This document shows positions 1 to 64,000 of a stretch of DNA of 64,000 bases, piece by piece. Under the pieces are notes generated by a model. The model did no database searches, was not told the DNA's origin, and saw only the letters and a list, made by a program, of their open reading frames with translations. Where the stretch lies: NCBI RefSeq assembly GCF_016767715.1, contig NZ_CP050145.1, forward strand, positions 3,844,001-3,908,000. The letters are read 5' to 3'. The translations under genes and the position numbers were made by a program. Numbering within the stretch: position 1 is the first letter of the stretch; each line of letters begins with the position of its first letter. The stretch is from Mycobacteroides chelonae. GTDB lineage: Bacteria > Actinomycetota > Actinomycetes > Mycobacteriales > Mycobacteriaceae.

Positions 1-718
1 GCGATTCGGCTCGCGCATGGCGGTGCGCCTGTACCGCGTCATCGTCGAACCGTGAGGCGACATCGGACCGCGCTAGTTCCGCGAAGGCACCCATGGTGCG
101 TATTCCCATGCGCCACAGCAGATCAACCAAGTCTTCACGCTGCGGATGGCACAGGCTGGGTTCGGCGGCCATCTCTTTGATCGACAAGGACGCCAGGAAC
201 TCCGCATCCCCACCGGGCGGTACCAGTGCCGCATGCCGCGCGGCGTACACCGCCGTGGACATCTGATCGGCGATGCCCACCTGACATTCGGCCCCGGCCA
301 CCGACACCGCATCGGCCAGCCGCTCGGCCGCGGTCTGCTCGCTGCCGAAATACCGGGCCGCACCGGCCACCGGAAGCGCCATCAGCCCCGGGCGCAAAAT
401 CTCGGCCCCCGGCACCAGGTCATCCACCGCGGCGATCATCGGCTCGAAAAACCGCGCATCGCGATCGACATCGGCCACCGCGATATGCAGCTGTGGACAA
501 CGGGCCTGGGACTCGCGGCGGCGCATACCCCGGCGGACTCCCAGCGCCCGCGCGGCGGCAGTGCACGCGGTGACCCTGTTGGCCAGGGTCACCGCCACGG
601 GCCGGGTGGCAGGAAGGTCGGCCATCGCCGCAGCGGCCACCGCCGGCCAATCCGGGCACCAAATCGCCAGCACCCGTGGAGCTTTACGCTGTCGTTTAGG
701 CGGACCTGATCGAGCCAC
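1..718 (-). CDS. imuB: ImuB, catalytically inactive Y-family polymerase-like mutasome subunit (3' end outside window)
   Basis: Reading the minus strand from a GTG at 718 gives an open frame of about 239 residues that runs off the left edge. It begins with a short basic stretch and then [12 protein letters not shown], the typical N-terminus of mycobacterial ImuB (Rv3394c, about 527 residues). The acidic metal ligands of active DinB-type polymerases are absent at this first motif. In the family, ImuB is an adaptor that brings the error-prone polymerase DnaE2 and ImuA' to the beta clamp for damage-induced mutagenesis. The frame overlaps the end of imuA' by 23 bases if GTG 718 is used; GTG 673 is an alternative start. 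The C-terminal clamp-binding part is not in the window. Confidence 0.85.
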
Positions 719-1448
719 GGCTGCCACACACCTCCCCGGCAGCTCTTGAGCTGGACGTCGCCGCCCCGGCGGCTCTGGACGCCCTGCGCCCCGTTGCCCG
801 GACCGTCGTCCGCACGCCACGAATTCGGCCCAGGCCACAGGCGGACACCCCGTCATAGCCGGTTACCCGGGCCTGCAACCGCACCGCGGCGCCTTCCCAG
901 TCCCCCTCGGCAACCAACAGCGTGCATCCGTTGCTGTGCGCCCGGGCCACCATCGCGCGCGCCGACGTCGAGGTCACCTTTCGTCCCCCCAGACCCAGCA
1001 CCACCAGATCCATCCCGTCCATAAGCACCGAGGCCACCTCCACCGCACTCAGACCCGGGCGAGGAATCAACGCCAAACGGCTCAGGTCCGCTCCCTTTTC
1101 CACCGCCGCCAGCACACTCACCTCCGGCATACCCACAATCGCGGCGTACCCGCCCGCCGCGGTCACCGAAGCCACCACATCCAAGGGCAACGACCGGGCC
1201 CCGCTGGCCACCGCGACCGTGCCGCGCCGCAACACGTGCCCTATCGAGCTGGCCAGCGCATCGGATACCGGCAGCAAAGATTGAGCATCCGGTAACGCTT
1301 CGTGAAACCGCCCCGCCGATGACCTGTCTCCGCCAACCTTTCCCGATATCGCAGCCATCTGCTGCCGGAGCTTTTGTAGCTGGTCAGCACGGTTCACCAG
1401 CATCTCGTCGGCGGCCGTCACTGCCGTCACAACCGCACCTCCAGACAC
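696..1448 (-). CDS. imuA': ImuA', SOS mutasome accessory protein
   Basis: The 250-residue product sits directly upstream of imuB, as Rv3395c does upstream of Rv3394c. ImuA' proteins are RecA-like in fold and act with ImuB and DnaE2 in mutagenic lesion bypass. The central part has the expected hydrophobic strands ([28 protein letters not shown]) and ends with the family's Arg-rich tail. No canonical Walker A is visible. The GTG at 1448 begins only 8 bases below a LexA box; an in-frame ATG at 1403 is the alternative start. Regulation by LexA is strongly suggested by that box. Confidence 0.83.
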
Positions 1449-1455
1449 ACTCGAC

Positions 1456-1471
1456 TAGAACATATGTTCGA
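1456..1471 (-). promoter_or_regulatory. LexA/SOS box of imuA'-imuB
   Basis: TAGAACATATGTTCGA matches the mycobacterial SOS box TCGAAC-N4-GTTCGA at 11 of 12 defined positions. On the minus strand the core contains TATGTT (1464-1459), a TANNNT -10 candidate, so LexA would cover the -10 directly. A second, overlapping dyad, GTTCGATAGAAC, occupies 1466-1477. Confidence 0.85.
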
Positions 1472-1561
1472 TAGAACGAGTAAACACCCACCCCCCGACA
1501 ACCGTCAACACACGATTAGTACCCTGACAGCCAGCAAACTAGATCTAACGGGGTGGTTGAC

Positions 1562-2617
1562 ATGAGTGACGAACCGCAGTCCCATGAGGTACGCGCCCTC
1601 GTCGAGGGATACCTCCACGCAATCAACACCTCTGATACCGAAGGCCTGAAGAAGCTATCGATCGGTCCAGCGTTGGAAGAACTTTCACCCAACTACAAAG
1701 GCGTGCCCGGCAAGCAGCCGTACTGGCGCCACCTGATGATCCGCACGGAGAAAGACAATCCGTGTCACATCAAAACATTCAAAGTTTTGGCACACGGCCC
1801 AGAGCACATCGTCGTGGAGGTATACACCGAGTTTGCAGATCAGCGTGAAAAGACGTACTACCTGCCCGGCACTTGGGTCAGGTATGACGTCGCCTCGGTA
1901 CGCGGCAGGTGGAAGATCGAACTGATCCGGGATTTCGACGATCACAACTTCCATTGGCGCAAACAAGGCACCCTATTTCTTCGCGTTCCGGAATCCTGTG
2001 GCTTTCGCGCCCTGGGAGAAACGGCACCACACGCACTGAACAACAACGGAAGTCTGCAGGTCACCTTCGATCTTGGTTCCGTCATCGCGGCCGGGAGACC
2101 CGCCATGCTTCCCGGTGAACTTGGTTTTGCGTATACCGTGCCAGTGCTCTCCAACGGGAAGAAGCCACTACCACTATCGGCGCTCAACGAAGCCGCACTG
2201 AAGGAATATCCGCACCTCACATACCGCAGAGGGTACCTAGAGGCAGAAATCGATACGGTAGAAGAGGCCATGGGGTGGCCAGTCCCCGAACTATGGCGTC
2301 AATATCTCACCAGCACAACCATTCTCCAGAATGGCTGTCTAGACACCGATGATTACATCGATATCTACGCCCCTGCTCAAATCGTCTCTCTAACTCAGGC
2401 CTGTGCCGATGGCGGCGCCCACAACCCAGGGTATCTACATGTGGCGGCAGCTGGCGGGGGCGATATCGCCATCGATACCCGTAACCCGAACGGACCCACG
2501 TATTTGATGTATGCCTCGGAAGGCTGGGAATACCTGCAAGTTCAGACCAACACGCTCAACGAATTTATCGACCAACTGGAATCCCGAACCTTCAAACTCC
2601 GGTTCGACGAGACCTAG
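1562..2617 (+). CDS. Orphan fusion protein: NTF2/SnoaL-like domain plus SMI1/KNR4 (SUKH) domain
   Basis: ATG 1562 (351 residues) is preferred over GTG 1553 because GGGGTGG lies upstream at a workable distance. Residues about 8-125 look like an NTF2/SnoaL-type fold: an N-terminal helix with VRALVEGYLHAINTSD, then beta strands ending in WKIELIRDFD. The C-terminal 130 residues have the SUKH pattern: VEEAMGWPVPELWRQYL, an EIVSL-like helix read here as AQIVSLTQAC, then YLHVAAAGGGDIAIDTR. SUKH proteins are often immunity proteins of polymorphic toxin systems. No toxin gene is visible nearby, so a function is not assigned. The gene looks less GC-rich than its neighbours. It has no counterpart I recognise at this place in M. 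tuberculosis. Confidence 0.72.
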   Translation: MSDEPQSHEVRALVEGYLHAINTSDTEGLKKLSIGPALEELSPNYKGVPGKQPYWRHLMIRTEKDNPCHIKTFKVLAHGPEHIVVEVYTEFADQREKTYYLPGTWVRYDVASVRGRWKIELIRDFDDHNFHWRKQGTLFLRVPESCGFRALGETAPHALNNNGSLQVTFDLGSVIAAGRPAMLPGELGFAYTVPVLSNGKKPLPLSALNEAALKEYPHLTYRRGYLEAEIDTVEEAMGWPVPELWRQYLTSTTILQNGCLDTDDYIDIYAPAQIVSLTQACADGGAHNPGYLHVAAAGGGDIAIDTRNPNGPTYLMYASEGWEYLQVQTNTLNEFIDQLESRTFKLRFDET

Positions 2618-3258
2618 TCGAGCTGGCGAGTGTGCGCCCAGCGGGTCAACGCGTTGCGATTGGACTGCTGGGTCTTACGCAGCACATTAGAGGCGTGCGT
2701 CTCCACCGTCTTGACCGAGATCACCAGATCCTCGGCAATCTCCCGGTAGGTGTATCCGCGGGCCAGGAGCCGCAGCACCTCAAGCTCGCGTGGGGTCAAC
2801 GAATCCAGCTCCGGATCCAGTGCCGGCTCTGGGGTATTCGACCGCCCGGTGAACGAATCGAGCACGAATCCGGCAAGCCGCGGACTGAACACCGCATCCC
2901 CACCCGCCACCCGACGCACGGCCTCGGCAAGCTCACTTCCCGAAATCGTCTTGGTGACATAGCCTCTGGCTCCCGCACGAATCACCGCGATGACATCCTC
3001 GGCGGCATCCGACACACTGAGCGCAAGAAAGACCGGCCCCGAGCCGCCGACTCCGTTGATGACGGCGACCCCACCGCCGGAGGGCATGTGCACATCGAGC
3101 AACACCACATCCGGTGCACTGGAACGTATTCCGGCGACCGCCTCGACAACCGAACCGGCCTCGCCCACGATCTCGATATCCGATTCACCGGCCAGCTCCG
3201 CCCGCACCCCGGACCGGAACACCCCGTGATCGTCGACCAGGAATACCCGCAGCATCAC
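2614..3258 (-). CDS. NarL/FixJ-family response regulator
   Basis: This 214-residue protein has a receiver domain (acidic pair DD at 9-10, phospho-acceptor Asp55 in VVLLDVHMPS, Lys in YVTKTISG) and a LuxR-type helix-turn-helix (LTPRELEVLRLLARGYTYREIAEDL) near the C-terminus. It is translationally coupled to the upstream kinase gene: GTG 3258 and ATG 3255 both overlap the kinase stop codon. It presumably receives phosphate from that kinase. Targets cannot be read from the sequence; the divergent PspC operon is the obvious candidate. Confidence 0.9.
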   Translation of the reverse strand: MMLRVFLVDDHGVFRSGVRAELAGESDIEIVGEAGSVVEAVAGIRSSAPDVVLLDVHMPSGGGVAVINGVGGSGPVFLALSVSDAAEDVIAVIRAGARGYVTKTISGSELAEAVRRVAGGDAVFSPRLAGFVLDSFTGRSNTPEPALDPELDSLTPRELEVLRLLARGYTYREIAEDLVISVKTVETHASNVLRKTQQSNRNALTRWAHTRQLD

Positions 3259-4496
3259 TCTTCTTTCTCGTCGACGTCGTAGGGCTTGTACGGCATGGTA
3301 ATTCGCACCTCAGTGCCCTTGCCGATCTCCGACTTGATCTGCACCTGCCCACCCCGGCGCATCACCCTGGCTTTGATGGAGCGTGCGATGCCCTGCCGGT
3401 CCTGTGGCACCGCCTCCAGACCAAACCCCTTGCCCCGATCCCTGACGAAAACACTGATCTGGCCGGGTTCCACCTCGGCATACAGGTTGATATCCGATTG
3501 GCCGGAATGCTTGGCAGCATTGACGAGTGCTTCACGGGTTGCCCCGACCAGCGCTCGTCTGGTCTCGGGTTCCAGAGAGAGGTCGGCATCACCGACGATC
3601 ACCGAACTGACCACCACGGTGTGTGCATCCTCCACCTCTCCGGCCACGGTGCGTAGCTCCTGCGCCAGAGACGAGTCCGAGGACACCCCCGCGGAGAACA
3701 ACCAGCTGCGCAATTCGCGTTCCTGGCTGCGAGCCAGCCGCAGTACCTCGCCGGGGTTGTCTGTGCGCTTCTGGATCAGTGCCAGCGTCTGCAGCACCGA
3801 ATCGTGGAGGTGCGAGGCGATCTCTTCCCGCTCTTCGGTACGTATGCGCGCGGCACGCTCGGCACCGAGGGCACGCCACAACCGCAACCACAACGGCACC
3901 GTCAGCAGCATTGCGCCCACCAGGGTGGCCGCGATCGCCACCAACGAGTCGCGTAGCGAGGACAGATCAACATTGCGCAAGACCACCACCGCGATCCCGC
4001 CGAAGACCAGTGCAGCACCGGCAATCACCCGGACCAAGGTCAATAGCGACGATTTGCCCGACTCTCCCAGCACGGCCGAACTCGGCCCCTGCGAATCGAA
4101 TTCGCGCCACACCACGGCGAGCCCGACCAGTGCCAGCACGATGGGGAAAACCAGTGCCGCCGTCGAACCACTGACCGTCGACATCAAGATGATCAGCGCG
4201 GCAAGACTCAACAGCAATAGCCCCGTCGCCCGCCTGCGGTCCGTCGCACTGACAGCGGCGACGTCGTCGCCCGGCGGCATCAGCAGCCACAGCAGCCCGT
4301 ACGCCGCGATGCCCATTCCGCTGGCAGCGCCAAGCACTGCGAAGGCCAACCGCACCCGAAATACCGGAACGTCGAGATGATCGGCGAGCCCCCCGGCGAC
4401 CCCGGCGATTACCCGGCCACCGGTACGCCGACGCAAGGGCGGGGCGGCAGTCAGCCGATTCCCGCTGGCGAAGGCATTCCGAAACGTGGGACTCAC
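3255..4496 (-). CDS. PspC-domain sensor histidine kinase
   Basis: From GTG 4496 the product has 413 residues. Residues 20-78 form a PspC domain (GGRVIAGVAGGLADHL), followed by four further hydrophobic segments (about 92-108, 114-131, 153-173, 184-205). The dimerisation/phospho-acceptor helix has EEREEIASHLHDSVLQTL with His231, and the ATPase domain has an N-box (NAAKHS at 326) and a G-box (DRGKGFG at 353-359). This is the LiaS/NarX-like class of membrane kinases linked to envelope stress. ATG 4526 is an alternative start adding 10 residues; neither start has a good ribosome site. The gene diverges from a second PspC gene at 4619. Confidence 0.87.
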   Translation of the reverse strand: MSPTFRNAFASGNRLTAAPPLRRRTGGRVIAGVAGGLADHLDVPVFRVRLAFAVLGAASGMGIAAYGLLWLLMPPGDDVAAVSATDRRRATGLLLLSLAALIILMSTVSGSTAALVFPIVLALVGLAVVWREFDSQGPSSAVLGESGKSSLLTLVRVIAGAALVFGGIAVVVLRNVDLSSLRDSLVAIAATLVGAMLLTVPLWLRLWRALGAERAARIRTEEREEIASHLHDSVLQTLALIQKRTDNPGEVLRLARSQERELRSWLFSAGVSSDSSLAQELRTVAGEVEDAHTVVVSSVIVGDADLSLEPETRRALVGATREALVNAAKHSGQSDINLYAEVEPGQISVFVRDRGKGFGLEAVPQDRQGIARSIKARVMRRGGQVQIKSEIGKGTEVRITMPYKPYDVDEKEE

Positions 4497-4618
4497 CTCT
4501 GCGATACTGCCATGGCAAAGCTCCATAGGGCATCGGGCTTATCCCTGAACCCCTGCCTTGCAAAGATCAGGGTGAATCCTGATGGCGGACATGCCCGCGA
4601 CTGGGCAACATAGCTGTC

Positions 4619-5761
4619 ATGGACACGGATACCACCACCAAACGGACGCCGTCCTCCACGCTCGGAGACATGTGGCGCACGCGGCCGTTGCGGCTGCCCG
4701 GGCACGGCAAGCTGGCAGGCGTTGCCGCGGGAATCGGCTACCGGTATAACGTGGACCCGCTGCTGGTGCGCGTAATCTTCGTGGTCACAACAATTTTCGG
4801 CGGGGCAGGTGCCATCATGTATGTGGCGTGCTGGCTGCTGATGCCTACCGCCCGCTACACCACTCCGTACCACGAGTCCAAGGTGAAGATGGTCTTCTGG
4901 ATCATCGTCCTGCTGCTTGTCGGGGGACCCTTCATCGACCCCGACCGCGATCCCTGGGGATTCGTCAGTGCCGTTGTCCTGCTCGGGGGCTGGTATCTGC
5001 TCTATCAGCGCCAGACCGAAACCCCACCACCTCCGGCGAGTTCGACGACGCAGCCCGGCCCGGCCGAAGATGGCGAACCGAACAGCCATACCGCGGCCAC
5101 CAGCCCTCTCTTACCGCCTCCTCCACCCAACTGGGATCCACTGCGGGCGGCCCCTTTCGCCTGGGATCTACCCGATCCGGCTCCCCTGCCGGCGCCTCCG
5201 GCCAAGCCCAAGTCGCCCGTACCCAAGGTAACCATCGGCGCGGCACTCATCGTCAGTGCTCTGCTCGTGGCCATCGGACTGCTGGGCGCCAACTGGGTGA
5301 CACCCGTCGTGGTCGCGGCAGCGGCACTGGTCGTCCTCGGGGTGGGCTTGCTGGTGGGTGCATGGCTTCGCAGCGGCTACTCACTGCTCTTTCTGGCGAT
5401 ACCGCTGGCCGGGTTCGTCGTCGTAGCATCCTCGATCGGTCCGCTCGAGGTGTCACTCAACGTCGGCGACCAAAATTACCGTGTCACAGAGGCTTCCGAT
5501 ATCGAGGAGTACTACGAGGTCGGCGTCGGCACGATCACCCTTGACCTCACGCAGGTCACGCTCACCAACGATAAAACGGTTTACCTCGACGTCGGGATGG
5601 GCGATATACAGGTGCTCGTTCCCCCTTCGATGAATGTACGCACCTCGTGCGAGGTGGGCATGGGCAGCTTCGATTGCCTGCCCTCACCCAAGGGTGTCGG
5701 CCCCGTCCTGACGATCAACGCAACGGCAAATGTAGGAAGCATTGAGGTGCAACGTGTCTGA
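4619..5761 (+). CDS. PspC-domain multi-pass membrane protein with LiaF-like C-terminus
   Basis: The 380-residue protein starts with a PspC domain (about 23-82: GHGKLAGVAAGIGYRYNVDP, then WLLMPTARY). Two hydrophobic segments follow, then a Pro-rich cytosolic or periplasmic linker (about 133-200) and three more hydrophobic segments (about 204-272). The C-terminal 100 residues are beta-rich with a repeated VGVGTITLDL / VGMGDIQVLVP / VGMGSFDC pattern, like the DUF4097/LiaF adhesin-type repeat. It diverges from the PspC kinase gene, so it is likely a partner or target in an envelope-stress circuit. Exact function is unknown. Confidence 0.82.
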   Translation: MDTDTTTKRTPSSTLGDMWRTRPLRLPGHGKLAGVAAGIGYRYNVDPLLVRVIFVVTTIFGGAGAIMYVACWLLMPTARYTTPYHESKVKMVFWIIVLLLVGGPFIDPDRDPWGFVSAVVLLGGWYLLYQRQTETPPPPASSTTQPGPAEDGEPNSHTAATSPLLPPPPPNWDPLRAAPFAWDLPDPAPLPAPPAKPKSPVPKVTIGAALIVSALLVAIGLLGANWVTPVVVAAAALVVLGVGLLVGAWLRSGYSLLFLAIPLAGFVVVASSIGPLEVSLNVGDQNYRVTEASDIEEYYEVGVGTITLDLTQVTLTNDKTVYLDVGMGDIQVLVPPSMNVRTSCEVGMGSFDCLPSPKGVGPVLTINATANVGSIEVQRV

Positions 5762-6038
5762 GAACATCGACGAACCAACGACCGGCACCGACAATGAGCT
5801 CACCGCGGAAAATTCCGTGGAGACGACACCGGAGGCCGATGCCGAAGAGAAGGGCAGACCATCCATCCTGCTGGCACTGTCCGGGATGGTCGCCCTGCTC
5901 GTCGGAGGCTGGGCCCTGACCGGCCAGGACTTCGGAGCGCTAGTGCACAGCAATCTGCTCGGCTGGATCGCGATTGCCGTGGCGATCGCCATCGGCGTTG
6001 CGCTGGTGGCAGTTCCAACCCGCCGTAACCGAACCTAG
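5754..6038 (+). CDS. Small membrane protein co-transcribed with the PspC-like gene
   Basis: The start is taken at GTG 5754, overlapping the end of the previous gene by 8 bases, with GAGGTG just upstream (94 residues). The first 40 residues are acidic and Thr/Glu-rich (likely cytosolic); two hydrophobic segments follow (LLALSGMVALLVGGWAL and LGWIAIAVAIAIGVALVAV), and the tail is basic. I do not recognise a named family. The overlap suggests it works with the PspC-like membrane protein. Confidence 0.68.
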   Translation: MSENIDEPTTGTDNELTAENSVETTPEADAEEKGRPSILLALSGMVALLVGGWALTGQDFGALVHSNLLGWIAIAVAIAIGVALVAVPTRRNRT

Positions 6039-6043
6039 GCAGC

Positions 6044-7612
6044 TCACTCCCATTCAATGGTGCCGGGCGGCTTGCTGGTGATATCCAGCACCACGCGGTT
6101 CACCTCGGGAACCTCGTTGGTGATCCGCGTCGAGATCCGCTCCAGCACCTCATACGGCAGGCGGGTCCAGTCAGCGGTCATCGCGTCCTCACTGGACACC
6201 GGACGCAACACGATCGGGTGCCCGTAGGTGCGTCCGTCGCCCTGCACCCCAACCGAACGCACATCGGCCAACAGCACCACCGGGCACTGCCAGATGTTGC
6301 GGTCCTGACCAGCGGCGGTAAGTTCCTCGCGCGCAATGGCATCGGCACGGCGCAGAGTATCCAACCGGTCGGAAGTAACCTCACCGACGATCCTGATGGC
6401 CAGCCCCGGCCCCGGGAACGGTTGGCGGCCAACGATTTCCTCGGGCAGACCCAGTTCACGGCCCACCGCACGGACCTCGTCCTTGAACAGCAGCCGCAGC
6501 GGTTCCACCAGGGTGAAGGTCAGATCTTCGGGGAGTCCGCCCACGTTGTGGTGGCTCTTGATGTTGGCAGTGCCACTGCCACCCCCGGATTCGACGACAT
6601 CGGGGTACAGCGTGCCCTGCACCAGGAACTCGATACCGTCCTCCGAGTTACCGATCGCATCGGAGACGGCGCCCTCGAACGCCCGGATGAATTCACGGCC
6701 AATGATCTTGCGCTTGGTCTCCGGGTCGCTGACACCGGCGAGCTCACCCAGGAACTTTTCCGCGACATCGACAGTCACCAGCTTGGCGCCCGTGGCCGCC
6801 ACGAAGTCGTGCTCCACCTGCGCCCGCTCGCCGCTGCGCAGCAGTCCGTGGTCGACGAACACACAGGTAAGCCTGTCGCCGATGGCGCGTTGCACCAGGG
6901 CCGCCGCCACCGCCGAGTCCACGCCGCCAGACAGCCCACACAGCGCACGCCCGTCTCCGATCTGCGCGCGCACCTGCTCGACCAGCGATTCGGCGATATT
7001 GGCTGCCGTCCATGTCGATTCGATGCCCGCGAACTCATGCAGAAAGCGGCTGAGCACCTGCTGTCCGTGCGGCGAATGCAGCACCTCCGGGTGGTACTGC
7101 ACCCCGGCCAGGCGCCGCGCCCGATCCTCGAACGCTGCCACGGGAGCACCTTCGCTGCTGGCGACCACGGTAAAACCCTGGGGTGCTTCGGTTACCGCAT
7201 CGCCGTGGCTCATCCACACGGGCTGAAGGCCGGGCAGGCCCTCATGCAGGTCTCCGCCCACGACCTTCAGCTCGGTGCGGCCGTACTCGCTGGTGCCGGT
7301 GTGTGCGACGGTTCCGCCGAGCACCTGCGCCATGGCCTGAAAGCCGTAGCAGATACCGAAAACCGGAACATCCAAGTCGAATACGGCGGGGTCGAGTTGA
7401 GGTGCACCCTCTTCGTAGACGCTCGACGGACCACCGGACAGGACGATAGCCCGAGGGTTGCGTTCCTTGATCTCGTCGATGCTCGCCGAGTGCGGGATCA
7501 CCTCGGAGAACACCCGCGCCTCACGCACGCGCCGCGCGATCAGCTGCGCGTACTGTGCCCCGAAGTCAATGACCAGAACCGGTCGGTCGCCATGCTGCTC
7601 CGTTTGCGCCAC
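6044..7612 (-). CDS. guaA: GMP synthase (glutamine-hydrolysing)
   Basis: The 522-residue enzyme converts XMP, ATP and glutamine to GMP in the cytosol. The class I glutaminase domain carries the nucleophile Cys88 ([10 protein letters not shown]) and a His-Glu pair in [11 protein letters not shown]. The ATP-pyrophosphatase domain has the PP-loop [11 protein letters not shown], and the C-terminal dimerisation domain ends [11 protein letters not shown], the usual end of GuaA. The GTG start at 7612 has no ribosome site but follows TAAGCT by exactly six bases, so the message is probably leaderless. The nearby guaB2 makes its substrate. Confidence 0.97.
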
Positions 7613-7618
7613 CGGCTT

Positions 7619-7624
7619 AGCTTA
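7619..7624 (-). promoter_or_regulatory. -10 hexamer TAAGCT for leaderless guaA
   Basis: On the minus strand TAAGCT is followed by six bases and then the guaA GTG at 7612, the spacing expected when transcription starts on the start codon. Confidence 0.6.
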
Positions 7625-7657
7625 GTGGCGCTGGGGCTACTTCCCGCTTGCGGGGGA

Positions 7658-9415
7658 CTAGCTGACCGACCGCACCGGTTCGATCGGCAGACTCCGCAAT
7701 GCACCGGGCGCACCTGCCGGGACGACGGGGTGCGACGGGGGCACCGCCGCCATCCGCTGATACGGCAGACCCTGCTCCGGTCGCAGATCCGTCTCGCCCT
7801 TGTTGGGCCACAACGACGCCGCTCTCTCGGCTTGCGCGGTGATGCTCAGCGATGGGTTGACACCCAGGTTGGCCGAGATGGCCGCACCGTCCACGACGTA
7901 CATGGTCGGGTAGCCGTACACCCGGTGATACGGATCGATGACGCCGTCCTCCGGACTCGTCCCGATCACGGCCCCACCCAGGAAGTGCGCGGTCAGCGGG
8001 ATGTTGAACAGCTCGCCCCAGGTGCCACCGGCCACACCGTCGATCTTGGCGGCCAGTCGCCTGGTGGCCTCGTTGCCCGCGGGAATCCAGGTGGGGTTGG
8101 GCTCGCCGTGGCCCTGCTTGCTGTCAAGCCGCCGCCAGAACAGCGTCTTCTTGGTGAAGGTGGTGATCGAGTTGTCTAGGTGCTGCATGACGAGGGCAAT
8201 CACGGTGCGCTCGCTCCACTGCGTCACGTTGAGCATGCGCAAGGTGCCCCTCGGATCGGCACGGGCGGCCTCGATGAGCTGACGCCACCGCGACTTCTCC
8301 CCGTCTCCGTCGGTCATCAGGGTCTGCAATAGACCCATCGCGTTGGAGCCCTTGCCGTAGCGCACCGGCTCGATATGCGTATCGCTGGTCGGATGGAACG
8401 AGGACGTGATGGCCACTCCGTGGGTGAGGTCCAAATCGTCCTTGTACTCCAATCGGCCTGCACCGACGATGGATTCGGAGTTGGTCCGGGTCAGCACGCC
8501 CAGGCGCTGTGACAGCCGGGGCAGCAGACCCTTGTCCTTCATCTTGAACAGCAGGTTCTGGGTGCCCCAGGTACCGGCCGCCAGCACCACGTACTTGGCC
8601 GTGTAGGTCTTGCGCCGCTTGCGCACCCAGCGACCGGTGGTCTTGGTAGCGACTCGCCATATCCCGTCGGCGCCCTCCTCGACAGCCGTGACGGTGGTAA
8701 GCGGAATGACCTGGGCGCCAGAAGATTCGGCCAGTCCCAGATAGTTCTTGACGAGGGTGTTCTTGGCGCCGACCCGGCAACCGGTCATGCAGGAACCGCA
8801 CTCGGTGCAGCCCACGCGGTCGGGTCCGGCGCCGCCGAAGTAGGGATCGGCCACCTTGATTCCGGGCGCCTTGGCGCCCTCGGGCCCGAAGTACACACCC
8901 ACCGGGGTGGCGACGAAGGTGTCGCCGGCGCCCATGTCGTCGGCGACTTCCTTGATGAGCCGGTCCGCGTCGGTGAAGGTGGGGTTCTTCACCACACCGA
9001 GCATCCGCTGCGCCTGCTCGTAGTGCGGCGAAAGTTCGGAACGCCAGTCGGTGATGCCGCGCCACTGCGGATCGTTGAAGAACGGCTCCGGCGGCACATA
9101 CAGGGTGTTGGCGTAGTTCAGCGATCCACCGCCCACCCCGGCACCCGCCAGGATCATGCAGTTGCTCAGCAGGTGGATCCGCTGAATCCCGAAGCACTTG
9201 AACATCGGCGCCCACAGGAACTTGCGCAGATTCCACGACGTCTCGGCGAACTCCTCGTCCGAGAACCGGCGGCCGGCCTCCAGGACGCCCACACGGTAAC
9301 CCTTTTCGGTCAATCGCATGGCGGTGACGCTCCCGCCGAATCCGGATCCGACGATGAGGACGTCAAAGTCGGTATCTGCTTCAGCTTTCACAGGGACTGC
9401 TGCCGGTGATGACAT
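7658..9415 (-). CDS. choD: Cholesterol oxidase-type GMC oxidoreductase (ChoD)
   Basis: At 585 residues it matches the length of Rv3409c ChoD (578). It has the FAD dinucleotide-binding motif GSGFGG at residues 23-28, a GMC-type segment (GAGVGGGSLNYANTLYVPP) and a Cys-rich CTECGSCMTGC stretch typical of this ChoD subgroup. The C-terminal NPSLSITAQAERA segment is the family's second FAD-contact region. The predicted reaction is oxidation of 3-beta-hydroxysterols, although in mycobacteria the real substrate of ChoD is debated. ATG 9415 has GGAGGT upstream. It lies between guaA and guaB3, the same order as in M. tuberculosis. Confidence 0.92.
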   Translation of the reverse strand: MSSPAAVPVKAEADTDFDVLIVGSGFGGSVTAMRLTEKGYRVGVLEAGRRFSDEEFAETSWNLRKFLWAPMFKCFGIQRIHLLSNCMILAGAGVGGGSLNYANTLYVPPEPFFNDPQWRGITDWRSELSPHYEQAQRMLGVVKNPTFTDADRLIKEVADDMGAGDTFVATPVGVYFGPEGAKAPGIKVADPYFGGAGPDRVGCTECGSCMTGCRVGAKNTLVKNYLGLAESSGAQVIPLTTVTAVEEGADGIWRVATKTTGRWVRKRRKTYTAKYVVLAAGTWGTQNLLFKMKDKGLLPRLSQRLGVLTRTNSESIVGAGRLEYKDDLDLTHGVAITSSFHPTSDTHIEPVRYGKGSNAMGLLQTLMTDGDGEKSRWRQLIEAARADPRGTLRMLNVTQWSERTVIALVMQHLDNSITTFTKKTLFWRRLDSKQGHGEPNPTWIPAGNEATRRLAAKIDGVAGGTWGELFNIPLTAHFLGGAVIGTSPEDGVIDPYHRVYGYPTMYVVDGAAISANLGVNPSLSITAQAERAASLWPNKGETDLRPEQGLPYQRMAAVPPSHPVVPAGAPGALRSLPIEPVRSVS

Positions 9416-9481
9416 CGTTGGCTACCTCCGCATGGTCACGTTACTGCCCAGTATGGAATACAACGAGGGGGGTAATGTAAA

Positions 9482-9510
9482 TTAGGTCACCCTAAGTAGA
9501 CACATGTCTA
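9482..9510. promoter_or_regulatory. Two adjacent dyads upstream of choD
   Basis: Between guaB3 and choD lie TTAGG-N4-CCTAA (9482-9495) and TAGACA-N2-TGTCTA (9497-9510), the second running into the guaB3 stop codon. Both are candidate operators for choD. Neither fits a regulator I can name with confidence; the first has IdeR-like half-sites but the wrong spacing. Confidence 0.45.
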
Positions 9511-10644
9511 AGAGTTGACGGTCAGCCCGACCTTCTGAAATTCCTTCAGATCGCAGTATCCGGACTTCGCCATCGAACGACGGAGCCCACCAACAAGATT
9601 CAACGTGCCAAACGGGTCATCGGAAGGCCCGACGAGCACCTCGCTCAGCGGCGGCCGCTCCCCCACCGCCACCTGCAGCAGTGCGCCACGAGGCAGCGAG
9701 GGATGCGCGGCAGCATTCGGCCAGAACCACCCGTCACCGGCGGCCTCCTGGGCGGCGGCCAGCGGCGTCCCCAGCACGACGGCATCGGCACCGCAGGCGA
9801 TGGACTTCGCGAGGTCACCCGAGGTGTGGATGTCGCCATCGGCCAGCACATGCACGTACCGGCCACCCGTCTCGTCGAGATACTCACGGCGGGCCGCAGC
9901 GGCGTCGGCGATGGCGGTGGCCATCGCGACACTGATGCCCAGCACCTCTCCGCTAGTCGTCGCACCCGCGGTCTGCCCGTACCCGACGATGACACCGGCA
10001 GCACCCGTGCGCATCAGATGCAGCGCCGTGCGGTGGTCGATAACGCCACCGGCGACGACGGGGATATCCAGCTCGGAGATAAAGGTTTTCAGGTTGAGCG
10101 GCTCGCCGTCACGGGCCACCCGCTCGGCCGAGACGATGGTGCCGTGGATGACCAGCAGGTCGATACCGGCAGAGATCAAGTGCGGGGTCAGCAGCTGCGC
10201 ATTCTGCGGGCTCACCCGCACGGCGGTGGTCACTCCGGCACCGCGGACTTCGGCGATGGCCGTCGCCAGCAGCTCGGGATCGATTGGCGCCGAATGCAAC
10301 TGCTGCAGCAGCCGAATCGCGGCGGAAGGCTCGGGCTCCTTCTGGGCTACCTCGACCACCTCGGCGATGCGGGCCTCGACATCGGCGTGCCGGCCCCACA
10401 ATCCCTCGCCGTTGATGACGCCCAGCCCGCCGGCCCGCCCGAGTTCTATGGCGAATTGCGGCGAAACCAGCGCGTCGGTCGGGTGCGCCACCACCGGAAT
10501 TTCGAAGCGGTAGGCATCGAGCTGCCACGCCGTCGACACGTCCTGCGAGGAACGCGTGCGGCGCGACGGGACAATGTTTACGTCATCGAGTTCATAGGTA
10601 CGACGAGCTGTTCTGCCCATGCCGATTTCGACGAGGTCACGCAT
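9508..10644 (-). CDS. guaB3: GuaB3-type IMP dehydrogenase family protein
   Basis: The 378-residue TIM-barrel protein matches Rv3410c. It lacks the CBS pair of true IMP dehydrogenase, and the usual catalytic-loop Cys is missing: where GuaB2 has GPGSICTTR this protein has GYGQTAGATTS. The phosphate-binding part (VLADGDIHTSGDLAKSIACGADAVVLG) is intact. It therefore probably binds purine nucleotides but does not act as an ordinary IMP dehydrogenase; its role in mycobacteria is unsettled. It follows guaB2 after 26 bases and has its own AAGGAAG ribosome site, so the two form an operon. Confidence 0.93.
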   Translation of the reverse strand: MRDLVEIGMGRTARRTYELDDVNIVPSRRTRSSQDVSTAWQLDAYRFEIPVVAHPTDALVSPQFAIELGRAGGLGVINGEGLWGRHADVEARIAEVVEVAQKEPEPSAAIRLLQQLHSAPIDPELLATAIAEVRGAGVTTAVRVSPQNAQLLTPHLISAGIDLLVIHGTIVSAERVARDGEPLNLKTFISELDIPVVAGGVIDHRTALHLMRTGAAGVIVGYGQTAGATTSGEVLGISVAMATAIADAAAARREYLDETGGRYVHVLADGDIHTSGDLAKSIACGADAVVLGTPLAAAQEAAGDGWFWPNAAAHPSLPRGALLQVAVGERPPLSEVLVGPSDDPFGTLNLVGGLRRSMAKSGYCDLKEFQKVGLTVNS

Positions 10645-10670
10645 GTTGACTTCCTTTGCGGTGCCGACTG

Positions 10671-12206
<1,536 letters not shown>

Positions 12207-12357
12207 TCAAGCCTCCATGCCAGATAGCCGTCGTATACATCCCCAGTGCGCTATGGATGCGCAATAGAGCGGATTATGTCCATCCTATCGGCTCGCGTCG
12301 TTCTCGATATCCCCGGACATGCCCCAGGTGAGCTGGCGCGCGAACCCGCGAATTGCG

Positions 12358-12363
12358 TACTCT
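12358..12363 (+). promoter_or_regulatory. -10 hexamer TACTCT for the leaderless DUF5319 gene
   Basis: TACTCT is followed by AAGAGT (six bases) and the GTG at 12370. The same TANNNT-N6-start geometry recurs at other genes in this window. Confidence 0.6.
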
Positions 12364-12369
12364 AAGAGT

Positions 12370-12774
12370 GTGCGCGACCACTTTCCGCCGGGATTGCCAC
12401 CTGACCCCTTCGCCGACGATCCCCATGATCCGTCGGCCGCGCTCGATGCGATCGAGCCGGGCCAGCCGCTCGACCCGCAGGAGCGGATCGCGGTCGAGGA
12501 AGATCTCGCCGATCTCGCGGTCTACGAGGCGCTACTCGCCCACAAGGGGATTCGCGGGCTGGTCGTTTGCTGTGACGAATGCCAGCAGGACCACTATCAC
12601 GACTGGGACATGCTCCGCGCGAACCTGCTGCAGCTGCTCGTTGACGGAACCGTCCGTCCGCACGAACCGGCCTTCGATCCCGAGCCGGAAGCCTATGTGA
12701 CCTGGGATTACTGCCGCGGATACGCGGACGCCTCACTCAACGAGGCAGCGACGGACCGCGACGGATTCCGCTGA
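12370..12774 (+). CDS. DUF5319 protein (Rv3412 type)
   Basis: The start is set at GTG 12370 (134 residues), because homology to Rv3412 begins at RDHFPPGLPPDPFADDP and a leaderless -10 sits at the right distance; the ATG at 12319 would add 17 unrelated residues. The protein is acidic and has a conserved CCDECQQDHYHDWDML segment that could bind a metal, and a WDYCRGYADASLNEA tail. It is near-universal in mycobacteria at this place, between guaB2 and sigD/rsdA. Its function is unknown. Confidence 0.88.
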   Translation: MRDHFPPGLPPDPFADDPHDPSAALDAIEPGQPLDPQERIAVEEDLADLAVYEALLAHKGIRGLVVCCDECQQDHYHDWDMLRANLLQLLVDGTVRPHEPAFDPEPEAYVTWDYCRGYADASLNEAATDRDGFR

Positions 12775-12790
12775 TTTAGCCGCTTTCGGC

Positions 12791-14227
12791 TTACTCGCCG
12801 GCGCTCGCGCCCGAGCCGCTGCCGTGGCTGGACGACCCACCCCCGGGATTGGCCGGCGCCACCGGCACCGAAGTCATCGGCGGTGCGTGCCGCGACGGAC
12901 CGTCTACCCCCGAACCCGCGCTTCCGCCACCGCCAGGGAATCCGTTGATGCTCCCCGAGCCCGGGTTGTTCACGGAACCCGGGCTGTTCACCGAGCCGGG
13001 GCTGTTGATGGAACCGGGGTTGTTCACGGGTGCCTGGAAGATCGGTACCGAGTTGTCGGGGGTCCGAGTGATCGGTGACGGCGCCTGAATCGTCGTCGGC
13101 GCGGTGATAACCGGAGTGTCAGCGGCTCCGTGCGGGGTGGTGACGATGGTCACTCCGGCGGGAGTCGTCGGGGCGGTCACGATCGATGCCGTAGACGGCA
13201 CCACGGTGCTGACCGTCACGCTCGGCACCGACGTCGTCACCCCCGGGACCGACGTGGATGTCACGGGCGCCGAGGGTGCCGTCGTCGTCTCCGTCACGAT
13301 GGACGGGGTCGATGTAGCCGTTGATGTCGATATCGACGGTGTCGAGGTCACCGGCACCGTGGTCGAGGTGGAGCCAGCGGAGCCGGAAGTGCTCGTTGAT
13401 GTCGAACCAGGAGAGCTGGTCGTCTCCGTCGGCGACGAGGTGGTGGCGGTCGTCTCCGACGTGGATGTGGATGGCGTCGTGGACGTCGTATCCGATGCCG
13501 AGGTCGATATCGACGTCGTGGAAGTCGTCGAGGTCGTGGTGGCCGCAATAACCGGCGGTGACAGCATAATTCGCGGAGTCTCGGTCGCCATCTCCGGCGG
13601 CACCGTCGCCACAGGGTCCTTGGCGTCGATCCTGACCTCCGCCTGCTGTACCCGGCTGGCCAGTTCGGCCTTTTGCTGGGCATCGCCGACCTCGTTGACG
13701 CGCGCAGCTGCCACCCCGAGCTGCTGCTGCGCGCCCTCCCAATCACCTTGGGAAATAAGCTTTTCCACCTGGGCGAGTTCGGTCTGCGCCGAGAGCACCA
13801 CGGGGTCGGTGCGCACCGCCGGCGCCGCGCCGAACAACGAGGTTCGCAGCCCATACAACGCGTCCCCGGGATGCGATTGGTAAACTGCCGCGCCGAATCC
13901 GCCGAAGAGCAAGGTGACGGCGGCGGCCGAACCCACCGTCGTGGCCAGCAGCCGGGAACGGACGCCACGCTCACGCAGTGCGTTACGCGCCTGCCCGAGA
14001 GTGGGTTTGGCCGGCATCGGTTCGCGCCCAACATCCTCGCGCCACGCCGCCAACATCATCGCCACGGCGTACTCGTCGGAATCGGAAGTCGCCACCGGCA
14101 GATCTGCAGCGATGGCATCGATCATCCGATTGGTGCGCCGCAGTGCCGCGAGGTCCTCGGGACCCTCGTTCTCCTGCCAGCCCTGGCCGCCGGGGAACCA
14201 TCCGCGTCCATCAGCCACGGTGATCAC
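12791..14227 (-). CDS. rsdA: RsdA, anti-sigma-D factor with expanded Ser/Thr/Pro tail
   Basis: The gene overlaps the end of sigD by 17 bases, as anti-sigma genes often do. The N-terminal cytosolic part (MLAAWREDVG near residue 58) resembles the SigD-binding end of Rv3413c, followed by one membrane span (about 94-114) and SHPGDALYGLRTSLFG. The extracytoplasmic part is far longer than in M. tuberculosis (478 against about 300 residues): a Ser/Thr-rich stretch of about 150 residues, then repeated x-PGS-x units near the end. In the family, proteolysis of RsdA frees SigD. GTG 14227 and GTG 14218 are both possible starts. Confidence 0.87.
   Translation of the reverse strand: MITVADGRGWFPGGQGWQENEGPEDLAALRRTNRMIDAIAADLPVATSDSDEYAVAMMLAAWREDVGREPMPAKPTLGQARNALRERGVRSRLLATTVGSAAAVTLLFGGFGAAVYQSHPGDALYGLRTSLFGAAPAVRTDPVVLSAQTELAQVEKLISQGDWEGAQQQLGVAAARVNEVGDAQQKAELASRVQQAEVRIDAKDPVATVPPEMATETPRIMLSPPVIAATTTSTTSTTSISTSASDTTSTTPSTSTSETTATTSSPTETTSSPGSTSTSTSGSAGSTSTTVPVTSTPSISTSTATSTPSIVTETTTAPSAPVTSTSVPGVTTSVPSVTVSTVVPSTASIVTAPTTPAGVTIVTTPHGAADTPVITAPTTIQAPSPITRTPDNSVPIFQAPVNNPGSINSPGSVNSPGSVNNPGSGSINGFPGGGGSAGSGVDGPSRHAPPMTSVPVAPANPGGGSSSHGSGSGASAGE
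12935..13035 (-). repeat. Short tandem repeat coding for PGS units in RsdA
   Basis: Near the 3' end of rsdA the sequence repeats a 15-18 base unit with the core CCCGG or CCGGG, coding for NNPGS, NSPGS and similar units at least four times. Such a tract is expected to vary in copy number between strains. Confidence 0.6.
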
Positions 14228-14792
14228 CGCCCGCCCGCGTCATCTCTGCCTTCAGTCTCTGTAATGCCCGGTGCTGCGCCACCCGCACCGCGCCCGCACT
14301 ACTACCCACCGCATCGGCGGTCTCTTCCGCCGACAGACCGACGACGACCCGAAGGATCAGGATCTCGCGCTGTTTCTCGGGCAGCACTTCCAGCAGGGCC
14401 TGCATCCGTCGCGCCGACTCGGAGTTCAACGCCTCCTGCTCGGGCCCCGCATGGCGGTCGAACTGTTCCGGAAGGCTCTCAGCCGGATCGGACTTGTCTC
14501 GAGCCATCGCACGATGCGCATCGGCCACCTTGTGCGCGGCAATGCCGTACACAAAAGCCAGGAACGGGCGTCCCTGATCCTGATAGCGAGGCAGCGCTGC
14601 GATCACCGCGAGACACACCTCCTGCGCAACATCGTCCGCGGAGAGACCACTTCTTTCCGCAGTGCCGACCCGCGCGCGGCAATATCGCACCACGACGGGC
14701 CGGATGGCACTAAGTACCTCGGAGAGCGCGTCGCGATCGCCTTTGACGGCAGCAGCAACGACGTCGTCGAGCCCGCTCTCCGTACTTGTCAT
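14211..14792 (-). CDS. sigD: ECF sigma factor SigD
   Basis: The 193-residue protein has sigma region 2 (VVVRYCRARVG, DDVAQEVCLAVIAALPRYQDQGRPFLAFVYGIA read as separate motifs) and region 4 (LLEVLPEKQREILILRVVVGLSAEETADAVGSS with the usual helix-turn-helix). It matches Rv3414c in order and length. In M. tuberculosis SigD controls ribosomal and resuscitation-promoting genes under starvation and is held by RsdA, whose gene overlaps this one. ATG 14792 is used. Confidence 0.95.
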   Translation of the reverse strand: MTSTESGLDDVVAAAVKGDRDALSEVLSAIRPVVVRYCRARVGTAERSGLSADDVAQEVCLAVIAALPRYQDQGRPFLAFVYGIAAHKVADAHRAMARDKSDPAESLPEQFDRHAGPEQEALNSESARRMQALLEVLPEKQREILILRVVVGLSAEETADAVGSSAGAVRVAQHRALQRLKAEMTRAGGDHRG

Positions 14793-14881
14793 CGACTGCG
14801 CATTCCCCAGCGTTACGTGTGATGCACCGTGGTGGTGCTGTTACCTAGGACAATAGCGTTGGCTGCAGACGGGGAACGCAT

Positions 14882-15709
14882 TTAGTCCACCGCCTCAAGA
14901 CGCCAACGGCCGCCCGCACGGGCTATCCAGGCGGCGCAGTCGCGGCGAACAGCAACAAGGTCTTCGTGGCCCTGCCCCACATCTCCGGAGGCCGGCAGAC
15001 TCGCCAACATCGCCGCCAGCGCCCAGCGCAGCGGCACCAGTGCGTTCACCGTCGCAGCCTGCAATCCGCGGGCGGCGACGACCGCGGACTCATCGAAATC
15101 ACCGGCGCTGCTGAGCGCCGCCGCGAGCACCATCGCCGTCTTGACCTGGTGCCTTACCGAAGGCACGTCACGCGCGAGACGTTCGGCGGTGCGGGCGTAC
15201 CGCAGCGACCGCGCACCGTCTCCGGAGACCATCGCCAGCTCGGCGCGCACCCAGGCCAGCCGCAAAGGCAGGCGCCACGGCCAACGAACATCACCGTGCG
15301 CAGACAATGGCTCAGCCTGATCCAGTAAAGACTGAGCAAGCGGGAACCGGGCCAGTCCCAGCGCATCGGCCGCCAACCCGATGAGCGCATCGGATCGAGC
15401 CTCCGCATCAGCGTCGGCCATCGCCAACGCTCGGCCGTCCAACCCACGCGCCTGTGCATGCCACCCGAGCTGACGCGCGAGGGATGCGCGTGTGCTCAGC
15501 GTGCGCGAAGCCAAGCCGCCGGGCCGGGACACCGCGATGGCGTTCAGCTCCGCATGCGCGGCCGCATAGCGTCCGGCTCCCCCGAGCGCCACGGCACGCA
15601 ACCAGACATCCTCGGGCGTGGCGGCGGGAGGCAATGGCCAGATTGCTGGATGCGGACCGAAGGCTGCGGCGGTAAGCGCGGCGGCTGCGGACGATCGGAA
15701 AGTCACCAT
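14882..15709 (-). CDS. Rv3415c-type helical-repeat protein
   Basis: The ATG at 15709 gives 275 residues, the same length as Rv3415c, so it is preferred over the upstream ATG 15778. The product is Ala/Leu-rich and made of paired helices resembling tetratricopeptide-like repeats (GRYAAAHAELNAIA, LARFPLAQSLLDQA, GARSLRYARTAERLA). There is no signal peptide or membrane span. It lies between sigD and whiB3 in all these genomes, but its function is not known to me. Confidence 0.8.
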   Translation of the reverse strand: MVTFRSSAAAALTAAAFGPHPAIWPLPPAATPEDVWLRAVALGGAGRYAAAHAELNAIAVSRPGGLASRTLSTRASLARQLGWHAQARGLDGRALAMADADAEARSDALIGLAADALGLARFPLAQSLLDQAEPLSAHGDVRWPWRLPLRLAWVRAELAMVSGDGARSLRYARTAERLARDVPSVRHQVKTAMVLAAALSSAGDFDESAVVAARGLQAATVNALVPLRWALAAMLASLPASGDVGQGHEDLVAVRRDCAAWIARAGGRWRLEAVD

Positions 15710-15953
15710 GGGCGCGGTCACGGTACCAATTCCCCAAGAAATGGAGTTAACAGTTGATGCAGCGGATGTTAAATCCACGTCAACGGATGGCGTAAACAGT
15801 TGCCGAACGCCGCGTTAAGGAAACGGAAAACCCACGGCCAAAACGGGCTGACCACGCAGGTGAGCGAGCGTTACATACCAACGAAGAGCAAAGACGATGA
15901 ACGTGATGTTAATTCTGGACCTAGTGGCGTGATGTTGCCATGATCATCGCCTA
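15710..15953. other. Gap between the Rv3415c-type gene and the whiB3 promoter
   Basis: This stretch is less GC-rich than the coding sequence and has no credible open frame. It contains TTGACG-like and GTTAAC elements and must hold the promoter of the minus-strand gene, which I cannot place exactly. Confidence 0.5.
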
Positions 15954-15983
15954 TTGACTGGATTTCGACCGCGCACCTACTTT
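15954..15983 (+). promoter_or_regulatory. SigA-type promoter of whiB3
   Basis: TTGACT (15954-15959) and TACTTT (15978-15983) are separated by 18 bases, a good housekeeping promoter. The start point would be near 15990, leaving a leader of about 80 bases before the whiB3 ATG. Confidence 0.65.
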
Positions 15984-16070
15984 GTGTACACCGCTTGTCA
16001 TCGGCGACACGTCTGGTGCTACTTCACTCACGCGCAGGTCGACTGCGCGCGCAGCGAGAGGGTTAACCAC

Positions 16071-16361
16071 ATGCCGCAGCCACAGCAATTGCCTGGGCCC
16101 AACGCAGATATTTGGGATTGGCAGATGAAGGGCCTTTGCCGAGGGGTCGATTCGTCAGTGTTCTTTCATCCCGACGGTGAACGCGGCCGCGCCCGCGCAC
16201 AACGCGAGATGAAGGCCAAGGAGATGTGCCGGGCATGCCCGGTGCTGGTGCAGTGCCGCGCACATGCGCTGGCCGTCGCCGAGCCCTACGGAATCTGGGG
16301 TGGACTTTCGGAGTCCGAGCGCGAATTGATCCTGCGCCGCGGGATACGTCGCTCCGCGTAA
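16071..16361 (+). CDS. whiB3: WhiB3, iron-sulfur redox-sensing transcription regulator
   Basis: ATG 16071 with GAGAGGG upstream gives 96 residues; a longer upstream frame is rejected because it lacks homology. Four Cys (23, 53, 56, 62) in C...CxxC...C form the [4Fe-4S] ligand set, and GIWGG(L) is the turn that contacts sigma factor region 4, followed by a basic tail (RRGIRRSA). In M. tuberculosis WhiB3 (Rv3416) senses redox and nitric oxide and controls lipid synthesis. It has its own promoter and a strong terminator. Confidence 0.96.
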   Translation: MPQPQQLPGPNADIWDWQMKGLCRGVDSSVFFHPDGERGRARAQREMKAKEMCRACPVLVQCRAHALAVAEPYGIWGGLSESERELILRRGIRRSA

Positions 16362-16374
16362 TACGTACAGCACG

Positions 16375-16414
16375 CGTTGGGCCCCCGCGACCAGATGGCG
16401 GCGGGGGCCCAACG
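16375..16414. terminator. Bidirectional terminator between whiB3 and the lipoprotein gene
   Basis: CGTTGGGCCCCCGC (16375-16388) pairs perfectly with GCGGGGGCCCAACG (16401-16414) over a 12-base loop. It lies between two convergent stop codons and has short T-rich flanks only. Confidence 0.8.
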
Positions 16415-16429
16415 TTTGCGGAGATCGAC

Positions 16430-16771
16430 CTAGGCGGAGGAACCCGCCGACTGGTCGTCGACCTTCCAGTTGAAAGAAATCTGCGATCCCTGGACCGCGG
16501 TCGCGGTGACCGTGACGCCGATGGTCTTCCCCTCTCCGTCGACGACCGCGCACCGCTGCGTTGCACCCTTCTCACCCTTCAGCGGCCCGTCACACGAGGC
16601 ACTGGTGAGCGCGACCCCGGTCTTGTCCCTGATTCCGTCCTTGAGCCCCTGCTCCAGCTTCGCCTTGGCGAGCTCGGGGGACGACGACCCCAGGCTGAAG
16701 TTCGCCTCACAGCCCGAGAGCAACAGCCCAGCCAGGGCAACCGCCGTCAGTCGTGACATCTGAGTAGCCAT
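16430..16771 (-). CDS. DUF4333-type lipoprotein
   Basis: The 113-residue product has a lipoprotein signal peptide with lipobox LLSGC (Cys21). The mature part has a pair of conserved Cys (SASCDGPL and TQRCAVVDGEG) and the GKTIGVTVTATAVQG strand typical of DUF4333, a small fold common in mycobacterial secreted lipoproteins and T7S-linked proteins. It lies alone between the whiB3 and groEL1 terminators, so it is its own transcription unit. Role unknown, presumably at the outer face of the membrane. Confidence 0.85.
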   Translation of the reverse strand: MATQMSRLTAVALAGLLLSGCEANFSLGSSSPELAKAKLEQGLKDGIRDKTGVALTSASCDGPLKGEKGATQRCAVVDGEGKTIGVTVTATAVQGSQISFNWKVDDQSAGSSA

Positions 16772-16793
16772 CTGTTCAGTAAACCTCCGACAG

Positions 16794-16836
16794 ACGAAAA
16801 CACCCCCGGGTCCTCGTAGGCCGGGGGTGTTTTCGT
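16794..16836 (-). terminator. Terminator of groEL1
   Basis: A 16-bp perfect stem (ACGAAAACACCCCCGG against CCGGGGGTGTTTTCGT) with an 11-base loop lies 9 bases past the groEL1 stop. The A/T-rich outer ends give a U-tract in either direction. Confidence 0.88.
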
Positions 16837-16844
16837 AGCGCTAT

Positions 16845-18473
<1,629 letters not shown>

Positions 18474-18510
18474 CTATTCGGCTGATTCAGTACCGGACAG
18501 GAATAGGTAA

Positions 18511-18562
18511 AAACGCGTGCCGCCCCGGAAATCGCCTGCGGTGCAGGCCGATTCCGGGGCGG
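18511..18562 (-). terminator. Hairpin with U-tract between groES and groEL1 (attenuator candidate)
   Basis: CCGCCCCGGAA (18520-18530) pairs with TTCCGGGGCGG (18552-18562); the stem continues inwards with TCG/CGA and CCTGC/GCAGG. On the minus strand the hairpin is followed six bases later by TTTTT. It has the form of an intrinsic terminator inside the operon. Confidence 0.75.
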
Positions 18563-18572
18563 TCACACGGTG

Positions 18573-18872
18573 TTACTTGCTAACGACAGCCAGCACGTCG
18601 CGAGCCGACAGGATCAAGTACTCCTCGCCGTTGTACTTGATCTCGGTGCCGCCGTACTTGCTGTAGATGACGACGTCGCCTTCGGACACGTCCAGGGGGA
18701 TCCGCTTGTCGCCATCCTCATCCCAGCGGCCGGGGCCAACTGCGACGACGGTGCCTTCTTGCGGCTTCTCCTTGGCGGTGTCCGGGATGACCAGACCGGA
18801 AGCGGTCGTGGTCTCGGCCTCATTGGCCTGAACGAGGATCTTGTCCTCGAGTGGCTTGATGTTCACGGCCAC
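18573..18872 (-). CDS. groS: Co-chaperonin GroES
   Basis: GTG 18872 gives 99 residues ([18 protein letters not shown]...), one shorter than M. tuberculosis GroES, with GGAAAGGG upstream; the longer frame back to 18935 has no homology. The mobile loop ([21 protein letters not shown]) and the [16 protein letters not shown] end are intact. GroES caps the GroEL ring. The gene heads the operon behind a CIRCE operator, so HrcA should repress it and heat shock should induce it. Confidence 0.97.
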
Positions 18873-19008
18873 AGTGATCCCTTTCCCTCTCAGGGTGGCT
18901 CGGTGGGCCTGATGCCCATGAGCCTGGATTGTCAACAGATGTTTCGGCGGCCGGATGAGTGTCGCGCCGTCGTCGCGGGTGCCGACACGACGTCCAACCG
19001 ATCGCCAT

Positions 19009-19035
19009 CTAGCACTCTATACATGAGAGTGCTAG
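19009..19035 (-). promoter_or_regulatory. CIRCE operator (HrcA site) of groES-groEL1
   Basis: CTAGCACTC-N9-GAGTGCTAG is a perfect 9-bp inverted repeat and fits the CIRCE consensus. On the minus strand it overlaps a promoter with TTGAGC (19042-19037) and TATAGA (19021-19016), 15 bases apart, so HrcA would block polymerase. The leader to groES is about 135 bases. Confidence 0.95.
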
Positions 19036-19055
19036 CGCTCAAGGCTGGGTTCTCG

Positions 19056-19526
19056 TTACCCGCTCAGAGTCTCGGGATCCATGAGCAGATGTGCCGACAC
19101 ATCGCCGATCATCTCGACATCCACCCGGCGCGAGCTGAAGTACCAACCCCGCTCGTCCCGGGCGAATGTGTCCCGATATCGGCCCACGACGATCGGCTGC
19201 AGCGGCAGCTGCTCGGTGGCCTGCACCACGCAAAACGTCGACCGGGCCGAGGCTGTGCCGTCGTCGGTGACCTCGACGATCGGGTTGAGCACCAGATGCC
19301 TGGTGCGCGGTGTGCCGCCGGTCTCGCGGTAGCGACGAGTGGTGGTGAAGAAGAGCTTGGTGATGGCCGAGGCGCCGGACACACTGCCCTGCTCGCCGCC
19401 GAAGGAGCCGCGGCCGAGGAGCTCCCCGACTCCGTCGAAGTCCCCCGCGTCCATCAGCTCGGCGTATCGATACAACAGATCGGCGATGGCAAGGCGGTCG
19501 GCCACGCTGTCGCTGGGGCCCGTCAC
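19056..19526 (-). CDS. SnoaL/NTF2-like protein coupled to tsaD
   Basis: The GTG at 19526 overlaps the tsaD stop (GTGA) and gives 156 residues. The sequence has the SnoaL-type pattern: [28 protein letters not shown], then [21 protein letters not shown] and a strand pair near the end ([16 protein letters not shown]). Such proteins bind small hydrophobic ligands or act as isomerases and hydratases. I see no counterpart at this place in M. tuberculosis. It lies between the CIRCE region and the tsaD run. Confidence 0.8.
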
Positions 19527-20548
19527 CGCACCTGCCCCTTCACCACCGGCAGCCCAGGATCCGCCGCGGCCTGCAGCGAGGAGGGCTCGGCGCCCGCAGC
19601 CACCAGATGCGCCGCGAAGGAAGCGATCATGGCGCCGTTGTCGGTGCACAACCGCAGCGGTGGCACGCGAAGCGTCAGACCGGCCTCGGCACACCTCTGC
19701 TCGGCAAGTACGCGTACCCGCGAGTTGGCGGCCACACCACCGGCGATCAGCAGCGTCGAGACCCCCAGGTCCGCCGCCGCGCGCACCGCCTTCATGGTCA
19801 ACACATCGGCGACCGCCTCCTGAAAGCCCGCAGCGACATCGGCGGGCACAAAGTCGGGAGTTTTCTCCACATACCGCGCGACCGCCGTCTTGAGCCCTGA
19901 GAAGCTGAAACTGTGCCGGGCATCCTGTGGCCTCATCATGCCTCGCGGAAACGGGACAGCCGATGAATCTCCTTGTTGCGCAAGCTCGTCGAGCACCCTG
20001 CCGCCCGGGTACCCCAGACCGAGTAGCCGCGCGACCTTGTCGTAGGCCTCACCGGCGGCATCATCCACCGTGGCACCGAGCTCCTCGATGGGCTCGGCCA
20101 GCGAGCGCACATGCAGCAGGCTGGTGTGCCCGCCCGAGACCAACAGCGCCACGCATTCGGGCAGCGGCCCGTTCTCGTAGACGTCGGCGGCAATGTGCCC
20201 GCCCAGATGGTTCACCCCATAGAAGGGCACACCCCAGGCCAATGCCAGCCCCTTGGCGGCCGATACCCCGACCAGAAGCGCACCCGCAAGACCCGGACCG
20301 ATGGTCGCAGCGACCACGTCGGGCTTCTGCACGCCGGCGATGTCCAGCGCGCGCCGGGCGGTAACGCCAAGTGCCTCCAGATGCGCGCGGGACGCGATCT
20401 CCGGCACCACCCCACCGAAACGTGCGTGCTCGTCGACGCTGGAAGCCACCTCATCGGCCAACAACACCACCGACCCGTCGGGGGTCAGCTCGGCGATACC
20501 CACTCCGGTTTCGTCGCAGGAGCTTTCGATGGCGAGGATAACTGTCAT
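19523..20548 (-). CDS. tsaD: tRNA N6-adenosine threonylcarbamoyltransferase TsaD
   Basis: The 341-residue ASKHA-fold enzyme has the start [12 protein letters not shown], the metal ligands HLEAL and HLGGH (HxxxH), and [10 protein letters not shown]. It transfers threonylcarbamoyl to A37 of ANN-decoding tRNAs together with TsaB and TsaE, both encoded two genes upstream. Same order as Rv3419c. It follows rimI after 12 bases. Confidence 0.97.
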
Positions 20549-20560
20549 GGCCGCACCAGC

Positions 20561-21028
20561 CTATTTCACAATGCCCTGCGCAGGGCGTTTCATGGTGAAC
20601 GCATCGGCCCCACTGCCCGGGTAATACCGCTTGCGCACGCCGACGGTCTCGAATCCGGTGCCGTGGTACAGAGCGATCGCGGCCGCGTTGTCGGTGCGCA
20701 CCTCCAGGAACACCGGCCCCGGATCGCGATCCGCATGCGTGAGCAGCTCGTCCAACAAACGCCGTCCGATGCCCTGTTTCTGGTAGGCGGGATCCACGCC
20801 GATGGTGTGAATCTCGTACTCCGGTTCGTGATGTCCCAACCGGGAGATGCCGCCGTATCCCACCAGCGTGTGCCCGTCCCTGGCCGCCAGGTAGTGGATG
20901 TGAGGGGACGCGAGCTCCGCGCGAAAGGCCGACTCCGGCCACGGGTCATCACCTGCGAACAGAATCGCCTCAAGTTCGGCGCACCGACGGGTGTCGCGCC
21001 GGCGAAGAGGCTTCAGCTCGACCGTCAT
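20561..21028 (-). CDS. rimI: Ribosomal protein S18-alanine N-acetyltransferase family (RimI)
   Basis: The 155-residue GNAT protein has the acetyl-CoA loop QKQGIGRRLL and the VFLEVRTDNAAAIALYHGTGF segment with the catalytic-tyrosine end FETVGVRKRYYPG. In mycobacteria RimI acetylates N-termini, with broader targets than S18. It overlaps the tsaB stop by 4 bases, linking it to the t6A genes as in Rv3420c. Confidence 0.93.
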   Translation of the reverse strand: MTVELKPLRRRDTRRCAELEAILFAGDDPWPESAFRAELASPHIHYLAARDGHTLVGYGGISRLGHHEPEYEIHTIGVDPAYQKQGIGRRLLDELLTHADRDPGPVFLEVRTDNAAAIALYHGTGFETVGVRKRYYPGSGADAFTMKRPAQGIVK

Positions 21029-21648
21029 CGACGGGGTTCTTTGGCATCGGGGCGACGCAAATACAGCGGCGTCAGGGGACCCGGAGGCTGGCCCCAGTCG
21101 ACCACCTGTACCAGCCGCGACGGCGACGGGAACTGACGGTCAAGCACGGGGAGATCGAAAAGCACTGTGTGATCTGGTGATCCAGCCACCAAGTCGTAGC
21201 CCTGCACCGAGACGTCCGCGGGCGCGTCGACGGCCGGGCCGCCGATGCGTGTTCCGTCGCGGTAACCGGCCCAGTACACCTCGCGCCGGCGCGCGTCGGT
21301 GACGACGAGCACGCTGCCGGTGGTGTCATAGCCGATCGCGTCGAGTGTGCATAACGGATACACCGGGATATCCAGCGCCAGACCCATCGCCGCGGCGGTC
21401 GCCATCCCGACGCGCAGTCCGGTGAACGGACCCGGACCGCAACCCACCACAATCGCGTCGAGTTCACCGACCGCGACCCCGGCCTCGACACACGCCGCCC
21501 CGATATTGGGGGTAAGCGCCTCGGCATGCCCCTTGGCACCCATGGTGATTCGTTCGGACAAGGCCTGCACCGATCCATCCGATGCCCGCCTCACAAGCCC
21601 CGCCGTGATCGCAGGGGTGGCGGTGTCCAGGGCAAGTATCACGCTCAC
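21025..21648 (-). CDS. tsaB: t6A biosynthesis protein TsaB
   Basis: At 207 residues, the start VILALDTATPAITAGLV is typical of TsaB, the TsaD-like partner without catalytic metal ligands; VVGCGPGPFTGLRVGMATA is the family signature. It forms the TsaB-TsaD core for tRNA threonylcarbamoylation. The gene overlaps tsaE and rimI by 4 bases on each side, matching Rv3421c. Confidence 0.94.
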   Translation of the reverse strand: MSVILALDTATPAITAGLVRRASDGSVQALSERITMGAKGHAEALTPNIGAACVEAGVAVGELDAIVVGCGPGPFTGLRVGMATAAAMGLALDIPVYPLCTLDAIGYDTTGSVLVVTDARRREVYWAGYRDGTRIGGPAVDAPADVSVQGYDLVAGSPDHTVLFDLPVLDRQFPSPSRLVQVVDWGQPPGPLTPLYLRRPDAKEPRR

Positions 21649-22112
21649 GGCTTACGGCTCCAATGCCAGGTTGCGGTGCGTTCATCGGAGTCGGGTGCAC
21701 GTTGCAGCCGGATATCCAGATGATGTTCCGACAACCGCTCCGCCAGCCCCTCGCCCCACTCCACGACGACCACCGAGTCGTCCAGGTCGGTATCGAGATC
21801 CAGCGAGTCGAGCTCGCCGAGTAGGTCGGCACCGTGATGTTCCAGCAGCCGGTAGACGTCCACATGCACCAGTGCCGGTGCACCCGGGCGCCGCGCCTCG
21901 TGGACGCGGGCCAGCACATACGACGGCGAGGTGATGGGGCCGTCGACATCCATGCCCAACGCAATTCCCTTGGTCAATGCGGTCTTTCCCGCCCCCAGCG
22001 GACCGTCGAGCACGACGACGTCGCCCGCGGCGAGGTCACGCCCGATCCGCGCCCCGAAATCCAGTGTGTCCTGCAGCGTGGGCAACGCGATGCGTCCCGA
22101 CTCATCGATCAC
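21645..22112 (-). CDS. tsaE: t6A biosynthesis ATPase TsaE
   Basis: The 155-residue P-loop protein has Walker A GPLGAGKTALTKG (residues about 39-51) and the conserved SPSYVLARVHEA and HVDVYRLLEH segments. It resets the TsaB-TsaD complex by ATP hydrolysis. It overlaps the preceding hydrolase gene and tsaB by 4 bases each. Matches Rv3422c. Confidence 0.95.
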   Translation of the reverse strand: MIDESGRIALPTLQDTLDFGARIGRDLAAGDVVVLDGPLGAGKTALTKGIALGMDVDGPITSPSYVLARVHEARRPGAPALVHVDVYRLLEHHGADLLGELDSLDLDTDLDDSVVVVEWGEGLAERLSEHHLDIRLQRAPDSDERTATWHWSRKP

Positions 22113-23200
22113 AGTCCGGTCCGATCACGCAGACGCTGTTTGATGGCAGCGAAAAGTGTTGGGGTCGAGCGCCTGACAAGACGATCGATGCCGTCGTTGA
22201 CGATTACGGGATGTTCAAGTTGCACCAGATGCCCCGATTCGCGCACCAGGATCAACTCGTTGTGTCCGCTCGACCCCAATTGCGCTGCCATGGACTCCGA
22301 TTGAACCAGCGGGGTGAGCATGTCGGTATCACCGCATACCACCAGGCTCGGCAGCGGCGCGATGGTCGGCAGTGCCGCCGTCTCGTCGTGCTCCTCGAGC
22401 GCCCGCAGAAAATCCACGATGGTCGTGACGGGTGTCTGATGAATCATGCGCTCACTGAACCTCACGAGCGTCGGGCTCACCCGTTGACCTCCGTACGAGG
22501 CGGCCTGCAGCACCGGACCTACGAGCGACTTGACCGCGCCGCGGCCGTGGTGGGCGGGTCGCGGCGCGTAGTGCACGGCCGTGCGCAGCACCCGCAATGC
22601 TGGATTGCGCAACCCCGCACCGATAGCGGTGTGCGAAAGACCTTCGGCCGCACTGGCGATCAACCCGACCCCGACAATCCTGCGGCCATACTGCTCGGGA
22701 TGACGTCCGGCGTGGGCAAGGATGGTCATGCCGCCCATCGAATGCCCCACCAGGACAGCATTACCCCGGGGTACCAACACCCGCAGCACCGATTCGAGAT
22801 CATCGCCGAGCTGACGGATGGTGCATGACTTGGGAGCCGGCAGACCCGAGCGCCCGTGTCCGCGCTGGTCATAGAAGACCATGCGGACGTTGTCTCCCCA
22901 GCGGCTCGCGAGCTCGCGGCGCTGGAAATGAAAGGACGCCATCTGCAGACAGAAACCGTGTACGAACACGACGGTCAGCGGCGCGTTCGACGGACCCACC
23001 TCCCGAACCGCCAGCGGCACACCGTCGTCGGTCATCACGATGCTGCCGCGATCGGTCTCCAAGAGGTCGAAATCCTCGTCGCGGTAGGGATCATCGAACC
23101 TGCGTCTACCGATCGAGCGCGCGGTGCCGACACCGGCCACCGTCACCACCGCACCGAGCCCCGCCACGCCGGCCAGCCAGGCGTTCGACTTACTGCTCAA
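22109..23200 (-). CDS. Alpha/beta hydrolase with N-terminal membrane anchor
   Basis: A TTG at 23200 (363 residues, overlapping the alr stop by 11 bases) is the most plausible start; the frame upstream is the shadow of alr. Residues 6-25 are hydrophobic ([18 protein letters not shown]), probably an anchor. The fold has the oxyanion segment [10 protein letters not shown], the nucleophile elbow GHSMGG, a C-terminal Asp ([11 protein letters not shown]) and His (ESGHLVQLE). Substrate unknown; esters or peptides are possible. It is embedded in the alr-tsaE-tsaB run, a location seen in other fast growers. Confidence 0.85.
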
Positions 23201-24374
23201 CGGTCCTGGAATCCCGGTACGTTCGCACCACCCTGCCGCGAGGGCAGGTGACCACCTCGTAGGCGATGGTGTCGAGCAGCTCCGCCCATTCTTGCGCGGT
23301 GGGCTCGCCCGCCGCACCCGAGCCGAAAAGCGTTGCGACATCGCCGGCCCGCACCCCAGCCTCGTTGTCTCCCAGGTCAACCACAAACTGGTCCATGCAG
23401 ACACGGCCGATGTTCGGGTAGCGGCGCCCTCCGATGGCTACCTCGAAGCGGTTACCCAGTCCACGGACCACGCCATCGGCGTAACCGATCCCGATGAGGG
23501 CCGCGTTGGTATCGCGCGGGGCCGTCCATACGTGTCCGTAGGACACTCCTTCACCGGCCCGCACCGGCTTCACCGACGACACCGCGCACGTGAGCGACAT
23601 CGCCGGAATCAGGCCGGTCTGTATCTCGCCCGGCATCGGGTTGACGCCGTACAGCGCAATACCCGCGCGCACCATGTCATATCGGACATCGGGACGAGTC
23701 AGCGTGGCCGCCGAATTCGACAGGTGTGCCACCTCATAACGCAACCCCAGGTCACGTGCCAACCCGAGCGCCTCGTCGAACCGCCCTTTCTGCATGTCGA
23801 TGGTGGGATTACCGAGCTGATCGGCGTACGCGAAATGAGACATGATGCCGCGCACCCGGATTGACTGCTCGGCCTGTGCCTTCGCCAACGCTTCGAAAAG
23901 GTCACGGGTGTACTCGGCCGGTACCCCATTGCGATTGAGCCCGGTATCCACCTTGACGGTCGTGACCGCCTGACGCCCCGTGGACTGCGCCGCGTCAAGC
24001 AACTCGCTGAGCTGATCGAGCGAGGACACCGCGACCTGGACATCGGCCTTCAGCGCGGCGGCGTAGTCGGCGCCCGGGGCATGCAGCCAGGCGAGCAGCG
24101 GCGCGTCGATCCCACCCGCGCGGACCTGCAGCGCCTCACTGATGGTGGCGACACCGAGTTCGTCGGCCCCGGCCGCGAGCGCGGCACGCGCCACCGGCAA
24201 GGCTCCGTGCCCGTAGCCGTCGGCCTTGACGACCACCATGAGCCGGGCCTCGCCGGCGTACTCACGCAGCAACTGGACGTTGTGCGCAATGGCACCCAGG
24301 TCGACGACCGCCTGCGCGGTCGTCTCACCCGTGTTCGGCGGGAGGCCGTCCGTTGTCGTCGAAGTTGTCGTCAC
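23190..24374 (-). CDS. alr: Alanine racemase
   Basis: The 394-residue PLP enzyme has the cofactor Lys in [15 protein letters not shown], the catalytic Tyr region [11 protein letters not shown], and a C-terminal beta domain ([20 protein letters not shown]). It makes D-alanine for peptidoglycan. The start is a GTG at 24374 followed by a Thr-rich leader of about 10 residues that is probably disordered. It corresponds to Rv3423c. Confidence 0.97.
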
Positions 24375-24432
24375 CGGCTCTATTGTCCCATCCGCGTCAG
24401 ATCCCCGAGTCGCAGCGCTCCAGCCCGCCGTA

Positions 24433-25851
24433 TCAGTGCGCGAACGGCTGCACCGCGTCGAAGTGCCCGTTCGGTTTCAGCTCGTCAAGCCCCTTCAACA
24501 CCGTGATGAGGTCATCGCGGAGCGCACGGGCAAGATCACCTGAGAAGCCTTCGCGCACCACCACCCGCAGCACCGCGACATCGGTGACGTCCTCGGGCAT
24601 CGTGTAAGCCGGCACCTGCCAGCCAAAGGCCCGCAACGAATGCGAGATGTCGAACTCCGTGTATGGGCGGTCGCCCTTGAGCCGGAACGACACCACCGGA
24701 ATCGCCGAGCCGTCGGTGATCACCTCGAAGTGCTCGCTCTTGTTCAGCTCGTCGCCGAACCAGCGGGCGGTCTCCGACAGACAGCGCATCACCTGCGCGT
24801 AACCGGCCCGCCCCAATCGCAGGAAGTTGTAGTACTGCCCGACCACCTGATTACCCGGGCGGGAGAAGTTGAGGGTGAACGTCGGCATATCTCCGCCGAG
24901 GTAGTTGACCCGGAACACCAGGTCTTCGGGCAGGTGTTCCTTGCTGCGCCACACCACGAAGCCGATTCCCGGATAGGTCAGGCCGTACTTGTGCCCACTG
25001 ACGTTGATCGACACCACCCGGGGCAGCCGGAAATCCCAGTGCAGTTCTGGGTGCAGGAACGGCACCACGAATCCGCCGCTGGCGGCGTCCACGTGTACCG
25101 GGACATCCGGCTTGCCGGGCGTGGCCGCCAAAGTGTCCAGCGCCGCGCAGATCTCGGCAATCGGCTCCAGCTCACCGGTGAAGGTGGTGCCCAGGATGCC
25201 CACTACCCCGATGGTGTCCTCGTCCACCGCGTCGAGCACCTGCTCGGGAGTGATGACGTACCGGTCCTTCGCCATCGGCAGATACCGCGGCTCAACGTCG
25301 AAGTACCGGCAGAACTTCTCCCACACCACCTGCACGTTGGACCCCATCACCAGGTTCGGCGTGCGGCCCTTCCAGCCGTCACCGATTTTGGCGCGCCAGC
25401 GCCACTTGAGGGCCAGCCCGGCGAGCATCACCGCCTCACTGGACCCGATGGTCGATACCCCGATCGCCGATGACGGGTCCTCGGCAGATAGATCATCGGC
25501 GTGGAACAGATCGGCCACCATGGCCACGCACCGCGACTCGATCGCGGCGGTCGCCGGGTATTCGTCCTTGTCGATCATGTTCTTGTCGAACGTCTCGGCC
25601 ATCAGCTTCTCGGCCTCGGGATCCATCCAGGTCGTGACGAAGGTGGCCAGGTTGAGCCGCGAACTGCCGTCGAGCATCAGTTCGTCGTGAATGAACCGGT
25701 AAGCAGCCTGCGGATCCATCGGCTCGTCGGGGAGGCGTAGGGCCGGGATGGGCGCGGTCGACAACCGGCCGGTGTATGCGGGGCTGAAGGACGAGGCGTT
25801 GATCTTTCCGGCGTGCGCCGAAAGACTGAACTGATCGCGGGGATTCGACAT
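24433..25851 (-). CDS. gadB: Glutamate decarboxylase
   Basis: The 472-residue group II PLP decarboxylase has SGHKYGL with the Schiff-base Lys, [13 protein letters not shown] (PLP-contacting Asp), and the GadB N-terminus with a Pro-rich leader. It converts glutamate to GABA and uses a proton, so it helps in acid stress and the GABA shunt. It follows nnr after 10 bases, and Rv3432c-Rv3433c show the same arrangement. No antiporter gene lies next to it. Confidence 0.95.
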
Positions 25852-25861
25852 AAGCCGATTC

Positions 25862-27295
25862 TCACCCTATTTCGGCGACCGCCCAACGTAGATGCCCAAG
25901 AAGACGGGAAGCCGAAATGGGGGCTTTACCCGGACCGGGATCTGCCGCGGCGGCAGACGCCGCGCGGGCGTGCACGTAAGCCCCCATCGCCGCGGCCTTG
26001 TCGGCGGGAACTCCGGCGGCCAGCAGCGCACCGATCACACCCGAGAGCACATCGCCCGAGCCCGCCGTCGCCGCCCATGACCCGTGTGCCTTGTTTACGT
26101 ACGCGGTTCCGTCCGGCTGTGCGATGACGGTGACGTTGCCCTTGAGGAGCACCGTGGCGCCCAGCCGCAGCGCCAACGACCGCGCGGCGCCAACCCGGTC
26201 GGGGCCCGGAGGTTCACCTGCGAGCCTGCGGTACTCACCGGCATGCGGGGTCAGGAGCGTCGGGGCGTCGCGTGCTGCCACGAGATCAGCCAGCTCGGGG
26301 TGCTCGGCGAGGATCGTCAGGGCGTCGGCATCGACGAGTACCGGCAGCCCGCCCGAAAGCACCCGCCGCAGGGTTCGCGTCTGGCGCTCGCCGGTTCCGT
26401 ATCCGGGACCGATCACCCATGCCTGTACCCGGCCCGCGGCCTCTTCCGTCTGAGTGGCAATCACTTCCGGCCAATGCGAAACCACCTCGGCAGCAGCCGA
26501 TCCGGCGTATCGAACCATCCCGGCCGTGGCAGCCACGGCCGCACCCGCACACAAGATGGCGGCCCCCGGATAGGTGTGCGATCCCGCCAGCACACCCGTC
26601 ACGCCTTGCGTGTACTTGTCATCGGCAGGTCCGGGAATGGGCCAGGCGAGGGCCACATCGTGGGCGTCGAGTTCCCGGATCGTCGTGGCGGGCAGATCAA
26701 GCCCGATGTCGACCAACCGGACCTCGCCGCAATCACCAAGAGCATGAACGGGTTTGTAGCCACCGAACGTCACCGTGACGGCGGCCCGGAAGGCCGCTCC
26801 GTCCACTGTGCCGGTGTGCACGTCTACGCCACTGGGGATGTCCACCGCGATCACCGGAATGCCCTCGGCATTGATCTGTTCGGCGATCTCGGCGGCTCCC
26901 GGCCGAAGCGGGCCGGTCCCCGAAATTCCTACGACGCCATCCAGAACGAGATCGGTATCGCCGGGCACCGCGGACACCACCCGGCCGCCGGCCTTACGGA
27001 AGGCGGCAAGGCCCGCACGGTGGGCCCGCTCGGGATTCAGCAGCACCGCGCTGGTTGATACTCCGCGCCGGCGCAGGAAGGTCAACGCCCACAAGGCGTC
27101 TCCCCCGTTGTCTCCGGAACCGACGATCGCGCACACACGCCGCCCGACCACCACGCCGGCCCGCCGCGACAACTCGTCAGCGACGATCGTGGCCAATCCG
27201 TATGCCGCACGCCGCATCAGGGCCCCCTCGGGCAGGGCGGCCAGCAGCGGTGCCTCGGCTTCCCGAATCTGCTCGGCGCTGTAGTAGTACTTCAT
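25862..27295 (-). CDS. nnr: Bifunctional NAD(P)HX epimerase/dehydratase
   Basis: The 477-residue protein joins a YjeF N-terminal epimerase domain (IVGSGDNGGDALWALTFLRRRG split into its two motifs, and VAVDIPSGVDVHTG read as AVDIPSGVD) to a C-terminal ribokinase-like dehydratase domain (LTPHAGEYRRL, then WAATAGSGDVLSG). It repairs damaged, hydrated NAD(P)H. Position and fusion match Rv3433c. Confidence 0.94.
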   Translation of the reverse strand: MKYYYSAEQIREAEAPLLAALPEGALMRRAAYGLATIVADELSRRAGVVVGRRVCAIVGSGDNGGDALWALTFLRRRGVSTSAVLLNPERAHRAGLAAFRKAGGRVVSAVPGDTDLVLDGVVGISGTGPLRPGAAEIAEQINAEGIPVIAVDIPSGVDVHTGTVDGAAFRAAVTVTFGGYKPVHALGDCGEVRLVDIGLDLPATTIRELDAHDVALAWPIPGPADDKYTQGVTGVLAGSHTYPGAAILCAGAAVAATAGMVRYAGSAAAEVVSHWPEVIATQTEEAAGRVQAWVIGPGYGTGERQTRTLRRVLSGGLPVLVDADALTILAEHPELADLVAARDAPTLLTPHAGEYRRLAGEPPGPDRVGAARSLALRLGATVLLKGNVTVIAQPDGTAYVNKAHGSWAATAGSGDVLSGVIGALLAAGVPADKAAAMGAYVHARAASAAAADPGPGKAPISASRLLGHLRWAVAEIG

Positions 27296-27413
27296 GAATC
27301 GTGGGCTCCCCTCGCTCCCTCTTCGCCGTCGAGGAACTGGTGGGTGTGCGATGCAGACGGTACGCCGCGGGGTTGTCGACGCAGGGTTGGCGCGCCACAG
27401 GATGTAGACGCCG

Positions 27414-29279
27414 CTATTCGACGGTTACCGACTTGGCCAGGTTCCGCGGTTTGTCCACGTCGTATCCCCGGGCCTGCGCCACCGCCGCGGCGAACACCTG
27501 CATCGGAATCGTGGAGAGCAACGGCTGGTACAACGTCGACACCGCCGGAATCTCGATGAGGTGGTCCGCGTACGGCCGGATCGTCTCATCGCCCTCTTCG
27601 GCGATCACGATCGTCCGCGCCCCGCGAGCCTGAATCTCACGAATGTTGCTGAGCAGCTTCGAATGCAGCAACCCCATGCCCTTGGGTGACGGCATCACCA
27701 CGATGACCGGCAGCCCCTCTTCGATCAGCGCGATCGGCCCGTGCTTGAGCTCTCCGGCCGCGAATCCCTCGGCGTGCATGTACGCCAGCTCCTTGAGCTT
27801 GAGCGCACCCTCCAGCGCCACCGGGTATCCGACGTGGCGCCCCAGGAACAGGATGCTGGAGGACTGCGCGTACTGCCGCGCGAGTTCGGCGACCGGATCC
27901 ATGGCGGTGATGACGCGCTCGATCAACTCCGGCATGGCCTCCAGCTCGTGGTACTCACGAGCCACTTCGTCGGGGTATTTTGTCCCGCGAGCCTGTGCCA
28001 AGGCCAGGCCCACAATGTAATTGGCGGTCACCTGCGCCAGGAATGTCTTCGTCGCGGCGACACCGATCTCCGGCCCGGCCCGCGTGTAGAGCACCGCATC
28101 GCATTCACGGGGAATCTGTGAACCGTTGGTATTGCAGACGGCCAGCACCTTGGCCTTCTGCTCCTTGGCGTGCCGCACCGCTTCCAGGGTGTCCGCGGTC
28201 TCACCCGATTGCGAAATGGCGACGACGAGCGTGCTGCGATCCAAAACCGGGTCGCGGTAGCGGAATTCGCTCGCGAGCTCGATCTCCACGGGCAGCCGTG
28301 TCCAATGCTCGATGGCGTACTTGGCCAGCAGGCCCGAATGGAATGCCGTACCGCAGGCCACCACGAACACCTTGTCGATATCGCGCAGTTCCTGATCGGA
28401 GAGCCGCTGCTCATCGAGAATTATCCGGCCAAGGTCGAAGTGCCCCAACAAGGTGTCGGACACCGCCGCCGGCTGTTCGGCGATCTCCTTGAGCATGAAG
28501 TATTCGTAGCCGCCCTTTTCCGCGGCCGACAGGTCCCAGTCGATCGTGAAGACCCGCGCATTATCGGCGTCGTCGTTACCCGCGAAGTCGGTGATGCGAT
28601 AGCCGTCCGCGGTGATCACCACAACCTGGTCCTGCCCCAGTTCGACGGCTTCCCTGGTGTATTCGATGAACGCGGCGACGTCGGACCCGAGGAACATCTC
28701 ACCGTCGCCGATACCCACGACCAGCGGGGTGGACCGGCGTGCGGCCACGATCGTGCCCGGGTCGTCGGCGTGGGAGAAGACAAGGGTGAAGTGCCCCTCC
28801 AACCGTCGCACCACAGCCTGCACCGACGCCACGAAGTCGCCGGCGGTGTCTCCGGATTCGTACTGGCGCGCCACCAGATGCACGGCCACCTCGGAGTCGG
28901 TGTCGCTGGCGAACTCGACGCCCGCGGCCTCCAGCTCGGCACGCAATGCGGGGAAGTTCTCGATGATCCCGTTATGGACCACCGCGACCTTGCCGGTCGC
29001 ATCCCGATGCGGGTGAGCGTTGCGGTCGGTGGGGGCACCGTGGGTGGCCCAGCGGGTGTGCCCCATGCCGGTGGTAGCGCCGAAGGATTCTCCCGATTCC
29101 GCGATCGCGGATTCCAGGTTGGCCAGCCGGCCCGCCTTGCGCTGCACCAGCAGCCCGCCGCTGCCGTCGGCCAGCGCAACCCCCGCCGAGTCATAGCCCC
29201 GGTACTCGAGTCGCCGCAGCGCCTCGAGGACGACACCAAGGGCGTCCCGGTGGCCGACGTACCCGACGATTCCGCACAT
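27414..29279 (-). CDS. glmS: Glutamine-fructose-6-phosphate aminotransferase
   Basis: ATG 29279 places Cys2 next to the initiator (MCGIVGYVGHRD), as needed for the N-terminal nucleophile; the frame upstream to 29324 is not used. The 621-residue enzyme has a glutaminase half (GHTRWATHGAPTDRNAHPH) and two SIS domains (ISQSGETADTLEAV, and LGRHVGYPVALEGALKLKE), ending KPRNLAKSVTVE. It makes glucosamine-6-phosphate, which GlmM (coded at 35060) then uses. Matches Rv3436c. Confidence 0.97.
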   Translation of the reverse strand: MCGIVGYVGHRDALGVVLEALRRLEYRGYDSAGVALADGSGGLLVQRKAGRLANLESAIAESGESFGATTGMGHTRWATHGAPTDRNAHPHRDATGKVAVVHNGIIENFPALRAELEAAGVEFASDTDSEVAVHLVARQYESGDTAGDFVASVQAVVRRLEGHFTLVFSHADDPGTIVAARRSTPLVVGIGDGEMFLGSDVAAFIEYTREAVELGQDQVVVITADGYRITDFAGNDDADNARVFTIDWDLSAAEKGGYEYFMLKEIAEQPAAVSDTLLGHFDLGRIILDEQRLSDQELRDIDKVFVVACGTAFHSGLLAKYAIEHWTRLPVEIELASEFRYRDPVLDRSTLVVAISQSGETADTLEAVRHAKEQKAKVLAVCNTNGSQIPRECDAVLYTRAGPEIGVAATKTFLAQVTANYIVGLALAQARGTKYPDEVAREYHELEAMPELIERVITAMDPVAELARQYAQSSSILFLGRHVGYPVALEGALKLKELAYMHAEGFAAGELKHGPIALIEEGLPVIVVMPSPKGMGLLHSKLLSNIREIQARGARTIVIAEEGDETIRPYADHLIEIPAVSTLYQPLLSTIPMQVFAAAVAQARGYDVDKPRNLAKSVTVE

Positions 29280-29287
29280 AGCCCACC

Positions 29288-29338
29288 AGGGTAGTTCAGT
29301 TCCCGCTGCGGTCCGCAACGACAACGATCAGCTACGGT
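29288..29338. promoter_or_regulatory. Divergent -10 elements between glmS and the hydrolase gene
   Basis: On the minus strand TACCCT (29293-29288) lies 8 bases before the glmS ATG. On the plus strand TACGGT (29333-29338) lies exactly 6 bases before the ATG at 29345. Both genes probably have very short or no leaders. Confidence 0.55.
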
Positions 29339-29344
29339 CATGCC

Positions 29345-30211
29345 ATGGCGAGTACCCGCACGCTATTCAAAGCTCTGACCCGTCGTGGTCCGCACAAGGT
29401 TCTGCGTGGCGACCTGGCCTTCGCCGGGGTGAGCGGCGTCGTCTACACACCGGATTCCGGCTTCAATCTGCCTGCGGTGGCGTTCGGACACGACTGGCTG
29501 ACCGGTACGAACAAGTACCGAGCGACTCTGGAACATCTCGCATCCTGGGGAATCGTCGCGGCAGCCCCGGACACCGAGAAGGGGTTGATCCCGTCACACC
29601 TGAATCTGGCTGCCGACTTGGCCACAACACTCGAGATCGTGACCCGGGTGCGCCTCGGCGACGGCAAGATCAGCGTGCATCCGACCAAACTCGCGCTGGC
29701 CGGTCATGGGTTGGGGGCCTCGGCGGCGGTGTTCGCGGCCGCGCGGTCCTCAGCGCTGGTGGACAAGAAGAACCGGCCGACGGGCCCCAAGGCCGTCGTC
29801 GCGCTGTTTCCCAGCGCGACGCAGCCGCCCGTCGAGAGCAGTGCCGCCGCGTTGACCATCCCCGGCCTCGTTGTCACGAGCACCGACGACGCCCAATCGC
29901 TGCGATCGAATGCCCTGGCGCTCTCGCAGGCGTGGCCCGGTGCCGAGTTGCGGAACGTCGCGAAGGCGAAGTCCAGCGGGCTACCGGAACACAGCTGGCT
30001 GCGCAGGTTTGTCGGACTCGGCGGATCGAACCGGGCAACCCAGCGCAACACTCGTGCCCTGTTGACCGGATACCTGCTGTTCCAGCTTGCCGGAGACAAG
30101 CGCTACCGCGACTTCGCGGACCCGGCAGCTGAACTACCGAATACCTCGCTGCCCGACGCCGCTGCGCTGGAGATCAGCCAGATCGATCGCGTGCAATCGC
30201 TGCTGAGGTAG
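29345..30211 (+). CDS. Alpha/beta-hydrolase fold protein without nucleophile serine
   Basis: The 288-residue protein has the dienelactone-hydrolase-like layout: PAVAFGHDWLTGTNKYRATLEHLASWGI near residue 45 and a nucleophile elbow at KLALAGHGLGAS. That elbow reads G-H-G-L-G, with Gly122 where the catalytic Ser should be, so normal esterase chemistry is not expected. Later LVVTSTDDAQS and PEHSW could supply the Asp and His. There is no signal peptide. The gene diverges from glmS and its stop codon touches that of the convergent small gene. Function unknown. Confidence 0.8.
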   Translation: MASTRTLFKALTRRGPHKVLRGDLAFAGVSGVVYTPDSGFNLPAVAFGHDWLTGTNKYRATLEHLASWGIVAAAPDTEKGLIPSHLNLAADLATTLEIVTRVRLGDGKISVHPTKLALAGHGLGASAAVFAAARSSALVDKKNRPTGPKAVVALFPSATQPPVESSAAALTIPGLVVTSTDDAQSLRSNALALSQAWPGAELRNVAKAKSSGLPEHSWLRRFVGLGGSNRATQRNTRALLTGYLLFQLAGDKRYRDFADPAAELPNTSLPDAAALEISQIDRVQSLLR

Positions 30212-30424
30212 TCAGCGCCGCCATCGCTGCCAGCGGTAGATGTCGTCCTCGTCGAAGTCGGACTCGGTCATATGGATCTGCATGGGCATCTGAAGTTCCG
30301 TGACCTCGGCGGACTCATCGAGCATCATGTCGCCGCGTGCTGCGTCGGCGTCATCCCGCAGCTGATCCAGGGTGCTCTCGAAATCCGAGACGATGCCTGC
30401 GAGGGCGTCGGTGATGTCGATCAT
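30212..30424 (-). CDS. Small acidic protein of the EspC-like cluster
   Basis: This 70-residue protein is strongly acidic in its middle (LRDDADAAR, DESAEV, TESDFDEDD) with a basic, Trp-containing end (YRWQRWRR). It overlaps the large upstream gene by 4 bases, so they are coupled. I recognise no family; a chaperone or regulator role for the two upstream candidate secretion substrates is only a guess from context. Confidence 0.65.
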   Translation of the reverse strand: MIDITDALAGIVSDFESTLDQLRDDADAARGDMMLDESAEVTELQMPMQIHMTESDFDEDDIYRWQRWRR

Positions 30425-32049
30425 CGCCCAGCCTTAGGCAGTTCATCGGCGGCGATTTCACACGGCGTCTCCCCGGCATCCGTCCCCGCGGCCTGAGGCT
30501 GAGCCTGCCGGCCGCTGGGCCCCACCGAGGGCACGGGTGAGGGCTGCTGCGCAGGCTCGGGATGCTGGGCCGCGTTCGGCTGCTGTGTGTGGACCGGCGG
30601 TGGGTTTACCGGCGACATCGATCCGGCGGGCTGTGCGGCAGACAGGCCACCGGTAGACGGCGGAACCGCACCCCCCGGCGGCGTCGTGGTCCCGAGCGGC
30701 GCACCCGGGGTGGTCTGACCCGCAGGGGCCGGAGTGGCTTCCACGCCACCTGCTCCTGCCAGCTGAACGCCCGGGCCCTGCATCGGCTTGCCATCTGTGG
30801 CGAACGTCGCGCCCGCATCCGAGCGGGCCTCCTGGATCGCCGCATCCTTGGCCGCCGCCATCTTGGTGTCCGGGTCCTTCTTGTCGGCAGCCTCGTCGGC
30901 CTTCCCCTCGATCTTGTCCTCGGGCTTCTCGTCGCCGGCATCGCCGCCCTGTCCCAACTGGTCGAACGGGATGCTGGAGAGGCCCTCCGTGATGGCGCTG
31001 ACAATGCCACTGGCCGCCTGGCCGATGGATCCGAGCGCACCCGTCATGGCCCCGGTCAACCCGCTGACAATCTGGCTCGGGTCCATCCCCTGCTGCCCTT
31101 GCCCCTGGCCGGCACCCTGCTGCCCACCGCCAGCCATCTGCCCGCCCTGATTACCCATCGCGGAGGCCGGGGTCGCCGTGCCCTGCATCCCGCCGCCCGC
31201 GCCGCCGCCGGCGGACCCGTTGGCGGCGCTGCTCTGGCCACCCCCGGCAGCATCTGACTCCTGCTTGCCGCCCTTGTTTTTGTCCCTGTCCCTGTCCGTG
31301 GAGTTCTGCGGGGACTCGGTGTCCGAGTCGTACTCCGGTCCGAGCTGGCCGGGCGGGTTCTTGAACTCCGCGGGCAGCTCCTGCTTCAGCGCACTGGTGA
31401 ACGTGTCGTACGCCTCGCCACCCTTGCCCCATGCCGCCTTCATGGCGGGAAGCCATTTGCCCTCGATGTTCTGCTGGACGTGCGGACCGATCTTCGTGGC
31501 GTTGGTCTCGTCGGCCACCGACCTGTCGCCGGTACCGGTCTTGTAGGTGGCGACGGCACTGTCAAAGGACGCACGATCGGTCACCAACCCATCGACCATG
31601 GTCGATGCCTGCTTCTTGAGATCGACGATGGTCCAGAGCGTTTCGCGTAACCCGTCCAGACCGGTGGATACCTGCCCGAATTCCTTGGTCACCGCATCGG
31701 CGGTGGAGTTGTGCGTTCGCAGGAACTGATTCGCAGCCTCCGAGCCTTTGCCTTCCCACATGCCCATGAGCTGCTGCAGCTGTCCGTGCTGACGTTCGGC
31801 GGCGGACTTCATGGTGGTCACCGCGCTCTTGAACAGCTCAAGATCCGCACCGAGCTTGTTCAGGTCCATGCCGGCGTCCATGTCGTACCAATCGAACAGC
31901 TGGCGCTCGTTGGCGGTGAGATCCGGGTTGGTGATCGTGACCGGCGACTTACCGTTTCCCCGGATCGCGGTGGTCGTGTAGTTCTGCGAGTTCGCGATCG
32001 CCTGGATGCCCTCGCTGCGCAGCGACTCGATGTCGTACTTACCGGCCAT
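30421..32049 (-). CDS. Large WXG-like, Gly/Pro-rich candidate type VII substrate
   Basis: ATG 32049 is used because the frame upstream belongs to the EspC-like gene. The 542-residue product has an N-terminal helical half (about 55-235) with two WXG-like turns, MWEGKGSEAANQFL (Trp98-Glu-Gly) and AWGKGGEAYDTF (Trp207). From about 240 it turns into low-complexity Ser/Gln/Gly sequence, has a moderately hydrophobic Gly/Ala segment (about 345-385), and ends Pro/Thr-rich. This resembles the layout of secreted ESX-associated proteins such as EspB, though I see no close relative. Coupled to the EspC-like gene before it (11-base overlap). Confidence 0.7.
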   Translation of the reverse strand: MAGKYDIESLRSEGIQAIANSQNYTTTAIRGNGKSPVTITNPDLTANERQLFDWYDMDAGMDLNKLGADLELFKSAVTTMKSAAERQHGQLQQLMGMWEGKGSEAANQFLRTHNSTADAVTKEFGQVSTGLDGLRETLWTIVDLKKQASTMVDGLVTDRASFDSAVATYKTGTGDRSVADETNATKIGPHVQQNIEGKWLPAMKAAWGKGGEAYDTFTSALKQELPAEFKNPPGQLGPEYDSDTESPQNSTDRDRDKNKGGKQESDAAGGGQSSAANGSAGGGAGGGMQGTATPASAMGNQGGQMAGGGQQGAGQGQGQQGMDPSQIVSGLTGAMTGALGSIGQAASGIVSAITEGLSSIPFDQLGQGGDAGDEKPEDKIEGKADEAADKKDPDTKMAAAKDAAIQEARSDAGATFATDGKPMQGPGVQLAGAGGVEATPAPAGQTTPGAPLGTTTPPGGAVPPSTGGLSAAQPAGSMSPVNPPPVHTQQPNAAQHPEPAQQPSPVPSVGPSGRQAQPQAAGTDAGETPCEIAADELPKAGR

Positions 32050-32347
32050 TGGCTGCAGCCACCCTTGCCTTGTTCTTGGCATCCCGATCCGCATAACGCT
32101 GCGCGGTCGCACGGAGTTGTTCGGCGATCGCGGTGTTGGTGCGCTGCCAGTCCTCGAGGTGAGTGACCACCTCGCGCAGCCCATCCCTGACCGCGTCGCC
32201 CTTGGCCGTGTGCCACCGTCCGGCCGATGCCCCACCGAAAGACAACCCACGCAGCTGCTGAATGGCTTTTTGCAGCTCTTCTGCCACGCTGTCGAACTCC
32301 CCAGCGACCCCCCGGACACCAGCGACGTTGATCGAGGTTTCTCCCAT
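32039..32347 (-). CDS. EspC-like small helical protein
   Basis: ATG 32347 gives 102 residues with two long amphipathic helices joined near GRWHTAKGDAVRDGL (Trp45). The second ends with TAQRYADRDAK, which contains YxxxD at 85-89, the general type VII export signal. Length and form match the EspC/DUF2580 family of ESX-secreted proteins. It is the first gene of a three-gene overlapped cluster 5-16 kb from ESX-4. Confidence 0.75.
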   Translation of the reverse strand: MGETSINVAGVRGVAGEFDSVAEELQKAIQQLRGLSFGGASAGRWHTAKGDAVRDGLREVVTHLEDWQRTNTAIAEQLRATAQRYADRDAKNKARVAAANGR

Positions 32348-32438
32348 ATTGACTACGACGGGTGCATGCCACTTCCGGTTCCATCTTTTTTCACCGATCT
32401 GTGGATCATGCGTCTTCCCGTTCAACCGCTTGGTCGGG

Positions 32439-32444
32439 TAGGGT
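32439..32444 (+). promoter_or_regulatory. -10 hexamer TAGGGT for the leaderless LLM gene
   Basis: TAGGGT is followed by six bases and then the ATG at 32451. Confidence 0.55.
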
Positions 32445-32450
32445 CGCCGC

Positions 32451-33488
32451 ATGCGCATTGGAACCACGCTGAGCTATGCCGGCGGATTCACCGAAGTCGT
32501 TGACGAGCTCGCTGAGCTGGAAAAAGTCGGGTTGGACATCGCGTTCGTCGCCGAGGCCTACTCGTATGACGCCGCGAGCCAGCTCGGGTTTCTCGCTGCC
32601 AAGACATCCACCGTAAAGCTCGCGTCGGGGATCTTCCAGCTGTACACCCGAACCCCCACCTTGCTGGCCATGACGGCGGCCGGTCTGGATTATGTCTCCA
32701 ACGGCCGGTTCGTCCTGGGCATCGGCGCCTCGGGCCCGCAGGTCATCGAGGGATTCCACGGCGTGAAGTACGACGCTCCCCTGGGCCGCACTCGTGAAAC
32801 CGTCGAGATCTGCCGCAAGGTGTGGCGTCGGGAACGCCTGGAATTCGAAGGCAAGTACTTCACCGTGCCACTGCCTCCCGAACAGGGCACCGGCTTGGGC
32901 AAGGCGCTGAAGCTGATCAATCACCCAGTGCGCGACCGCATTCCGGTACTCATCGCCGCTCTTGGCCCCAAGAACGTGGCACTGACCGCCGAGATCGCCG
33001 AGGGCTGGCAGCCCATCTTCTTCCTTCCCGAGAAGGCCAATGACGTGTGGGGGGCCGCCCTGGCCGAAGGCAAGGGCAAGCGCGACCCGTCACTCGGCGA
33101 GCTCGAGGTCTACGCCGGGCCCGCACTCGCGATCGGTGACGACGTCGAAGCGCTGTACGGATTCGTCAAGCCGAGCCTGGCGCTCTACATCGGCGGCATG
33201 GGCGCCAAGGGCAAGAACTTCTACCACAACCTCGCGACCGCATACGGTTTCGGCAAGGAAGCCGACACCATCCAGGAGCTTTACCTGGCGGGCAAGAAGG
33301 CCGAGGCGACCGACGCGGTGCCTGACGAGCTGGTCAGGAACATCTCGCTCATCGGGCCCAAGAGCTTTGTCGCCGAACGGGTTGCGGCCTTCAAGGAGGC
33401 AGGTGTGACGACTCTCAATGTCGCTCCGCTCGCCGCCGATGCGGCAGGCCGGATCAAGCATGTCGAGGCTCTGCGCGAGCTGCTGTGA
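32451..33488 (+). CDS. F420-dependent LLM-class oxidoreductase
   Basis: The 345-residue luciferase-like TIM barrel begins MRIGTTLSYAGGFTEVVDELAELEKVGLD and has the GRFVLGIGASGPQVIEGFHG segment that holds the F420 phosphate in this class. The set of about 80 such enzymes in mycobacteria acts in redox of lipids and xenobiotics; the substrate here is not known. It resembles Rv3520c more than the glucose-6-phosphate dehydrogenase type. It diverges from the EspC-like cluster and ends in a strong hairpin. Confidence 0.88.
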   Translation: MRIGTTLSYAGGFTEVVDELAELEKVGLDIAFVAEAYSYDAASQLGFLAAKTSTVKLASGIFQLYTRTPTLLAMTAAGLDYVSNGRFVLGIGASGPQVIEGFHGVKYDAPLGRTRETVEICRKVWRRERLEFEGKYFTVPLPPEQGTGLGKALKLINHPVRDRIPVLIAALGPKNVALTAEIAEGWQPIFFLPEKANDVWGAALAEGKGKRDPSLGELEVYAGPALAIGDDVEALYGFVKPSLALYIGGMGAKGKNFYHNLATAYGFGKEADTIQELYLAGKKAEATDAVPDELVRNISLIGPKSFVAERVAAFKEAGVTTLNVAPLAADAAGRIKHVEALRELL

Positions 33489-33490
33489 TT

Positions 33491-33524
33491 CGTACGCCGT
33501 TCGCGTAGCGTTCGGCGTACGTTT
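33491..33524 (+). terminator. Terminator after the LLM oxidoreductase gene
   Basis: CGTACGCCG (33491-33499) pairs with CGGCGTACG (33513-33521) over a 13-base loop and is followed by TTT. It begins 3 bases after the stop codon. Confidence 0.7.
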
Positions 33525-33548
33525 GCCTGCCACCCCGAAGGTGGTGGG

Positions 33549-35063
33549 ATGACAGCCATTCCGCGCCGCACGGTCCTGCGTGCCGCCCTGCTTGGGCTCG
33601 CTGTTGCTCCGGCCGCGGCATGCGGGCCGGCGTTGGTGACTACTCGTCCGAGACTGACGCATGGAGTCGCAAGCGGATTCCCCCGCTCCGACGGGGCGTT
33701 GGTCTGGGCCCGCTCGGATCGCCCGGCCACCATGCTCGTCGAAACAGCTGCCACCGAAAGCTTCTCGGACGTGCGACGTTTCACCGGGCCGATCCTCACA
33801 CCCGAGACCGACGGGACGGGCCGACTGCGTCTCACCGGCCTGCCCGCGGACTCCGAGGTGCACTACCGGGTCACACTGGACTCCGATGGAGCCCTGAGTG
33901 AGCCTGTTACCGGCGTCTTCCGGACAGCACCGACCGACGCACGAAACGTGCGACTGATCTGGTCCGGCGATGTGGCGGGACAAGGATTCGGCATCAATCC
34001 AGACGTCGGTGGGATGAGGATCTTCCGCACCATGGCGGACCGGAATCCGCAGTTCTTCCTGCACAGCGGGGACACGGTGTACGCGGATGTTCCGATCCAG
34101 GAAACATTGACCCTGTCCGATGGACGGATATGGCGCAACGAGGTATCCGAGGCGAAAAGCGATGTGGCACAGACACTCGACCAGTATCGCGGCCAACACG
34201 CGTACAACCTCACCGATGCAAACTACCGCTACTTCAACGCGCACGTTCCGCAACTAGTGCAGTGGGATGACCACGAAGTGCTCAACAACTGGTATCCGGG
34301 CGAGATTCTGGAGAACGACAAGTACACCGAAAAGCGAGTCGATGTGCTCGCACAACGCGGGCACCGGGCATTCCATGAATGGCAACCAACCGAACGCCGC
34401 GAAGCCGTTGACGGCCTTGTTTACCAACGAGTCTCATACGGTCCGCTATTGGACGTGTTCATCCTCGACATGCGCAGCTACAAGGATCCCAACTCCACCA
34501 ACCGGCAGCAGCATGGCGCCATCTTCGGCGCCCGCCAAACCGAATGGCTGATCAACGCCATGGCCTCATCCAAGGCAGTATGGAAAATCGTCGCCAATGA
34601 CCTGCCGCTGGCGCTGGTGGTACCCGACGGCAAGACGAACTTCGAGGCCGTCGCCAATGGCGATAACGGCCCCCCTCTGGGGCGAGAAACCGAACTGGCA
34701 CACATCCTCTCGCAACTGAAAGCGCGACAGGTCCGCAATGTGGTGTGGCTGACCGCCGATGTGCACTACACCGCGGCGCATGAATACTCGCCTGCGCGTG
34801 CCGCCTTCACAGACTTCGACCCGTTCTGGGAGTTTGTGTCGGGTCCACTGCATGCCGGCGCCGGCCAGGAGAAGCCACTCGACGGAACCTTCGGGCCGCG
34901 AGCGGATTACGTCCACGCGGCACCGCCGGATCAGCAGTCACCGCTGGACGGTTACCAGCATTTTGGGCAGGTCGATATCGACGGCACAAGCGGCGATCTC
35001 ACCGTCACCCTGTGCGACGCCGCGGGTTCCGCGCTGTACACCCGCAGCCTGGCGCGTGCCTAG
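33549..35063 (+). CDS. PhoD-family phosphodiesterase/alkaline phosphatase, Tat lipoprotein
   Basis: The 504-residue protein starts with a Tat signal (RR at 6-7 in [13 protein letters not shown]) and a lipobox AAAC with Cys25, so it is exported folded and lipid-anchored. Metal ligands lie in [27 protein letters not shown] and [13 protein letters not shown]. PhoD enzymes take phosphate from phosphodiesters with iron and calcium. ATG 33549 has GGTGG upstream. The stop overlaps the end of glmM by 4 bases (convergent). Confidence 0.92.
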
Positions 35064-36379
35064 ACCGCGCCGACCACCTCGGCCACCCGCTCGGCGAGGC
35101 GCTGTGCGGTCGACTGCTCGCCGGCCTCCACCATGACACGAACGAGTTGCTCGGTTCCGGAAGGACGCAACAGGATTCGGCCATTGCCCGCAAGCTCAGA
35201 CTCCACAGCGGCGACGGCCGCAAGCACCTCGGGTGCCTTCGCCACCGTGTGCTTATCCGAGACCGGCACGTTGATCAGCGTCTGCGGCAGGCTACGCATC
35301 GCGGACGCAAGATCAGCCAATGACTTACCTGTTTGAGCCATCCGGGACATGAGACGCAGGCCGGTGACGATCCCGTCTCCGGTAGTGGCCAGCGAGGGCA
35401 ACACGATATGACCGGATTGCTCGCCCCCCAAGGCGAATTGGCCCGCGCGTAACTCCTCCAGCACATAGCGGTCACCGACACCGGTCACCTTGACGTCGAT
35501 GCCCGCCGAACGCATGGCGATATGCAATCCCTGATTGCTCATCACCGTGGTGACCAGCGTGTTATCGGTGAGCTCACCGGCTTCCGCCATCGCTGCGGCG
35601 AGCACGACCATGATGGCGTCGCCATCGATGACGTTCCCATCCGCGTCTACCGCAAGACATCTGTCAGCGTCGCCGTCATGCGCAAGCCCGAGGTGAGCAT
35701 CGTGGGCCTTCACGGCCGCCTGCAGTGGACCGAGATGCGTTGACCCACAACCGTCGTTGATATTGAGCCCGTCGGGGTCGGCATTGATGTCTATCACGTG
35801 AGCACCCGCGGCGCGGTAGGCCAAGGGCGCCGCGTCGGAGGCCGCGCCGTGCGCACAATCGACCACCACGGTGACTCCGCTCAGCGGATGGGTGGCGGCA
35901 TTGTGAACATGATGCAGATACCGGTCGAGGGCGTCGACGGCGTCGCGCACACGCCCGATGCCCGCCCCGGTCGGACGTGCCGCAGGAGTGTCCAGCTGCG
36001 CCTCGATGGCATCCTCGGCGGAGTCATCAAGCTTGTGACCGCCGGCGCCGAAGATCTTGATGCCGTTGTCCGGCATGGGGTTATGCGAGGCCGAGATCAT
36101 GACGCCGAAGGCCGCTCCGTAGGCACCCGTCAGGTATGCCACCGCCGGGGTGGGCAGCACACCGACTCGCAGCACGTCGACGCCTTCTGCCGCGATACCC
36201 GCGACAACCGCGGCCTCCAACATCTCACCACTGGCGCGCGGATCTCGACCCACGACCGCGATGGCGCGACCACTGGCCAACGACCGCGCAGCGGCCGAGC
36301 CCAGCGCGACCGCGAGCTCGGCTGTCAGCTCGGCATTCGCGACACCACGCACACCGTCAGTGCCGAATAGTGAGCCCAT
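35060..36379 (-). CDS. glmM: Phosphoglucosamine mutase
   Basis: The 439-residue enzyme ([19 protein letters not shown] start, phosphoserine loop [13 protein letters not shown], metal loop [11 protein letters not shown], and the C-terminal [14 protein letters not shown]) converts glucosamine-6-phosphate to glucosamine-1-phosphate on the way to UDP-GlcNAc. It follows rpsI with a hairpin between them, as in Rv3441c. Note that glmS lies about 6 kb away in the same region. Confidence 0.97.
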
Positions 36380-36424
36380 GCAGTAAACCTTCCATAACCA
36401 GTCATATCAAACTGGCCCAATAAC

Positions 36425-36466
36425 GCGATTGCGCCGACACACAGGTCGTGTGCCGGCGCAATACGC
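36425..36466 (-). terminator. Hairpin after rpsI
   Basis: ATTGCGCCG (36428-36436) pairs with CGGCGCAAT (36454-36462), and the stem continues after one mismatch with CACAC/GTGTG around a 5-base loop. There is no U-tract, so termination strength is uncertain. Confidence 0.65.
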
Positions 36467-36482
36467 GGACGAACAGAGTCGA

Positions 36483-37016
36483 TCAGCGCTTCGAGTACTG
36501 AGGCGCCTTACGGGCCTTCTTGAGACCGTACTTCTTACGCTCGATCGCACGCGGGTCACGAGTGAGGAAGCCGGCCTTCTTCAGCACCGGACGGTCCTCG
36601 GGCTCCACGATGATGAGCGCACGGGCGATAGCCAGACGCAGCGCGCCTGCCTGACCCGAAGGGCCGCCACCGGACAGGTGAGCGTAGATGTCCACGCTGT
36701 CCACACGGTTGACGGAAACTAGCGGCGCCTTGATGAGCTGCTGGTGCACCTTGTTCGGGAAGTACTCCTCCAGAGTGCGGCCATCCAGGTGGAACTTGCC
36801 GGTGCCGGGGACGAGGCGCACGCGGACGACGGCCTCCTTGCGGCGGCCAACGGTCTGGATGGGCTTGTCGATGACGACGGGCCCACGAGGAGCGGCCTTG
36901 ACGGCAGTCTCTTCGGCGGAATCCTCAACAACGACCTCGACGACCGCTTGGTCGCCGCCGTCCACTGAGATGTCCGCGTTCTCTTCGGGGGTCTGCTCTT
37001 CGGCGATATCGGTCAC
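36483..37016 (-). CDS. rpsI: 30S ribosomal protein S9
   Basis: The 177-residue S9 has an acidic N-terminal extension of about 45 residues ([16 protein letters not shown]...) before the conserved core ([19 protein letters not shown], the [22 protein letters not shown] region) and the basic C-terminal tail ending YSKR that reaches the P-site tRNA. It overlaps the rplM stop by 4 bases. Confidence 0.97.
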
Positions 37017-37456
37017 TGAGCCACCTGCTTAATCTCGAACGGGATCGGCTGCTGCGCGGCGTGCGGGTGCTCGGGACCTGCGTACACCTTCAGCTTGCGC
37101 TCGATCTGGCGGCCAAGCTTGTTCTTGGGCAGCATGCCGATGATTGCCTTCTCCACCGTGCGAGTGGGGAACTTCTCCAGCTGCTCGCCGATGCTGCGCT
37201 TACGCAGACCGCCCGGGAAGCCCGAGTGACGGTAGGCGAACTTGTCGGTGAGCTTCTTGCCGCTGAGGGCAATCTTCTCTGCGTTGATGATGACGACGAA
37301 ATCGCCACCATCAGCATGCGGGGCGTAGGTCGGCTTGTGCTTGCCGCGCAGCAGGGTGGCTGCTTGAACGGCAAGACGGCCGAGCACTACATCCGTGGCG
37401 TCGATGACATACCAGCTTGTGGTGATGTCACCCGCCTTCGGCGTGTAGGTAGGCAC
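37013..37456 (-). CDS. rplM: 50S ribosomal protein L13
   Basis: GTG 37456 with AAGGAAAG upstream gives 147 residues ([19 protein letters not shown]...), the normal length; the frame to 37588 has no homology. [20 protein letters not shown] and [11 protein letters not shown] are the family motifs. First gene of the rplM-rpsI operon, as in Rv3443c-Rv3442c. Confidence 0.97.
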
Positions 37457-37672
37457 AGTCTTTCCTTGTCTACTCGGGTGGATCCCCGGACGGCTGTTGC
37501 CGTTCGGAGCGCTGGTCATGGCGGACGGTGGAGGTTGATCTCGGCGACCAGTGGTGACCCGAGCCTCGTGTGCGATGACATACCGCACGCCAACGGAGGA
37601 GCTTACCGGGCGACGTCACCGCAGGTCAAAACGCGGTCGAGCCCGCCCTGTGAGCACCCCGGACACTTCCAC

Positions 37673-37720
37673 AAAAAAACTGTGGGGCCTTGGTGGCTCT
37701 CCCCCACCAAGGCCCCACAG
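37673..37720 (-). terminator. Intrinsic terminator of the esxU-esxT operon
   Basis: A 17-bp perfect stem (37680-37696 with 37704-37720) closes a 7-base loop. Read on the minus strand it is followed by seven T. It lies 25 bases past the esxT stop and separates ESX-4 from the ribosomal genes. Confidence 0.93.
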
Positions 37721-37744
37721 GGTCTTGAACAAACCGTCGGCGAT

Positions 37745-38032
37745 TTAGCCGTGCCAGGCGCCCGCAGCGCTCTGGTCGGTGTGCTGCGCATCCTGGTTAC
37801 CCTGGTCAACCTTGGAGTTGAGCTGGGTCAGGATCTGGTTGAGGTCCTCAGCGGACTGGTGCCAAGCCTTCTGGTACTCCTGGTACGCGGTCGCTTCCTG
37901 ACCCTCAGCTTGCTGGATCAAGGGATTGACGTCGTGCTGCAGTTCCTCGAGGCCGGCCTGAATCTTGCCGATAATGCCCTTGACATCTGCAACCAATGCG
38001 TCGATCTCGCCGTGATTATAGGTAATCTGCAT
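37745..38032 (-). CDS. esxT: EsxT-like ESX-4 substrate without WXG motif
   Basis: The 95-residue helical protein matches the position of Rv3444c and its C-terminal half (YQEYQKAWHQSAEDLNQIL, GAWHG end). The Trp-x-Gly turn is not present: where the turn is expected it reads QQAEGQEATAY. It should form the heterodimer with EsxU, which does carry the motif. The gene lies 47 bases below esxU in one operon and ends in a strong terminator. Confidence 0.92.
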   Translation of the reverse strand: MQITYNHGEIDALVADVKGIIGKIQAGLEELQHDVNPLIQQAEGQEATAYQEYQKAWHQSAEDLNQILTQLNSKVDQGNQDAQHTDQSAAGAWHG

Positions 38033-38079
38033 GTTCGTTCCCCTTTGCTATGTGATGTCTCTGATGACTATTGCTAGAC

Positions 38080-38358
38080 CTAGAAGGTCTGACCCTCATC
38101 CATCTCCTGGATGCGACGCTTGTTCGACTCCATGGTGTCGGAGATCTGCAGGAGCACCTTCTGGATGTCGCCCATCTCCTGGTCGAAGCGAGCCATCGCC
38201 TCGTCGAAGGCATGCCGCGCCTGACCCTGCCACGTGCTGGTGCCCACCGCTACGCGGTCCCGCAGCTGGTTCTGGATCGCGGTGAACTCCTGGTGCTTGC
38301 CTTCGATCTTCTTCGACGTAGCGTCGAGCAACGCCAGGTCATTCTGAAAAACAGCCAC
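38080..38358 (-). CDS. esxU: EsxU-like WXG100 ESX-4 substrate
   Basis: At 92 residues it is a classic WXG100 protein: helix, turn at TSTWQGQARHAF (Trp43-Gln-Gly45), helix. It corresponds to Rv3445c. It should be exported with EsxT through the ESX-4 channel. Transcription probably begins in the AT-rich region just upstream. Confidence 0.94.
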   Translation of the reverse strand: MAVFQNDLALLDATSKKIEGKHQEFTAIQNQLRDRVAVGTSTWQGQARHAFDEAMARFDQEMGDIQKVLLQISDTMESNKRRIQEMDEGQTF

Positions 38359-38439
38359 TTTATGTCCTCCCTTGTCCCCAGGCCCGGCCAGTCACGGGTG
38401 TGACTTCCGGTTTCTGGCCGGTTTTGTCCTTACAACTAC

Positions 38440-38600
38440 ATACGATGGCCTGACCGTCAGATCGGTTCCATCTTTTTCAAAATTTTTTTCAGCAATCTTT
38501 CTAGTTACCCGATTTTACCGCATGCGCAGTTCTGATTGCCAGATCACAAGCCTGTTCGACATCATTATAGCTATCTTTCTTGGACTGGCAGCCAACTCCT
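38440..38600. other. AT-rich island at the head of the esxU-esxT operon
   Basis: This stretch has long A/T runs (TTTTTCAAAATTTTTTTCAG at 38472-38491) in an otherwise GC-rich sequence and covers the esxU upstream region and the 3' end of the next gene. It could bind Lsr2 or EspR; no single clear promoter is readable. Confidence 0.6.
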
Positions 38601-39880
38601 ATTCTCAGGTCATCATCCAGAAGCACCGTCCATGCGATGTCATGGCCCTCGCGCACCTCGGTGTAGGTAACAGCTGGCCGGTCCGCCTTGTGGTCGTCGG
38701 CCTTGAAATCGGTGAATACCCCCGGCGGCTCCTTCGTCATGGCAGCTCGCAGCGTCTCGGCTGTTGAGGCCAAGGTTTCTGTCGACTTCACCCGCACCTG
38801 GGTCACATGCACGACCGTCTCGGGGTCCGCGGGTGAGATCACCTCGACCCTCGCTGAGCCGGCACCGCCCGCAGGGATACGCCGTACCGCCCACTCGGCG
38901 GGCACCATGAACTGCACATGCCCCTCTACCAGCAGCGATGTCGCCACCACGGGAGCCGTCGGCGACGCTCGCCGCTCCCGCGCGGAGGCCACGGTCACGA
39001 CAACACCGGTGACGACCACTGCGGCGGCCAGACCAATCGCGGCAAGCGGCCACCACGCGGGAAGCCGCGGCGCGGATCTCGCGGGCGATGCGGGTGTCCA
39101 TTCGGGCCTTCTGGCCACAACGGGCTCTTCGGCCGGCTCATCGACGAACGCCGGCCCCCGCGGAGCTTGACCGACATCGCGAAATACCGAATCCTCGGCG
39201 ACCTGCGATACCCCAGGAGTCAAGCCGATCCGATCGACCGCGTCGACGATCGCCTCACCCATCTCACTATCGGCCGAGTCGACGAGGATCGCGGCGACTC
39301 CCGTCGGCTCGCTGCGGACCACATCCTCGACGGCACGTGCCACGGCGCGCGCAACGTCTGCGGCGTTCTTGGCCTCCCAGGACCGTTCTTCGAGATGACG
39401 AACCGTCGCCTCCGGCTCACCGGCGGAGCCGTGCGCCACAACGATGACGGCGACCTCACCAGGCGACACCTCGACCACCACCAGGGAGCGCCCCGACAAA
39501 TCGGTGCGCACACCGCGCTCGGCCAGTGCGATGGCGCGCGAACGCACGGTCAGTCTCGCGGCCATCATCCGCGCGGCATTCGACAGCGTGGTGCGTCGTC
39601 CAGGACTCCACGCCGTGGGATGGATCAGCTGCATGGAATCGAGGCGGACCGGGGCATTCTGGTCAGTGAGCAACGACTCGAACAGGGCTGCCCAGAGCGC
39701 GCGGGACGGAACCACGCGCCCCGGTAACAGGGCCATCTCGTCATCGAGTGCGGCGACCGCCGACCGAACATCGGAATGTCCGGCCTCACGGATGCCGGCG
39801 TCGGTTCGCGCTCGGACTGCGGTCTCGGTCACTTCGATCGCCACCCGCGTCCCTATCTGCGGGTCGCGATCCAGAATCAC
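38501..39880 (-). CDS. ESX-4 secretion-associated membrane protein (Rv3446c type)
   Basis: The GTG at 39880 overlaps the eccC4 stop and gives 459 residues. The N-terminal half looks cytosolic (ASKHA-like strands such as SLVVVEVSPGEVAVIVVAHGS), one membrane span lies at about 280-302 (WWPLAAIGLAAAVVVTGVVVTV), and the exported C-terminal domain is that of the type VII secretion-associated family (two Cys near the end: GVGCQSKK and EQACDLA). It is part of the ESX-4 operon with eccC4, and its 3' end is AT-rich. Confidence 0.85.
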   Translation of the reverse strand: MILDRDPQIGTRVAIEVTETAVRARTDAGIREAGHSDVRSAVAALDDEMALLPGRVVPSRALWAALFESLLTDQNAPVRLDSMQLIHPTAWSPGRRTTLSNAARMMAARLTVRSRAIALAERGVRTDLSGRSLVVVEVSPGEVAVIVVAHGSAGEPEATVRHLEERSWEAKNAADVARAVARAVEDVVRSEPTGVAAILVDSADSEMGEAIVDAVDRIGLTPGVSQVAEDSVFRDVGQAPRGPAFVDEPAEEPVVARRPEWTPASPARSAPRLPAWWPLAAIGLAAAVVVTGVVVTVASARERRASPTAPVVATSLLVEGHVQFMVPAEWAVRRIPAGGAGSARVEVISPADPETVVHVTQVRVKSTETLASTAETLRAAMTKEPPGVFTDFKADDHKADRPAVTYTEVREGHDIAWTVLLDDDLRIGVGCQSKKDSYNDVEQACDLAIRTAHAVKSGN

Positions 39881-42800
39881 TGCGGATCGCTCCAGGCGAC
39901 TTGGATCAGTTGTTGACCGCCCGAGCGCATGACCAGGGTGCCGCGCCCCGCAGGCTGCTCACTCGGTCTGACCGTCCCCAGCAGCACACCCTCATCTTTG
40001 TTGCCACTCATCTGTAAACCGATGCAGGACAAGTCCTTCATGCGGGCCATCATCGGCTCGAACATCGCCCGCGAGGCACCGCTGGTGCGGCGCGCGATCA
40101 CAACATGCAGGCCGATGTCCTTCGAGTGCGGTAGGTACTCCGCCAGTGGCAGCAGCGGGTTTCCACTTGCCAGCGCCACCAGGTCGTAGTCGTCGACCAG
40201 GATGTAGATCTCCGGGCCGGACCACCAGGACCTGTCCCGCAATTCCTGTTGAGTCACATCGGGTCCCGGCATGCGCGACTTGAGGAGCTCGATCAACGCA
40301 GGCACCTCATCGACCAGGGTATTGCTCGACATCGCGTACTTGGCCAGATGCCCGGTCTCGACGACACCGAGCAAGGTGCGCCGATAGTCCACGATGAACA
40401 GCTGCACCTGTTCCGGGGTGGTGGTGCGGACGATCTCGCGGCACATGGTGCGCAACAAGCCGGTCTTGCCGCACTCGCTGTCGCCGAAGATCATCATGTG
40501 CGGCTGCTCGCCGAACTCCAGGAACGTCGGGGCCAGCTCGGTTTCATTGATACCGACGAGGATGCGCAGGTTCGGCTGATCGTTTTGGGGTGCCTGCGGA
40601 ACCAGTGCGGCGTAATCGATCTTGTGCGGCAGCATGCGAACCTTCGGCGCTTCCGCCGTACTGCGCTGGCGCATGCTCGCCGCGGCCGCACTGATCGCCT
40701 CACCAAGGTCCTGATTCGACGAGACACTGTCGACGCGTGGCAATCCGATGAGCATGTGCCGACGGTCGCGGGTGATACCCCGGCCCGGCCTGCCATCGGG
40801 CACGAGCTGTGCCAGCTTGCGATCGAAGTCCGAGTCCAGTGGATCACCGAGACGAAGCTCGACGCGCGTGCCGATCTGGTCCTTCAGGGCCGGACGGATC
40901 TCGGCCCAGCGCGACGCCGTGACCACGGTGTGCACACCGAAACCAAGCCCCTGCGCCGCAAGCGCGGTTACCTGTGGCTCGAGAGCCTCGAACTCCTGCC
41001 GTACGGTGGACCAGCCATCGATGATGAAGAACACGTCACCGAATGGATCATTCGCAAGCTGTGGGTCACCTGCACCCTTGCGCCGCCGGTACTCGGCCAT
41101 CGAGTCAATTCCATAGGCGCGGAAGGCATTCTCACGCGATCTGACGATCGTCAGCATTTCGGCGAAAGTCCGCCGGATCAGATCTGATTCCAGGCGGCTG
41201 GCCACCGAACCGACATGCGGTAGCTGCGCCAACGACGTGAGCGTGCCACCACCGAAGTCCAGGCAGTAGAACTGCACCTGCGCGGGACTGTGTGTCACCG
41301 CGAGCGAGGTCACCAGGGTGCGGACAGCCATCGACTTCCCGGACTGGGGTGCGCCGACAATGGCGACGTTGCCCGCCGCAGCGGAGAGGTCGACGATGTA
41401 CGGGTCGCGCCGCTGCTCGTACGGCCTGTCCACGATTCCGATCGGAACGGTCAGGCTGCCCACCGCGTCGAAACCAGCACGACCGTGACGAGGAATCAGG
41501 TCGCCCAGCGTGGGCGAATCGTCCAATGGCGGAAGCCACACCTCGTGAGCCGGATTGCCATGCCCCTCAACGCGATCGAGGATCGTGTCGATGACCGACC
41601 TTCCTGGTGCCCCTTCGGACGCGGCCGGAGTGTCATCTTCGACCACTTCCACCGGACGCATCTGCAGCGCCACCGGCGCAGCGGTAAAGAGGCGCGGCGC
41701 TGCACCTCCGCCTCCCGAGGAGACGGCCCGACGCGCCGGTCCGTACGGCACATATGGACCTGAGACGTAGGAGGTTTGGAATCGCGTCAGCTCCCCCGAG
41801 TCGTCCTTGAGGTAGCAGGAACCGGGGGTGTTGGGCAGATGATAGGCGTCCGGCACGCCGATCGCGGCACGGGATTCGTTGGCAGAGAACGTCTTCAAGC
41901 ATAGCCGATAAGACAGGTGCGATTCCAGCCCGCGCAGACGACCCTCATCCAGACGTTGCGAAGCGAGCAATAGATGCACATGTAGCGACCGGCCCAGACG
42001 GCCGATAGCGACGAACAACTCCGCAAAATCCGGATGCTGACTCAGCAATTCGGAGAACTCGTCGACGATGATGAACAGTGCCGGCAATGGGGCGAGGGAC
42101 GCACCAGCAGCGCGCGCACGCTCGTACTCAGTGACATTGGCGAAGTTGCCCGCGGCGCGCAATAGCTCCTGGCGCCGGTTCATCTCGCCGGCAAGAGCGT
42201 CCTTCATGCGGGACACCAGGTTCGCCTCTTCGGCGAGGTTGGTGATGATCGCCGCGACGTGCTGTGCCCGATCCAGACCCAGGAACGTCGCTCCACCCTT
42301 GAAGTCGACGAGCACGAGGTTGAGCGCATCCGGCGAATGGGTCGCGATCATGCCGAGTGTCAACGTGCGCAGAAACTCCGACTTACCCGAACCGGTCGCA
42401 CCGATGCAGAGCCCGTGTGGACCCATGCCGTTCTCGGCGGCTTCCTTGATATCCAGCTCCATTGGAGTGCCGTCGACCGCGATACCGATCGGAACCCGAA
42501 GCCTGTCACGGCCAACCCTGTTGCGCCACACTACTTCCGGGTTGAGTAGTCCGGGATCACCGATACCCACGATGTCGGACCAGCGCGTGCTGACCTCGGT
42601 CTGGATCTGAACCTCGTCGCCGCTGCCCGTCAGCACCCGATAGGGCGCCAAGCGGCGCGCACACGCCATCGCCTCGGTGACGGTGAGGTGATCCGGGTGG
42701 GCGAAGACCTCGGACCCGACGTTGCCCTTGGCACCCAGCCCGCGTTCGGTCAGCTCCAGTTGCATACCGCGACGGGCCGCGAGCGGATCCACCCTGGTGC

Positions 42801-43863
42801 CGATCTCCACGAGGGTCACCGAATCGATGCCGTGGTCGACGATGAGGCGTTCGGACCCGATCAGCGTGCCGCTGTCGACGATGATGAGAATCTGCGGCCG
42901 GTCGGGGGACGGCTGCGCGGTCCGCGAGAACCGTTCCCGCTCGGTAATCAGCGACGCCAACGATTCCTCGACCTCACCCAGCGAGTGGTAGACCAGCCGA
43001 GATGAGCCGACGCCGTCGAAGGCGCTCGGATGCTGCGAGTGCGGAAGCCATTTGAGCCAGTCCCAGTGTGGGGCGGCATGCCGATTGACCACCGCCGCCA
43101 CCAAGAACTGGTCGGGCCCGTGGAACATCGCGAGCTGGCAGATCATGGCGCGCAACATGCCTCGCGCCACCTCCGGCGAACCGTCGATGGTGACGGCCGC
43201 AAAACCTCTCAGGTTCAACGCGATAGGCAGCTCGGGCACCAGCGAGTGCGTACGCACGAATCGCCGCAGTGCCACAGACGCGACCGGCTCCAGCTCCTCG
43301 ACCGGGCCGATCTCCGGTGCCACCAACTGGGCCGCCAGACGCTGATCCCCTACTCCGACACGCACATGGCAGTAGTCGCTGTCTCCGGGACGCCGCTCCC
43401 ACATGCGGCGGCCACCGGCCAATGTCCACAGCGCGGCGGGGTCCGGGTTGTTCCAGAGCAGCGCCTTGCGCTGGGCCGCACCGGTATCGGTGACGTTCTT
43501 GCGCACCACTTCGAGGTACCGCAGGTAATCCTTGCGATCCTCGTTGATCTCGCTGGTCTTGGCTCCCTTGCCGCCGCTGTTGGACACCATGCTGACCATC
43601 GAGACCATCATCATGATCGGGAACAGCATGAACATCGGGCTGCGCATCATCCCGCCGCCTGCCCCACCACCGAAGCTTCCCGAGGTGACGAAGAAGGCGA
43701 TCATGCCCACCATTGCCACGACCATGACCAGCGGCATGATCTTCGCAATGATCGGCGACGGGACCGGCCGCGGAATCTCCGGCGGCGGCTGCACATTGAC
43801 CTCGCCGCCCGGGACACGAGGCACCGCAAGCCGAGGCCGACGAATGAATATTGTGGTGTTCAC
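39877..43863 (-). CDS. eccC4: EccC4, three-ATPase motor of ESX-4
   Basis: The start is taken at GTG 43863 (VNTTIFIRRPRLAVPRVPGGE), giving 1328 residues in one chain. Two membrane spans lie near residues 39-60 and 77-94. Three FtsK/SpoIIIE ATPase domains carry Walker A motifs at 488-496 (GATGSGKSE), 837-844 (GAPQSGKS) and 1127-1134 (GDSECGKT), with Walker B segments FIIVDEFSEL, FFIIDGW and YILVDDYDL; only the first has the Glu expected of an active site. It powers export and recognises substrates through the last domain. Divergent from eccD4. Confidence 0.96.
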   Translation of the reverse strand: MNTTIFIRRPRLAVPRVPGGEVNVQPPPEIPRPVPSPIIAKIMPLVMVVAMVGMIAFFVTSGSFGGGAGGGMMRSPMFMLFPIMMMVSMVSMVSNSGGKGAKTSEINEDRKDYLRYLEVVRKNVTDTGAAQRKALLWNNPDPAALWTLAGGRRMWERRPGDSDYCHVRVGVGDQRLAAQLVAPEIGPVEELEPVASVALRRFVRTHSLVPELPIALNLRGFAAVTIDGSPEVARGMLRAMICQLAMFHGPDQFLVAAVVNRHAAPHWDWLKWLPHSQHPSAFDGVGSSRLVYHSLGEVEESLASLITERERFSRTAQPSPDRPQILIIVDSGTLIGSERLIVDHGIDSVTLVEIGTRVDPLAARRGMQLELTERGLGAKGNVGSEVFAHPDHLTVTEAMACARRLAPYRVLTGSGDEVQIQTEVSTRWSDIVGIGDPGLLNPEVVWRNRVGRDRLRVPIGIAVDGTPMELDIKEAAENGMGPHGLCIGATGSGKSEFLRTLTLGMIATHSPDALNLVLVDFKGGATFLGLDRAQHVAAIITNLAEEANLVSRMKDALAGEMNRRQELLRAAGNFANVTEYERARAAGASLAPLPALFIIVDEFSELLSQHPDFAELFVAIGRLGRSLHVHLLLASQRLDEGRLRGLESHLSYRLCLKTFSANESRAAIGVPDAYHLPNTPGSCYLKDDSGELTRFQTSYVSGPYVPYGPARRAVSSGGGGAAPRLFTAAPVALQMRPVEVVEDDTPAASEGAPGRSVIDTILDRVEGHGNPAHEVWLPPLDDSPTLGDLIPRHGRAGFDAVGSLTVPIGIVDRPYEQRRDPYIVDLSAAAGNVAIVGAPQSGKSMAVRTLVTSLAVTHSPAQVQFYCLDFGGGTLTSLAQLPHVGSVASRLESDLIRRTFAEMLTIVRSRENAFRAYGIDSMAEYRRRKGAGDPQLANDPFGDVFFIIDGWSTVRQEFEALEPQVTALAAQGLGFGVHTVVTASRWAEIRPALKDQIGTRVELRLGDPLDSDFDRKLAQLVPDGRPGRGITRDRRHMLIGLPRVDSVSSNQDLGEAISAAAASMRQRSTAEAPKVRMLPHKIDYAALVPQAPQNDQPNLRILVGINETELAPTFLEFGEQPHMMIFGDSECGKTGLLRTMCREIVRTTTPEQVQLFIVDYRRTLLGVVETGHLAKYAMSSNTLVDEVPALIELLKSRMPGPDVTQQELRDRSWWSGPEIYILVDDYDLVALASGNPLLPLAEYLPHSKDIGLHVVIARRTSGASRAMFEPMMARMKDLSCIGLQMSGNKDEGVLLGTVRPSEQPAGRGTLVMRSGGQQLIQVAWSDPQ

Positions 43864-44078
43864 CCCGTGCTCACCCTGGCCCTCCGGTTCCCCCGCGTCA
43901 CATCTCGTGGCAATCTGTGGCACCCACGCTACCGCCCAGCCCACGGCGGGCTACAGGATAGGGCCGTTATATCCGGTGCCGCAACGAATTCGCTCACAAG
44001 ATCGCTGCAGCCGCTGGTCGCGTGGATGGCGTTCGCCCGGATGCATCGAACCGCTGGCGGCGCTCAGCAGCGTTCGGC

Positions 44079-44084
44079 TAGTGT
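44079..44084 (+). promoter_or_regulatory. Candidate -10 of the eccD4-mycP4 operon
   Basis: TAGTGT sits in the 267-base divergent gap between eccC4 and eccD4. It would start the message near 44091, about 40 bases before the eccD4 ATG. No clear -35 is visible. Confidence 0.4.
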
Positions 44085-44130
44085 GCATGCGCAAAGATCA
44101 ATGACCGTGGGGGCAGGTAGGGGGCACAGC

Positions 44131-45666
44131 ATGACACATGCGCAGTCGGGCGCCGAGCAACGTTCGGCGGTACTCGAACTGTGCCGCGTTTCCATCCAGG
44201 CTGAGCGCACCCAGGTCGACCTGGCGCTGCCGACGAGTGTTCCGCTGGCCCTTTTGGTCGGCTCGATCGTCGACATCATCAACCAACATGTAGGCGTCCC
44301 CGAGCTGACCAGCCCGGAGGACGCCGTGGAAACGCACTGGCGTTTGTCCCGGCCCGGTCAGCCACCGCTGCAGATGTCCAGCACCCTTGGTGAGCTGGAG
44401 GTCCGCGACGGTGATCAACTGATTCTGACCGCGTCCGATGTGGCCGCACCGGATCCGCTGTTCGACGACGTCTTCCTTGCTGTCTCTACCTTCCGGACCG
44501 TGTCGGCGCATCCGTGGAGCCGGACCGCCGCCCGGATACTCGGCGCCTCCGCGTGCGGCCTGGCCGCGGTGCTCGGTGCGACGGCGCTGTTACGTGCCGG
44601 AGCCACGAATCCCGGCCTGCTTCTTCCCATCATCGCCGTAGCGATCGCATTGGTGGCCATCACCGCCGCGGTGTTCGCGAACCGGGTCTATGACGACTCC
44701 CTGGCCTCGGTGATGCTGAGCCATTGCGCTGTCGGCTTCTCGGCGGTGGCCGGAGCGCTGTTCGTACCGGGAAAGTACGGCGCCCCACACGTGATGCTGG
44801 CGCTCATGGTGGCGATGGTCGTATCCATCCTCGCCATGCGTGCGACCGGCACCGGAACGATGTCCCTTGTCGCGGTCGCTTCGGCATCGCTGCTCGGGTT
44901 CGGAGCGGCCCTGGGTTATGTACTTTTCGAGCCTCCGATCTATAGCCTCGGCGCCGTGCTCGGCTCGGTCGGCATCTGCGCGGTGGCACTGTCCCCGCGC
45001 GTGGCCATGGCGCTCGCCCGACTACCGCTTCCCCCGGTGCCCACGCAGGGCGCACCCTCACGTCCTGAACATTCGACGGCACCTATCGAAGCCATCGAAG
45101 GTCTCGACGGACTCGATACCGAGGGTGATGACGTCGAGGACGCCACGGCACTTCCGCCGCTGCCCGATCTTCGTGAGAAGGCGCTGCGGGCGCACGCCGT
45201 ACTGACCGGATTGGTGTGCGGGACATCCGCCGTCACCGCGGTGGGCGCCATGCTGGCCGCGCTGACCTTCCCCGGAGCCGGTGATCATCACCCCACCGGT
45301 GCGCACCGATTCAGTGGTGTGGTGCTCGCCGGATTGATCGCGCTGGCGATGATGCTGCGGGCACGCTCGCACGCCGATCTCGCACAGACCGTCGCGATCA
45401 ACCTGGGCGGCTTGGCCATTCCGGCAGCGGCATTCGCGTTCATCGCGGTCGCGTACCCGACGGCGGCGGTGTTCACCACCGTGTTTGCGGCGATCGCGGC
45501 CGGTTCGGCCATTGCCCTCGGCTTCCTGGTGTCCGCTCGCAAGTACTCACCGGTGGCCCGCCGCACGGTGGAGATCATCGAATACATCGCGCTATCGCTG
45601 ATCGTTCCGATCGCCGTCTGGGTGTGTGGCGTGTACAGCGCCGTGCGGGGATTGAACCTGCCATGA
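44131..45666 (+). CDS. eccD4: EccD4, ESX-4 channel protein
   Basis: ATG 44131 follows GGTAGGGGG; an in-frame ATG at 44101 would add 10 residues. The 511-residue product begins with a ubiquitin-like cytosolic domain (about 10-95: LCRVSIQAERTQVDLALP and LGELEVRDGDQLIL) and continues with about eleven membrane spans, interrupted by an acidic cytosolic loop near 310-350. EccD forms the membrane part of the pore with EccB and EccC. It is coupled to mycP4 by an ATGA overlap. Confidence 0.95.
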   Translation: MTHAQSGAEQRSAVLELCRVSIQAERTQVDLALPTSVPLALLVGSIVDIINQHVGVPELTSPEDAVETHWRLSRPGQPPLQMSSTLGELEVRDGDQLILTASDVAAPDPLFDDVFLAVSTFRTVSAHPWSRTAARILGASACGLAAVLGATALLRAGATNPGLLLPIIAVAIALVAITAAVFANRVYDDSLASVMLSHCAVGFSAVAGALFVPGKYGAPHVMLALMVAMVVSILAMRATGTGTMSLVAVASASLLGFGAALGYVLFEPPIYSLGAVLGSVGICAVALSPRVAMALARLPLPPVPTQGAPSRPEHSTAPIEAIEGLDGLDTEGDDVEDATALPPLPDLREKALRAHAVLTGLVCGTSAVTAVGAMLAALTFPGAGDHHPTGAHRFSGVVLAGLIALAMMLRARSHADLAQTVAINLGGLAIPAAAFAFIAVAYPTAAVFTTVFAAIAAGSAIALGFLVSARKYSPVARRTVEIIEYIALSLIVPIAVWVCGVYSAVRGLNLP

Positions 45667-47105
45667 ACCTGGGCGTGGCCCGCCGCGTCGCCACCGCTGC
45701 AGCCGTTGTGATGTTGGCGATGGCATCGCAGCTGGCGACCGGTTCGATGCACATGCTGGCGACCGCACGCGCCTTCGCACCACTTCCCGTCGATCCGAGC
45801 ATGCTTCCCGGCCCGCGTCCCGCCGCTCCCATCGAGCCCACGGAGCAGAAGGAACTGTGCCGATTCCCCGGCATTGACCCCAAGCGCGACCTCAACAAGG
45901 TGCCCACACAGCAGCGCGGGCTGGATCTGCCGTTGGTATGGCAGCTATCGCGCGGCGCGGGCCAGACGGTCGCGGTGATCGACACCGGTGTGGCGCGCAG
46001 CCCGCGGCTGCCACCACTGATCCCGGGCGGCGACTACGTCTTCGAGGGCGGCAACGGCACCCAGGACTGCGATGCGCACGGCACCATCGTGGCCGGAATC
46101 ATCGCCGCTGCACCGGATCCCACGGGGGCGAGCGCGTTCAGCGGTATCGCACCCGACGTCAGCCTCATCACCATTCGCCAGTCCAGCGCCAAGTTCGCGG
46201 TGAAGAACAAGGGCGGCGGGGGCGACAGGGACGATCCCTCGAAGATCAGTGGCGTCGGAAACGTCGACACCCTGGCCATGGCGGTGCGTACCGCGGCCGA
46301 CCTGGGCGCCACCGTCATCAACATCTCCGAGGTGGCGTGCGCCTCCGCCAAACAATTCCTGGATGACCGACCGCTGGGCGCCGCCCTGCAGTACGCGGTG
46401 GACGTCAAGAACGTCGTGGTGGTCGTCGCCGCGGGAAATGTCGGCGACGGCCAGTGCAAGAACCAGAACCCACCACCGGATCCGGCGCGGCCCAACACCC
46501 CGGACTGGGATGCCGTCCTGGAAACGGTGAGTCCGGCTTGGTACAACGACCTCGTCCTGACAGTGGGCTCGATCGGCCCGGATGGGCAACCCTCGAAGTT
46601 CAGTCTCGGCGGCCCCTGGGTCGATGTCTCGGCGCCCGGTGAAGACATCGTGTCGCTGGACCCCAATCGCGATGCGCTGACCAACGCCTACATGGGCGAG
46701 CAGGGCCCGGTACCCATTCAGGGCACCAGCTTCTCCGCGCCGGTGGTCAGTGGCGTTGTCGCGCTGGTGCGTTCACGCTTCCCTCAGCTCAGCGCGCGCG
46801 AAGTGATGGACCGCATCAAGAACACGGCACACCGCCCGCCCGGCGGCTGGGACCCTTATCTGGGCTACGGCGTGGTGGACGCGCTGGCCGCCGTCAGCGA
46901 CGACCTGGGTACCACCAGCGACCTCGCCCGGGCCAACGCGGCCAAGAAGCTGCAGCTGCCGCCCGCACCCGCGCCGCCCGACCCACGGCCACGCCGTGTC
47001 GCTCTGATCGGAATAGCGGTCTGCGCGGCATTTCTCGCCGCGGCATTGGCGATGCTCGCACCGGTTCGCAAGTTGCGGCAGGGCCGCGACAACTCCACCG
47101 AATAG
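45663..47105 (+). CDS. mycP4: MycP4, ESX-4 subtilisin-like mycosin protease
   Basis: ATG 45663 overlaps the eccD4 stop (480 residues). The N-terminal signal segment, the catalytic triad Asp107 (VIDTGVA), His139 (DAHGTIVAG) and Ser356 (GTSFSAP), and the oxyanion Asn (AAGN) are all present. A hydrophobic span near 449-468 anchors it, as mycosins need. Mycosins stabilise the ESX channel and cut some substrates. It ends opposite eccB4 with 18 bases between. Confidence 0.96.
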   Translation: MNLGVARRVATAAAVVMLAMASQLATGSMHMLATARAFAPLPVDPSMLPGPRPAAPIEPTEQKELCRFPGIDPKRDLNKVPTQQRGLDLPLVWQLSRGAGQTVAVIDTGVARSPRLPPLIPGGDYVFEGGNGTQDCDAHGTIVAGIIAAAPDPTGASAFSGIAPDVSLITIRQSSAKFAVKNKGGGGDRDDPSKISGVGNVDTLAMAVRTAADLGATVINISEVACASAKQFLDDRPLGAALQYAVDVKNVVVVVAAGNVGDGQCKNQNPPPDPARPNTPDWDAVLETVSPAWYNDLVLTVGSIGPDGQPSKFSLGGPWVDVSAPGEDIVSLDPNRDALTNAYMGEQGPVPIQGTSFSAPVVSGVVALVRSRFPQLSAREVMDRIKNTAHRPPGGWDPYLGYGVVDALAAVSDDLGTTSDLARANAAKKLQLPPAPAPPDPRPRRVALIGIAVCAAFLAAALAMLAPVRKLRQGRDNSTE

Positions 47106-47123
47106 CGGCGGTAACACGCTCTT

Positions 47124-48602
47124 TTAAGCAGGCGGTGTGCTCGATGTGGACGGATTGATCGCCAAACCTGTCTTGTCCGGCGGCATTCCGTCGTGCACGA
47201 CGAGTGCGTCTTCCTTGCTCAGTCGAGGCCCCGGCGGCAGCAGCCCGACGACCGGCCACGGGGCCGGAACGGGTTCAACCGTGAGCCCCAAAGACTTGGC
47301 GGCCTCCAGATTCCCGATGCCGAAACGCACGCCGGTATCGAGGATGAGATAGAGCGACTCGGCACGCCCGGTATCGCCACCCAGGCCCGTGGACCGCACG
47401 AATGCGCTACGCGCGGGCGGAATGTAGGCGGTGTCGAGGTTGGGCCCCTCCTTGTCGGCCTGCGCCAGCACCACCGGTACCTGATCGGTCTTCAACGGCA
47501 GCGAGTTACCCATCAAAAGCTTGGTCGAGGCGTGCTCCTGCGTCTTCTCCTGCCCGGGCTTCCAGCTGCTGCACAGCACCGACTTCTCCGGGACGTCCAC
47601 AATCTTCCCGGCACGGTCCGGAAATGTCTGTACGGCAAGCACATTGAGGCTCTGGTGTCCCGAGATCACATCCGGAGCGACGGAGACGATGTCTTGTGCG
47701 CCCTGGGAGTCGGAGAACCGGATCAGATCGGCGGTGACCTCGTTGACGCGTTGCACCCCGCCCGAGAGCACCACGTAGTACTCGGCAGAGTCCGCCCGGC
47801 TCATCTTGATGACCGACCCAACGCGAACACCACCGGTGGTGATGGGCGAAGGCCCTCCGGCGTCGGGGATGGGCGGCGGAGCGATGGCCGGAACCTCGGG
47901 AATGGCGTTGAGCACGTTCATCGATATCGGCCGGGGTGTCACACCTTCGAGACGCAGCGCGCGGGTCACCGCGGGGTTCGTCAGATCCACCGCGGCGCGC
48001 TTGCCGTCGTAGAGCAGATACATCTGGCTGTTCACGGTCACCAGGGCGTACCTGTCCTTCGGCATCTCCTGGTTGCCGTTCTCGAGGGTCACCTTGCCCG
48101 CGATCACCGTGGAGGTGACGGTGGAACTCGGCGGGGGCGTCGCGACATCGCACACCGTCCAGATGGTGTCGTCCCCGGTCAACGGACCCGGAATGGAGGC
48201 CGGCGCACCGGGAATCCCCACCAGCGGGCCGCGACGCGCCTTGGCCAGCTCCGAGTCCTTGACCGGCTTGGGATTCTCGTTGTTCCCGGAGATCAACCGG
48301 GCCGATGCCAAATTGAGCGCGGGGTGAAGCGTGTCCTGGATCCGGACGTAGACGGCACCGGTGTCCTTGGCCATGACGATGGGCTGGTCGCCCAGCGGCA
48401 TGTTGGGCCGAAAGAACGCCAAGATCGCACAACCGGCAACAACAACGGTGGCCAGCACGATGCCGACCATGAGCGAACTGGACTGCGACCGCATCGGGTC
48501 GTGGATCATTCGGACGTCACGGCGAACCAGTGCGTGCTCCATACGTCGCACCAGGAACCGGTACCCGCTGACCTGCAGCCGGGTTGTCGGTTGTCGCGCC
48601 AT
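47124..48602 (-). CDS. eccB4: EccB4, ESX-4 core membrane protein
   Basis: The 492-residue protein has the cytosolic start MARQPTTRLQVSGYRFLVRRMEHALVRRD (family-typical), one membrane span (about 45-64) and a periplasmic domain with the conserved Cys pair (WTVCDV and SVLCSSW). GGAGGGGGG precedes ATG 48602. EccB caps the channel on the outer side. Convergent with mycP4 and divergent from eccE4. Confidence 0.95.
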   Translation of the reverse strand: MARQPTTRLQVSGYRFLVRRMEHALVRRDVRMIHDPMRSQSSSLMVGIVLATVVVAGCAILAFFRPNMPLGDQPIVMAKDTGAVYVRIQDTLHPALNLASARLISGNNENPKPVKDSELAKARRGPLVGIPGAPASIPGPLTGDDTIWTVCDVATPPPSSTVTSTVIAGKVTLENGNQEMPKDRYALVTVNSQMYLLYDGKRAAVDLTNPAVTRALRLEGVTPRPISMNVLNAIPEVPAIAPPPIPDAGGPSPITTGGVRVGSVIKMSRADSAEYYVVLSGGVQRVNEVTADLIRFSDSQGAQDIVSVAPDVISGHQSLNVLAVQTFPDRAGKIVDVPEKSVLCSSWKPGQEKTQEHASTKLLMGNSLPLKTDQVPVVLAQADKEGPNLDTAYIPPARSAFVRSTGLGGDTGRAESLYLILDTGVRFGIGNLEAAKSLGLTVEPVPAPWPVVGLLPPGPRLSKEDALVVHDGMPPDKTGLAINPSTSSTPPA

Positions 48603-48809
48603 CGTCCCCCCTCCAGGAAATCTGCGAAACTCGGATCTACGACCTAACGATGCCTCTAGGCCTGCCCCCGGATCTTGTCAGATCCTACGTACCGGCCACA
48701 CGGCCATGCAGCCTATTGCAATACTGGGCAACCACGATAGGTTGCGGGTGGCAACCGCGATGCCCGAGTCGGGTCGGCGCGGCATGACGGTGGGACAGAA
48801 GGGGGAACG

Positions 48810-50444
48810 GTGACCTCGAGCGGGGCGGCTCCGGAACAGGTGCGTCGGGCCACGATGCCCATCCAGATCATGGTGATCTCGCAGCTGCTGATCCTCGCCG
48901 CAGTCCTGGTTTCCTTGCTGTTCGGCTGGCCGTGGTGGGCCGCGTTGTTGATCGCGATCGTGGCCTTGGCGCTCGTCCTCGGCCGTTGGGGCGGTCAGAC
49001 GGTCAGGCATTGGGCAGTTACCGGATTCAAGTATCTGACGGGCCGCACTTACCGAAGCTCGGGCAGCATCGCCGACACCCCCAGCAGCCAGGACAGCTGG
49101 ACCGGAACTCGTTGGGAGAACGGCAAACTCATCACGGTGCTGGAAGTCAGCGCAACCCAACGCCACCCCTCCGTCATCACCCCGGACCACTGCGCCACCG
49201 ACTCACTGGTGCCCCTGCGCGTGCTGCGGGAGTGCATGCATCAGAACGACATCGAGCTGGAGAGCATCGACGTCATCAGCAACGGCCAACGCACCGCACA
49301 GGGCACGGTCCTGCGCGGCGGGTACGACCGGCTGGTGGGCCCGCTACCTGCCGTCGCCATCCGCACCGTCTGGGTGGTACTGAGATTCGACCCCGGCGCG
49401 AACGTCGACGCGGTCTTCCGCCGCGGAGGCAGCCGGCGCGGCGCGGAACGATGTGCCGTCATCGCCACCGCACGGGTCCGCCGGGCATTGGCGGCGGCCC
49501 ACTGCGCCAGCACCATCCTGCAGGCGGGCCAGATTCACCGGATCAGCGCCGAAATGCTCCGGCAGTACGCGGGCGCACCCATGCATGAGGAGTGGGGCGG
49601 GCTCATGCTCATCGACTCCTACAACGTCGCGATGGGAATTGACCCGTGGTACATCACCGATGCCACCCTCACGGGACTGTGGGCGCGGCCCACGCTGGAG
49701 ACCACCGTGACGGTTCGGCTGCGCCCGGCCGCGAAGGGCCGCACATCGGTTGGCGCACTGGTGCGGTGGGCAACCGACGAACAACTTCCGATACGCCATT
49801 CCACGGGCATGACCTCACTGAACGGGAGTCAGCGCGACGCGTTCTTCGCCGGACTTCCCGTGGGGGCCATCGGGTTGGAGTACCTGACCCGCAGCATCGA
49901 GATGAGCAACGAGGAACTCGACGGCATTCATCTGCCGACATCGGGCTGCGGACAATTGATCGGCTCGGATATGTCCGGCCGCGCGATCGCCGCACGATTG
50001 TCCGGCCAGGGCGTTCACACCGTGGTGGTCCGCGCCGAACTCTACGTATGCCAACAGGTGGTGCTCAGAGCGGTGGCGATCGGAGCACTTGTGGTCGTGT
50101 ACACCGACCGTCCCCACATGTGGGATGTCATGGTGACCTCGATCGGCGACGCCAACCGCATCCAATTCGCCAGTGGCCCGGGCTTTATCGACCCTCGATG
50201 CACGCTGGCCGTGGTGGACGGCATGCAGCCGACCGCACTTCCCAGCAACTGCACGGCACTGCACATCATCAGCAGCGAGTACGACGCACTTCCGGCCCGG
50301 CCGGATGTCATCATCGACCAGCCCAATGGCTACGGCGACCACATCCTCTTGACCGCCGGTGGCGAGACCATCCAGGTCCGCCTCGTGACGGTCAGCGATG
50401 AGTTGGCCTACCTGGGCCGGCCGATACAGGCTTTCGCACAGTAG
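48810..50444 (+). CDS. eccE4: EccE4, ESX-4 peripheral membrane component
   Basis: GTG 48810 with AAGGGGG upstream gives 544 residues. Two membrane spans (about 15-50: LLILAAVLVSLLFGWPWWAALLIAIVALAL as two helices) are followed by a cytosolic domain with the EccE pattern (TVWVVLRFDPGANVDAVFRRGG). EccE is an outer ring part of ESX-1, -2, -3 and -5 but is missing from M. tuberculosis ESX-4; its presence here marks the M. abscessus type of ESX-4, where it is needed for full function. It diverges from eccB4, with 207 bases between them. Confidence 0.92.
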   Translation: MTSSGAAPEQVRRATMPIQIMVISQLLILAAVLVSLLFGWPWWAALLIAIVALALVLGRWGGQTVRHWAVTGFKYLTGRTYRSSGSIADTPSSQDSWTGTRWENGKLITVLEVSATQRHPSVITPDHCATDSLVPLRVLRECMHQNDIELESIDVISNGQRTAQGTVLRGGYDRLVGPLPAVAIRTVWVVLRFDPGANVDAVFRRGGSRRGAERCAVIATARVRRALAAAHCASTILQAGQIHRISAEMLRQYAGAPMHEEWGGLMLIDSYNVAMGIDPWYITDATLTGLWARPTLETTVTVRLRPAAKGRTSVGALVRWATDEQLPIRHSTGMTSLNGSQRDAFFAGLPVGAIGLEYLTRSIEMSNEELDGIHLPTSGCGQLIGSDMSGRAIAARLSGQGVHTVVVRAELYVCQQVVLRAVAIGALVVVYTDRPHMWDVMVTSIGDANRIQFASGPGFIDPRCTLAVVDGMQPTALPSNCTALHIISSEYDALPARPDVIIDQPNGYGDHILLTAGGETIQVRLVTVSDELAYLGRPIQAFAQ

Positions 50445-50457
50445 AAGTTTCGCGGCT

Positions 50458-51012
50458 TCAGGGCTCGTCGCGCATGCGCTCCCGGTAGGCGGCCACATGC
50501 TGCCGGTTACCGCAGTTTCCGGTGTCACAGAACATCCTGGATCTGTTGCGCGACAGGTCGATCAGGACGGCATCACAATCCGGGGCGGCACAGGTCTTCA
50601 AACGCCGCTGTTCGCCGGTGCGCACCAGGTCCGCGAACACCATGGCGGTCTCGGCACCGAGGCGGTCCGCGAGCGGCGCGTCGCTGGCCGCCATGTGCAG
50701 GTGCCAATCGGGTTCCTCGACATGCCGGGTGAGCCACGGCGAGGCGTGGGTATCGGCCAGCAACGCGTTGACCTGCCGAACCACGTATTCCTCGTCGTTG
50801 ATATGCGCCCAGATATCGCCCAATCGGGTCCGTAGCGTCTTCACGGCCTGCAGCTCGGCCTCATCGCCGTCACGCCTGCCGGTCCAGCCGTACCGATCCA
50901 ACAGCGGCGGTAGAGCGTCCGGATCAGGGAGCAGTTCCCGATCGTTGCGGGCGGTGTTGATCAGCTCAGCCGCAGATTTCAGCCCCTGCTCCGTGTCATG
51001 AGTGAAAAGCAT
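50458..51012 (-). CDS. CGNR zinc-finger protein (stress-related regulator type)
   Basis: ATG 51012 gives 184 residues; the frame to 51033 adds only seven. The C-terminal CGNR motif (MFCDTGNCGNRQHVAAYRER) and its Cys pair (CAAPDCDAVL) form a zinc-binding module; the N-terminal part is helical. CGNR proteins are thought to be transcription regulators, sometimes sensing ligands. It faces the EamA gene over a perfect palindrome, which it may bind. Confidence 0.88.
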   Translation of the reverse strand: MLFTHDTEQGLKSAAELINTARNDRELLPDPDALPPLLDRYGWTGRRDGDEAELQAVKTLRTRLGDIWAHINDEEYVVRQVNALLADTHASPWLTRHVEEPDWHLHMAASDAPLADRLGAETAMVFADLVRTGEQRRLKTCAAPDCDAVLIDLSRNRSRMFCDTGNCGNRQHVAAYRERMRDEP

Positions 51013-51035
51013 TTGACACCTGACATCCTTCACTT

Positions 51036-51053
51036 ATACGGTCATGACCGTAT
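51036..51053. promoter_or_regulatory. 18-bp perfect palindrome between the CGNR gene and eamA
   Basis: ATACGGTCATGACCGTAT is a perfect inverted repeat. It lies 24 bases before the CGNR start and 32 bases before the transporter start, so one bound protein could control both. Confidence 0.85.
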
Positions 51054-51084
51054 TCGATTTTACTCATGACACGCGGGAGGTGCG

Positions 51085-52137
51085 GTGAACGACAGGGCCA
51101 CTTTCCGGGCGGGCGTGATCCTCGCCCTCGCCTCAGCCGCCACCTTCGGATTTTCCGGCCCCTTCGCCAAGTCACTCATGGCGGCAGGCTGGTCTCTGAC
51201 GGCCGTCGTCACCGCGCGCCTGGCCACCGGCGCCGCGGTCATGGTCGTGGCCGCCTGCATCGCGGCACCCGGATGGTTCTCCGAAGCTAGGCGCCACACC
51301 AAAGTCGTTGTGCTGTACGGGATCATTCCCGTGGCGGGTGCCCAGTTCTGCTACTTCGGCGCCGTCCGGCACATGTCGGTCGGCGTGGCGATGCTCCTGG
51401 AGTTCCTGAGCCCCATCCTGGTTATCGCCTGGACCTGGCTGTCCACCCGGCACCGTCCACACACCCGGGTACTTGCCGGCGCGGCTCTCGCGCTAGTTGG
51501 AATGCTGTTGGTACTCAACATCTTCAGCGGATCCCGCGTAGAGCCGGTGGGGGTGCTGTGGGGATTGGGCGCGGCGGTGTGCGCCGCGTACTACTTCATC
51601 TCGTCACACCGCGCGGGCGGCAAGGCGCAAGGGCTGCAACCGATCACGCTGACCACCAGCGGGCTACTCGTCGGCACCATCGCGGTCGGCGGCTTCGGGC
51701 TCACCGGGATCATGCCGATGACCTTTTCCACTCAGGATGTGCAGGTCGCGGGCTGGCATGCACCGGTCTACGTGCCCATCCTCATTCTCGGAGTGGTCAC
51801 CACCGCGATCGCCTATCTCACCGGCATCGCCGCCATCGCCCGACTCAAGCCAAGCTATGCGTCGTTGATCGCGCTCACCGAAGTACTGTGCGCGGTGATC
51901 GCGGGGTGGGTGCTGCTCGGGGAAACCATCGCACCCATCCAGTACGTGGGCGCCGCGGTCATTCTCGCGGGTCTGGTTCTGGCACATCAGGGCGCGGATA
52001 CCTCGGCGGATGCCGAATCCAGCGCAGCCGGGCTCTCGGCTTCTTTACCTGCGGGATTGAAATCACATGGCAGTGACAGCGAATTATCCGTAACCTCAGT
52101 GTGTGACGCTACAGCCGAATCCACGCCCAGCCAGTAA
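51085..52137 (+). CDS. EamA-family (DMT) membrane transporter
   Basis: The GTG at 51085 follows GGAGGTGC. The 350-residue protein has ten hydrophobic segments in two EamA repeats (SAATFGFSGPFAKSLM and WGLGAAVCAAYYFISSHRAG) and a long polar tail of about 45 residues. This class exports or imports amino acids, metabolites or drugs; the substrate cannot be told. Its 3' end overlaps the start of the first cutinase. Confidence 0.88.
   Translation: MNDRATFRAGVILALASAATFGFSGPFAKSLMAAGWSLTAVVTARLATGAAVMVVAACIAAPGWFSEARRHTKVVVLYGIIPVAGAQFCYFGAVRHMSVGVAMLLEFLSPILVIAWTWLSTRHRPHTRVLAGAALALVGMLLVLNIFSGSRVEPVGVLWGLGAAVCAAYYFISSHRAGGKAQGLQPITLTTSGLLVGTIAVGGFGLTGIMPMTFSTQDVQVAGWHAPVYVPILILGVVTTAIAYLTGIAAIARLKPSYASLIALTEVLCAVIAGWVLLGETIAPIQYVGAAVILAGLVLAHQGADTSADAESSAAGLSASLPAGLKSHGSDSELSVTSVCDATAESTPSQ
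52091..52096 (+). promoter_or_regulatory. -10 hexamer TAACCT for the leaderless first cutinase
   Basis: TAACCT ends six bases before the GTG at 52103 and lies inside the end of the transporter gene. Confidence 0.5.
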
Positions 52138-52789
52138 GTTGTTCACCGCCGCCGCACGCGCGGCGGTTGTTTCGGTTGCGGCAATCATGATGACCACGGG
52201 TCTCGCGGTCATCCTCCCCGCCACCGCTTCGGCGGCCTGTCCCAACGTCGAGGTTTCCTTCGCCCGCGGGCGTTCCCAGCCGCCAGGCGTCGGAAACATC
52301 GGCGACGGATTCATCAGCGCGCTGCGCAACCGCGTCAAAGACGTTGGTGTGTACGCGGTCCGGTACGACGCCAACACTGACGTCAGCGGCGGAGCGAACG
52401 ACCTGAGTGCCCACCTGCAATCGGTGGCCAACTCATGCCCCAACACCAAGCTGGTGGTGGGCGGTTACTCCCTCGGCGCCGGTGTCGTCGACACCGCGCT
52501 GGGTTTCCAGGGTCCCGTTTCGATCGGGGACTTCTTCAACTTCACCAATCCGGTTCCCCCGGAGGTCGGTGACCGCATTCGGGCGATCGTCACCTTCGGC
52601 AACATCGTCAACCGCTTCGCCCCGATCCAGAACCTCGCGGGCGCCTACTCCGATCGCGTCCTTGACCTGTGCAATGACGGCGACCCGGTCTGCATGGCGG
52701 GCGACAACGAGAGCTGGAAGTCCCACACCACATACCCGCCGGCACTCTTTGCGCAGGCTGCGGACTTCGCTGCCGCCCGGGTGAACTAG
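52103..52789 (+). CDS. Secreted cutinase-family esterase 1
   Basis: The 228-residue protein has a signal peptide ending near ASA-AC and a cutinase domain: FARGRSQPPGVG, the nucleophile Ser in VVGGYSLGAGVV, then CNDGDPVCMAG (disulfide and catalytic Asp) and WKSHTTY (His). Mycobacterial members (CFP21/Cut types) cut lipid esters in the cell wall or medium. Its start overlaps the transporter's 3' end by 35 bases, yet it has its own -10. Confidence 0.93.
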   Translation: MTLQPNPRPASKLFTAAARAAVVSVAAIMMTTGLAVILPATASAACPNVEVSFARGRSQPPGVGNIGDGFISALRNRVKDVGVYAVRYDANTDVSGGANDLSAHLQSVANSCPNTKLVVGGYSLGAGVVDTALGFQGPVSIGDFFNFTNPVPPEVGDRIRAIVTFGNIVNRFAPIQNLAGAYSDRVLDLCNDGDPVCMAGDNESWKSHTTYPPALFAQAADFAAARVN

Positions 52790-52792
52790 CCT
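52787..52792 (+). promoter_or_regulatory. -10 hexamer TAGCCT for the epoxide hydrolase-like gene
   Basis: TAGCCT overlaps the end of the first cutinase gene; seven bases separate it from the GTG at 52800. Confidence 0.45.
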
Positions 52793-52799
52793 CGCCTGG

Positions 52800-53789
52800 G
52801 TGACTGTTTCCCAGATCACCCACCGTCAGCTGTCGGTCAATGGAATCGACATGCACGTCGCCGAACAGGGCGAAGGCCCGGCGGTTGTTCTGTGCCATGG
52901 CTTTCCCGGGCTTTGGTACACCTGGCGCCACCAGCTGGCCGCGCTGTCTGCAGCCGGATATCGGGCCATCGCGCCGGATATGCGCGGATATGGACGCACC
53001 ACGGCGCCGCGGGACGTAACCGCCTATAACCGCAGCACGACGGTCAACGACCTCGTCGGCTTGTTAGACGCGCTGGATCTGCACGATGCGGTGTTTTCCG
53101 GACACGATTTCGGGGCACATCTGGTGTGGGACATGCCCGCCTGGGCGAGGGATCGAGTTCGCGCACTGATCCAGCTGTCGGTACCGCGCACCCGGCGACT
53201 CCCGGTAACACCGAGCGTTGGATTCAATTACCTTGCCTCTCAGCACTTCACACATCTGGAGTACTTCCAGGAGCCGGGCGTGGCAGAGTCCGAGCTGGAT
53301 GCGCAGCCAAAGACATTCCTGGCCACACTGTTCCACGCTCTCAGCGGGGCAAATCGCTATCTGGATTGTTGGGACCACCCGGCACGCGTGGGCGACAAAC
53401 GTAACGGCTACCTAGATGTCCTTCCGAGTCCCCCTCCCCTGCCATGGAATTGGCTTTCCGAGCAGGATCTCGACTACTACGCGGCCGAATTCACGCGCAC
53501 GGGATTCACTGGTGGCCTCAACTGGTACCGGGCCGAGGATCTGGTGTGGTCCCAGAATGAGCACCTGCACGACAGACCCATCGGCGTACCGGTGACCTTC
53601 ATCGCCGGATCGGCTGATCCGGTCCTGGAAATGCTCGGCCGCGACCCCATGACGGCTATGGCCGATCTCGTTCCCGGTTTGCGGTCGGTGCTGATCGTCG
53701 AGGGGGCCGGACACTTCGTGCAGATGGAGCGGCCTGACGCGGTCAACACCGCGATGATTGAGTTCCTGGGGTCGCTTCCGCCCAGGTGA
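52800..53789 (+). CDS. Epoxide hydrolase-like alpha/beta hydrolase
   Basis: The 329-residue protein has the epoxide-hydrolase pattern: HGFPGLWYTWRHQL oxyanion motif and the Asp nucleophile at 103 in SGHDFGAHLVW, with His near the end (EGAGHFVQME) and Asp in GSADPVLEM. A Tyr-bearing cap region (YLDCWDHPARVGDKRNGYLDV) lies between. It could act on epoxides or haloalkanes. It sits between two cutinase genes and has no signal peptide, so it acts in the cytosol. Confidence 0.85.
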   Translation: MTVSQITHRQLSVNGIDMHVAEQGEGPAVVLCHGFPGLWYTWRHQLAALSAAGYRAIAPDMRGYGRTTAPRDVTAYNRSTTVNDLVGLLDALDLHDAVFSGHDFGAHLVWDMPAWARDRVRALIQLSVPRTRRLPVTPSVGFNYLASQHFTHLEYFQEPGVAESELDAQPKTFLATLFHALSGANRYLDCWDHPARVGDKRNGYLDVLPSPPPLPWNWLSEQDLDYYAAEFTRTGFTGGLNWYRAEDLVWSQNEHLHDRPIGVPVTFIAGSADPVLEMLGRDPMTAMADLVPGLRSVLIVEGAGHFVQMERPDAVNTAMIEFLGSLPPR

Positions 53790-53834
53790 CATGGCCCATA
53801 CCGCACCGATATGACAACTAGATTGACTTACCCG

Positions 53835-53840
53835 TAGCAT
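53835..53840 (+). promoter_or_regulatory. -10 hexamer TAGCAT for the leaderless second cutinase
   Basis: CCCGTAGCAT is followed by exactly six bases and GTG 53847; the same CCGTAGCAT element stands before the third cutinase. Confidence 0.6.
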
Positions 53841-53846
53841 TCCCGT

Positions 53847-54473
53847 GTGACGACGTACAGTGCTGTTTCACCTGCAATCGCGCACGTCCGCCGGTGGGGA
53901 TTTCCGCTCGCCGCTCTGCTCATGTTCATCAGCCTGGTGACCATCTCGCAGCCGGTGACCGCGACCGCCGACCCGTGCGCCGCCGTGGACGTCTCCTTCG
54001 CTCGCGGCCGTGATGAGCCGCCCGGCCTCGGCCGCGTGGGTCAGGCATTCGTTGACGCCCTCGGCCCCAAGGTCGGCAGCATGAACGTCTACCCCGTCAA
54101 CTACAGCGCCGGACTGCTCTCCACCGGAGAAGGTGCCGATGACCTGCGCGCACACCTCAGCGACGTCGCATCATCCTGCCCGAACACCAAGCTGGTGATC
54201 GGCGGATACTCCATGGGCGCGACCGTCGTGGACGACGTCGCCAACAACCCGCCGCCGGACGTCGCTGGCCGGATCAGGGGAATCGCGACCTTCGGAAACA
54301 TCGACCGGCGCGGCGGTGGCATGACCGGCCCCCTCGCCGGACGGTGGATCGATCAGTGCAATCCCGGCGACCCGGTCTGCCAGGAGGGCGGCCGCTCGTG
54401 GACCGCGCACCAGACCTACGAGCAGACAAATCTGCCCGCTCAGGCTGCGTCTTTCGTGGCGGGCAAGCTCTAG
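53847..54473 (+). CDS. Secreted cutinase-family esterase 2
   Basis: The 208-residue protein has a signal peptide (hydrophobic run to TATA-DPC) and a cutinase domain with VSFARGRDEPPGLG, nucleophile Ser in VIGGYSMGATVV, CNPGDPVCQEG, and His in WTAHQTY. Corresponds in place and type to the Rv3451/Rv3452 pair beside ESX-4. Transcribed from its own leaderless promoter. Confidence 0.93.
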   Translation: MTTYSAVSPAIAHVRRWGFPLAALLMFISLVTISQPVTATADPCAAVDVSFARGRDEPPGLGRVGQAFVDALGPKVGSMNVYPVNYSAGLLSTGEGADDLRAHLSDVASSCPNTKLVIGGYSMGATVVDDVANNPPPDVAGRIRGIATFGNIDRRGGGMTGPLAGRWIDQCNPGDPVCQEGGRSWTAHQTYEQTNLPAQAASFVAGKL

Positions 54474-54503
54474 AGAAAGGGCACACAAGACCTCGCTGAC
54501 CCG

Positions 54504-54509
54504 TAGCAT
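54504..54509 (+). promoter_or_regulatory. -10 hexamer TAGCAT for the leaderless third cutinase
   Basis: CCCGTAGCAT is followed by six bases and GTG 54516. Confidence 0.6.
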
Positions 54510-54515
54510 CGTGGT

Positions 54516-55232
54516 GTGACCACGCATCAGCGGGGCACGAGGGTCGGCGTTGTCCTGAGTTATCTTGTCGCCCTGACGGTGTTCGCGCTGTCGGCAGCGA
54601 ATGTTGTCGGGCTTGTCTATGCGGTGCCTCACGCGTCGGCAGATCCGTGTTCGGACGTAGACGTCTCATTTGCACGGGGTCGCAAGGAGCCAGTCGGGTT
54701 GGGCCGCGTGGGCGGTGAGTTCGTGGACTCCCTGACCCCGCGCATCGAGGCGACCGGGGCCAGCATGAACGTCTACCCCGTCAACTACGACGCCGGCATC
54801 TTTTCGGCCGGCGGCGGGGCCAATGATCTGAGCAATCACCTGCAAGCTGTGGCAGCCAGTTGCCCCCGGACCAAGCTCGTCATCGGCGGGTACTCGATGG
54901 GTGCGGAGGTAATCGACACGATCATCGGTGTTCCGAACGTGGGCATCGGGTTCAACCGCCCCCTACCTCCCGCAGTGGGCGACCGCATCGCGGCTATCGC
55001 GACGTTCGGCAACGCCACCCACCGTACGGGCGGCCCGCTGAGCGGTATCGCCGGCGTATTCGGCTCGCGGGCAATCGATCTCTGCAATCAAGGAGACCCG
55101 ATCTGCATGGCCGGTCCCAACAACAGCTGGGACGCCCACACCTCGTATGAACGCACCGGACTTCCCGCTGAGGCCGCGGCGTTCGTTGCCTCGAAACTCA
55201 ACCGCCACGGCGAAGCCGAGCCCAGCGAGTAG
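54516..55232 (+). CDS. Secreted cutinase-family esterase 3
   Basis: The 238-residue protein has a signal peptide ending near ASA-DPC, VSFARGRKEPVGLG, the nucleophile Ser in VIGGYSMGAEVI, CNQGDPICMAG and WDAHTSYERTG. It is most similar to cutinase 2 (YPVNYDAGIFSAGGGANDL against YPVNYSAGLLSTGEGADDL), so a local duplication is likely. Its stop codon directly touches the truA stop (TAG then TCA). Confidence 0.93.
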   Translation: MTTHQRGTRVGVVLSYLVALTVFALSAANVVGLVYAVPHASADPCSDVDVSFARGRKEPVGLGRVGGEFVDSLTPRIEATGASMNVYPVNYDAGIFSAGGGANDLSNHLQAVAASCPRTKLVIGGYSMGAEVIDTIIGVPNVGIGFNRPLPPAVGDRIAAIATFGNATHRTGGPLSGIAGVFGSRAIDLCNQGDPICMAGPNNSWDAHTSYERTGLPAEAAAFVASKLNRHGEAEPSE

Positions 55233-56117
55233 TCAGTCCTTCCGGACTCGAACATCACGCGTGATCAACACGCGAGCCGCCATCTCGTCATCGGGCGGAT
55301 AGTCCACACCGACCAGTGTCAGACCACGCGCCGGTGCAGCAGCGAAATCGCTTGAACGCCTTTCCTTCTTGAGCAGGTCCGCGCACCACTGCACTGGCCG
55401 CCTGCCCTCCCCCACTACCAGCACCGCACCCACCAACGACCGCACCATCGACCAGCAGAACGCGTCGGCGCTCACGTGCGCGGACACCTGATGTCCATCG
55501 ACCGTCCAGTCGAACCGCTGCAATTCACGGATCGTTGTGGCGCCGTCACGATGGCGGCAGAAGGCCGCGAAATCATTCAGCCCCAATAGTTTCTGCGAAG
55601 CCTCGGCCATGGCCCCGACGTCCAGCGGGCGATGCCATCCGACGACATCGTGCCGCTCTAGAGGCAGCACTCCGAACGGCGCCGTGGAGAACCGGTATTC
55701 GTAGTGCCGCCGCAGGGCCGAGAACCGCGCGTCGAAATGCTCGGGGGCACGCCGTATATCGAGCACGCGCACGTCTTTGGGCAGGAAACGCGACAGCCGC
55801 CGGATCAGCCTGCCGAACTCAGGCGCATCCGCGGAGCGGGATCTACCGAGGATTTCTGGGAGCCGAGCATGCGGGATGTCGAGATGCGCTACCTGACCCG
55901 TGGCATGTACGCCCGCGTCGGTGCGCCCGGCGACGTACAGCGAGACCGGCTCGCCCACGATCGTCGTGAATGCCGCACCCAGCACCCCGGCGACCGTGCG
56001 TTGGTTGACTTGAGTGGCCCATCCCGCGAAATCGGTTCCGTCATAGGCAATATCGAGCCGTAAACGAACCAGCCCGCCACCGTCTCCGGTAGCGGGCTGG
56101 TTCTCAGGTGTGACCAA
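55233..56117 (-). CDS. truA: tRNA pseudouridine synthase A
   Basis: The 294-residue enzyme has [18 protein letters not shown] and the catalytic Asp motif [18 protein letters not shown]. It makes pseudouridine 38-40 in tRNA anticodon stems. It is the last gene of the ribosomal operon. A TTG at 56117 gives the long form; its first 15 residues are coded by a hairpin-forming stretch, so the true start may lie further in. Confidence 0.94.
56067..56102 (-). terminator. Hairpin over the truA 5' end (rplQ terminator candidate)
   Basis: AACCAGCCCGC (56067-56077) pairs with GCGGGCTGGTT (56092-56102), and the stem continues after one mismatch with ACCG/CGGT around a TCTC loop. It begins 19 bases past the rplQ stop. 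If it ends transcription, truA would need readthrough or its own start. Confidence 0.6.
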
Positions 56118-56120
56118 AGG

Positions 56121-56687
56121 TCATTCCTTCTTGTCTGCGTCCTCGGCCTCGGGAGCCTCAGCCGTGTCGGCTGCGGCATCCGCCGCGCCTTCCGCCTCGG
56201 CAGCCGCATCGTCTGCAGTGTCGGTCTCGACCTCGACGACATCCTCAGCAGGAGTCTCCTCGACCTTCGCCTCTTCGGCCTTCTTGGTCGAAGCGACCCG
56301 GCGAGCGCGGTCGGCCTCAGAGGTGACCGTCTTCTCCTTCACCAGCTCGATGACCGCCATGGGCGCGTTGTCGCCCTTACGGTTCTCGACCTTGATGATG
56401 CGGGTGTAACCACCATTGCGATCGGCGTAGAACGGACCGATCTCCTCGAAAAGGGCGTGGATGACGTCCTTGTCGCGGATCTTCTTGAGCACCTCGCGCC
56501 GGTTATGCAGACCACCCTTCTTGGCGTGGGTGATCAGCTTCTCGGCGTAGGGCCGCAGCACGCGGGCCTTGGTCTCGGTGGTCTTGATCCGGCCGTGCTC
56601 GAACAGCGCGGTGGCCAGGTTGGCCAGCAGCGCCTTCTGGTGCGAAGACGACCCGCCGAGACGGGCACCCTTGGTGGGCTTTGGCAT
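56121..56687 (-). CDS. rplQ: 50S ribosomal protein L17 with acidic tail
   Basis: The first 115 residues are normal L17 ([24 protein letters not shown]...); beyond that an Ala/Glu-rich tail of about 70 residues follows ([20 protein letters not shown]...), a known feature of mycobacterial L17. Penultimate gene of the operon. Confidence 0.97.
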
Positions 56688-56747
56688 TGCGACTATCTCC
56701 TATTCGGGGCCGGCCCCCGTATCAGGTAGGACCGGGACGGATTGTGT

Positions 56748-57806
<1,059 letters not shown>

Positions 57807-57874
57807 CTATCTCCTTCTCGGCACCCGCTATTTGATGCCGGTCAGTGGGCCTGTAGCAGGATCGCTACCGGCGA

Positions 57875-58480
57875 TTACTTCGAGTAGAACTCGACGATCA
57901 GCTGCTCGGTGAGCGGCACGTCGATCTGCGCGCGCTCGGGGAGCTGGTGCACCAGGATGCGCTGGCGCTCGCCGACAACCTGCAGCCAGCCCGGGATGGG
58001 CCGCTCGCCGGCGGTCTCGCGTGCAACCTCGAACGGCAAGGTGTTCAGCGACTTTTCCTTGACGTCGATGATGTCGTACTGCGACACCCGGTAGCTGGGC
58101 ACGTCGACCTTCACGTTGTTGACCGTGAAGTGACCGTGCGAGACCAGCTGACGCGCCTGACGGCGAGTCCGGGCCAGGCCGGCGCGGTACACGACGTTGT
58201 CGAGACGGCTTTCCAGGATCTGCAGCAGCTGCTCACCGGTCTTGCCGGAGGACCGCACGGCCTCGGCGTAGTAACGGCGGAACTGCTTCTCCATGACGCC
58301 GTAGGTGAAGCGGGCCTTCTGCTTCTCCTGCAGCTGCTGACGGTATTCGCTCTCCTTGATCCGCGCGCGGCCGTGCTGGCCGGGAGGGTAAGGACGCTTC
58401 TCGTACGCGCTGGAGCCACCGACGAGGTCGACGCCCAGACGACGGGACTTGCGAGTGACGGGTCCGGTATAACGAGCCAT
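57875..58480 (-). CDS. rpsD: 30S ribosomal protein S4
   Basis: The 201-residue S4 begins MARYTGPVTRKSRRLGVDLVGG and has the S4 RNA-binding domain (SRLDNVVYRAGLARTRRQARQLVSHGH as its core). There are no zinc-binding Cys, as usual for the Cys-free mycobacterial form. Between rpsK and rpoA. Confidence 0.97.
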   Translation of the reverse strand: MARYTGPVTRKSRRLGVDLVGGSSAYEKRPYPPGQHGRARIKESEYRQQLQEKQKARFTYGVMEKQFRRYYAEAVRSSGKTGEQLLQILESRLDNVVYRAGLARTRRQARQLVSHGHFTVNNVKVDVPSYRVSQYDIIDVKEKSLNTLPFEVARETAGERPIPGWLQVVGERQRILVHQLPERAQIDVPLTEQLIVEFYSK

Positions 58481-58495
58481 TAGTTCAAGCCTCCC

Positions 58496-58915
58496 TTAGA
58501 CCCGGCGCCGCTTGGGCGGACGGCAACCGTTGTGCGGCTGCGGAGTGACATCGGAAATCGCGCCCACTTCGAGGCCGGCGGCCTGCAGCGAGCGGATGGC
58601 GGTCTCGCGGCCGGAGCCGGGACCCTTGACGAACACGTCGACCTTCTTGACGCCGTGCTCCTGCGCCTTGCGGGCGGCGTTCTCGGCAGCCAGCTGCGCG
58701 GCGAACGGAGTCGACTTACGCGAGCCCTTGAAGCCGACGTGGCCCGAGGACGCCCACGCGATCACGTTGCCCTGCGGGTCGGTGATCGAAACGATGGTGT
58801 TGTTGAACGTGCTCTTGATGTGCGCGGCGCCGAGGGGAATGTTCTTCTTTTCCCGGCGGCGGGTCTTCTGCGCCTTCTTGGGGCCGGAACCGGCGCCCTT
58901 CTTCGGTGGTGCCAT
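58496..58915 (-). CDS. rpsK: 30S ribosomal protein S11
   Basis: The 139-residue S11 has the basic start ([26 protein letters not shown]), the [18 protein letters not shown] core and the [11 protein letters not shown] end. Confidence 0.97.
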
Positions 58916-58920
58916 CGGGG

Positions 58921-59295
58921 TTACCTAGCCTTCTTCTTGCCGGCGATGGTGCGCTTCGGGCCCTTGCGGGTGCGCGCATTGGTCTTGGTCCGCTGACCGC
59001 GCACCGGCAGGCCGCGACGGTGGCGCAGGCCCTGGTAGCAGCCGATCTCGATCTTGCGGCGGATGTCGGCCTGCACCTCGCGGCGCAGGTCACCCTCCAC
59101 CTTGAGAGAGGCTTCGATGTATTCACGCAGCTGCGTCACCTGATCATCGGTCAGGTCCTTGCTGCGCTGCTCGGGGCTGATGCCCGTGGCGGCCAGGATC
59201 TCCTTGGAGCGGGTCCGGCCAATGCCATAGATATAGGTGAGCGCGATTTCCATACGCTTATCGCGCGGTAGGTCGACGCCTACTAGACGTGCCAT
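58921..59295 (-). CDS. rpsM: 30S ribosomal protein S13
   Basis: The 124-residue S13 begins [34 protein letters not shown] (helix-turn region) and ends with a basic tail (KKAR). It lies 5 bases before rpsK. Confidence 0.97.
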
Positions 59296-59464
59296 GCGGC
59301 AGTTCCTCTTTCATTCAACGAAGGTCTGTTCCCAGTCCGCCCCCTCTAGGTTGGGGCCCCGGCCTCCGTTCCGGGGGTGTCTGTCCGGCGTACCCGGTCA
59401 GTGGTTCTGGGAGGTCTTCATTCAGTTATGTAGCTGGTCAGCTAGGTCCTTGCGGACGTTCTGA

Positions 59465-59578
59465 CTAGCCTTGCCTCTGCTTGTGGCGGGGGTCCTGGCA
59501 GATCACCATGACCCGCCCGTGCCGGCGAATGACGCGGCACTTGTCGCAGATCGGCTTGACGCTCGGGTTGACCTTCAC
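59465..59578 (-). CDS. rpmJ: 50S ribosomal protein L36
   Basis: The minus strand from GTG 59578 codes for 37 residues, [21 protein letters not shown]... ending RQG, with the four zinc ligands C11, C14, C27 and H32. This is the zinc-binding form of L36. It lies between infA and rpsM, as in Rv3461c. Confidence 0.96.
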
Positions 59579-59600
59579 GTTCCCAATCCTGTTCTTGTCG

Positions 59601-59822
59601 TTACTTGTACCGGTAAACGATCCGACCGCGGGACAGGTCATAGGGAGATAACTCCACTACCACTCTGTCCTCAGGCAGGATGCGGATGTAGTGCTGCCGC
59701 ATCTTGCCGCTGATGTGGGCAAGTACCTTGTGTCCGTTCTCCAGCTCAATGCGAAACATCGCATTGGGCAGGGGTTCGACTACCCGGCCCTCGACCTCGA
59801 TGGCTCCGTCTTTCTTAGCCAT
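59601..59822 (-). CDS. infA: Translation initiation factor IF-1
   Basis: The 73-residue S1-fold protein ([33 protein letters not shown]..., ends RGRIVYRYK) has the length and sequence of IF-1. GGAGG lies just before ATG 59822. First gene of the operon, so the promoter should lie in 59823-60028; no consensus is obvious there. Confidence 0.98.
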
Positions 59823-60028
59823 ATCCTCCGCGATTCTTATTGCCTGCTCCGGCTATCGCCGGCATGGACACGGCAACACTCACCGACCTCGAACGTGAGC
59901 CGGTGACAGGAAAATCCAGGACAGGGCACGCAGACAGTCGGCACGTAAGCCGCACCGTTGGTCAAGGATACCCGCGTAACGCCCCCAAACCAAACCGGCG
60001 AACGGGCCGTCAGAACCGCCCGGAGGTC
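59823..60028. other. Gap between infA and the monooxygenase gene
   Basis: No open frame or clear hairpin is visible. It must hold the promoter of the infA-truA operon; AATAAGAAT before the infA ribosome site is a weak -10 candidate. Confidence 0.4.
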
Positions 60029-61312
60029 TTACGACCAGGTGACTCCCGACCTGCTGATATGCGGAATCGCCGTGGGTCGCACCAGACCCGCCGTCAGCCA
60101 GGCGCCGGCGATCCAGATATGGGGTGCGGATTTGGCGGCCATCGTCCGCCTGGCCCGCATCGAAACGTCCGAACCATCCAGGACTCGCTGCGCCCGCACG
60201 GACAGTATCCGGTTACGCACACCCGAGCGCCGCCGCTCGCGAGCGCTGCGGTTGATCGCCAGCCAGGCGGCGGCGAGATCGCTGGGCTCCCCCAGCGCCT
60301 CCGCAATGGCCTCGGCGGCCGCGGCAGCGTCGGCCACGCCCGAGTTGAGACTGCGGCCCCCCAGCGGGGCGAACTGATGGGCGGCCTCACCCGCGAGCAG
60401 CACCCGACGGTTCACGTCGGTGTAGCTGCTGGCCACGCCCTGCACGGTCTGATGCACCTCGACCGACCTGATGTGGTCGGCGTACCAGGTATCCCCGGTG
60501 AGCGCCGTGACCCAGGAACGCACCAGTTCGGTCGACGGCGTGGCCTCATCGTGGGGCAGGAACTGAACGTCAAGGCGCAGACCGTCCGGGTAGGGCAGCC
60601 GGATGGCGTGACGTCCGCCCAGATCGGGATGGTGGTACTGGATCTGCACCGGCAGATCGAGCGTGACACCGTCAGGATGCGGTTCGACGTCGATCACCGC
60701 GGAAGGGGGCGACGGCGGGCGCTCGGACATGCCGATGCCCAGCGCCTGCCGAATGGCCGACCTGGAGCCGTCGGCGGCGATGACGTAGCTCGCGCGCAGC
60801 CGATCGCCGCTGGAAAGCGTCAACCGAGCGCCGGTGTGGTCGGTGCTGATGTCGGTGACGGCAATCCCGCAGTGATACTCCACGCCCAAATTCAGCGCCT
60901 CGGCCAGGCTCTCTTCTTCAATGGTGCGCTGCGACAAGCTCATTCCCCATGCCGCGGGGTTCCACGGACCGGGTATCCGCGAGGGGGCGTATGAGGACAT
61001 GACGAACACCGGGCGGCCCTGGTAGAAGGTCTGGACACCATGGACCGCGAGCGCGGACTGGCGCAGACGGGCACCCAACTCGGGTGCCACCCGGTCGTAT
61101 CGCCGCAATGTCGAGTGCCCGACGAACGTCGCGCAGTTCCGGTGGCGCTGGCGATCTTTCGAGCCGGCCGCCTCCAGCACAACAACGCGAATTCCCCGGC
61201 GCGCCAAAAGCGTGGCAGCCAGCAACCCCACGGGACCGCCGCCGACGATCACGACCGCGTCATCGGTGATGTCCCGATGCGCGTCCGTCGACACTGCCGC
61301 GAGGTGAGCCAC
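60029..61312 (-). CDS. FAD-dependent aromatic-ring monooxygenase
   Basis: The start is set at GTG 61312 (427 residues), which follows TACCGT by six bases; ATG 61387 and GTG 61294 are alternatives. The FAD site GGGPVGLLAATLLARRG is near the N-terminus, then the DG motif (YVIAADGSRSAIRQALG) and the GD-like motif (VLLAGEAAHQFAPLGGRSLNSGVAD). These mark the PHBH/phenol hydroxylase class. The substrate is unknown, perhaps an aromatic or polyketide. It is convergent with nothing and sits alone between infA and the NfeD gene. Confidence 0.87.
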   Translation of the reverse strand: MAHLAAVSTDAHRDITDDAVVIVGGGPVGLLAATLLARRGIRVVVLEAAGSKDRQRHRNCATFVGHSTLRRYDRVAPELGARLRQSALAVHGVQTFYQGRPVFVMSSYAPSRIPGPWNPAAWGMSLSQRTIEEESLAEALNLGVEYHCGIAVTDISTDHTGARLTLSSGDRLRASYVIAADGSRSAIRQALGIGMSERPPSPPSAVIDVEPHPDGVTLDLPVQIQYHHPDLGGRHAIRLPYPDGLRLDVQFLPHDEATPSTELVRSWVTALTGDTWYADHIRSVEVHQTVQGVASSYTDVNRRVLLAGEAAHQFAPLGGRSLNSGVADAAAAAEAIAEALGEPSDLAAAWLAINRSARERRRSGVRNRILSVRAQRVLDGSDVSMRARRTMAAKSAPHIWIAGAWLTAGLVRPTAIPHISRSGVTWS

Positions 61313-61318
61313 CCACTG

Positions 61319-61324
61319 ACGGTA
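61319..61324 (-). promoter_or_regulatory. -10 hexamer TACCGT for the leaderless monooxygenase
   Basis: On the minus strand TACCGT is followed by CAGTGG and the GTG at 61312. Confidence 0.5.
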
Positions 61325-61441
61325 CCGCGCCAGGGCACACGAGCGCCTGTTCAGCCCGGCAACACATAGCCAGCGGGGCGGATACATGGTACCTATGTCG
61401 GTAGTGGCGAACATCGCCGTCGGCAACGGGGAGGGGGTCGT

Positions 61442-61966
61442 GTGGACGGTCTGACAGTCGGATATCTGGCGGCCTTCGCGGTCGGTGGAGTCGCCGTGCT
61501 CTCGGCTCTGCTGCTTACCGACATCGGCCATGGCGACGGGATGCCGTTTCTGAGCCTGACCTCGGTTTCCGCCGCCCTGACCGGCGCGGGCGCCGGTGGA
61601 TTCATCGGCTCGGCCCTGGGCATCGCAACGCTGCCGACAGCAATCATTGCAGCCGTGTGCGCGGTTGCGCTGGTGTCGATCCTGCAACTTTTCTTGACGT
61701 ACCTGCGGCGTCAGCAGGCGAATTCGCATTCGGGGCGCGTGTCCTACATCGGACGGCTCGGCACCATCACCCTGGAGGTGCCTTCCGGCGGCGGCTGGGG
61801 CGAGGTCGCGTTCACCGATGCCGATGGCAACCGGGTGCGCTCGCGCGCGATCACCGATGAACCCGGCGGACTGGCCAAGAACGCCACGGTCTACATCGCT
61901 GACGTGGACCACGAATACCTGCACGTCGTTGGCATTCCAAACCAAACCTCTAAGGACCCCGCATGA
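61442..61966 (+). CDS. NfeD-like membrane protein
   Basis: The GTG at 61442 follows GGGAGGGGG. The 174-residue protein has three hydrophobic segments and then a C-terminal OB-fold-like region (GRVSYIGRLGTITLEVPSGGGWGEVAF). Such short NfeD proteins pair with flotillins and help organise membrane microdomains. It is coupled to the flotillin gene by an ATGA overlap. Confidence 0.86.
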   Translation: MDGLTVGYLAAFAVGGVAVLSALLLTDIGHGDGMPFLSLTSVSAALTGAGAGGFIGSALGIATLPTAIIAAVCAVALVSILQLFLTYLRRQQANSHSGRVSYIGRLGTITLEVPSGGGWGEVAFTDADGNRVRSRAITDEPGGLAKNATVYIADVDHEYLHVVGIPNQTSKDPA

Positions 61967-63507
61967 GTTCACTTCTGATCATCGTCATCATCGCCGTCGC
62001 GGCGCTGGTGCTCTTCGTGGCGCTGCCGCTGGTCTACGTGCGCAACTACGTCAAGGTGCCGCCGAATGAGGTCGCGGTGTTCACGGGCCGTGGCCAGCCC
62101 AAGGTGGTGCGCGGTGGCGCGCGGTTCAAGATGCCCGGCATCGAGCGGGTGGACATCATGTCGCTCGAACCGTTCAACGTGAACATCAACCTGCAGAATG
62201 CGTTGTCCAACAACGGTGTTCCCGTTAACGTCGAGGCCGTCGGGCTGGTGCGCATCGGTTCCAACGACGAGGCAGTGCAGACCGCGGTGCAACGCTTCCT
62301 GACCTCCGACCTCTCGGAGTTGCAGCGCCAGATCAACGAGATCCTGGCCGGTAGCCTGCGCGGCATCACTGCCACCATGACCGTCGAGGACCTGAACTCC
62401 AACCGTGACTCGCTGGCACGCAGCGTCGTCGAGGAGGCAGGCGGTGACCTCGCCCGCATCGGCATGGAGGTCGACGTCCTGAAGATCGCGGGCATCTCCG
62501 ACCGCAACGGGTACCTGGAATCGCTCGGCCAGCGCCGGATCGCCGAGGTCCGCCGCGATGCGACGGTCGGCACCGCCGAAGCCGAACGGGACGCGCAGAT
62601 CCAGTCCGCGCAGGCCCGCCAGGCGGGTGCCATCGCACAGGCCGAAGCCGATACCGCCATCGCCACCGCGACCCAGAAGCGCGATGTGGAGCTGGCCCGG
62701 CTGCGCGCGCAGACGGAGGCGGAGAACGCTCAGGCGGACCAGGCCGGTCCGCTCGCCCAGGCCCGCGCCGAAAAAGATGTCGGTATCGCCCGCGAGCAGG
62801 CGGAAGCCGCGCGTGTGCAGGCCCGCACCGAGGTGGAGCAGCGTCGTACCGAGCAAGCCCAGGCCGCGTTGCAAGCCGATGTCATCGCCCCGGCCGAGGC
62901 ACGTCGTCAGGCCGATATCGCGATCGCCGAAGGTAGCCGACAGGCCGCGATCCTGAAGGCGCAGGCTGATGCCGAGGCCGAGCGGCAGAAGGGTTCCGCC
63001 GAAGCCGACGCCCGCAAGGCAGCCGCCGACGCCTACCGCATCGAACAGCAAGCGGCCGCCGACGGCACCAAGGCCAAGCTGATCGCCGAAGCCGACGGCA
63101 CGAAGGCCAAGCTGATCGCCGAGGCCGACGGCGTCAAGGCCAAGCTGTTAGCCGAGGCCGACGGTAAGAAGGAGGTCGCCGCAGCACTCAACGCCTACAC
63201 GCCAGAGGCCGCCCGGCTGTTGACCCTGCCGGACATCCTGGCGTCGGTGGTGCAGGCGACGGAGGCCGCGTCGAAACCGATCGGCGAGATTGAAAGGCTG
63301 TCCATCATCGGGGGCTCCGGTGACGCCCAGGACGCGCTGGGCACTCTTTTCGGGGTGAGTCCGCAGGCAGTGGCCAAAGTGATTGAAAGCCTCAAGGTTT
63401 CGGGTATCGATGTGCCGGAGTTATTGAACCGCACACAGCAGGCCAAGGAATACACGCCCGCTGCCCCGGCACCCGCGGCGCATCCGGAAGAATCGGTGGA
63501 GGAATAG
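61963..63507 (+). CDS. Flotillin-family SPFH membrane protein
   Basis: ATG 61963 overlaps the NfeD stop. The 514-residue protein has an N-terminal membrane segment (about 4-25), an SPFH domain (about 28-190: VPPNEVAVFTGRG, FNVNINLQNALSNNGVPVNVE), then a long Ala/Glu/Gln-rich coiled coil (190-410), with a tandem 11-residue repeat near 366-398. Flotillins assemble as large oligomers in lipid-rich membrane patches and act on membrane fluidity and secretion. The NfeD-flotillin pair is a conserved unit; its job in mycobacteria is little known. Confidence 0.93.
   Translation: MSSLLIIVIIAVAALVLFVALPLVYVRNYVKVPPNEVAVFTGRGQPKVVRGGARFKMPGIERVDIMSLEPFNVNINLQNALSNNGVPVNVEAVGLVRIGSNDEAVQTAVQRFLTSDLSELQRQINEILAGSLRGITATMTVEDLNSNRDSLARSVVEEAGGDLARIGMEVDVLKIAGISDRNGYLESLGQRRIAEVRRDATVGTAEAERDAQIQSAQARQAGAIAQAEADTAIATATQKRDVELARLRAQTEAENAQADQAGPLAQARAEKDVGIAREQAEAARVQARTEVEQRRTEQAQAALQADVIAPAEARRQADIAIAEGSRQAAILKAQADAEAERQKGSAEADARKAAADAYRIEQQAAADGTKAKLIAEADGTKAKLIAEADGVKAKLLAEADGKKEVAAALNAYTPEAARLLTLPDILASVVQATEAASKPIGEIERLSIIGGSGDAQDALGTLFGVSPQAVAKVIESLKVSGIDVPELLNRTQQAKEYTPAAPAPAAHPEESVEE
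63058..63171 (+). repeat. 33-bp tandem repeat in the flotillin gene
   Basis: Three full units starting GCCGACGGC (63058, 63091, 63124) and a partial fourth at 63157 code for ADGTKAKLIAE-type 11-mers. The first two differ by only two bases. Confidence 0.85.
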
Positions 63508-63536
63508 CGACACCTCCTGCGAAGTTGGAACGCAGC

Positions 63537-64000
63537 ATGGGCGAATCGAACCTCACCAAGTACGGGATATGGAAGGGCGGCCCGGTCACCCCGGAGCAGG
63601 CCAAGGCCATCGAGGATCTCGGCTACGGATCGGTGTGGATCGGGGGTGTGTTCACCTCGGATCTCGCGTACGTAGAGCCGCTGCTGGAGGCGACCGAGAA
63701 TCTCACGGTCGCCAGCGGCATCGTGAACATCTGGACCTCTCCCGTCGACGAGATAGCGGCTTCGTTTCACCGGATCGAGGCCGCCTATCCGGGGCGGTTC
63801 CTCCTGGGAGTGGGTGCCGGGCATCCGGAGGCCTCGGCCGAGTACCGCAAGCCGTACGACGCCCTTGTCGAGTACCTCGACGGGCTGGATGCCGCGGGCG
63901 TACCCAAGCAGCGCCGGGCATTGGCCGCGCTCGGCCCCAAGGTGCTCAGGCTCTCGGCCGATCGCACCGCGGGCGCACACCCCTATCTGACGACGCCCGA
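63537..64000 (+). CDS. F420-dependent LLM-class oxidoreductase, Rv3463 type (3' end outside window)
   Basis: ATG 63537 opens a frame of at least 154 residues to the right edge: LTKYGIWKGGPVTPEQAKAIEDLGYGSVWIGG, VASGIVNIWTSPVDEIAASFHRIEA and GRFLLGVGAGHPE, all luciferase-like F420-binding motifs. It matches the gene beside infA in M. tuberculosis (Rv3463). Substrate unknown. Confidence 0.88.
   Translation, partial: MGESNLTKYGIWKGGPVTPEQAKAIEDLGYGSVWIGGVFTSDLAYVEPLLEATENLTVASGIVNIWTSPVDEIAASFHRIEAAYPGRFLLGVGAGHPEASAEYRKPYDALVEYLDGLDAAGVPKQRRALAALGPKVLRLSADRTAGAHPYLTTP

Follow-up and report, generated by a model that had tools for sequence, protein, structure and literature searches.

A glmM-linked EspC-like/WxG gene pair of mycobacteria with a near-invariant C-terminal cysteine peptide, a candidate type VII secretion cargo

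Results

We analyzed a 64,000-nt stretch of the Mycobacteroides chelonae genome (the window), which lies within a single 5.06-Mb contig, and examined three genes on its minus strand, here called A, B and C (Table 1). A overlaps B by 11 nt and B overlaps C by 4 nt, and the coordinates, strand and overlaps given in a preliminary description of the locus hold. The neighbors are a gene that we take to be glmS from its position, a hydrolase, an LLM oxidoreductase, PhoD, glmM, S9, L13, EsxT/EsxU-like ORFs and ESX-4 genes. The names EsxT-like and EsxU-like, as well as the number 4 of EccC4 and EccB4, are likewise presumptive, assigned by position; an EsxT query matches the same place in relatives. 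The locus had been described as close to ESX-4, which is true as a distance: EsxT is about 5.4 kb off, with LLM oxidoreductase, PhoD, GlmM, S9 and L13 genes in between. Adjoining EccC4 is a 459-aa protein (p459, window positions 38501-39880) for which Pfam gave no row at E<=0.001; in five genomes (G003, G025, G032, G265 and G276) fragments of p459 remain where the rest of ESX-4 is gone.

Table 1. Features of the A-B-C locus and nearby ESX-4 genes, in window coordinates.
Feature	Position	Strand	Description or basis
Gene A	32039..32347	-	102 aa; EspC/PE-like partner with Y85xxx[D/E], without WxG
Gene B	30421..32049	-	542 aa; W98xG100 in a helical N-domain, then a low-complexity tail with the Cys peptide at its C-terminus
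B N-terminal helical domain, residues 1-237	31339..32049	-	AlphaFold2 and column identity
B C-terminal peptide TPCEIAADELPKAG, residues 528-541	30427..30468	-	Conservation in alignment
Gene C	30212..30424	-	70 aa; small and acidic, 4-nt overlap with B
glmM	35060..36379	-	PGM/PMM domains
EsxT-like and EsxU-like small genes, ESX-4 region	37745..38358	-	ORFs of 95 and 92 aa
EccC4	39877..43944	-	FtsK/SpoIIIE, three stretches
EccB4	47124..48602	-	PF05108, 613.9 bits

Gene A had been read as EspC-like with a YxxxD at its end, and both points stand: it scores 40.1 bits against Pfam EspC (PF10824), above the curated cut-off of 23.5, and YADRD lies near its end. Tyr85 is followed at +4 by Asp (16 rows) or Glu (18 rows) in all 34 rows of alignment A2. 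The resulting Yxxx[D/E] is kept in 83 of 85 checked genomes with ESX-4, the exceptions being G266 (Asp for Tyr) and G155 (Val at +4). We rejected A as a WXG100 member because, despite a passing profile score (29.1 bits; cut-off 27.3), the WxG turn is absent from all 34 aligned rows. In a single-sequence search of A against the sequences of solved structures, RecA and designed coiled coils headed the rows and EsxB had E 0.81, and relatives of A carry the label 'type VII secretion target' in public sources.

In gene B, the WxG formed by W98 and G100 is conserved in 36/36 aligned rows and kept in all 85 checked genomes with ESX-4. This is the first of two WXG-like turns previously proposed for B; the second (W207-G-K-G) was discarded, as its Trp occurs in 7/36 rows only. 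AlphaFold2 modeled residues 1-260 with a mean pLDDT of 86.1 and gave confidence below 50 from residue 237 on, where the long Gly/Pro tail noted earlier proves rich in Gly, Pro and Gln. Mean column identity is 0.58 in the N-domain, 0.32 in the tail and 0.86 in the C-terminal peptide. With 16.3 bits against the WXG100 cut-off of 27.3 and a length of 542 aa, B falls outside the WXG100 family. Pfam gave neither a PPE (PF00823) nor an EspA/EspE row at E<=1, and a single-sequence search against solved-structure sequences gave chance-like rows; none of the sequence searches of solved structures had an EspB row at E<=1.

The partners divide the motifs, with Yxxx[D/E] in A and WxG in B, a split that fits a type VII heterodimer. 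The Pfam match, this division of motifs, the conservation of the gene pair and the modeled folds support a resemblance of A and B to type VII substrates.

The tiny acidic third protein proposed by the preliminary description is a real gene, present in this genome and six other loci, and the ATGA overlap of B and C recurs in four other loci inspected. C occurs in 7/7 Mycobacteroides-type loci (this one included) and in 0/29 others, two of which (L011 and L015) are cut before B ends. It has no Pfam match at E<=10; among four relatives of C, two have one weak row each, neither to a type VII family. We rejected C as a member of the known type VII chaperone families EspG and EspD/EspH for want of a Pfam match; that it might be a chaperone at all is a guess.

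By eye only, C and a small ORF at another locus of the same genome (L043:5219-6745; G000:C1 about 4748218-4749744) have an acidic, Trp-rich end in common. There, a second EspC-family gene is followed by a 266-aa protein, whose PPE match is weak and sub-threshold, and then by this small ORF, itself acidic and rich in Trp, a three-gene layout matching that of A-B-C.

The preliminary description missed two features: the near-invariant C-terminal peptide of B and, in other mycobacteria, the linkage of the pair to glmM. The best-conserved 15-residue windows of the B alignment start at residues 527-528, with a mean identity of 0.86-0.87 across 29 homologs, and the terminus has the consensus [ST]PCEIAADELPxxGx. 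Exactly 12 residues follow the peptide Cys in 27 of the 29 homologs (18 and 21 in the other two), and this Cys is the sole one of B in five Mycobacteroides-type rows. The final positions of B differ between homologs (R, Q, E, G, S, P and others), and in some the protein extends beyond the peptide. A strict DNA pattern of the peptide matched once in 62/98 genus genomes and twice in none, against 0/98 for the reversed control; the matched DNA varies at synonymous positions, and across these 98 genomes the strict pattern gave no sign of the peptide in other proteins. A looser pattern, run on the M. chelonae genome alone, gave six matches, one with PCE, and 11 for its reversed control.

For a check in 85 ESX-4-bearing genomes, six B frames were cut before their end, leaving 79 to score. 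The peptide lies in the B frame in 75 of these, 71 with 12 residues after the Cys. Of the other four, two have the variants PCAIAADEVP (G247) and PCAIAEGEVP (G273), and two (L147 in G252 and L143 in G266) have a broken B tail frame with the peptide in another frame, either decay or a sequencing error. The letters of the peptide had no match in the literature searched and, on the evidence of these alignments, a near-invariant C-terminal peptide of B is new here.

We then mapped the pair across genomes. A single B query found 35/61 genomes, every one in the genus, and a profile found B in 96 of 98 genus genomes, missing G005 (84% complete, no type VII-sized EccC match) and G283. The EccC search in G005, which has no B, gives only a short FtsK-like match. 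In a search of 200 genomes, 22 same-genus genomes were listed (this one included, E<=5.1e-86); outside the genus, 21 genomes had weak matches only (best 4e-12), mostly to the WxG region and in frames of 351-1172 aa. A database profile search with B, in which the 7989 candidates sharing most words were scored, returned the same 17 close proteins as the single search. The named relatives of the window by B are Mycobacteroides species and Mycobacterium sp. strains.

A lies directly upstream of B in 36/36 loci. The distance from the glmM stop to the A start is 36-76 nt in 28/28 loci showing the glmM end, which a 29th (L015) does not show. In the window, LLM and PhoD genes intervene between A and glmM, and C follows B.

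The surroundings of the pair bear on a possible dedication to ESX-4, in which A and B, with C as chaperone, would be exported by ESX-4 only and would serve its function, a reading we consider unlikely. The order EccB4-MycP4-EccD4-EccC4-p459-EsxT-L13-S9-GlmM-A-B, found in 8/12 neighborhoods examined (A by profile only in G263), favors it. Against it, the pair does not move with the ESX-4 block, which lies elsewhere in G004, G018 and G174 while A-B is still at glmM.

EccC4, scored as present at 48% identity or above (a cut-off we set ourselves, with counts tallied from match rows), occurs in 88/98 genus genomes and is absent in eight; two incomplete genomes (G005 and G260) are undecided. B matches without internal stops in all 88 EccC4-bearing genomes, some split over contigs, as dedication to ESX-4 would predict. 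Export motifs were checked in 85 of the 88, with G236, G239 and G274 excluded as split.

The eight genomes without an ESX-4-type EccC fall into three groups. In three, the pair is lost or broken, a further point for dedication: A and B are in short broken pieces in G265 and G276, and in G283 (L092, G283:C7:20001-40000) glmM, A and B are gone in one gap, with a 17-residue scrap of the B tail remaining. This gap is flanked by the LLM gene and a shortened S9, and a truncated EccB4 adjoins p459; since S9 is also cut, the gap may be an assembly fault rather than a large deletion. Three further genomes keep the pair minus one export motif, again as dedication would have it. A-B frames are open in G025 and G032 with the Tyr of A changed to His, and G003 has lost the Gly of WxG and matches the B N-domain profile only in pieces; in all three the ESX-4 site is on a contig, with p459 pieces only. 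The last two, G267 and G268, retain both genes, both motifs and the C-terminal peptide without ESX-4, which counts against dedication; G267 carries an EccC at 40% identity, elsewhere.

The pair is therefore not confined to ESX-4-bearing genomes, open A-B frames remaining in five of the eight without an ESX-4-type EccC. All five keep the peptide with 12 residues after its Cys, and three keep Yxxx[D/E]. Both motifs are present in 83/85 genomes with ESX-4 and in 2/8 without, or 2/5 if only open pairs are counted (Fisher p 0.0008, which overstates the case because the three losses form one clade on the GlmM tree). On that tree the five genomes fall in three places: G268 with ESX-4-bearing G251 (96/97), G267 with G002, G148 and G011 (100/99), and G003, G025 and G032 together (92/91, under the usual mark). 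Pairwise dN/dS over eight pairs was 0.28-0.49 for B and 0.21-0.57 for A, weak evidence since B dS exceeds 1 in 4/8 pairs and the pairs span time before ESX-4 loss; the values for G025 versus G032, both without ESX-4 (B 0.49, A 0.33), speak against dedication.

G267 and G268 carry an ESX-3-type EccC (71-74% identity), which was looked for and not found in G003, G025 and G032. This pattern fits a pair that leaves by ESX-4 or ESX-3, with motifs decaying once both are lost. It does not explain G265, G276 and G283, where an ESX-3-type EccC is present yet A-B is lost or broken. Export by ESX-4 only and export by ESX-3 only were both rejected, neither fitting every genome, and on these sequence comparisons an exclusive link to ESX-4 is not settled.

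Additional ESX-4-like genes also came to light. G272 (L120, G272:C1:470001-490000) has a second ESX-4-like cluster (EccB, EccD, EccC and MycP) beside the native one, and 12 further genomes have EccC rows above 1450 bits at 54-56% identity away from the native locus.

Turning to the literature, gene order (Rv3438 to Rv3441c) would place Rv3439c between glmS and glmM, and we take Rv3439c to be B and Rv3440c to be A. That order, together with a matching Ala/Pro-rich description, is the basis on which the M. tuberculosis ortholog of B is presumed to be Rv3439c. B could then be an ortholog of Ppr2 that regulates the site-2 protease Rip1, its tail peptide binding the PDZ domain and restraining anti-sigma factor cleavage. 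The most conserved part of B is indeed C-terminal, where PDZ ligands usually lie. In the available passages of a review, Rv3439c is Ppr2, recovered by yeast two-hybrid screening with the PDZ domain of Rip1; a different paper describes Rv3439c as an alanine- and proline-rich protein, as B is. We nevertheless regard such a regulator as quite improbable, given that its orthology comes from gene order rather than from sequence and that the variable or extended end of B differs from a classic PDZ ligand with a hydrophobic last residue.

In M. abscessus, the available passages of PMC11768086 report MAB_3747c as up after PQS treatment at the protein and transcript levels. One of the qPCR primers given there for MAB_3747c matches inside A with one mismatch; the other has no good match, the best having five mismatches elsewhere in the window. 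The paper is inconsistent on B1MJN1, which is MAB_3747c in its text and MAB_4316 in its Table 2. The primer match makes MAB_3747c the probable A gene of M. abscessus. Section 7 of PMC11791044, as available, assayed EsxH, PPE4, EsxT, EsxH2, MAB_0664 and MAB_0047, a set that does not include A-B. The pair is not named in the available passages, supplements excluded, of the ESX-4 papers PMC11791044 and PMC9401124, and the passages of the literature searched contained no report of its export. The locus had been put forward as undescribed, which is only partly right: relatives of A are labeled, and MAB_3747c and Ppr2 are already named.

Discussion

A cytosolic action of A and B, with GlmM or ribosome-linked functions as conceivable targets, would suit their operon-like place behind glmM, separable from ESX-4, and the persistence of peptide and frames in G003, G025 and G032 despite the loss of one export motif each, but is doubtful to much the same degree as regulation of Rip1, as both export-type motifs stand in 83/85 ESX-4-bearing genomes checked and exported Esp proteins typically have a long Pro-rich tail.

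The explanation we prefer, to which taken whole we would give a little short of an even chance, is a secreted pair with more than one way out. A and B would pair as a helical heterodimer like those of type VII secretion, with A as the EspC/PE-like half bearing a C-terminal Yxxx[D/E] signal and B as the WxG half, in which a PPE/EspB-like helical domain leads into a long arm of low complexity. Export would run mainly via ESX-4, and ESX-3 could substitute, as has been reported for EsxT. The B arm would then display, in the envelope, the fixed Cys peptide at its C-terminus to a partner that is conserved genus-wide. C would be an accessory of the Mycobacteroides type that overlaps B and perhaps holds A-B in the cytosol. 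In one clade without ESX-4 the peptide has survived the decay of export motifs, so it may be read inside the cell too, and the placing of A-B behind glmM points to a housekeeping function connected with building the envelope. Of this account, the sequences show the gene pair, its motifs, the linkage, the conservation of the peptide and the fate of each after ESX-4 loss, whereas the dimer, export and its route, the envelope location, the partner and the role of C are inferred.

The Esp-type pairs known so far are mostly those of ESX-1. Present in almost all mycobacteria sampled and placed behind a gene of cell-wall precursor synthesis, A-B would instead be core type VII cargo and not a virulence add-on. 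The genomes without ESX-4 offer natural experiments on its choice of exporter, and the unchanging Cys peptide is a small, concrete handle for finding its partner. The Rip1 PDZ domain faces outward; if the Ppr2 link holds, export would account for how a protein that lacks a Sec signal could reach it, and the B tail would gain a testable role. A more specific reading, which we treat as a long shot, is a genus-wide housekeeping type VII pair in which a conserved receptor, for which the PDZ domain of Rip1 is a plausible choice, has the Cys peptide on the envelope arm as its dedicated ligand. If true, this reading would link type VII export and the supply of cell-wall precursors with regulated intramembrane proteolysis, and the survival of the peptide through export-motif decay would mean that the partner matters independently of export.

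Comparison with known systems

Like Ppr2 (Rv3439c), compared by description, B is alanine/proline-rich; Ppr2 differs in being reported as an interactor of the Rip1 PDZ domain, with no type VII description in the available passages. For MAB_3747c, the available passages report protein and transcript levels rather than export. PE25-PPE41 and other PE/PPE pairs differ from A-B in that B has no Pfam PPE row (E<=1) and its Z is tied with BAR domains.

Elsewhere in the M. chelonae genome (L044:5509-7087; G000:C1 about 3192508-3194086), a WXG100 gene precedes one for a 430-aa protein that carries an Ntox37 toxin domain (75 bits) at its C-terminus; from its domains, this gene pair is likely a type VII toxin cassette.

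A-B resembles the EspC family and the ESX-1 pairs EspA/EspC, EspE/EspF and EspJ/EspK in having a small YxxxD partner beside a larger one, with A passing PF10824, and differs in that, in other mycobacteria, it adjoins glmM outside any esx locus. B differs from EspA and EspE in lacking their Pfam row, or a PPE row, at E<=1 and in having the C-terminal Cys peptide. EspB of ESX-1 unites PE and PPE halves in one chain. B shares with EspB a helical WxG domain and, after it, a long tail of low complexity, whereas the PE-like half is a separate gene, A, so that two proteins stand where EspB has one chain.
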